A stretch of 33,894 bases of DNA from Flavobacteriales bacterium (GCA_023250995.1 JAHEZO010000012.1:1-33894); one strand, 5' to 3'; positions 1 to 33,894 are shown, counted from the first letter of the stretch. The notes: generated from the sequence alone by a model not told the origin. Numbers and translations: made by a program.

Positions 1-2900
1 CCAGAGCCGTTGTGGTTGGGATTAGTCAGGCTGCTTCCAGCGGAACCGGTAATGTGAGTGAAGTATTGACCAATACCACTACCGCACCTATCAATGTTAC
101 TTATGTTTATACTACCACCGCTAATAGTTGCAGCAACTCCGGCCAAAGTGTGGTGGTTACAGTAAACCCAACTCCTAATCTTAGCAGCTCTTTAACTCCT
201 TCTCCAATTTGCAGCGGAACAACTTTCAGCTATACAGCTACCAGCGCTACCTCCGGTGCTACCTTTGCCTGGACCAGAGCCGTTGTTGTTGGAATTAGTC
301 AGGCTGCTTCCAGCGGAACCGGCAATGTGAGTGAAGTATTGACCAACACCACTACCGCACCAATCAATGTAACTTATGTTTATACTACCACCGCTAATAG
401 TTGCAGCAACTCCGGGCAGAGTGTAGTGGTTACCGTAAATCCAACTCCTAATCTTAGCAGCTCTTTAACTCCTTCTGCCATTTGCAGCGGAACAACTTTC
501 AGCTATACAGCTACCAGTGCTACCTCCGGTGCTACCTTTGCCTGGACCAGAGCCGTTGTGGTTGGGATTAGTCAGGCGGCATCAAGCGGAACCGGAAATG
601 TGAGTGAAGTGTTGACCAACACCACCACTGCACCTATCAATGTAACTTATGTTTACACAACCACCGCTAATAGTTGCAGCAACTCCGGGCAGAGTGTGGT
701 GGTTACAGTAAATCCAACTCCTAATCTTAGCAGCACTTTGACCCCCTCAGCTATTTGTAGTGGAAATATTTTTAGTTATTCTCCAACAAGTTCAACATCA
801 GGGGCTACTTTTTCATGGTCAAGGCCGGCTGTGGCAGGTATTAGCCAGGCGGCTTCAAGTGGTACCGCTAATATTGCTGAAGTACTTACCAATACCACCG
901 CTGCACCAATTAATGTAACGTATATTTATACCACCACAGCCAATGGATGCGGAAATGCGGGCGAAAATGTAGTGGTAATCGTGAACCCGACTCCCAATTT
1001 AAGCAGTTCACTTTCGCCTGCGGGCATTTGCAGCGGATCAACATTCAGCTATTCGGCAACCAGTGCTACTTCGGGAGCCACATTTTCATGGAGCAGGGCA
1101 GCGGTTGCAGGAATTATTGAAGGAGCTTCCAGCGGAACCGGAAACATTAATGAACCCCTTACCAATTCCACTACAAATCCAATTAATGTAACTTATGTTT
1201 ACATTACCACAGCAAATAGTTGTAGTAACTCTGGGCAAAACGTTGTGGTTGTTGTTAACCCAACACCGGGGCTAAGCAGCACACTAAATCCCTCCCCCAT
1301 TTGCAGTGGAACAATCTTTAGCTATACAGCTACCAGTGCAACCTCAGGAGCAACATTTGCATGGTCAAGGGCAACTGTTGCAGGAATCAATGAGACGGCT
1401 TCAAGTGGAACAGGCAATGTAAGCGAAGTGTTGACCAATACAACCACTGACCCGGTGGATGTTACTTATGTTTACACTACTTCAGCCAATGGATGCGGAA
1501 ATGCTTCAGAAAATGTTATTGTAACTGTTAATCCCACACCCAATTTAACCAGTTCTTTATTACCTCCTGCTATTTGCAGTGGAAACACGTTCAGCTATAC
1601 ACCGGTTAGTGCAACTGCTGGAGCCACATTTGCCTGGTCAAGGGCAGCAGTGACAGGAATTAGTCAGCCCGCAGCAATAGGAATTGCTGATGTAACCGAA
1701 GTACTTACAAATACAACTGCAAATCCCATTAATGTAACCTATGTATATACAACATCGGCAAATGGCTGCTCGAATTCGGGGCAGAATGTGGTGGTAACAG
1801 TTAACCCTACCCCTTATTTAAACAGTACACTTTTACCTCCTGATATTTGCAGTGGATCCGTATTCAGTTATGCCGCCACCAGTGGTACTTTAGGTTCGGC
1901 ATTTTCATGGACAAGGGCTGCAATTGCAGGAATAAGTGAAGCAGCAACAAACGGAATAGGGGACATTAGCGAAACGCTTACAAACTCTACTACTGACCCA
2001 ATTAGTGTTATCTATGTTTACACCACCACGGCCAACGGATGCAGCAATTCCGGGGAAAATGTTGTTGTTACGGTAAACCCAATACCCATTTTAAGCAGTT
2101 CTCTGACCCCACCGGATATTTGCAGTGGCGATAATTTTAGTTATACACCTGTTAGTGCAACAGCTGGTGCAAATTTTTCCTGGAGCAGAGCTGCCATTGC
2201 CGGAATCAGTGAGGCATCAACCAGTGGAAGCGGTAATGTAAGTGAAACATTAACAAACACCACCACCAACCCAATTAATGTTACGTATGTGTTTAGCACC
2301 GATGCCAATGGTTGTAACAATTCAGGGGAGAATGTTGTTGTGGTTGTTAATCCTATCCCCAACCTAAGCAGTTCACTTACTCCACCGGCAATTTGCAGTG
2401 GTAATACTTTTAGCTATGTCCCATCAAGCGCCACGAGTGGAGCAACGTTTACCTGGTTAAGAGCGGCCGTTGCAGGGATTTCAGAGGCCGCTTCCTCAGG
2501 AAGTGGTTTTGTAAATGAAGTTTTAACAAATACAACCACCGCCCCGATAACTGTAATCTACGTAATTACAACCTCAGCAAATGGTTGCAGCAATTCAAAT
2601 GAAAATGTTGTTCTCACTGTTAATCCAATTCCATTTTTGAGCAGCACATTAAGCCCTCCTCCCATTTGCAGCGGAAATTTATTTGGTTATACACCTGCAA
2701 GTTCAACTTCAGGAGCTACATTTTCCTGGACAAGGCCTGCTGTTGCCGGGATAACAGAAGCCGCTTCAAATGGGTTGGGAAATGTGAGCGAAACATTAAC
2801 CAACTCAACCACCAATCCGATAATTGTTACTTACGTATTCATCACCCTTGCCAATGGCTGCAGCAATTCGGGAGAAAATGTTGTGGTTACAGTAAATCCG
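1..2900 (+). repeat. Tandem 273-bp coding repeats (PKD-like, 11 copies, first partial)
   Basis: The period is 273 bp (91 codons), seen from the same heptad at 171, 444 and 717. Each unit begins LSSSLTPxxICSG, has SATSGATFxW in the middle and ends NVVVTVNPxPN. The first three copies are very similar in DNA; copies further right are progressively more different. The period is a multiple of three, so gain or loss of units keeps the frame. Confidence 0.9.
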
Positions 2901-5900
2901 CTTCCGGTAGTTTCCTTTTCAGGGCTTGCGGCCAATTATTGTATTGATGCACCTGCGGCATTACTAAGCGGAATTCCATCCGGGGGAACTTTTTCAGGGA
3001 CAGGCATTTCCGGTAATTCTTTTTTCCCAGGAATAGCAGGAGCGGGAACTTTTATTGTTACCTACACTTTCACCGATGGAAACGGATGTACAAACTCCAT
3101 TGGACAGTCAGTAATTGTTAATGATCTTCCGGTTGTTTCATTTTCCGGCTTGGGCGGTCCATATTGCATAAGCCAGACCTCTCCCGTTCCCCTTACCGGC
3201 ACTCCTTCCGGAGGCACATTTACGGGTACAGGAATTTCAGGGAATAATTTCACCCCATCGTTAGGGGTAGTCGGGATTAACACCATAACCTATACTTATG
3301 TGGACGGAAATGGATGCACCAATAGTTCTGTGCAAAACACTACTGTTATCGGATTGCCCATAGTAAGTTTTTCGGGGCTTTCTAATGTTTACTGCATTAG
3401 TGACTCCTCACCAATAACATTAACCGGTTATCCAACTGGTGGAAGTTTTATTGGAAATGGCATCACAGGGAACATTTTCATTGCTTCTTCTGCCGGATTT
3501 GGCAATCATATTATCACCTATAATTATACTGATGCAAATGGATGTACAAATTCACAAAGCCAGACTGTTGTGGTTGTTAATTTACCCGAGGTTTTTATTG
3601 CAGGCCTTGATTCCTCTTATTGCTTAAATGGAACTACCGACACACTTACCGGTTTTCCGCAGGGGGGAAGTTTTAACGGCAATGGTATTACAAATAATTT
3701 TTTTAACCCCGCCATTGCAGGATCCGGTATGCATTTAATTTCCTATACATATACTGATACCTTTTCGTGCACCAACGATACTTCGGTTTTTGTTCAGGTC
3801 AATGATCCACCTGTAATATCGTTCACCGGATTGGCCACGGGGTATTGCGAAAATGAGGCCTCTCAGATTCTTGCCGGAAATCCTTCCGGAGGCACTTTTT
3901 CCGGAATTGGAATCAGTGGAAATTCATTCTATCCTTCCATTGCAGGAACAGGAACCCATTCCATAACTTATTCCTATAGCGATGCAAATAATTGTTCAAG
4001 TTCCATCAGCCAAACGGTGGATGTATTTTCATCTCCTGTAGTTAGTTTTATCGGACTGGCGGGGCCATATTGTTTGGATGTTGGTGCCGTATCAATGACC
4101 GGAAACCCATCAGGGGGAACTTTCAGCGGACCTGGAGTGTCAGGGAATGTATTTGACCCCTTTTTAGCTGGGGCAGGAACTCATACTGTAGTTTATTCTT
4201 ATGCAGATGCCAATGGCTGCTCTGACAGCTCCTCCCAAATTATTATTGTGAATGCTTTGCCCGTTGTTGATTTTGCAGGACTTGATTCGGTATATTGTGC
4301 AAACGGTATTGCTGATCAGCTTTCCGGGTTGCCCTCGGGAGGCACTTTCAGTGGCACCGGGATTTCTGCAAGTAATTTTGATCCGACCCTTGCGGGAACC
4401 GGAACTCATCTTATAACCTACTCATATTCTGATGGAAATGGATGTTCCAATGATACAACCAAATCCACGCAGGTGTTTAATGAGCCTTCAGTTTCTTTTA
4501 GCGGACTTGCATCAGGCTACTGCAAAAACGATTCTTTTGCAATCATGACCGGAACTCCTGCAGGAGGTTCCTTCTCCGGAACCGGAATAATCGGAAATTC
4601 CTTCTATCCATCAATTGCAGGAGTTGGAACTCACACCATCACTTATACAAATAGCGATGGAAATAATTGTTCGAATTTCACAACCCAATCGGTGGAGGTA
4701 TTTGCATCACCAGTGGTTAGCTTTAGCGGACTTGCCGGGCCTTATTGTTCGGATGGTGCAGTTGTATCTTTGACAGGAAACCCCGGAGGGGGAAATTTCA
4801 GCGGACCGGGAGTTTCAGGAAATTCTTTCGATCCTGTTCTGGCGGGAGCTGGGAATCATACCATAATTTATACCTATGCAGATATAAATGGATGCGCTGA
4901 CAGCTCTTCTCAATTTGTTTTAGTGAATGACTTGCCGATAGTGGATTTTGCCGGCCTTGATTCTGCTTATTGCATAAACAATCCTGCTGATCAACTATTG
5001 GGATTGCCGGCCGGGGGAAATTTTAGTGGTAATGGAATTTCTTCAAATAATTTTAATCCCTCGGTTGCAGGAATTGGAACACATGTAATTAATTATACCT
5101 ATACAAATACCGCTGGTTGCACCGGAACAATATCAAAAAACACTATTGTTAATGCTGCCCCTACCGCAACAATTACTGCCGGTGGACCCACCTCCTTTTG
5201 TCAGGGGGGATCGGTTTCCCTCACCGTAAATTCCTCGGTAAGCTATCAGTGGAGTACCGGGGCCCTTACACAATCCATTAATGCCAACACTTCGGGTACT
5301 TATTTTGTAACGGTTACCAATGCTAGCCTTTGCAGTGCATCAGCCAGCATATTAATCAATGCCAATAATAATCCCTCCTTAGCTGTTTCAAGCATTACAA
5401 ATGCCAGTTGCAATGGGTTGAATAATGGAAAGGCCTCGGTAACCGTATCAGGGGGATCTTTTCCATATAGTTTTTTATGGGACAATAATGCCTCCAGTCA
5501 AACCAGCCCAACAGCCACCGGTTTAAGTGCCGGCAACTATTCAGTTACCGTAACTGACATTAATAATTGCCTTGCTACCCTTATGGTTACAATTACTAAT
5601 CCTTCAGGACTGGGCGGTGTAACATTCTCTTCAAACACCTGCACCGGAGGAAGCACCGGGTCAGCATCGGTAAATGCTTCAGGAGGTACCTCTCCTTATA
5701 ATTATTTGTGGGACACAAATGCCTCGGGTCAAACCAGCTTTACCGCAACCGGACTTGGAGCCGGGCTTTATAGTGTTACAATTACTGATGCAAATTTATG
5801 TACCCTTGTTACAAGTCAAACCGTATTAGCCACGGATGCGGTATTTCTAGCTTATTCCGTTTTGCCTTCATGTGCAGGTGGAGCCAATGGCAGTGCTACC

Positions 5901-7907
5901 GTTACAGCAAATGGAGGAATAACCCCATACAGTTATCAATGGGATACAACAGCATTTAATCAAATTAGTCCTACAGCCACTGGACTCACCGGGGGAAATT
6001 ATTCTGTTACAGTAAGTGATTCAAACAATTGTATTTCCGTTGCATCAGTTAACGTTGGACTCGTTCCAGGCCTTAACCTTTCCATCTCCTTTAACGGTGG
6101 CTGTGACGGTGGAAACAGCGGAAATGCCACTGCAACCGTTTCAGGAGGCACTCAGCCCTATTCATTTTTATGGGATACCGCTGCAGGAAACCAAATCACT
6201 CCAACGGCATCAGGGCTTTCCTCAGGAGTTTTCGGTGTAAAAGTTACTGATATGAATGGATGTTTTGCACAAGACAGCATAACTGTAATTGTTCCCCAAG
6301 CTTTTTCTGTAACTCTCACCTCGACCGATGTTACTTGTGGAGGAGCAGACGATGGAACTGGTTCAGTAGCGGCTTCAGGTGGTACTTCCCCTTATTTTTA
6401 CCAATGGAGCGGAGGCCAAAGTTCTTCGAGCGCCATAGGACTTGGGGCTGGAATTTACTCAGTAACCGTAACAGATTCGAAAGGATGCATGGATACACTT
6501 CTTGCAACCATCAATGAGCCTGTTCCTGTTTTAATTTCTGACACTTCTACACCTGCAGATTGCGGTGTAAATAATGGAACTGCAACCGTATTGGTAACCG
6601 GAGGAACATTTCCTTACGGGTACCTTTGGGATAGTAATGCTTCGGGGCAAACTTCTCCTGTTGCCACTAACCTAGGTGTTGGAATTTATACTGTTACTGT
6701 TACCGATTCAAATGGTTGCATTTCAATTGCAAACATTGTTGTTAACGGGAGCTCCGGTCTTATTCTTGGCGTTACTTCAACTAACGCATCCTGCAATGGT
6801 TCCCAGGACGGAACTGCCGTGGTGGTGGCCAACGGTGGAAATTCCCCATATATTTATTTATGGAGTGATGGTCAAACGAATTCAACCGCCAGCGGACTTG
6901 GAGTAGGTACATATTACGTAACAGTTACAAATGCAGACAGCTGCCTTTCGTTTGACTCGGTTACAGTAACGCAACCACCACCTGTAATAGCCACCATTTC
7001 AAACGATACTACAATTTGCAGCGGTGATTCCATTGATCTTTTCATTACCGGTGGCTCAGCATATCTCTGGACCAGTGGAGACAGCACTCCGGCCATCCGA
7101 GTTGCCCCAAACATTACAACCATATATTCTGCCGGGGTTTTTGATAATTCACAATGCATGACCACCGTATCTGTCAAGGTAAATGTGATTCCATTGGTTA
7201 AAGCTACAATTTCAGGAGATACCGAAATTTGTCTTGGAAAATTTGCAAGCATTAATGCAAATGGGGGTACAAATTATTTATGGAGTACGGGTGAAACATC
7301 TCAAACAATTACGGTTAATCCCGGAATAACTACTGTTTACTCAGTTACAGCCACAAATGCCTGTTTTGTTGATTCAACTTCAGCCCAGGTGAACGTGAAC
7401 TATATTATTTCAACCATAACACCAGACGATACCATTTTATATGGGGACAGCATACAATTAAATGCCACTGGCGGGTTGCAATATCAGTGGGAACCATCTA
7501 CCGCCCTGAGTTGTACCGATTGCTCCAATCCTATTGCTAATCCGGTGGAAAACATTACTTATTTTGTTACCATAACCGATGCTGGCGGGTGCTCAGGAAT
7601 AGACACCGTTTTTATTTCGGTGGATGATTCAAAATCACTTTTTGTTCCTAATATTTTCTCTCCCAATGGAGATGGCGAAAACGATATTCTTTATGTTTAT
7701 GGAAAAGGCATAGTAAAAATAATTTTTAATATTTACGACCGTTGGGGTGAAAAAATATTTGGGACCGAAAATAAATTGCAAGGCTGGAATGGAATCTCTC
7801 CAATAAATTCCCATTATAATACGGGTGTGTATGCCTATGTTCTTTTCGTTGAATTTTATGATGGCACCACCCAAAACCTTAATGGAAATATTACCCTTGT
7901 AAAATGA
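1..7907 (+). CDS. Giant repetitive surface adhesin with SprB repeats and T9SS type B sorting domain (5' partial)
   Basis: The frame is open from base 3, so the start and signal peptide lie outside the window; about 2,634 residues are present. In order: the end of one and then ten complete PKD-like repeats of about 91 residues (to about 2900), ten repeats of about 75 residues with a VVSFSGL...YC signature (2901-5156), one Ig-like segment, seven SprB-type repeats ending in YSVTVTDxNxC (about 5371-6980), two or three further Ig-like segments, and a C-terminal domain from about 7641 beginning FVPNIFSPNGDGEND and containing IYDRWGEKIF. That last domain is the gliding-motility/CHU_C type B sorting signal of the type IX secretion system. 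Paired cysteines in each repeat suggest disulfides. Known relatives (SprB) are mobile cell-surface adhesins for gliding or attachment; that role here is inferred. Thr/Ser/Asn-rich composition fits an extracellular fibre. Confidence 0.9.
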   Translation, partial: RAVVVGISQAASSGTGNVSEVLTNTTTAPINVTYVYTTTANSCSNSGQSVVVTVNPTPNLSSSLTPSPICSGTTFSYTATSATSGATFAWTRAVVVGISQAASSGTGNVSEVLTNTTTAPINVTYVYTTTANSCSNSGQSVVVTVNPTPNLSSSLTPSAICSGTTFSYTATSATSGATFAWTRAVVVGISQAASSGTGNVSEVLTNTTTAPINVTYVYTTTANSCSNSGQSVVVTVNPTPNLSSTLTPSAICSGNIFSYSPTSSTSGATFSWSRPAVAGISQAASSGTANIAEVLTNTTAAPINVTYIYTTTANGCGNAGENVVVIVNPTPNLSSSLSPAGICSGSTFSYSATSATSGATFSWSRAAVAGIIEGASSGTGNINEPLTNSTTNPINVTYVYITTANSCSNSGQNVVVVVNPTPGLSSTLNPSPICSGTIFSYTATSATSGATFAWSRATVAGINETASSGTGNVSEVLTNTTTDPVDVTYVYTTSANGCGNASENVIVTVNPTPNLTSSLLPPAICSGNTFSYTPVSATAGATFAWSRAAVTGISQPAAIGIADVTEVLTNTTANPINVTYVYTTSANGCSNSGQNVVVTVNPTPYLNSTLLPPDICSGSVFSYAATSGTLGSAFSWTRAAIAGISEAATNGIGDISETLTNSTTDPISVIYVYTTTANGCSNSGENVVVTVNPIPILSSSLTPPDICSGDNFSYTPVSATAGANFSWSRAAIAGISEASTSGSGNVSETLTNTTTNPINVTYVFSTDANGCNNSGENVVVVVNPIPNLSSSLTPPAICSGNTFSYVPSSATSGATFTWLRAAVAGISEAASSGSGFVNEVLTNTTTAPITVIYVITTSANGCSNSNENVVLTVNPIPFLSSTLSPPPICSGNLFGYTPASSTSGATFSWTRPAVAGITEAASNGLGNVSETLTNSTTNPIIVTYVFITLANGCSNSGENVVVTVNPLPVVSFSGLAANYCIDAPAALLSGIPSGGTFSGTGISGNSFFPGIAGAGTFIVTYTFTDGNGCTNSIGQSVIVNDLPVVSFSGLGGPYCISQTSPVPLTGTPSGGTFTGTGISGNNFTPSLGVVGINTITYTYVDGNGCTNSSVQNTTVIGLPIVSFSGLSNVYCISDSSPITLTGYPTGGSFIGNGITGNIFIASSAGFGNHIITYNYTDANGCTNSQSQTVVVVNLPEVFIAGLDSSYCLNGTTDTLTGFPQGGSFNGNGITNNFFNPAIAGSGMHLISYTYTDTFSCTNDTSVFVQVNDPPVISFTGLATGYCENEASQILAGNPSGGTFSGIGISGNSFYPSIAGTGTHSITYSYSDANNCSSSISQTVDVFSSPVVSFIGLAGPYCLDVGAVSMTGNPSGGTFSGPGVSGNVFDPFLAGAGTHTVVYSYADANGCSDSSSQIIIVNALPVVDFAGLDSVYCANGIADQLSGLPSGGTFSGTGISASNFDPTLAGTGTHLITYSYSDGNGCSNDTTKSTQVFNEPSVSFSGLASGYCKNDSFAIMTGTPAGGSFSGTGIIGNSFYPSIAGVGTHTITYTNSDGNNCSNFTTQSVEVFASPVVSFSGLAGPYCSDGAVVSLTGNPGGGNFSGPGVSGNSFDPVLAGAGNHTIIYTYADINGCADSSSQFVLVNDLPIVDFAGLDSAYCINNPADQLLGLPAGGNFSGNGISSNNFNPSVAGIGTHVINYTYTNTAGCTGTISKNTIVNAAPTATITAGGPTSFCQGGSVSLTVNSSVSYQWSTGALTQSINANTSGTYFVTVTNASLCSASASILINANNNPSLAVSSITNASCNGLNNGKASVTVSGGSFPYSFLWDNNASSQTSPTATGLSAGNYSVTVTDINNCLATLMVTITNPSGLGGVTFSSNTCTGGSTGSASVNASGGTSPYNYLWDTNASGQTSFTATGLGAGLYSVTITDANLCTLVTSQTVLATDAVFLAYSVLPSCAGGANGSATVTANGGITPYSYQWDTTAFNQISPTATGLTGGNYSVTVSDSNNCISVASVNVGLVPGLNLSISFNGGCDGGNSGNATATVSGGTQPYSFLWDTAAGNQITPTASGLSSGVFGVKVTDMNGCFAQDSITVIVPQAFSVTLTSTDVTCGGADDGTGSVAASGGTSPYFYQWSGGQSSSSAIGLGAGIYSVTVTDSKGCMDTLLATINEPVPVLISDTSTPADCGVNNGTATVLVTGGTFPYGYLWDSNASGQTSPVATNLGVGIYTVTVTDSNGCISIANIVVNGSSGLILGVTSTNASCNGSQDGTAVVVANGGNSPYIYLWSDGQTNSTASGLGVGTYYVTVTNADSCLSFDSVTVTQPPPVIATISNDTTICSGDSIDLFITGGSAYLWTSGDSTPAIRVAPNITTIYSAGVFDNSQCMTTVSVKVNVIPLVKATISGDTEICLGKFASINANGGTNYLWSTGETSQTITVNPGITTVYSVTATNACFVDSTSAQVNVNYIISTITPDDTILYGDSIQLNATGGLQYQWEPSTALSCTDCSNPIANPVENITYFVTITDAGGCSGIDTVFISVDDSKSLFVPNIFSPNGDGENDILYVYGKGIVKIIFNIYDRWGEKIFGTENKLQGWNGISPINSHYNTGVYAYVLFVEFYDGTTQNLNGNITLVK
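2901..5156 (+). repeat. Tandem coding repeats of about 75 residues, VVSFSGL...YC type (10 copies)
   Basis: Ten units each start with a variant of VVSFSGLxxxYC, have a central PSGGTFSGxGISGNxFxP stretch and end ITYTYTDxNGC. The copies diverge more than the first repeat block. Units 5-7 and 8-10 show the same alternating order of sub-types (SGY-C, GPY-C, DSxY-C), which suggests duplication of a three-unit block. Confidence 0.8.
5371..6980 (+). repeat. SprB-type repeats (7 copies)
   Basis: Seven units of about 75-80 residues have the pattern SCNGxxxGxAxVxxxGGxxPYxYLWD, then TxxGLxxGxYSVTVTDxNxC. This is the SprB repeat found in Bacteroidota surface adhesins, including the gliding adhesin it is named for. 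The seven final Cys motifs are YSVTVTDINNC, YSVTITDANLC, YSVTVSDSNNC, FGVKVTDMNGC, YSVTVTDSKGC, YTVTVTDSNGC and YYVTVTNADSC. Confidence 0.82.
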
Positions 7908-7975
7908 ATACTTTGAGAAAATTGGTAAAAATTAATAATTAGGGTAGTAAAATTATTTTCCCGTAGGTTTGCAAA

Positions 7976-9985
7976 ATGTTTCAGGAATACGATATTATTG
8001 TTGTTGGGGCCGGTCATGCCGGATGCGAGGCTGCGGCTGCTGCGGCTAATTTAGGTTCTAATGTCCTTCTGATTACAATGGACATGACCAAAATTGCACA
8101 AATGAGTTGCAACCCGGCAATGGGGGGAATTGCCAAAGGACAAATTGTAAGGGAAATTGATGCTTTGGGAGGATATTCAGGAATTGTAACGGATAAAACA
8201 TCTGTTCAGTTCAGAATGTTAAACCGTTCAAAGGGGCCCGCTATGTGGAGCCCGAGGGCACAAAACGACAGGGCTTTGTTCACCCTGGAATGGAGGCAGA
8301 TGCTTGAAAAAACGCCAAATCTTGATTTCTGGCAAGATCTGGTAAAAGAAATTAAGGTGGAGAAACAGGGTGAGAGGACCAAAGTGTGTGGGGTAATAAC
8401 CGGGATGGGGGTAGAGATAAAATGTAAATCTTTAATTCTTACCAACGGAACTTTTTTAAATGGAATAATTCATATTGGGGAGAAAAATTTTGGAGGTGGC
8501 AGGGTAGGGGAGAAGTCTTCTTCGGGAATTACTGAGCAATTAAATTCCCTTGGTTTTGAAAGCGGGAGAATGAAAACAGGAACTCCTCCAAGAGTTGATG
8601 GCCGCTCCCTTGATTACTCAAAAATGGAAGAGCAAAAGGGGGATGAAATTCCAGGAAAATTTTCATTCTTTGAGGGAACCTCACCCCTCTATCTCAACCA
8701 TAACGGAAGCCGGACTTTTCCCTTGCCGGCAGGGGGAAAACCAGGAGGACTTTCCTGCCATATCACCTATACCAATAATGAGGTTCACGATCTTCTCAAA
8801 ACGGGCTTTGAAAAATCTCCAATGTATAGTGGCAGAATTCAGGGAACCGGCCCAAGATATTGTCCTTCTATTGAGGATAAAATTAGCCGCTTTGCCGATC
8901 GCGAGAGGCATCAGATATTTGTAGAGCCGGAAGGTTGGAACACCATTGAAATTTATGTGAATGGTTTTTCCACCTCTTTGCCAGAAGAGGTTCAGTATAA
9001 GGCATTAACAAAAATTCATGGCTTCGAAAGGGTTAAAATGTTCAGACCCGGTTATGCCATTGAATACGATTATTTTCCACCGGTTCAATTAAACCACACC
9101 CTTGAAACAAAACTCATTGAAAATCTGTACTTTGCCGGACAAATTAATGGCACCACAGGGTATGAGGAGGCTGCTTGTCAGGGTTTAATGGCCGGAATTA
9201 ATGCTCACTTAAAAAACTCAGAAAAAAATCCCCTTGTGTTAAAAAGGGAGGAAGCATATATAGGAGTTTTAATTGATGATTTGATTACCAAAGGGACCGA
9301 TGAGCCTTACAGGATGTTTACTTCCAGAGCCGAGTTCCGGATACTTTTAAGGCAAGACAATGCGGATAGCAGGCTTACGGAGAAATCTTTCAGAATTGGC
9401 CTTGCCTCTGAAAAAAGAATGAAAATGGTTGAAAAAAAGGCAGGGGTTACAAATCAAATTATCAGCTTCTTTAAAACCGAAAGCATTGAGCCGGCAATAA
9501 TTAATTCAAAACTTGAAGAGCTTGGCACTGCACCTCTAACTCAAAAATTAAAGTTAGTAAACCTGCTTTTAAGGCCCCAGGTTAGCATTTGGGATATAGC
9601 CGACAGTTATTTAGCATTAAAAAAAATTTTAGTTAGCCTTGATGAAAATGAAGAATTTGGTAGGGATTTACGGGAAGAAGAGTCAAAAAATTATTCTCAT
9701 TTATTTTTTGGTTTTTCAAATATAAAGGAGGCAATTGAACAGGCAGAAATCCTGATGAAATATGAAGGTTACATAGAAAAGGAAAACGAATCTGCAGAAA
9801 AATTAAAACGAATGGAGGAAATGAAAATATGGGATAATTTTGATTATTCAAGAATTAGTTCAATTTCAAATGAGGCCAGGCAAAAATTCACATTGATTCG
9901 CCCAAAAACTTTAGGACAAGCATCCCGAATAAGTGGTATTTCACCATCCGATATTTCAGTCTTAATGGTTTACTTAGGAAGATAG
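7976..9985 (+). CDS. mnmG: tRNA uridine-5-carboxymethylaminomethyl modification enzyme MnmG (GidA)
   Basis: MnmG is the FAD-dependent partner of MnmE; together they install the (carboxymethyl)aminomethyl group on wobble U34 of certain tRNAs in the cytoplasm. The N-terminus DIIVVGAGHAGCEAA is the dinucleotide-binding loop. SCNPAMGGIAKG, GTGPRYCPSIEDKI, GQINGTTGYEEAACQG and FTSRAEFRILLRQDNADSRLT are family signatures in the expected order. At 669 residues it is about 40 longer than the usual 620-630; the extra length appears to lie in the C-terminal helical part (around residues 545-585). The ATG is fixed by the position of the nucleotide-binding motif. The gene lies 68 bp after the adhesin on the same strand, with no terminator recognised between them. 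Confidence 0.97.
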   Translation: MFQEYDIIVVGAGHAGCEAAAAAANLGSNVLLITMDMTKIAQMSCNPAMGGIAKGQIVREIDALGGYSGIVTDKTSVQFRMLNRSKGPAMWSPRAQNDRALFTLEWRQMLEKTPNLDFWQDLVKEIKVEKQGERTKVCGVITGMGVEIKCKSLILTNGTFLNGIIHIGEKNFGGGRVGEKSSSGITEQLNSLGFESGRMKTGTPPRVDGRSLDYSKMEEQKGDEIPGKFSFFEGTSPLYLNHNGSRTFPLPAGGKPGGLSCHITYTNNEVHDLLKTGFEKSPMYSGRIQGTGPRYCPSIEDKISRFADRERHQIFVEPEGWNTIEIYVNGFSTSLPEEVQYKALTKIHGFERVKMFRPGYAIEYDYFPPVQLNHTLETKLIENLYFAGQINGTTGYEEAACQGLMAGINAHLKNSEKNPLVLKREEAYIGVLIDDLITKGTDEPYRMFTSRAEFRILLRQDNADSRLTEKSFRIGLASEKRMKMVEKKAGVTNQIISFFKTESIEPAIINSKLEELGTAPLTQKLKLVNLLLRPQVSIWDIADSYLALKKILVSLDENEEFGRDLREEESKNYSHLFFGFSNIKEAIEQAEILMKYEGYIEKENESAEKLKRMEEMKIWDNFDYSRISSISNEARQKFTLIRPKTLGQASRISGISPSDISVLMVYLGR

Positions 9986-10117
9986 GATTGAAAGGTAAAA
10001 AAAGTAAATAAAAACCATTTTAGATAATACAAAAATTTTTTAACCATTCCCTTCCTTTTCTTTGCCCAAATTTTATTTTAAGAGGTGGAGTAGGGGAGAT
10101 AAAAAAAAAATATTTCA

Positions 10118-11059
10118 TTGGAAATTCTTAATAGTTGTCCGATATGCAAAGGTCAAAAATTCAAACCTTTTTTACTTTGCACTGATTTTACCGTTTCACG
10201 TGAAACCTTTCAAATTGTTGAATGTGAATCATGCAATTTTCATTTTACCAATCCAAGGCCAAATGAAATTGAAATTACGAGGTACTACCAAAGTGAAGAT
10301 TATATTTCCCATACGGGAACCAGCAAAGGACTGGTAAACCGTATATATCTTCTAGTGAGAAAATATACCCTTGCAAAAAAGCTTCAATTGGTATTAGAAG
10401 AAAATTTTAGAGGAAACAGTTCAAAATTAAAAAATTTGGACTCGTTGGCCTTGATGGATTATGGCTGCGGAACCGGTGAATTTTTAAAAACATGCAAGGA
10501 TGCCGGCATAGAAACTACCGGAATTGAGCCGGGGGAAAAGGCCAGGGAATTCGGAATTAATAAATATGATTTGAATATATTAAACCCCGATAAAATAAAA
10601 ACAATTCCAAGCGAAACTTTTGATATCGTAACACTTTGGCACGTTCTGGAACATATCCATCAAATTGAAGAATTTTTAAATAATTTGAAAAGATTATTAA
10701 AAAAAACAGGGGTAGCAATAATTGCGGTTCCTAATTTTATTTCTTTGGATTCAAAAATTTATAAAGAAAATTGGGCAGCTTTTGATGTCCCAAGGCATTT
10801 ATATCATTTTTCGCCAAAAGACATGGTGAACCTAATGGATGGGTATGATTTTAAACTTGAAAAAACAAAACCAATGATTTTTGATGCATTTTACGTAAGT
10901 ATGCTTAGTGAAAAATACAAAAACTCAGGAATTGGAAAAAATAATATGGTTGGAAATTTAATTTCAGGTTTTTTCAGCGGTTTAAAATCTAATGTTTCGG
11001 CCATTAAAAATGAAAATTCCTATTCAAGCTTGATATATTTTTTTAAAAAACGCCATTAA
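10118..11059 (+). CDS. Class I SAM-dependent methyltransferase with N-terminal zinc-binding motif
   Basis: The N-terminus has CPIC (residues 7-10) and CESC about 25 residues later, a likely zinc ribbon, then NPRPNEIEITRYYQSEDYISHTG. The Rossmann core carries motif I LMDYGCGTGEFLK, the acidic residue in TTGIEPGEKA, and the post-motif FDIVTLWHVLEHIHQIEEFLNNL. This is the Methyltransf_23-like architecture common next to cell-surface glycan or tRNA genes; the substrate is unknown. An in-frame stop at 10100-10102 and the CPIC motif bracket the start. No ATG or GTG lies between them, so TTG at 10118 (or ATT at 10112) must be used unless the ten-A run just upstream hides a frameshift. The gene converges with the propeller gene; no strong terminator is seen between them. 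Confidence 0.88.
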   Translation: MEILNSCPICKGQKFKPFLLCTDFTVSRETFQIVECESCNFHFTNPRPNEIEITRYYQSEDYISHTGTSKGLVNRIYLLVRKYTLAKKLQLVLEENFRGNSSKLKNLDSLALMDYGCGTGEFLKTCKDAGIETTGIEPGEKAREFGINKYDLNILNPDKIKTIPSETFDIVTLWHVLEHIHQIEEFLNNLKRLLKKTGVAIIAVPNFISLDSKIYKENWAAFDVPRHLYHFSPKDMVNLMDGYDFKLEKTKPMIFDAFYVSMLSEKYKNSGIGKNNMVGNLISGFFSGLKSNVSAIKNENSYSSLIYFFKKRH

Positions 11060-11122
11060 ATTGGTTTATTCGCATTAAAACCTTCTTATGGCACTCTATC
11101 CCAAAAAATTAATTTTAATTTA

Positions 11123-13786
11123 TTAAAACCCCTCTTTTGTCAGGCTTACCTTCTTTATAATTCTTTTATCATTGGTTAGGATTTCAACCAAAAGTAAACC
11201 CGAAGGAATTCCGGAAAGGTTAATTGGCAAAGTAAAAGACGATTCAGAGGCCCTTAATGTTTTATCAAATAAAACTGAGCCTGTTAAACCAAACACGGTA
11301 ATTTTCGTTTGTGAGCTTAACGGGTTTTCAACGGAAACAAAAAATTTTCCATTGGTGGGATTGGGGTAAACATTAGCCTTAATTTCCTTTGAATTACCAG
11401 CCAAACTTTTATTGGAAACAGGTAAAAATTCCAGGTCAGTTTCCCATAAACCCCTTCCATAAGTTGCGGCTCTCAGCTTTCCACTTCCGTAGTGAATTTC
11501 GAGTTCATTAACAATCACATTGGGAAGGAGATCGTTAAAAGGCAACCAATCGGTCATAGTGCTATCGCGGTAAAAAACACCAAAATCGGTTCCTAAATAA
11601 ATAACTTCGGGAGAATTATTTTGAATTAAAATGCAATTGACCGGAATATTTGGCAAGGTACCTGAGCAATTAATCCATGAGGCGCCTCCGTCTTTTGAGC
11701 AATAAACTTTGCTGCCCTGAGAATATCCCGAAAGGGTTGCCCAAATTTTTTGGGGATCATCACCACTTACAGCAACTCCAGAAAGGGAATTATTTACTAA
11801 TGGAAATGAAGAAGAAATGGACTGCCAGTTAGTTCCTCCATCAGTTGATTTGTAAAGATCGGAAGTGGTTCCGACATAAATATAATTTGGATCGGAAGGA
11901 GATATAACAAGCACATCTATTGTAGCGTTATTGGTGGGGTTACCAATTGAAGTCCAGCTCCATCCACCATCAGAACTTTTATAAAGTTGCTCATACCCGG
12001 CAAAAAGAATAGAGGGATCTGTTGGATGGAATAAAAATGGAGTTGTCCATGAGCCTGAGGTAGAGGGTGATACATCAGTCCAGGATAATCCACCATCCGT
12101 TGTGATATTCAATTGTCCGTATTGTGTAGCAGCCAAAACATTATCAGAATTTGAGTAATTAACCGCACATTCCATTCCATCGGCAAAAACCACCATATCC
12201 CAATTTCCATTATCCTTTTTTACCACACCATTATCCTGCTGGCCACAATAAACAATATTTTTATCGAGTTCCGAACCGCCCAGTCGGTAAAACTGAGAAA
12301 TTGAAATCCCGCTGCTTAAATTAGTATAGGAATTTCCGCCATCGGTTGACTTAAAAACTCCACCATCTGTACAAATAAAAACCACATTTCCATTGCCGGG
12401 AGGAAACTCAATATCATGCTTATCAGCATGGCAGTATTTTGGGTTTGGCCAACCAGACCAATCATCAATTACCGACCAGGTTCCACCTCCATCGGAGGAC
12501 ATCCCCAATTCAAGACCTCCAACAAAAATTTTATTTTCATCAGTTGGAGAAACGGCAAGGACATTATCATAATATCCATAAAAAGTAACAGAAGGTGCCG
12601 TTTGCTGGGAAAAGGAAATTCCACCGTCAGAAGATATAAACAATCCTCCTGATTCGCACAATGAATATATTACATTTGGGTTGGTTTGTGTTACTGCAAT
12701 GGATTGTCGGCCTCCACCACATAATCCTGCTGAAATTACCGACCAGTTTAATCCTTTGTTTACAGATTTAAAAAAGTGATTTCCGGCAGCGGCATAAACA
12801 ATATTTGCATCTGCAGTATTAAATTCAATATCATAAAAATGAACCGTACTAACTTTAGTCCAGTTAATGCCAGCATCTGAAGTTCTCCACATCCCATCTC
12901 TTGAAGCCGCAAGAAGAACTTGTGGATCCAGGGGATTAATTACCAGGCGCTGAATTATCCTTCCCTGATTTTGATTATAGGTTAAGCCGGTTGAATTCCA
13001 GGTAATTCCTCCATCGGTTGATTTAAGCACCCCGGCCGTATAGGTACCACCCCAAAAATCTACTCCATTTTCATACCCATAACCATCCCCTGTGGCAATG
13101 TACATATTGTTTGGATTTATAGGATCAATGGCAATGTCTGAAATTCCGATAGCTGGTAAAAAATCGCTTGTGCTGCTCCAACTGTTTCCCCCATCGGATG
13201 TTTTCCAAAGTCCACCGCAGGCAGAACCAACCCAAAAAATATCAGGGTTAGATGGATTAAACTCGATTGTATTTATCCGTCCCATGCCACCTCCATTACC
13301 CGGAACTTCAAAGGGGCCTAGAGGGCTCCACCCAGAAGTGGCTTTTTTTTGTTTGGGGGTATTTTTATTCTGTTTAAATTTTTCCCATTCACTCCAAAGA
13401 ATGGTGGGATCAATTTTTTTATTGCCGGGAGATCTGAATTTCATAAAATTCTCCAAACGTTGAAATTGCTGAAGTTCCCCATCAACATTGTTTTGAAAAC
13501 CCGGAGCAACGGGAAATTTACTTTTTGTTTCCCAATAATCATAAAAAGCCTTTTTAACATCAGAAAAGGAAGCGTTGGGAGGAACTTTAGTGGTCCATTC
13601 CTGACCGAAGGAAACGGAGGAAAAAATCATTAGGAGAAAAAAACAAAACAAAAAGAAATATGAAAGATTGATATTTGTTTTTGGATGTGAGCAGAGGAAA
13701 TTTTTTTTGCACAAATAAATTACAGAAACTTTCCCAAAGTAATCCGGAAATAGAATTGATGCCCTATCGGAAATAGAATTAAACAT
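11123..13786 (-). CDS. Secreted VPS10/sortilin-like beta-propeller protein with T9SS type A sorting domain
   Basis: About eleven Asp-box (BNR) repeats of the form SxDGGxxW are spaced through the body (for example [36 protein letters not shown]), as in sortilin/VPS10-like seven- to ten-bladed propellers. The C-terminus has [13 protein letters not shown] and ends in a Por-secretion-tail domain, so the mature protein is probably sent through the T9SS. A hydrophobic signal segment ending SSVSFGQ precedes the mature part. ATG at 13786 overlaps the stop of the upstream dehydrogenase by 8 bp but gives a long N-region; TTG at 13714 would give a more typical signal peptide of about 38 residues. The open frame extends to 13936, but that part lies in the dehydrogenase gene and is unlikely to be translated. 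The ligand or function is unknown. Confidence 0.85.
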
Positions 13787-15344
13787 CAAATTTAATTCCC
13801 TGGGCAAGCGGAAGATCGGAGCCATAATTAATTGTGTTGGTTTGTCTGCGCATGTAAGCCTTCCAGGAGTCGGAGCCGGATTCTCTTCCCCCACCGGTTT
13901 CTTTTTCTCCTCCGAAAGCACCACCAATTTCGGCACCTGAGGTTCCTATATTCACATTGGCAATTCCACAATCACTTCCTTCGGCTGAGAGAAACTTTTC
14001 CATCTCCTGCATGTCTTTAGTAAAAATGCTGGAAGATAATCCCTGGGGAACACCGTTTTGAATTGAAATTGCCTCATCAATGTTTTTATAACTCATTACA
14101 TATAATATGGGGGCGAAGGTTTCTTCCTGAACAATTTCGAAATTGTTTTTTGCTTCAATGATACAGGGATTTACATAGCAGCCGCTTTCGAAACCTTTCC
14201 CTGAAAAAACTTTTCCTTCGACAATAACATTTCCACCCTCCGCTTTAGCTTTTTCAATGGCGTTAAGATAATCAGTTACGGCTTTTTTGTCGATGAGGGG
14301 ACCCACGTGATTTGCAGCATCGAGCGGGTTTCCAATTCTGAGCTGGGCATAGGCCTTTCTCAAAACATCAAGAGTTTTCTGGTAAATGCTTTCATGAATA
14401 ATGAGCCTTCGGGTGCTTGTGCAACGTTGGCCGGCCGTACCCACTGCTCCGAAAACAGCTCCCATTACCACCATATTCAAATCGGCTTTTTCAGAAACAA
14501 TTATGGCATTATTGCCTCCCAATTCAAGTATGGAGCGCCCAAATCTTTGAGCCACTGAGCCTGCAACAATCCGGCCGATACGAGTAGATCCGGTAAAAGA
14601 AATAAGCGGAATATTCGGATCGTTGTTCATCATATCGCCCACCGGATTTCCGACAAGCAAACTGCAAACACCTTCGGGAACATTATTTTTTTTGAAAACG
14701 GGGGCGATAATATTTTGGCAGGCCAGAGCACAGAGTGGGGTTTTTGAGGAAGGTTTCCAAATACAAACATCACCGCAAACAAGAGCAATCATTGAGTTCC
14801 AGCTCCATACCGCAACCGGAAAATTAAATGCCGAGATTATTCCCACAATTCCGAGTGGGTGCCATTGTTCATACATACGATGGCGGGGCCGTTCGCTGTG
14901 CATGGTGAAGCCGTAAAGCTGGCGGGAGAGCCCCACGGCAAAATCACAGATATCAATCATTTCCTGAACTTCACCAAGGCCTTCCTGACAGGATTTCCCC
15001 ATTTCATAAGAAACGAGTTTCCCGAGGGGTTCTTTGTACTTTCGGAGTTCATCTCCAATCTGGCGGACAATTTCTCCCCGCTGAGGGGCGGGAACGGATC
15101 TCCATTTTTTAAAGGCTTCTTTTCCGGCAGAAACAACTTGAAGGTATTCCTTTTCAGAGGCTGTTTTTACTTTCCCGATTAATTTTCCGTCAGCAGGTGA
15201 AAAGGATTCAATAATTCCACCGGTTCCTTCAATCCAACCGGTGCCGGTAGAAACACCTTCATTTAATACGTTTACTCCAAGCATTTTCAGCGCATCCTTA
15301 ATACCGAATGTTTCGGCCGGAATTTCTATTTCAGCAGTTGTCAT
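13779..15344 (-). CDS. ALDH7 family (antiquitin-type) aldehyde dehydrogenase, probable L-aminoadipate-semialdehyde dehydrogenase
   Basis: The 521-residue protein has the full NAD(P)-dependent aldehyde dehydrogenase fold. The catalytic Cys is in [12 protein letters not shown], the general-base Glu in ILELGGNN, and the cofactor-binding loop in [10 protein letters not shown]. The C-terminal signatures [20 protein letters not shown] and [19 protein letters not shown] match ALDH7A1/antiquitin very closely, as does the final LPLAQGIKF. In that family the enzyme oxidises alpha-aminoadipic semialdehyde in lysine breakdown (EC 1.2.1.31) and can also detoxify other aldehydes. No other lysine-catabolic gene is in the window, so the physiological substrate is inferred. 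It lies 32 bp after the upstream secreted protein gene and overlaps the downstream propeller gene, so it is probably cotranscribed with both. Confidence 0.92.
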
Positions 15345-15376
15345 AGTAAAAAAAATTTCTTATAAAATTAGTAATT

Positions 15377-16336
15377 TTAATACTCGTCATAAGAACTTCT
15401 TGATTTTTCGGGTTTTTTCTCCCCGGGTTCTTTTGAATGATTTGGGTTTTCGAGATGAGAAACAATCTCTTTTGCCAAACCATCAAATTTAGAATTTACA
15501 ATAGCTTGAGCATCATTATCAGAGGAGGAAACAAATGTTTTAGCAGCATCTCCATAAATTTCTTTTCCGCTTTTATTGAAAATGGAATAATGTATTTTTA
15601 TCATTCTTGAATAATTACCGGAGGAAAGATTCCTGTAGTCGGTATTTGGCGGAACCACAAAATCCATCTGGTTGATAAAAATAAAAAAATCACATTCATA
15701 TTTGGATGACAGGAATGCAAGAACTTCGGGATTTACAATTGAGGTGGCCATGTATTTTTCGCTGACCTGGGGCGGGGTTGAAATCTGGCCGTTATTAATT
15801 CCGGTACCCGGTCCATTATTAGAGGTGGGTGTGGATTTGTTTCCCGTTTTGTTTCCATCAAAAACTTCGCGGGCTTTATCACTTGCACTTTTAAGAGTGC
15901 CAAGAGGGGTTTTTCGGGAGGTATCAGGGGTTAAGGGCACGGGCAAATATTTATACCCTATGGATTTATAAATAAAATCCAAATCAGCAATGAGTTCAGG
16001 ATCCTGGGAGTGCATTGAAAGTGATTTAAAAGTGGAGTTATAAATCATTTTCGCCTCTATAAAAACATTATTGCAAATTCCTTTTCTGAAAATTTCACAA
16101 ATCTCTTTTTGGTTCTTTCCTGTTTTTTCCGAAATATCTTTATCTGCTTCGGACATGTACATTTTTGTTTCGAAAGGAATAACCATTACCCTGTTAAACT
16201 GTGATGCAATTGTTTTTTCGGAAGAAGATTTTGGTGACTCTTTGTGAATTTCCAATGTGGAAGTTTGAGAAAAAGAAAATAAATTTATTAAAGTGAAAAT
16301 AAATGGAAAAAAGAAATATTGCTTAAGGTAAATCAT
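15377..16336 (-). CDS. Secreted protein of unknown function
   Basis: I do not recognise a family. Starting at the ATG at 16336 gives a classical signal peptide (MIYLKQYFFF...FSFS) with cleavage near SFSQT; an upstream ATG at 16360 adds eight residues. The mature part begins with a low-complexity Ser/Lys segment, then FNRVMVIPFETKMYMSEADKDI, a phrase that resembles proteins which build or assess a periplasmic lipoprotein scaffold but is too short for a call. A Thr/Gly/Asn-rich linker (about residues 160-195) separates it from a C-terminal part with CDFFIFINQMDFVVPP and IHYSIFNKSGKEIYGD. The tail is very charged (GEKKPEKSRSSYDEY). The short element at 16379-16603 sits 42 bp upstream of the start. 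Confidence 0.72.
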   Translation of the reverse strand: MIYLKQYFFFPFIFTLINLFSFSQTSTLEIHKESPKSSSEKTIASQFNRVMVIPFETKMYMSEADKDISEKTGKNQKEICEIFRKGICNNVFIEAKMIYNSTFKSLSMHSQDPELIADLDFIYKSIGYKYLPVPLTPDTSRKTPLGTLKSASDKAREVFDGNKTGNKSTPTSNNGPGTGINNGQISTPPQVSEKYMATSIVNPEVLAFLSSKYECDFFIFINQMDFVVPPNTDYRNLSSGNYSRMIKIHYSIFNKSGKEIYGDAAKTFVSSSDNDAQAIVNSKFDGLAKEIVSHLENPNHSKEPGEKKPEKSRSSYDEY

Positions 16337-16378
16337 GAGGGGTTTCAATGTTAGGAACAAGAGTGATTAACTGATTAA

Positions 16379-16603
16379 CTGAAAATACGCAAAAACGTTA
16401 ATTTCCAAAATACAAATATCAAAATACAAATAATATTCAATTTCAAAATTTCAATTATCAAACCGTCTGCTAACTTGATTTTTCGATTATTGTCGAAAAA
16501 ATCTTCTTTAGCGGTTTAGAATTTTTTTTATTGGTCATTGAAATTTTTTTGCAATTTGATTATTGTTATTTGTTATTTGAAATAGGGATGTGCGTAACAT
16601 CAG
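16379..16603. mobile_element. MITE-like element, copy 1 (225 bp)
   Basis: This 225-bp stretch has no coding capacity. It aligns without gaps to 20625-20849, with about 22 mismatches by eye (about 90% identity). The ends are CTGAAAATACGCA and TGCGTAACATCAG, imperfect inverted repeats. It is flanked by the direct repeat TGATTAA (16372-16378 and 16604-16610), as expected for a target-site duplication. A second TGATTAA lies one unit further left (16364-16370), making a small tandem. The centre forms a perfect hairpin, TTTTTCGA (16479-16486) with TCGAAAAA (16493-16500). No transposase is nearby, so it would need one elsewhere. Confidence 0.75.
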
Positions 16604-16829
16604 TGATTAAATAAAAAAAACGAACCACAATAGTTACATAGAATAAATAAAAAAATGCCGGATAGTTTTTGCGTTTAATTGATTTTGTTTTTTGCGAAAG
16701 TAGGTCTTTTTTAAGTTTAAAAAACAGATAGAATTTTCAGTCTCAGGCAAAATCTAAAAATAATCTGCCTAATTTAGCCTTGCAGGAAAAAAAGGTTACT
16801 TACACATATTTTTGCTTTAAAATCATTTT
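16604..16829. other. AT-rich intergenic region upstream of the metallophosphoesterase
   Basis: Together with copy 1 of the short element this is the divergent intergenic region between the secreted protein (-) and the phosphoesterase (+). Apart from the promoter-like site at 16780-16814 I see no gene, RNA or repeat in it. Confidence 0.6.
16780..16814 (+). promoter_or_regulatory. Bacteroidota-type promoter for the metallophosphoesterase
   Basis: TATTTTTG at 16807-16814 matches the Bacteroidota -7 consensus TAnnTTTG. A TTG at 16780-16782 could serve as the -33 element, though the 24-nt spacing is slightly long. The start codon follows 15 nt later, giving a very short leader. Confidence 0.45.
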
Positions 16830-17969
16830 ATGAAAAAACATCATTTTCTTATCTTTTCGTTTTCTGTATTATTCATTTTAGTTTTCGTTTCCCGAATATT
16901 AAAGGCGCAAACCTTTGCCTGTATTGGTGATTATGGAGAAGCCGGACAGCCTGAACTTGCCGTTTCAAATCTTGTTAAAAGCTGGAACCCTGAATTTATT
17001 ATTACCACAGGCGACAATAATTATCTCTATGGCGACTCCTTAACCATAGACACAAATATCGGCTTTTATTACCATCAATATATTTACCCTTATAGCGGGA
17101 AATATAGCAATAGCGACACGACCACAAAAAACAGGTTTTTCCCATCTATTGGCAACCACGATCTTTTAACCGCCAACGGACAACCCTATTATAATTACTT
17201 CTCACTTCCAAACAATGAGCGGTACTATGATTTTGTTTGGGGAGATGTTCATTTTTTTTCTCTTAACAGCGATAGTTCAGGAGGTCACGAACCGGACGGA
17301 ACCGCTGCAAATTCATTCCAGGCGGGGTGGCTGATGGGTAAGCTAAGCACATCAACTTCAAAATGGAATATTGTTTATTTTCATCATGCTGCCTTTTCCT
17401 CCGGAGGAACCCATGGAAGCAGCTCATGGATGCAATGGCCTTTTGAACAATGGGGAGTAACAGCGGTTTTGGGAGGGCATGACCATGTTTTTGAGAGATT
17501 ATTAGTAGGCAAAATTCCATTTTTTGTTAACGGCCTGGGAGGAAGAAATGGAATTTATGCATTAAACGCACCTCTGCCGGAAAGCAAAAAACAGTATAAC
17601 GGGAATTTTGGGGCTATGAAAATATCGGCCTTTGCCGACAGCATTATTTTTGAATTCAGAACTATTGCGGATAGTCTGGTAGATCGGTTTGTAATCATAA
17701 ATACTTTAAGCGGCCTGAACAACCTTGACGGAAGCAATGTTGTGTCTCCAAATCCATTTACCACAAATTCTTTTATTTACCTAAACCGGAAATTGCAAAA
17801 TGGAACCATTCAAATTTATGATATGCTCGGGAAAGAAATTGAAAAAAGAAGTAACCTGGCCGGAAACATTATTCCTATTTCAGGAAAAAACATTTTATCC
17901 GGATTGCTGTTTTATAAAATATCGGAGGATGGAAAAATAGTTACTTCTGGAAGGGCATTGAAATTATGA
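16830..17969 (+). CDS. Secreted calcineurin-like metallophosphoesterase with T9SS type A sorting domain
   Basis: A signal peptide (MKKHHFLIFSFSVLFILVF...LKA) is cleaved near AQTFACIGDYG. The five metal-binding blocks of the calcineurin-like phosphoesterase family are all present in order: GDYG, GDNNY, GNHD, VYFHHAAFSSG and GGHDHVFE. The order and the compact size of the catalytic part resemble purple/tartrate-resistant acid phosphatases, so it is probably a dinuclear-metal acid phosphatase acting outside the cell; the substrate is unknown. The last 80 or so residues (VVSPNPFTTNSFIYL ... IYDMLGKEIEKRS ... GLLFYKISEDGKIVTSGRALKL) are a type A T9SS sorting domain. It is transcribed alone, away from the element-carrying region. 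Confidence 0.92.
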   Translation: MKKHHFLIFSFSVLFILVFVSRILKAQTFACIGDYGEAGQPELAVSNLVKSWNPEFIITTGDNNYLYGDSLTIDTNIGFYYHQYIYPYSGKYSNSDTTTKNRFFPSIGNHDLLTANGQPYYNYFSLPNNERYYDFVWGDVHFFSLNSDSSGGHEPDGTAANSFQAGWLMGKLSTSTSKWNIVYFHHAAFSSGGTHGSSSWMQWPFEQWGVTAVLGGHDHVFERLLVGKIPFFVNGLGGRNGIYALNAPLPESKKQYNGNFGAMKISAFADSIIFEFRTIADSLVDRFVIINTLSGLNNLDGSNVVSPNPFTTNSFIYLNRKLQNGTIQIYDMLGKEIEKRSNLAGNIIPISGKNILSGLLFYKISEDGKIVTSGRALKL

Positions 17970-18312
17970 GGGAGGAATACCTGGGGCGGATAGTGTGTTT
18001 TTATTTGCGATCGAATAATTAGACGATTCACGAATTACCATTAATAAAATTATTTTGTCACCAGGAAACAAAAGCACCTTGGGGCTGAGGAACAAACCTG
18101 GGCAGGATTAATAACCTGAGTTTCGGGTAAGGCAAAATATACCTTTCTAAAAAAAACAGGATACATTTTTTACCTTGCCACAAAAACACAATAGCTCTAA
18201 ATCCCTCAAAAAATATTAGTATGATTTTCTGTTTTGGCGATTTTGTGGCTTTTTTCAAATAAAAAATCTGTGTTTGTAATTTCATTTTATGCAAATATCA
18301 CGGTAGTATCCC
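17970..18312. other. Intergenic region with a 9-bp inverted repeat
   Basis: This lies between convergent genes. I see no credible gene: the open frame on the minus strand here is short and has no recognisable features. A perfect inverted repeat, GCCACAAAA (18177-18185) and TTTTGTGGC (18241-18249), encloses 55 nt, with further imperfect pairing next to the arms. The CACAAAA/ACCAAGGC-like word use is reminiscent of degenerate intergenic repeats found in many environmental genomes, so this may be a decayed non-coding element. Confidence 0.4.
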
Positions 18313-18795
18313 TTATTGTTTTGGTTTTATGGGAATCCAAATTTCTTCTTCCGAAACGGGGTTGTTGTTTTTATAATTCTCTCCCAGTATTTCAAAATGT
18401 GGCCTATTGTCAATATAATATTTTGAAGCCGGCAACCAGGTTCCGAAAATGTATTTGAAAATTTTGGTATCTGTGCTTAGCCCTTTGTAATGAAAAACGG
18501 CATAAAGTCCGCCAGCCAAGGTAAAAGATTCCATTTCTTCGGGAATGGTACCAAAGTCGGAAACTTCAACAGCTGCCCATTTTTCAAACCCGGTATTGAG
18601 ATTTGAGAAAGAAGGATCAAATGGATGAGGGTACACTTGCATTGAAAACAATTCAGTTGTGAGGCTGTTTTTAATTTCTTTTCGTTTTGGCCCAAAGGTT
18701 TGCCAAAGTTTAACCGTTTGATTGTTGGCAAATGTCATTGTAAGGCGAATGCCAATTAACTTTTTTTCTGGCAACGTTTTTATTGTTGGTTGCAT
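18313..18795 (-). CDS. GyrI-like (AraC effector-binding) small-molecule-binding domain protein
   Basis: The 160 residues form a single GyrI-like/SHS2 ligand-binding domain without a DNA-binding part. Family signatures visible are KLIGIRLTMTF near the N-terminus, a FxYIFGTWLPASKYYIDNRPHFEILGENY block at residues 113-142, and the terminal SEEEIWIPIKP. Stand-alone members bind or hydrolyse small hydrophobic or cationic compounds; in Bacteroidota their roles are mostly unknown. The stop is followed by the convergent phosphoesterase region. The start ATG is 28 bp from the end of the hairpin element at 18824, so any promoter must lie in or across that element. Confidence 0.88.
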   Translation of the reverse strand: MQPTIKTLPEKKLIGIRLTMTFANNQTVKLWQTFGPKRKEIKNSLTTELFSMQVYPHPFDPSFSNLNTGFEKWAAVEVSDFGTIPEEMESFTLAGGLYAVFHYKGLSTDTKIFKYIFGTWLPASKYYIDNRPHFEILGENYKNNNPVSEEEIWIPIKPKQ

Positions 18796-18823
18796 ACCAT
18801 TATTCTATTTCCTTAACCTATTA

Positions 18824-18973
18824 CTGAGGTTACGCATAAAGGCCATTAACCGCAGAGGACGCAGAGTAGGCGCAAAGAAACGCAGAGAAATACACTATTG
18901 TATTTTCTCTGCGAACTCTGCGTGTATTTTCTTTGCGTTCTCTGCGGTAAAAAATGTATTTGCGTAACATCAG
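18824..18973. mobile_element. Short hairpin element with the same ends as the 225-bp elements (150 bp)
   Basis: The ends CTGAGGTTACGCA and TGCGTAACATCAG are an inverted repeat and match the ends of copies 1 and 2. The interior is unrelated to theirs: it is a long imperfect hairpin (18849-18948) built from CGCAGAG and CGCAAAG words, with the arms meeting at CGCAGAGAAATAC and GTATTTTCTCTGCG. Repeats with such words are common in environmental bacterial genomes. No convincing target-site duplication is seen. Short open frames crossing it are artefacts of the hairpin. Confidence 0.72.
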
Positions 18974-19032
18974 TATATATTCAAAAGCAAGAGAATGACA
19001 ACAAAGGAAAATTAAGTTTTTCACCATTCACA

Positions 19033-20601
19033 TTAAACCAAAACCTTTCCCTTCATTTCATCTGGAATCTGCAGTCCCATTAATTTTAAAACCGTTGGGG
19101 CAATATCAGCAAGAATTCCGTTTTTAACTTTGTTTACTCCAGGGGAAATTATTATGCAGGGCACCGGATTTAATGAGTGTGCGGTATTTGGTGAACCATC
19201 GGGGTTGATGGCGTAATCGGCATTGCCGTGGTCGGCAATAATAATAAACGAGAAATCTTTTTTAATCCCTTCTTCCACAATTATTTTTAAACATGCATCC
19301 ACTGTTTCAACGGCTTTTACAATGGCCGGGTAAACTCCTGTGTGGCCCACCATATCAGGGTTTGCAAAATTCAAACAGATAAAATCGGGAAAATTCTTTT
19401 CATCAACAGAAGGGGAAATTTCTTTAACCAAAGCTTCGGTAACTTCTTGTGCGCTCATTTCGGGTTTAAGATCATAGGTTGATACTTTAGGAGATGGAAT
19501 CATTATTCTTTTTTCACCTTCAAAAACAGATTCCCTTCCGCCCGAAAAGAAATACGTTACATGCGGATATTTTTCGGTTTCGGCAATTCTGATTTGTTTT
19601 TTTCCTGCTTCGGCCAAGACTTCCCCCAGGGTTTTTGATAAATTATCCTTTTCGAAAATCACATTTACATCTCTGAACGTTTTATCGTAATTAGCCATGG
19701 TAACATAATGCAGGTCTAATTTTTTCATTCCATATTCGGGGAAATCCTTTTGGGTGAGGACTTCTGTAATCTCCCGGCAACGGTCGGTTCGAAAATTAAA
19801 ACAAATTACAACATCACCTGCACAAATTCTTCCAATAGGATTATTTTGTTTGTCCATGCAAACCAAAGGTTTTATAAACTCATCAGAAACTCCGGCTTTA
19901 TACGATTCCTCCATTTTACTTTTCCACCATCCATTCCCTTCACAAACCTTTTCGCCAATTCCCTTTGTTAACATATCAAAAGCGATCTTCACTCTTTCCC
20001 ATCTCTTATCCCTATCCATGGCATAATATCTCCCAATAACTGAAACCAACTTTGGCTTTTCCCCATTATCCTCTGAATTTTTGTTGCTGTAATTTTCGAG
20101 CTTTTCAACAAAGTGCATCCCGCTTTTAGGGTCGGTATCGCGCCCATCGGTAAAAGCGTGGATAAAAACTTTTTTTACTCCGGCTTTTTGGGCAAGATCA
20201 ATAAGGTAGTGAAGATGATCTTGTGATGAATGAACTCCGCCATCAGAAACCAAACCCATTAAATGAAGGGCAGAAGAATTCTTGAGAGCACAATCAAAAG
20301 CCTTAAGCAATACCGGGTTATTATCAATTGTTTTTTCGCGGATGGCTATATTGATTTTAGCCAAATCCTGAAAAACGATTCTGCCGGCCCCAATATTTAA
20401 ATGACCCACTTCCGAATTTCCCATTTGTCCATCGGGGAGTCCAACGTTTTCACCGGAAGTTAATAACTGGGCGTGGGGATATTTTAATAATAGTGAATCG
20501 AAAAAAGGAGTGCGGGAATTGTAAATTGCATCGGAAATGGATTTATCCCCATAGCCCCAACCATCTAAAATAATAAGGGCAAGTTTTTTTGAAATGGTCA
20601 T
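19033..20601 (-). CDS. gpmI: 2,3-bisphosphoglycerate-independent phosphoglycerate mutase
   Basis: GpmI interconverts 3- and 2-phosphoglycerate in glycolysis and gluconeogenesis, using two Mn ions and a phosphoserine intermediate. The 522-residue length is normal. Signatures: LIILDGWGYG with the first metal-binding Asp at the N-terminus, QMGNSEVGHLNIGAGR with the catalytic Ser, LVSDGGVHS, HAFTDGRDTDPKSG, RYYAMDRDKRWERV, NFANPDMVGHTG and IIADHGNAD with the remaining metal ligands. The final MKGKVLV is complete. It is a single gene on the minus strand; the 225-bp element ends 23 bp upstream of its ATG. Confidence 0.97.
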   Translation of the reverse strand: MTISKKLALIILDGWGYGDKSISDAIYNSRTPFFDSLLLKYPHAQLLTSGENVGLPDGQMGNSEVGHLNIGAGRIVFQDLAKINIAIREKTIDNNPVLLKAFDCALKNSSALHLMGLVSDGGVHSSQDHLHYLIDLAQKAGVKKVFIHAFTDGRDTDPKSGMHFVEKLENYSNKNSEDNGEKPKLVSVIGRYYAMDRDKRWERVKIAFDMLTKGIGEKVCEGNGWWKSKMEESYKAGVSDEFIKPLVCMDKQNNPIGRICAGDVVICFNFRTDRCREITEVLTQKDFPEYGMKKLDLHYVTMANYDKTFRDVNVIFEKDNLSKTLGEVLAEAGKKQIRIAETEKYPHVTYFFSGGRESVFEGEKRIMIPSPKVSTYDLKPEMSAQEVTEALVKEISPSVDEKNFPDFICLNFANPDMVGHTGVYPAIVKAVETVDACLKIIVEEGIKKDFSFIIIADHGNADYAINPDGSPNTAHSLNPVPCIIISPGVNKVKNGILADIAPTVLKLMGLQIPDEMKGKVLV

Positions 20602-20624
20602 AGCATCAAGTAAGTTTTATTTAA

Positions 20625-20849
20625 CTGAAGTTACGCAAAAACATTAATTTCCAAAATACAAATGTCAAAATACAAATAATAATCAATATCAAAATTTCAA
20701 CTTTCAAACCGTCTGCTATCTTGATTTTTCGATTATTGTCGAAAAAATTTTCTTTAATGGTTTAGAATTTTCTTTATTGGTATTTGGAATTTATTTGCTA
20801 TTTGATAGTTGTTATTTGCTATTTGAAATAGAGATGTGCGTAACATCAG
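20625..20849. mobile_element. MITE-like element, copy 2 (225 bp)
   Basis: This copy has the same length as copy 1 and about 90% identity by eye. Its ends are CTGAAGTTACGCA and TGCGTAACATCAG. An exact 8-bp direct repeat, TTATTTAA, flanks it (20617-20624 and 20850-20857), a good target-site duplication. The central hairpin is TTTTTCGA (20725-20732) and TCGAAAAA (20739-20746). The interior is rich in CAAATA/TATTTG words that make the two halves partly complementary. No open reading frame is present. It lies upstream of gpmI with the CTGA end facing the gene, as in copy 1. Confidence 0.8.
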
Positions 20850-20857
20850 TTATTTAA

Positions 20858-21101
20858 GATATTAAAGTAAATGTAGATTTTTGCTTTAACGTTTATGCCA
20901 CTAAAACTTCAAAACACAAAATTCCACGAATCAATTTTGGAAATTTTGATGGGGCAAATATAAATGGAAGATGGGAAATGGAAGAGGGAAGATGGAAGAT
21001 GGAGGATGGAAAACAAGAAAGTCATTGGTGAAAAGAAATGCAATTTTAGGAGGAAATTATTTTTTTTATGGGTTTGCCTTCTTAAATTTTTGGGGTGAAA
21101 T
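20858..21101. other. Intergenic region with purine-rich repeat tract
   Basis: No gene is seen. From about 20964 to 21013 the plus strand has no C and consists of variants of GGAAGATG/GGAAATG, a degenerate short tandem repeat. At 21088-21113 the 13-mer TTTTGGGGTGAAA is repeated as TTTTGGGGTAAAA; the second unit supplies the -33 element of the tRNA promoter. Confidence 0.5.
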
Positions 21102-21130
21102 TTTGGGGTAAAATTTATTTTCTAAATTTG
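21102..21130 (+). promoter_or_regulatory. Promoter for tRNA-Gln
   Basis: TTTG at 21102-21105 and TAAATTTG at 21123-21130, 17 nt apart, match the Bacteroidota -33/-7 consensus. About 100 nt of AT- and purine-rich leader precede the mature tRNA. Confidence 0.6.
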
Positions 21131-21236
21131 CCCTCCCTTTTAAAAAAAGGGAATAGGGAAATGGGGAAATAAGGAAATAGGAAAAAAAACCATAAATATT
21201 TCCATTTACCTTAATTCTCTTTACCTTTCAATTCAA

Positions 21237-21309
21237 TGTCCGATGGTGTAACTGGCAACACGTTTCCCTTTGGAGGAAAAGAGTCCTGGTTCGAGCCCAG
21301 GTCGGACAA
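21237..21309 (+). tRNA. tRNA-Gln (anticodon TTG)
   Basis: A full cloverleaf can be drawn. The acceptor stem is TGTCCGA with TCGGACA, the D arm GTGT/ACAC, and the anticodon stem TTTCC/GGAAA with loop CTTTGGA and anticodon TTG, which reads CAA (Gln). The T arm is CCTGG/CCAGG with loop TTCGAGC, and the discriminator is A at 21309. CCA is not encoded (CAT follows), so it must be added after transcription. The gene is alone, with its own promoter and terminator. Confidence 0.95.
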
Positions 21310-21340
21310 CATTTACTCACCATCCAAAACTAAAAAAGCA

Positions 21341-21366
21341 AAGCCCCATAGACCTGGGGCTTTTTT
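21341..21366 (+). terminator. Rho-independent terminator after tRNA-Gln
   Basis: The stem AAGCCCC (21341-21347) and GGGGCTT (21356-21362), with an 8-nt loop, is followed by a run of T. It stands 31 nt after the tRNA. Confidence 0.88.
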
Positions 21367-21418
21367 ATTTTCCGATTGTATTAAAAAATTATCCCTTATA
21401 AACAAATAAGCTTTGCAT

Positions 21419-21524
21419 GCAAGGAATACCTTGCGGATTACAAGGGTTTAGTTCATGTGTTTTTGGAGAAACATGGATGAACTGAAGGTTTTGATAAACA
21501 AATGAAATGCATTTTCAAAACCTT
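21419..21524. repeat. Cluster of three inverted repeats between tRNA-Gln and the feo region
   Basis: Hairpin 1 is GCAAGG/CCTTGC (21419-21434, 4-nt loop). Hairpin 2 is an imperfect GTTCAT...ATGAAC arrangement with inner GTGTTT/AAACAT at about 21450-21482. Hairpin 3 is a perfect 10-bp stem, AAGGTTTTGA (21485-21494) and TCAAAACCTT (21515-21524). The cluster lies upstream of the -7 site at 21562, so it is not a leader of the feo transcript if that site is used. No open frame covers it. Confidence 0.5.
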
Positions 21525-21561
21525 TCAAAGGTAAACTTAAAATTACCTCATGATAAATTCA

Positions 21562-21569
21562 TAAATTTG
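21562..21569 (+). promoter_or_regulatory. -7 promoter element for the lipoprotein-feoA transcript
   Basis: TAAATTTG matches the TAnnTTTG consensus exactly and stands 24 nt before the forced TTG start of the lipoprotein. No good -33 TTTG is seen at the expected distance, which may mean an activator helps or that the site is weak. Confidence 0.45.
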
Positions 21570-21593
21570 CCATACAATTAATTATCTGACTTT

Positions 21594-21818
21594 TTGCAAA
21601 ATATAAAAAAAATATTTCTTTTTGCAGCTGTCCTTTCCCTTTTCTCCGGATGTTTTATTTTCCGGAAGAAAAACCGTTGTGACGACTGCCCGAATTTTCA
21701 CAAATCTGAAAAACCAGGTACCCCTCCGGCAGATTGGGGAAAAGTAAAAAATAACCACCTGCTTTTTTTTGAGGATTCTGAATCGTTTACTTTAAAATAT
21801 CATGTTAAAACTTTCTGA
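21594..21818 (+). CDS. Small lipoprotein of unknown function upstream of feoA
   Basis: The 74-residue product begins with a short charged N-region and a hydrophobic stretch (IFLFAAVLSLFSGC) with lipobox FSGC, so it should be lipidated at Cys 20. The mature part has FRKKNRCDDCPNFHK, a CxxC motif with an adjacent His that could bind a metal. An in-frame stop at 21579-21581 leaves TTG at 21594 as the only reasonable start. Its last 17 bp overlap feoA, so the two are probably translated from one message. Its position suggests, but does not show, a role linked to iron uptake. Confidence 0.7.
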   Translation: MQNIKKIFLFAAVLSLFSGCFIFRKKNRCDDCPNFHKSEKPGTPPADWGKVKNNHLLFFEDSESFTLKYHVKTF

Positions 21819-22023
21819 TATCAACTTAGGTGAAACCGTTACTGTTATTTCTTTTACTGAGGAAGAAATCTCAGAAAATCTTTTGAAAATGGGCTTTATT
21901 CCGGGTGAAAAAATTTCGCTTGAAAGAGTGGCTCCGTTCGGGGATCCTCTTATAATTGGCGTTTCGGGTTATCTTCTGAGTTTGCGAAAATCGGAGGCGG
22001 AAAAAGTAATGGTTGAATATTGA
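21802..22023 (+). CDS. feoA: Ferrous iron transport protein A
   Basis: The 73-residue protein is a single SH3-like FeoA domain. KLSDINLGETVTVISF, LLKMGFIPGEKISLERVAPFGDPLIIGVSGYLLSLRKSEAEKVMV is the complete family pattern, including the GDPLIIGVxGY block. FeoA is cytoplasmic and supports FeoB-mediated Fe(II) uptake. The gene overlaps the upstream lipoprotein. Unusually, feoB is not next but 3.3 kb downstream, after three other genes on the same strand. Confidence 0.93.
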   Translation: MLKLSDINLGETVTVISFTEEEISENLLKMGFIPGEKISLERVAPFGDPLIIGVSGYLLSLRKSEAEKVMVEY

Positions 22024-22030
22024 TTGTTTC

Positions 22031-22546
22031 ATGAGGGCAGAATCACAAAAAAAAGAGGTGGAGAGATTCATGGTTGAACTATCCTCAATTATTAAAAAAC
22101 CGGTAAAGATTTATTTTACGGGTGGTGCCACAGCAGTATTGTTTGGGATACGGAAATCAACCATTGATGTTGATATTAAGTTTGAGCCCGATGAATCCCA
22201 AATGTATGAGGCAATCAGAATGTTAAAGGAAAAGTTGGATATGAATATTGAGCTTGCTTCCCCTGATAATTTCATCCCTCCTTTGCCGGGTTGGAGGGAG
22301 AGGAGTGTTTTTATTAAAAAAATAATGAACCTTGAATTTTTTCATTATGATTTATCTTCACAAATTATTTCCAAAGTCCAAAGGGGGTGGGAACAGGATT
22401 TAGCCGATGGAGCTGGATTTTTAAAACTGGGAGTTGAAAAGAAAAATATTATGGCTCTTTTTAAATCCATAAAAAACGATTTTGTGAGATACCCCACGGT
22501 AAATGTTGAAATTCTTGAGCAAAAACTTATTAAATTTCTTTGCTGA
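22031..22546 (+). CDS. Nucleotidyltransferase-like protein of the type found in toxin-antitoxin-like pairs
   Basis: The segment PVKIYFTGGATAVLFGIRKSTIDVDIKFEP has the GG...STxDxD pattern of the nucleotidyltransferase (pol beta) active site, resembling DUF6036/AbiEii-type proteins. The rest is mainly helical, with KNIMALFKSIKNDFVRYP near the C-terminus. ATG at 22031 is preferred; the frame also offers TTG at 22013, which would overlap feoA. A 90-residue gene follows after 4 bp and is a typical partner for such proteins. The activity and target are unknown. Confidence 0.7.
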   Translation: MRAESQKKEVERFMVELSSIIKKPVKIYFTGGATAVLFGIRKSTIDVDIKFEPDESQMYEAIRMLKEKLDMNIELASPDNFIPPLPGWRERSVFIKKIMNLEFFHYDLSSQIISKVQRGWEQDLADGAGFLKLGVEKKNIMALFKSIKNDFVRYPTVNVEILEQKLIKFLC

Positions 22547-22550
22547 CCCG

Positions 22551-22823
22551 ATGAGCGAAAATTTAAAAATTTATCCCGGGGGAGAAATTATTGAAAAAGG
22601 AATTAAGGACCTTTCAAAAGGAATATTTAAAAGTATTGAGGCTCTTGCGGTTCTCATTGCTTCTCCAAGGTTGATTGATCTTGGTTTTAAAATTCAGAAA
22701 TGTAAAATAAAAAATCCTAACCTTTTGCTCTATAAAAAACTTGGAATAAAATATGGGAATGACGCACACTTTCAATTCAACGCAATCATGGCAAGGGTGA
22801 ATAAATTCTGCAATTCTTATTAA
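22551..22823 (+). CDS. Small partner protein of the nucleotidyltransferase
   Basis: The 90-residue product begins MSENLKIYPGGEIIEKGIKDL and contains SIEALAVLIASPRLIDLGFKI, a pattern I associate with small proteins encoded beside nucleotidyltransferase-like genes, although I cannot name a family with certainty. The frame extends upstream to 22503, but that would overlap the preceding gene by 44 bp; ATG at 22551 gives a 4-bp gap, typical of coupled translation. The protein is basic in its second half (KCKIKNPNLLLYKKLG). It probably modulates the nucleotidyltransferase or anchors it to a target; this is inference from gene order. Confidence 0.6.
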   Translation: MSENLKIYPGGEIIEKGIKDLSKGIFKSIEALAVLIASPRLIDLGFKIQKCKIKNPNLLLYKKLGIKYGNDAHFQFNAIMARVNKFCNSY

Positions 22824-22828
22824 AAAAG

Positions 22829-25291
22829 ATGAATGAAATGATATGCAGTCGGCTTCGTTTGGCTTTTCTTGGGGCTATTTCATTTTTCCTTTACACCCTT
22901 AACGGGTACACCCAGCCACATTCCTGCAACCACCGAAAAATTCCGGAAGAGAAAATAAAATCCAAAATGGAATTTTCTTCTCTTGGCTTAAGCGATACCA
23001 TCCACATAAATCATTATTCAATAACGGTTGATACCATTAATTACGCCACCCAATCATTAAGGGCTAATGCAAAACTTTCGGTACAATCAAAATTAATGGG
23101 GGTAAATGCCATAACCCTCTGGCTTCTTAAACTCCAGATTGATTCAATAAAAACAGGAGCACAAAACTTAACTTATACCTATAACGATACCATCATCATA
23201 ATTACACCCTTATCTACCCTAAACCCTGGCGATTCCACAGAGATTTCTGTTTTTTATCAGGGCAAACCGCAAACAGATCCTTCGGGATGGGGAGGGTTTT
23301 ATTTTAACGGAAATTATGCATTTAACCTTGGGGTAGGCTTTGATGTCAACCCGCATAATTTCGGGAGGGCCTGGTTTCCGTGTATTGACGAATTTACCGA
23401 CAAGTCAACCTATGATTTTTACATAAACACGGCATTTACTTACAAAGCCTTTTGCAACGGGACTCTGCAATCAGAAACCGATAATGGAAACAACACGAAA
23501 ACCTGGCACTGGAAAATGAATCAACCCATACCTACTTATCTTGCCTGCATGGCCGTGGCTCCATTTTATACCATGACCCGAAACTATAATGGAGTTCCTG
23601 TTGAGTTTGCCATTTTACCCGGTGACAGCGTTTCAACCATTAACACCTTTGCTAATCTCGATACCTGCATTTCGGTTTTTATTAATGCCTGGGGAAATTA
23701 TCCTTTTGATAAAATCGGTTATGTAATGACTCCGGTTACCTATGGAGGGATGGAGCATGCTTCCAGCATTCACCTTTCAAAAGTTTTTGTGAATGGTTCG
23801 AAAACCTACGAAACTCTTTGGGCCCACGAACTCTCTCATATGTGGTGGGGCGATAAAGTAACATGCGACAAGCAGGAAGAAATGTGGCTGAACGAAGGGT
23901 GGGCCACCTTTAACGAACATATTTTTACCGAGGCCCTGTACGGAAAAGACGCATATAAAAATTCTTTCAGGAAAGATCACAGGGAAGTTCTGCAGTTTGC
24001 ACATATCGAGGATGGAAATTACTGGGCCATGAATAACCTTCCTCATGCGTATACCTATGCTTCATTATCCGTTTATACCAAAGGTGCCCTTGTTGCTCAC
24101 ACATTGCGCAACTATATGGGTGATGAAAAATTTTTTCAGGGCTGCAAAAACTATATGAACAGCTTTGCCTATGGCAATGCAAACAGCAACAACCTGAAGG
24201 ATGCACTGTCCTTCTCTTCGGGAATAGATATGAATGATTTTTTTGAGGGTTGGGTTTTTACTCCGGGTTTCCCCCAGTTTTCGGTTGATTCATTTATTAC
24301 AATTCCTAATGGAAATGATTTTGACCTGCTATTTTACACGAAACAAAAACAAAAAGGAAACAATCATATTTACAAAATGAATGTTGAATTTAATTTTACC
24401 GATGGGGTGAATGATACCAACCTTGTTTTTACCATTGATAACACCAACAACTATTTTACCGCAACCCTGCCGTTTAATCCCCTCATGGTTTCTGTTGACA
24501 GAAATGAAAAAATGATGGATGCGGTTACTGATTTCGAAAAAACAATTTCTACCTCAGGCAACCATGTTTTTCCTGAAACTAATGTAACTGTAAACGTACT
24601 TGATACCGGAGCCGGTAAATCCCTAATTCGCATTGAAAATAACTGGGTTGCTCCCGATTTTTTTAAGGATACCGCCACCCTGGTAAGGCTTTCGGATTAC
24701 CATTACTGGAAAGTGGATGGGATTTTTGCAGAGAATTTGAGAGCAAAGGCCATTTTTACCTACGATGGAAGCCTCAGTACCACAACAGGGTATATGGACA
24801 ACACATTAATAACATCTAACGAAGACAGTTTGATTATTCTTTTTCGCCAGGGTGCCGGTAATGACTGGAAAAAAGTGGACGGATACACCCATAATAAAGG
24901 CGTTACCACAGATAAAAAAGGAAATTTTGCGGTTGATACACTTAAAAAAGGCGAATATGTTTTGGGTAAATACGATTACGCCATTTCAGGAATTCAACCT
25001 TCTTATTTTTCCCCTTCCGGTAAAATTTCCGTTTTTCCAAATCCGGTGAAGGATGTTTGCAAAATAGAATTTAATATTCCACCGGGAGCAATTTTTAAAC
25101 TAGTAATTTCTGATATTGCGGGGAAAACAATTTATTCTACCCCGGTTTTTTCTCACCAGCAATTCATTTATTGGGACACTTCCCTTGTGCCCGAAGGAAT
25201 TTATTCAGTGAGTTTATTGAATGGGGGTAACAGCACAAATGAGGTAAAGTCTAACATGGCAAAATCAGAAAAGATTTTGATTTTGAAATGA
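22829..25291 (+). CDS. Secreted M1 family aminopeptidase with T9SS type A sorting domain
   Basis: The protein has 820 residues. A signal peptide (FLGAISFFLYTLNGYTQ) leads into the M1 N-terminal saddle domain. The substrate-binding motif is YGGMEHAS, a variant of the GAMEN motif. The zinc site HELSHMWW followed 18 residues later by the Glu of WLNEGWATF is intact. A C-terminal type A sorting domain starts near ISVFPNPVKDVCKIEF and ends with SEKILILK, so it is exported by the T9SS. It removes N-terminal amino acids from peptides outside the cell or at the surface. It sits 5 bp after the small gene at 22551 and 67 bp before feoB, all on one strand, so it is probably cotranscribed with the feo genes; a functional link to iron is not evident. 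Confidence 0.93.
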   Translation: MNEMICSRLRLAFLGAISFFLYTLNGYTQPHSCNHRKIPEEKIKSKMEFSSLGLSDTIHINHYSITVDTINYATQSLRANAKLSVQSKLMGVNAITLWLLKLQIDSIKTGAQNLTYTYNDTIIIITPLSTLNPGDSTEISVFYQGKPQTDPSGWGGFYFNGNYAFNLGVGFDVNPHNFGRAWFPCIDEFTDKSTYDFYINTAFTYKAFCNGTLQSETDNGNNTKTWHWKMNQPIPTYLACMAVAPFYTMTRNYNGVPVEFAILPGDSVSTINTFANLDTCISVFINAWGNYPFDKIGYVMTPVTYGGMEHASSIHLSKVFVNGSKTYETLWAHELSHMWWGDKVTCDKQEEMWLNEGWATFNEHIFTEALYGKDAYKNSFRKDHREVLQFAHIEDGNYWAMNNLPHAYTYASLSVYTKGALVAHTLRNYMGDEKFFQGCKNYMNSFAYGNANSNNLKDALSFSSGIDMNDFFEGWVFTPGFPQFSVDSFITIPNGNDFDLLFYTKQKQKGNNHIYKMNVEFNFTDGVNDTNLVFTIDNTNNYFTATLPFNPLMVSVDRNEKMMDAVTDFEKTISTSGNHVFPETNVTVNVLDTGAGKSLIRIENNWVAPDFFKDTATLVRLSDYHYWKVDGIFAENLRAKAIFTYDGSLSTTTGYMDNTLITSNEDSLIILFRQGAGNDWKKVDGYTHNKGVTTDKKGNFAVDTLKKGEYVLGKYDYAISGIQPSYFSPSGKISVFPNPVKDVCKIEFNIPPGAIFKLVISDIAGKTIYSTPVFSHQQFIYWDTSLVPEGIYSVSLLNGGNSTNEVKSNMAKSEKILILK

Positions 25292-25358
25292 AGTAAAATT
25301 CTTTCTTCATAGAAATTCTTTCCTTTGCGGTTTCAATACTCCAGGTTGAAATCATAAA

Positions 25359-27344
25359 ATGAGTGTTCAGAATAAAATTAAAATTGCCATTGCCGGAAAT
25401 CCTAACAGTGGCAAATCCTCTTTGTTCAATGCCCTTACCGGATTAAATCAGAAGGTCGGAAACTATCCTGGAGTTACCGTGGATAAAAAATTCGGATTCT
25501 TTTCCTTTGAACCTGTGTCAGGTAAGGCAGGATGGGATATGGCAATGGTTATTGACTTGCCGGGGGCATACGGACTTCATCAACATTCTGAAGACGAAAA
25601 AATATCAACCGAAACGCTCATCAATAAAAGTGGCCCGGATTTTCCGGATTTGGTGGTTTATGTGGCCGATGCCTCAAACCTGAAAAGAAGCTTGCTGCTT
25701 TGCTCCCAGATAATTGATTTGGGTGTTCCTGTAATCCTTGGCCTCAATATGACCGATGTGGCCAAAAAAAAGGGAATAAAAATTAACAGCGAAAAACTTT
25801 CAGTGTTGCTGAATATTCCTGTGGTGGAAATGAACGCCCGCGAAAATACAGGCATCACGGCACTAAAAAAAACCATATCGGATATTTATCCGTTGGAAAC
25901 ATCTGCAAAACCCAAAAAATTCCTTGATGGCACTGAAGAAAAATCGGGCAACGGAAATGAAACGCTTACCCGGTATAAAAAAATTGGTGGAATAATAAAT
26001 GAGTGCGTCATTAAAACCGAAATTAATTCTCCCGATTTAACAAAACGATTTGATGATATTCTCACTCATAAAATATGGGGCTTTGTGGTATTTTTCGCCA
26101 TCCTGTTTGTAATTTTCCAATCTATATTTTCCTTTTCAGAAATACCCATGAAAGGGATTGAAAGGGGTTTTATTTTTCTCAGTTCATGGCTATCCGAAAA
26201 TCTTCCGCAGGGAATTTTAAAGGATTTGTTTATTGGAGGAATTTTATCAGGTCTGAGCGGAATAGCCATTTTTATTCCCCAGATTGCCCTCTTGTTTTTC
26301 TTTATCGGCATTCTTGATGATACCGGCTATATGGCCAGAGTAAGTTTTATTATGGATCGCACAATGCGCAGATTTGGGCTAAACGGAAAATCTTTAATTC
26401 CTCTTATCAGCGGTGTGGCCTGTGCCGTACCTGCAATTATGAGTGCCCGAACGATTGAAAACAGGAAGGAACGCCTCATAACAATACTGGTTACTCCCTT
26501 AATGACCTGTTCGGCCCGGATTCCGGTTTATATATTACTAATTTCACTGGTAATACCCGATACAAGGGTTTGGGGAATAATAAATTTGCAGGGACTAATT
26601 TTAATGGGTTTATACCTTTTGGGATTTGTTTCGGCTATTGCAACGGCATTTATAATGCAGTACCTGATTAAAAGTCGGGAGCGGAGTTATTTTATTATGG
26701 AGATGCCCTTATATAAATCTCCCCGCTGGGCAAATATCGGGTTAATGATGCTGGATAAGGTAAAAGTTTTTGTTTTTGATGCAGGAAAAATAATTGTTGC
26801 GATATCAGTAATATTATGGGCTCTTGCCTCCTTTTCGCCCGGAAATAAAATGGAAGAAATAGAAAAAAAATATTCCGAAAGCATTGCCCTTAACCCAAAA
26901 CCATCCGGAAGGTTTCAAAAAAACATGTCGGCCGAAAAACTGGAAAATTCCTATGCCGCCTACCTTGGGAAAACGATTGAACCGGTAATTTCACCTCTGG
27001 GTTTTGATTGGAAAATAGGAATTGCCCTCATTTCATCCTTTGCTGCGCGCGAAGTATTTGTTGGTACCATGGCCACTTTATACGGGGTGGGGAATGCCAA
27101 TAATAATCTATCGATACGCGAAAAAATGAAACAGGAAATGAACCCTGTAACGGGGCATCCGGTTTATTCTTTTGCCACCTGCGTATCTCTAATAATTTTT
27201 TACGCCTTTGCAATGCAATGCATGAGTACCCTTGCGGTGGTTTACCGTGAAACCAAACACTGGAAATGGCCGCTGATCCAATTGGCCTATATGAGTGGCT
27301 TGGCTTACTTATCCAGCCTAATGGTTTATCAGTTTTTAAAATAA
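25359..27344 (+). CDS. feoB: Ferrous iron transport protein B
   Basis: FeoB is the inner-membrane Fe(II) transporter with an N-terminal G domain. G1 is GNPNSGKSSLFNALTG (residues 13-28), the switch region NYPGVTVDKK, G3 DLPGAYGL, G4 LNMTD, G5 region MNARENTG. The membrane part has the two Gate regions: GYMARVSFIMDRTMRRFGLNGKSLIPLISGVACAVPAIMSART and a second copy-like block near SFAAREVFVGTMATLYG, with the conserved Cys in SGVACAVPA. At 661 residues it is shorter than the E. coli protein (773), mostly in the cytoplasmic helical part and the C-terminus. It is separated from feoA by three genes. Confidence 0.96.
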   Translation: MSVQNKIKIAIAGNPNSGKSSLFNALTGLNQKVGNYPGVTVDKKFGFFSFEPVSGKAGWDMAMVIDLPGAYGLHQHSEDEKISTETLINKSGPDFPDLVVYVADASNLKRSLLLCSQIIDLGVPVILGLNMTDVAKKKGIKINSEKLSVLLNIPVVEMNARENTGITALKKTISDIYPLETSAKPKKFLDGTEEKSGNGNETLTRYKKIGGIINECVIKTEINSPDLTKRFDDILTHKIWGFVVFFAILFVIFQSIFSFSEIPMKGIERGFIFLSSWLSENLPQGILKDLFIGGILSGLSGIAIFIPQIALLFFFIGILDDTGYMARVSFIMDRTMRRFGLNGKSLIPLISGVACAVPAIMSARTIENRKERLITILVTPLMTCSARIPVYILLISLVIPDTRVWGIINLQGLILMGLYLLGFVSAIATAFIMQYLIKSRERSYFIMEMPLYKSPRWANIGLMMLDKVKVFVFDAGKIIVAISVILWALASFSPGNKMEEIEKKYSESIALNPKPSGRFQKNMSAEKLENSYAAYLGKTIEPVISPLGFDWKIGIALISSFAAREVFVGTMATLYGVGNANNNLSIREKMKQEMNPVTGHPVYSFATCVSLIIFYAFAMQCMSTLAVVYRETKHWKWPLIQLAYMSGLAYLSSLMVYQFLK

Positions 27345-27348
27345 TTTT

Positions 27349-28113
27349 GTGAACAGGCAGCTTTCTCTTTTTGATTTTTTATTTCCACCCATTTCTCCTG
27401 TCAAACCTAAATTTGCCCCTGTTAAGGAGAGGTTCGTTGTTGCGGGAACGGATAATTCCTTTTTAAAAAAACATTCCCCAACTCCAATGCCTCAAACATA
27501 TAGTGAATTGCTGGCAAACCACCTTCCCGCAGAAAGTTTGATTGATGTTTGTGAAACCCTGACAAGGCATAAAGTTATTTTAAAAATCACCCGAAAACGA
27601 ACTACAAAGCTGGGTGATTACCGGGCACCACATAAAGGCAGCGGGCACCGGATTTCGATTAACAGCGATTTGAATAAATTTTCATTTCTTGTTACCCTTA
27701 TTCATGAGTTAGCCCATCTAAATACTTTTGAAAAATTTAAAAGAAAGGTAAAACCCCATGGGGCAGAATGGAAAAATGAATTCCGCAATCTTATGGTTAG
27801 GTATATTGAAAAAAAGGTTTTCCCGGAGGAAATAATTTTTGCACTGAACAATTATCTTGAAAACCCTGCCGCATCCAGCTGTACAGATACCCTTCTTTTA
27901 AAGGCTCTTTGTAAATTTGACTACAAAAAGGATTCTGATAAATTAATCCATCTTGAAGATATTCCCGAAGGGTCCGTTTTTTCTCTTTCAAAAAGATCCA
28001 AAACTTTTCGCAAGGGGAAAAAACTCCGAAAGAGATTTCTTTGCCAGGATATGAATTCAAAACGAAAATATCTGGTGAGCCCGGTAGCTGAGGTGGTGTT
28101 GGTGAAAGATTAA
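27349..28113 (+). CDS. SprT-like zinc metalloprotein
   Basis: The central SprT-like domain has the catalytic motif HELAHLNTF, with a third His ligand in KPHGAEWKNEF about 20 residues later. The N-terminus SLFDFLFPPISPVKPKFAPVKERFVV is a linker of no known function; the C-terminal part GSVFSLSKRSKTFRKGKKLRKRFLCQDMNSKRKYLVSP is basic and resembles the SprT zinc ribbon, but it has only one Cys, so that ribbon is probably not metal-binding. The family includes the DNA-protein crosslink protease Spartan; bacterial substrates are unknown. The GTG start is 4 bp after feoB, so translation is likely coupled. Confidence 0.88.
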   Translation: MNRQLSLFDFLFPPISPVKPKFAPVKERFVVAGTDNSFLKKHSPTPMPQTYSELLANHLPAESLIDVCETLTRHKVILKITRKRTTKLGDYRAPHKGSGHRISINSDLNKFSFLVTLIHELAHLNTFEKFKRKVKPHGAEWKNEFRNLMVRYIEKKVFPEEIIFALNNYLENPAASSCTDTLLLKALCKFDYKKDSDKLIHLEDIPEGSVFSLSKRSKTFRKGKKLRKRFLCQDMNSKRKYLVSPVAEVVLVKD

Positions 28114-28264
28114 AGAATTTATTTTAATTTCTTCCCTACCGCACCCGGGATCCCTGAAGGGAAAAACAGGTGAGGGCAGGAAAAGTCTGAAGTTTCCAAT
28201 TTATTCGAATGCGAAGATGGCCGAAAAGCAGGTAATGGAGTAATGATTCCTTTTTCGGTTGACA

Positions 28265-29584
28265 TTATTTTTTTATAAAAATAAACTGACCTCCTTCATC
28301 CCCCGAATTTTTTATTGCATTAAAATTGGGCGTTTGCTCAGAGTTATTCATCACTGGAATTTTTATATTTTCATAAAGCTGACTGGCATCCAAAAATTTT
28401 GAATTGTTTCCGTTTAAAATTTTAAGTACATAATATGCAAAAACCGAGTGGCCATCCCGGCCTCCGTCCATCACAGGTTCGATGCTGCCCGAGGTAAGGG
28501 CCTGCCTTGAAACCAAATTGTGCACGGTGGTATAATATCTTTCAGATTCTTCAAACGGAACCGAAACCGTAGATCCACGGAAAATATCCCCACTGAAACA
28601 GGCATCTGAAATTAACAACGTATGCTTAGATTTTATCCCTCCCAAAAAAGTTTGAATATCAGAATTAGAAATAAAATCAGAGGTAGAATTGGTATTTGCA
28701 TCCACCGGCACCCAAAAGCCTTTGTTTAATTCTTGCTTATATTGGCCATGACCCGAATAGTAAATTAAAACATTGTCCTCCTCTTTTGCTTTTGCCACCA
28801 GCGATTCAAGCTCCTGCAAGATTGCTTTTCGGGTGGCTTGTTCATTTACCAGGGTTTTGATTCCCTGGAATTTATATTTGGCCAATAGCAAATCTTCAAT
28901 TGCTACAGCATCATTTACAGCGTTTTTTAATGGGGGCCAGTAGCCGGAGTACTTATCTATGCCTATGATTAGCGCAAAATAATTTCCAATTTTCATTTCT
29001 TTGGGTTTAGAAACATTTAAACCTTTCAAAGGGTCGCCACCTCCACGGTAACCGGATAATTCAGCGGGTTCTTTTTTCCTTTCTTTGGGTTCGGGCATTG
29101 ATAAAATTGGAATAAGCTTGTCCTCTTCTTTATAAATAAGTTCATTTTTATATTGCGACAACTCATTAAAATCTGCTTTCCCCTCAGTTTCCGAAACATA
29201 ATTAATATTTTTATTGCTCAGCTGAAGGTAATAGGTTTTCCCGGGTTCAACAGGCAAGTCAAAAACATTTTCGCCTGGCATGGTGTTGCCAAGAATTACA
29301 GCATCTGTTTTAATTTTAAGGGTGCCTGCGGAGAACATTTTGTAAGAAATTCGAGAACCCGTTTGGAAGATATGAATAAGGCGATCGTTAAAATGAATTC
29401 TGTATTGGGTAGATCCCCCTCCCCCAGATTTCTGGCGGTAAATGTTAATGATTGAAAACTCATCTTCGGGGTTTGCTTGTTGGGCAATTAAATTAAAAAA
29501 AATAACAGGGAAAAGAAAAAGATTTAGAAAAAGAGCGAGTTGCCAAAACGAAATAGCCGGTAAAAAAATGATTGATTTTTTCAT
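28265..29584 (-). CDS. Exported caspase-like (peptidase C14, metacaspase-type) protein
   Basis: A signal peptide (MKKSIIFLPAISFWQLALF...LIAQQ) is followed by a DUF2846-like beta domain (YRIHFNDRLIHIFQTGS ... EPGKTYYLQLS, about residues 40-130) and a caspase p20-type domain from NYFALIIGIDKYSG. The catalytic His is in IYYSGHGQY and the Cys in LISDACFSGDIF. Start at 29584 gives a clean signal peptide; ATG at 29611 adds nine residues. The C-terminus GGQFIFIKK carries no T9SS sorting signal, so it is probably periplasmic or anchored. It is the last gene of a tight four-gene operon with a YidD-like protein and two related TPR proteins. Related proteins cleave after Arg or Lys; the target here is unknown. 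Confidence 0.88.
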   Translation of the reverse strand: MKKSIIFLPAISFWQLALFLNLFLFPVIFFNLIAQQANPEDEFSIINIYRQKSGGGGSTQYRIHFNDRLIHIFQTGSRISYKMFSAGTLKIKTDAVILGNTMPGENVFDLPVEPGKTYYLQLSNKNINYVSETEGKADFNELSQYKNELIYKEEDKLIPILSMPEPKERKKEPAELSGYRGGGDPLKGLNVSKPKEMKIGNYFALIIGIDKYSGYWPPLKNAVNDAVAIEDLLLAKYKFQGIKTLVNEQATRKAILQELESLVAKAKEEDNVLIYYSGHGQYKQELNKGFWVPVDANTNSTSDFISNSDIQTFLGGIKSKHTLLISDACFSGDIFRGSTVSVPFEESERYYTTVHNLVSRQALTSGSIEPVMDGGRDGHSVFAYYVLKILNGNNSKFLDASQLYENIKIPVMNNSEQTPNFNAIKNSGDEGGQFIFIKK

Positions 29585-29607
29585 AATCAAAGGTAAAAAA
29601 TGTTTTC

Positions 29608-30501
29608 TCAATGGGAAAAAACAAAATTCCCGGTGAGGTCAATTAAATGATTAAATTTTGAGTCCACCACACCTTTTAATTTTTTTTCGGCAAGGAGTTC
29701 GGCCTTTAAAAATCCCCCCCTATAATACCTAAAAAACCAATTAGCAGTAAAAAGGTAGGCATCAAGTATAGTATAAGCCAAACCTAAATGAATTGCGGCA
29801 CCCAAAATGGCACCGGTGAGAAGAAATGACTTGGCTGCATTTTTAAAATCTCCAATATATAGTTGGCCGGAGCCGGGCAAAATCATACTTAGAATTTTTG
29901 CCGTTTTGGGTTTTATTTTTTTTTCGGCCAAAATTATTTCTTTAAAAATTTCCCTCACCAAAACCGTGTCGGCATTACCCAGAATTTCCATAAATTCTTT
30001 TTCGGAGGCGGCATAATTTTTAATTTTAAAATTAACCACAGCAGAAAAAAATTTCTTTTTCTTTTGAAAATATTCGGTTAATTCATACTTCATGTCGAGG
30101 ATATTAACCATAGCAAAATGGGGATCGTTACACATAATGTTGCAAAGAATTTTTCCGAATTCGCCTTCAATTGCCATGCTGTCGGGCAAGGGGAGAAATT
30201 GATTTACTTTAACAAAACTGCTGCGGGCCTCCTCAAATTTATTCTGCCTCATTTGAGCATTTCCTTTCAATAGGTACGCTGCAGCCATTACATTATTATG
30301 TTCTTCAAAAAAGATAATCCTTTCGCATACATTAATGGCCTCTTCGAAGTTATTTCTTTCAAAATATTTCAGTGCAAGTTCCATGGCCACTGAGGATGTT
30401 TGAGAAATACTTAAAACCGGGATGGCAATAGAAATGGAAAAGCAAAAAACAATCTTTTTTATGGAGTAAGTATTAACAATACTTTGAAAAATAATTTTCA
30501 T
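29608..30501 (-). CDS. TPR-containing membrane protein, related to its upstream neighbour
   Basis: The first 34 or so residues form a signal peptide or anchor (VFCFSISIAIPVLSISQ). Two TPR-like helix pairs follow (AMELALKYFERNNFEEAINVCERI and AAAYLLKGNAQMRQNKFEEARSSF). The C-terminal third is membrane-like, with LSMILPGSGQLYIGDFKNAAKSFLLTGAILGAAIHLGLAYTI, a motif P-G-S-G-Q-x-Y also met in TM2-type and other small membrane proteins. The same arrangement, with P-G-L-G-K-V-Y and AA-SF at matching positions, occurs in the 30511-31317 gene, so the two are paralogues. The next gene starts 23 bp downstream. Function unknown; the TPRs suggest protein binding in the periplasm. Confidence 0.75.
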   Translation of the reverse strand: MKIIFQSIVNTYSIKKIVFCFSISIAIPVLSISQTSSVAMELALKYFERNNFEEAINVCERIIFFEEHNNVMAAAYLLKGNAQMRQNKFEEARSSFVKVNQFLPLPDSMAIEGEFGKILCNIMCNDPHFAMVNILDMKYELTEYFQKKKKFFSAVVNFKIKNYAASEKEFMEILGNADTVLVREIFKEIILAEKKIKPKTAKILSMILPGSGQLYIGDFKNAAKSFLLTGAILGAAIHLGLAYTILDAYLFTANWFFRYYRGGFLKAELLAEKKLKGVVDSKFNHLIDLTGNFVFSH

Positions 30502-30510
30502 GGCAAAAAC

Positions 30511-31317
30511 TCAATTTTCAGACACAATAATTTCATGCATCTCAGCTTTTATTTTTTCCCTGAACCATTTATTGTGATTTTTGGCTGCTTTAATTGCACC
30601 GTAAAAATTTCCAAAATACAACCCGGCACCAAGACCACCGTAAAACCAACCAGGGGCACTATAAATTCCTTTTTTATCAAAGCCCCGCCAGGCCAGAAAA
30701 GAGCATAAACTAACAGCCAGAAAGCTCATGGCGGCATCTGAATAATTTTTTGAATACACTTTTCCAAGACCCGGAATAACGGATAAACCCAGAGCAATGG
30801 CCGGAATTTTTTGTTTAAATTCAATCGCCTTTTCAAAAACCAACTTTTCTCTTTGGTTAGTAATCTTATCCTCCGGATTTTCCTTTTTTATTTTCTTAAT
30901 ATTTCCTGATAAAATGAGGGTCCTGGGGTAAATACTCTTTTTTTCATCTTCCAAAAGATTTTTGCAAGTTTGAGAGAAGGAAATTGCATTTTCAAATTTA
31001 TCTGATAAAAGAAGGGCATCGAGATACAACCTGGAGGAATTATGATCTTTGCCTTTTCCGGTAGAATCCAACAGGGCAATTGTTTTATCATACTTTCCTG
31101 AAAGGAAATAAGATTTTGAAAGGAGGAAAATAATGCTGTCAGTCCCCGGAGAAAAAAAAAGCAACCTTTCGTATTCTTTTACAGCCTTTTCGTAATCTCT
31201 CGAAGAAATAAGGTGATCAGCGAATTTCAGTGAATGGTCAAAATCATAAATGTTTTGTCCAAACGCCAAAGCCGGGAGAATTGTAAATAACCAGTAAGCA
31301 AGGGCAAATTTTTTCAA
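30511..31317 (-). CDS. TPR-containing membrane protein (paralogue of the next gene)
   Basis: A signal peptide (MKKFALAYWLFTILPALAFGQ) is followed by TPR-like helices (HLISSRDYEKAVKEYERLLFFSPGTDSIIFLLSKSYFLSGKYDKTIALL). The C-terminal part, KIPAIALGLSVIPGLGKVYSKNYSDAAMSFLAVSLCSFLAW, then GWFYGGLGAGLYFGNFYGAI, gives two or three membrane segments with the PGLG-x-VY signature. It overlaps the upstream YidD-like gene by 4 bp and is 9 bp from the next gene, so all are translated from one message. Function unknown. Confidence 0.75.
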   Translation of the reverse strand: MKKFALAYWLFTILPALAFGQNIYDFDHSLKFADHLISSRDYEKAVKEYERLLFFSPGTDSIIFLLSKSYFLSGKYDKTIALLDSTGKGKDHNSSRLYLDALLLSDKFENAISFSQTCKNLLEDEKKSIYPRTLILSGNIKKIKKENPEDKITNQREKLVFEKAIEFKQKIPAIALGLSVIPGLGKVYSKNYSDAAMSFLAVSLCSFLAWRGFDKKGIYSAPGWFYGGLGAGLYFGNFYGAIKAAKNHNKWFREKIKAEMHEIIVSEN

Positions 31318-31739
31318 GGCATGTCGATAAATTTTCCAGTGGCAATGTCAACTGAATAATTTCCTGAGGACATTCCGTGGCAACGGGTAAGACGGTCAAA
31401 GGTGCTTAGTATTCCTCTAAAGATTCCATATTTTTTTACACTTATTAAGCCATATTCTGAACAAGAAGGGGAAAAGGAACATGCTCCGGGGATATCCTGA
31501 GATGAAAAAAAACTTTTATAAAAAACGAAGAGTCCCGAGAAAACCAATTCAAATTCATTTTGGTTTTTTGAAATAGCAATGGAATATCTTTCATTTTTTT
31601 GCTTTTGCCCGGATTGTTTTAATATAGAAATTGGGGTATGGTTTTGAGAATGAGAGGCCATTGCGGTAAGAAAAAATCCGGTTAGCATAACAAATATTTT
31701 TCTGCAAAAAAAATTCCGGATTTTCAAAAGCAGGTTCAT
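31314..31739 (-). CDS. YidD-like membrane protein insertion factor with signal peptide
   Basis: The C-terminal half, FYKSFFSSQDIPGACSFSPSCSEYGLISVKKYGIFRGILSTFDRLTRCHG, is the YidD/DUF37 pattern with the three conserved Cys (C-x5-C and RCH). Normal YidD is about 70-90 residues, without a signal peptide, and sits beside yidC, rnpA or rpmH. This one is 141 residues, with an N-terminal signal-like segment (FVMLTGFFLTAMASHSQ) and a 50-residue insert, so the domain would be periplasmic. It starts a four-gene operon and shares a 4-bp overlap with the next gene. A role in helping the two following membrane proteins reach the envelope is a guess. Confidence 0.82.
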   Translation of the reverse strand: MNLLLKIRNFFCRKIFVMLTGFFLTAMASHSQNHTPISILKQSGQKQKNERYSIAISKNQNEFELVFSGLFVFYKSFFSSQDIPGACSFSPSCSEYGLISVKKYGIFRGILSTFDRLTRCHGMSSGNYSVDIATGKFIDMP

Positions 31740-31752
31740 TTATTCAGATTTT

Positions 31753-31760
31753 CAAAAGTA
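31753..31760 (-). promoter_or_regulatory. -7 element for the YidD/TPR/caspase operon
   Basis: On the minus strand TACTTTTG (consensus TAnnTTTG) stands 13 nt before the ATG at 31739, directly after the T-run of the preceding gene's terminator. A -33 element is not clear. Confidence 0.4.
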
Positions 31761-31762
31761 TC

Positions 31763-31797
31763 AAAAAAAAAGGAAGATCCCGGTTCCGGAATCTTCC
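31763..31797 (-). terminator. Rho-independent terminator of the lipoprotein/TRL operon
   Basis: Read on the minus strand, GGAAGATTCCGG and CCGGGATCTTCC form a 12-bp stem with one mismatch and a 2-nt tip (practically a 4-nt loop), followed by nine T. It separates the two minus-strand operons. Confidence 0.88.
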
Positions 31798-31822
31798 CTG
31801 CAATAAAAAAATAATTTTAAAA

Positions 31823-32278
31823 TTACTTTTTGTATTTGATTAGGCGGGCGTTAACAGTAACGGTAGTTGTTTGAATTATTGGAATTCCACAGGGCATTTT
31901 CTGCTCAATTTTGTAGTTAGGAGAAAGCACTCCGTCATACCCTGGGTTTTGTTCCATCAAATTAAAAAGTGCAATTGATTTTGCAGCACCTGTTGGGTCG
32001 GCTAATCCGGCCAAACAGCAACCGGTAGGCATTGCCACACCACCTTGACCCCATACGGATACAGAACCGGCTTTATCATTTTCGCCTATGGAAAATCCAA
32101 GAATGAGTTTGGCTTCCCCTTTGGCTGATTTTATTTCGGATAATTCATAGTCTCCTTTTGATAATTCAACATAATTTGGCTGAAGGTTTCCCTGATTCAT
32201 TTTCAGGTTACAGCCCGAATTAATTAATAATGCACCAAAAAGTGCAATGGTTCCGGTAGTAGAGATGATCTTATTCAT
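31823..32278 (-). CDS. Lipoprotein of unknown function
   Basis: The lipobox is LINSGC (Cys 23). The mature part is a small domain with the pattern YELSEIKSAKGEAKLILGFSIGENDKAGS, then AAKSIALFNLMEQNPGYDGVLSPNYKIEQ, ending in TVTVNARLIKYKK. The arrangement of a glycine-rich strand, an Ala-rich helix and GYDxVLSPxY resembles small Bacteroidota lipoproteins of the DUF6567 kind and shares the theme of the TRL proteins encoded just upstream. The first gene of the operon is at 33282; this is the last, ending at a clear terminator. Probably outer-membrane or periplasm-facing; role unknown. Confidence 0.72.
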   Translation of the reverse strand: MNKIISTTGTIALFGALLINSGCNLKMNQGNLQPNYVELSKGDYELSEIKSAKGEAKLILGFSIGENDKAGSVSVWGQGGVAMPTGCCLAGLADPTGAAKSIALFNLMEQNPGYDGVLSPNYKIEQKMPCGIPIIQTTTVTVNARLIKYKK

Positions 32279-32344
32279 AGTTAGTAATTAAATTAATAAA
32301 TTATTAATTAAAATTATTTTTTTAGAAAACTTAAGCCACTGGTA

Positions 32345-32623
32345 TTATTCTCCGGTTACTACCGTAGAAAAAGTTTGTGAAAATAGCCCACCTTTAACTT
32401 TCCAGTCTACCGTTGCAACTTTTGAAATCCCACCCTTTTTGGCAGCGGTGGCAATGCTCAAATCTGTATTTCCAAAAGCAATTCCCAGAAAAATTTTTCG
32501 GGAAGCTTCTCCTCTTTTTGTTCCAACCGGATTATCGGTAACCATTAAAGGACCGGTAACCGAACAGGATGCAAGAGAACATAAAGCTACAATTACAATT
32601 GAGTATTTTAATGCTTTTTTCAT
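32345..32623 (-). CDS. TRL-like family lipoprotein (copy 3)
   Basis: The 92-residue protein has a lipobox ending SLASC (Cys 20), then SVTGPLMVTDNPVGTKRGEASRKIFLGIAFGNTDLSIATAAKKGGISKVATVDWKV and the C-terminus TTVVTGE-like VVTGE. The pattern NPVGxKxGxA ... IxxAAKxGxIxKxxTVD is that of the TRL-like family (tRNA-associated locus-like proteins, first noted in Leptospira). Function is unknown. It is cotranscribed with two other copies; here no tRNA gene is adjacent. Confidence 0.85.
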   Translation of the reverse strand: MKKALKYSIVIVALCSLASCSVTGPLMVTDNPVGTKRGEASRKIFLGIAFGNTDLSIATAAKKGGISKVATVDWKVKGGLFSQTFSTVVTGE

Positions 32624-32654
32624 GTTTTTTATTTTTAAGTTTAAAGGAAAAAAA

Positions 32655-32987
32655 TTATTCTCCGGTTACAATAAATTCTCTCTTAATAAAAAAAAGATAA
32701 CTCGTGGTTTTTAAATCAACACTCCCAATTTTGTCAATTTTCCCTTTTTTGGCCGCTTCTACAATTCCAAAATTAGAATTCGACATAATTCCATGGTAAA
32801 GCAAAGCTCCGGAATGTGGCAAAACTCTTGTCCCGCCTGCACCCATGCCGGTGAAAAAACATAATGTGGAAGAAACTCCGGTCTTTTTACCAACTGTATT
32901 ATTGGTAACTGCAAAGGGAACAGTTACAGCACAAGAGCTGAACAGAATTACCCCTAAGGAAATGATAAATATTTGTTTCAATTTCAT
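32655..32987 (-). CDS. TRL-like family lipoprotein (copy 2, with insert)
   Basis: The 110-residue protein has a lipobox LFSSC (Cys 19), then AVTVPFAVTNNTVGKKTGVSSTLCFFTGMG. An insert of about 20 residues (GAGGTRVLPHSGALLYHGIMSNS) sits between the two conserved halves; it is absent from copies 1 and 3. The family ending FGIVEAAKKGKIDKIGSVDLKTT and the C-terminal VTGE are intact. The start is 25 bp after copy 1, and the stop is 31 bp before copy 3. Confidence 0.83.
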   Translation of the reverse strand: MKLKQIFIISLGVILFSSCAVTVPFAVTNNTVGKKTGVSSTLCFFTGMGAGGTRVLPHSGALLYHGIMSNSNFGIVEAAKKGKIDKIGSVDLKTTSYLFFIKREFIVTGE

Positions 32988-33012
32988 ATACTTTTTTTTT
33001 GTTTTTAAATAA

Positions 33013-33282
33013 TTATTCTCCGGTAACAGTTGTTTTTATCAAAGGAAAAATAAAAACAAAGGTTGTTCTTTGTTCCACCGTTCCGATTTTGGTTATTTTT
33101 CCGTTTTTTGCGGCTTTTTCGAGTGAAATATCCTGATCCTTTGAAAAAAGCCCAAGTTTTGCAACTCCGGTTTTTGATCCCACCGGATTATTGGTAAGCA
33201 TATAAGAAGTCGTTACGCAGGAGGTAAAGCCCATGAAACAAATTCCTAATATGGGGAGAATTAATTTTGTTGATTTTTTCAT
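33013..33282 (-). CDS. TRL-like family lipoprotein (copy 1)
   Basis: The 89-residue protein has a signal sequence with lipobox GFTSC (Cys 22). The conserved core is SYMLTNNPVGSKTGVAKLGLFSKDQDISLEKAAKNGKITKIGTVEQRTT, ending VTGE. It is the first gene of the four-gene lipoprotein operon. The upstream 234 bp is AT-rich and shows no convincing TAnnTTTG site. Confidence 0.85.
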   Translation of the reverse strand: MKKSTKLILPILGICFMGFTSCVTTSYMLTNNPVGSKTGVAKLGLFSKDQDISLEKAAKNGKITKIGTVEQRTTFVFIFPLIKTTVTGE

Positions 33283-33401
33283 AATATAAAATTAAGATTA
33301 AATATGAAATGATTTTTTGTCAAGTAACCGGCAAGTTTAAGGATAAAAATTAATACAGCCAATATTTTTCAATAAAAAAAATTCTGCAAAAATTTTGAAT
33401 A

Positions 33402-33417
33402 AAAACACTCGTGTTTT
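33402..33417 (-). terminator. Possible terminator of the dTDP-glucose dehydratase gene
   Basis: AAAACAC/GTGTTTT forms a small hairpin followed on the minus strand by TTTTTATT. It lies 100 bp beyond the stop. The stem is short and A/T-rich, so this is a weak call. Confidence 0.35.
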
Positions 33418-33516
33418 GAGCTATGGAATTAGAATGAAATCCATTTTTCAGATAAAAAAAATTGAAATTATCCGCAAGTATTTTTTTATTTTTTGTTTCG
33501 GAAGAGGGAATCAAAA

Positions 33517-33894
33517 TCATCTTACTTCGTACTGTCTTTCATAATAATTCTTGTATGCTCCCGAGGTAACGCCATTCAACCATTTTTCGTTGGCAAGATA
33601 CCAGTCAACAGTTTTTTCAAGGCCTTCTTCAAATTGAAGAGAAGGAAGCCAGCGAAGTTCGTTTTGAAGTTTGGAGGAATCAATGGCGTACCGAAGATCA
33701 TGTCCGGCCCGGTCGGTAACATAAGTAATTTGTTTTTCAGATGTTCCCTCAGGCCGGTTTAATTTTTTATCCATTATCCTGCAAAGTAACTTCACCAGGT
33801 CAATGTTTTTCCATTCATTGTTTCCGCCTATGTTATAAGTTTCACCTTGCGTCCCTTTATGAAAAATCAAATCAATGGCAGAGGCATGGTCTTC
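33517..33894 (-). CDS. rfbB: dTDP-glucose 4,6-dehydratase, C-terminal part (5' partial)
   Basis: The frame is open to the right edge; the visible part begins EDHASAIDLIFHKGTQGETYNIGGNNEWKNIDLVKLLC, which matches the C-terminal substrate-binding region of RfbB/RmlB (VEDHCxAIDxxL...GExYNIGGxNE). Next, TYVTDRAGHDLRYAIDSSKLQNELRW is the conserved RPGHDxRYAID...LGW block, here with A for P, and the end FEEGLEKTVDWYLANEKW is typical. The enzyme makes dTDP-4-keto-6-deoxyglucose for rhamnose and related sugars of surface polysaccharide. The rest of the pathway would be expected to the right of the window. Confidence 0.93.
   Translation of the reverse strand, partial: EDHASAIDLIFHKGTQGETYNIGGNNEWKNIDLVKLLCRIMDKKLNRPEGTSEKQITYVTDRAGHDLRYAIDSSKLQNELRWLPSLQFEEGLEKTVDWYLANEKWLNGVTSGAYKNYYERQYEVR

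Follow-up and report, generated by a model that had tools for sequence, protein, structure and literature searches.

Gene content of the cluster

The DNA analysed here (the window; 33,894 nt from a Flavobacteriales bacterium) corresponds to contig C327 in a draft genome of 3.6 Mb and 92% completeness. Four tightly packed genes, yidDx, tprA, tprB, and casp, occupy positions 31739–28265 of the minus strand, on which all features described below also lie. An earlier note, made from the sequence alone, had described four genes on one strand with a 4-bp overlap and gaps of 9 and 23 bp; an ORF check confirmed these coordinates and spacings, the overlap (TTGA) lying between yidDx and tprA, which starts at TTG, and the gaps between tprA and tprB and between tprB and casp, respectively. 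By hydropathy, the N-termini of all four products are hydrophobic and end at Gln; substrates of signal peptidase I in Bacteroidota typically have a Gln residue after the signal sequence (PMC5837995).

yidDx (31314–31739) encodes a 141-aa YidD homologue, assigned by its Pfam YidD match and its placement in an exported clade. The YidD domain exceeds the cut-offs of both PF01809 (7e-17, 61.4 bits vs. 27) and TIGR00278 (49 bits vs. 40), in agreement with the exported YidD-like product of the earlier note. Hydropathy and alignment place the signal peptide at residues 1–31 (31647–31739), followed by Gln32, which is invariant in 13 aligned YidDx proteins, the relatives being 27–46% identical to the window protein; an invariant Gln at the signal peptidase site predicts that YidDx is exported (PMC5837995). 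The YidD domain (31356–31541) has invariant C87, C93, and C120, and DRLTRC replaces the canonical KRI..CHPWGG..DPVP tail. No solved structure matching YidDx was found.

The next two products are related, and the TPR and PGxGxxY features ascribed to them were recovered by Pfam matches to TPR families in both and by location of the two motifs. TprA (30511–31317) consists of a signal peptide, a TPR-like region, the motif PGLGKVY (30754–30774), in which P182, G185, K186, and Y188 are invariant in 12 aligned members, and a hydrophobic C-terminal region; its paralogue TprB (29608–30501) has a signal peptide, TPRs, and a DUF5683-like C-terminus with the motif PGSGQLY (29857–29877). The PGxGxxYxG motif of both proteins recalls the DUF5683 and TM2-like families; however, the window proteins fall under the DUF5683 cut-off (TprB, 18 bits vs. 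26.7; TprA without a listed match) and have a TPR domain fused in front. Among aligned members, DUF5683 is matched by 10/12 TprB and 5/12 TprA proteins. Single-sequence AlphaFold2 gave unusable models for TprA (mean pLDDT 39) and Casp (mean pLDDT 36).

casp (28265–29584) encodes a caspase-like peptidase of 439 aa from ATG (an in-frame TTG at 29611 would add nine codons), identified by a Peptidase_C14 match and a signal peptide. The C14 domain (28319–28978; 1.3e-20, 74.6 bits vs. a cut-off of 21.4, profile positions 3–224 of 233) carries the catalytic residues His279 (YYSGHG; 28748–28750) and Cys329 (DACFSG; 28598–28600), a dyad invariant in 8/8 aligned members, and is preceded by the junction motif YRGGGDPLKGLN (29015–29050), at which a constant caspase cassette starts. 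The product had been described as exported and as having no type IX secretion tail, and both points stand: no type IX C-terminal sorting domain (Por_Secre_tail, CHU_C, and others) was found in Casp. Type IX C-terminal domains occur in other genes of the window. The DUF2846-like N-terminal domain (29195–29455; 2e-4) fared less well, since the window protein (19.5–21.8 bits) is below the cut-off of 34.3 even though 4/4 aligned Casp relatives match the profile (best 3e-6).

The solved structures nearest to Casp are metacaspases, in which an Asp two residues before the catalytic Cys goes with a preference for Arg/Lys. The same Asp in Casp, together with these nearest structures, suggests a predicted specificity for Arg/Lys. 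Casp thus resembles metacaspases and orthocaspases in its C14 domain with a His-Cys dyad but differs from them in its DUF2846-like N-terminal domain and its linkage to the YidDx-TPR operon. A 2012 survey of metacaspases had already noted N-terminal hydrophobic segments, possibly signal peptides, as well as C14 genes in operons (PMC3501461), and export of a caspase is therefore not in itself a novelty; no description combining DUF2846 with a caspase was found in the open-licence PMC literature.

Upstream of yidDx lies a small lipoprotein gene, lp1 (31823–32278), which is 74% identical to the gene at the same place in a relative, genome G127. A terminator-like hairpin of 13 pairs with a T tract (31770–31799) separates lp1 from yidDx, which suggests a transcript that starts with yidDx and does not include lp1 and three TRL lipoprotein genes; lp1 is probably a separate transcript. 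The same gap in G127 also holds a long hairpin. The promoter patterns TTTG-N-TANNTTTG and TANNTTTG-like boxes occur in the window at chance level.

An exported YidD paralogue in a conserved operon

YidD, the membrane protein insertion efficiency factor, is a cytoplasmic-side factor in E. coli and, to our knowledge, has no described role other than assisting YidC from that side. E. coli YidD acts in membrane protein insertion (PMC8082313; PMC3573977; both articles cite Yu et al., 2011). YidDx retains the homologous domain, with the three cysteines and the G..G spacing, but differs from canonical YidD in its signal peptide, its length (127–182 aa vs. 69–92 aa), its DRLxRC sequence in place of the CHPWGG..DPVP tail, and its own operon and clade. 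In a domain tree, 15 exported sequences split from nine canonical ones with support of 100/99, and yidDx does not group with the canonical sequences. A short canonical YidD is kept in 14/14 genomes checked, alongside one or two long copies; the canonical copies (frames of 71–95 aa) score 96–107 bits and the long, exported ones 49–66 bits in these 14 genomes. YidDx is thus a YidD paralogue with a signal peptide that occurs alongside the canonical copy in the genomes checked. The observation that the gene lies far from yidC fits as well: the canonical YidD gene of the window genome follows rnpA on another contig (C161), and yidDx is outside the rnpA-yidC neighbourhood. A yidDx search of the genome contigs matched two canonical YidD loci only. 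Some genomes have two divergent exported YidD copies near each other (L056, L057, and L071).

A tprA search among 60 relatives found orthologues in class-level relatives, whose neighbourhoods show a recurrent order of a small TM2-like gene, a LolA-like gene, yidDx, tprA, and tprB. Of 395 genomes sampled from the class, about 80 by hand count, from about 30 families, have a YidDx-type ORF (at least 120 aa, E about 1.5e-20 or better), and the set is also found outside the class in two genomes of another class of the phylum (G497 and G480). Downstream of 48 yidDx copies, a same-strand tpr-family gene is found in 46 cases and two such genes in 33; upstream, a LolA-like gene accompanies 35 copies and the small gene 20. 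Selection by tprA biases the first 12 loci, so that the unbiased figure is the 33 of 35 copies picked by YidD alone that have a tpr gene downstream; a LolA-like gene lies upstream of 24 of these (hand counts). The conserved unit is yidDx-tprA-tprB, usually headed by a LolA-like gene and often by a small TM2-like gene, and not all four genes of the window cluster.

The upstream partner in most relatives weakly resembles the LolA-like proteins that sort outer membrane lipoproteins (PF17131) but remains under the Pfam cut-off (best E 0.0075; matched in 3/10 members), and it is missing from the window genome as assembled; no solved structure matching the family was found. LolA-like and TM2-like profiles gave no convincing match in the assembled part of the window genome, which therefore carries a reduced form of the set.

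The earlier note knew of no description of such a gene set, and none was found, for the set or for an exported YidD, in the open-licence PMC literature, where YidD in Bacteroidetes, DUF5683, and YidD with LolA likewise returned nothing relevant. The set thus appears to be undescribed, and the stronger element of the finding is the clade of exported YidD proteins with its constant gene partners. That such a clade stands apart, with the same partners in about 30 families, implies reuse of the YidD fold outside the cytoplasm and so opens a direct way to ask what the fold itself does.

Association of the caspase gene with the operon

Very few copies of the module include the caspase gene, and in the class as a whole C14 genes mostly lie at other loci. 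In G127, lp1-yidDx-tprA-tprB runs to the end of contig C5, and contig C197 starts with the end of tprB, followed by casp and another exported gene; the two contigs are inferred to join, their ends sharing no exact overlap. The window and G127 proteins are 54% identical for YidDx, 52% for TprA, and 43–55% for two parts of TprB; in Casp, identity is 72% in the protease half and 58% at the N-terminus. In G008, a DUF2846 part lies directly behind tprB and breaks off, with the contig, at the start of the repeated cassette; in G231 about 2.1 kb separates a tprB-like gene from the DUF2846-caspase gene behind it, a loose linkage.

Searching 395 genomes with a profile of the four DUF2846-caspases, which is partly circular, added no strong member to these four. 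With a profile built from the window and G127 proteins, the best independent match was that of G231 (2.5e-13) and G008 was missed; the next match (3e-6) is a protein lacking the caspase half (L125). This protein, from G005, and a weak DUF2846-like neighbour in G006 (L078, 539 aa) were rejected as caspases, the caspase half giving no match in either. G231 also has a divergent C14 gene (contig C17, L126) that matches the DUF2846-caspase profile weakly and is unlinked to yidDx, a counter-example to strict linkage. The few genomes with a DUF2846-type caspase thus encode it next to the module, apart from one divergent, unlinked gene.

From these comparisons, the association of the caspase with the operon looks real but is rare, and the caspase is an add-on; since so few copies of the module have it, the module cannot depend on it. 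The proposal of a coherent envelope module built on limited proteolysis therefore survives in part: a coherent module is supported, and it is broader than was described, but proteolysis as its general basis is not supported. The search of relatives for unlinked orthologues was likewise divided between the first three genes, which stay linked, and the caspase family, which lies mostly elsewhere in the genome.

Possible roles of the operon and its caspase

The reading preferred here, tentatively and with somewhat less than even confidence, is that the cluster represents one lineage's version of an envelope-assembly operon conserved in Bacteroidota, joined by a conditional exported caspase. A YidD domain moved across the membrane, with LolA-like, TPR, and PGxG partners, points to the handling of hydrophobic cargo at the periplasmic face. 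The products would act on a membrane from the periplasm: any LolA-like protein present would transport hydrophobic cargo; the TPR domains would provide a docking site for that cargo; and YidDx on the membrane would help the cargo to enter or fold in it, as canonical YidD helps YidC from the cytoplasmic side. Small TM2-like proteins, exported and frequently encoded in the same neighbourhood, are candidate cargo. Under stress the exported caspase, probably with Arg/Lys specificity, would trim or clear either the cargo or proteins of the module, its DUF2846-like part serving as a possible sensing or docking domain; cleavage would be conditional and would take place in the periplasm or beyond. Against this envelope-assembly reading, the window genome has no recognisable LolA-like or TM2-like gene, so that part of the pathway is missing where the caspase is present; the LolA likeness is weak; and YidDx has lost the CHPWGG..DPVP tail, which leaves its role in insertion putative. 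If the module does place proteins in a membrane from the periplasm, it would add a step not known before to the assembly of the Bacteroidota envelope, and the added caspase would then be a bacterial caspase that serves envelope upkeep instead of cell death.

A tenable, although not a probable, alternative is that the operon is an envelope module and casp an independent member of a family of exported sensor-caspases that happens to lie behind tprB, with no functional connection to YidDx, its product sensing envelope damage or intruders and acting in death or stress signalling. The protease half is nearly constant across genomes while the N-termini vary widely: the cassette from YRGxGDPxKGLN onward (about residue 170) is 60–76% identical in many families, and the part before it changes completely (WD40, LRR plus WG, propeller-like, and others). 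The window genome has three further caspase-cassette genes, all away from yidDx, and at other loci such genes adjoin sensors of the Reg_prop-Y_Y_Y-SpoIIE type. Independence is harder to reconcile with the DUF2846 type, which adjoins the yidDx operon in four families; moreover, the best independent profile match (G231) is also behind a yidDx-tpr set, and the weaker matches (E 3e-6 or worse) are not of the DUF2846-caspase type.

The envelope-assembly reading can be extended to a second, periplasm-facing machine based on YidD and made up of a LolA-like carrier, YidDx, and two TPR/PGxG scaffold proteins. It would insert a class of small helical membrane proteins or lipoproteins that are exported, and in some lineages a dedicated exported caspase would control it; this proposal is doubtful as it stands.

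An uncleaved N-terminal anchor on YidDx, with the YidD domain in the cytoplasm as a second YidC helper, would agree with the location of E. coli YidD and with the prediction of only one strongly hydrophobic segment in YidDx; it is nevertheless quite unlikely, given the invariant Gln at the predicted site in 13 divergent YidDx proteins, the export of all the partners, and the constant presence of a canonical YidD (14/14). Very improbable is a membrane-disrupting YidDx in a caspase-switched lysis or death device, by analogy with gasdermin: the family was once named haemolytic, a Bacillus relative could lyse cells (PMC3573977), and the PADLOC caspase model matches Casp, a likeness to caspase-gasdermin and other caspase defence systems, but Casp is exported and its conserved partner genes encode envelope proteins, no defence family matched yidDx or tprA (tprB gave only a marginal AbiEi match, 0.0019), no gasdermin model gave a match to any product of the cluster, and almost all copies of the core operon lack the caspase.

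A link to type IX secretion was considered and set aside, since 77 of 80 genomes have SprA, whether or not they carry yidDx, so that its presence explains nothing; yidDx lies near sprA in one family only (f4; G049 and G118).

Neighbours of the yidDx operon

The yidDx operon (yidDx-tprA-tprB, encoding an exported YidD homologue and two TPR/PGxGxxY proteins) is adjoined in the window and in genome G171 by three tandem copies of TRL-family lipoprotein genes, the tandem genes lying at 32345-33282 of the window and at 7302-8240 of locus L059. In genomes G127, G302, and G227, lipoproteins resembling the product of lp1, the small lipoprotein gene upstream of yidDx in the window, again adjoin the operon. 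An exported protein of about 310 aa is also repeatedly found next to the operon (L045 1707-2651; L030 9570-10502; L027 9213-10145; L067 6682-7617); both copies tested lacked a Pfam match, and the protein may be a further member of the operon. At loci L056, L057, and L071, two divergent yidDx-tpr operons are located near each other within a single genome, on opposite strands, with each YidDx subtype represented once.

Exported caspases and adjoining sensors

A set of exported caspases (L048, L051, L052, L053, L055; contigs C271 and C178 of genome G000, L049 and L050) forms a family in which a near-constant C14 cassette, beginning at YRGxGDPxKGLN, is fused to widely differing N-terminal domains, including WD40, LRR plus WG repeats, and propellers; the window's genome encodes four. 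Cassette caspases in three different genomes are directly adjoined by large sensors of the Reg_prop-Y_Y_Y-SpoIIE type (L048 6432-9722; L051 963-4307; L065 13101-16319; type assigned with Pfam run on one of the three), and sensor and caspase possibly constitute a signalling pair.

A long surface-protein gene

The very long ORF at 12-7907 of the window encodes a surface protein of the gliding or adhesin type; it combines PKD-like and SprB repeats with a type IX secretion domain of the CHU_C family.
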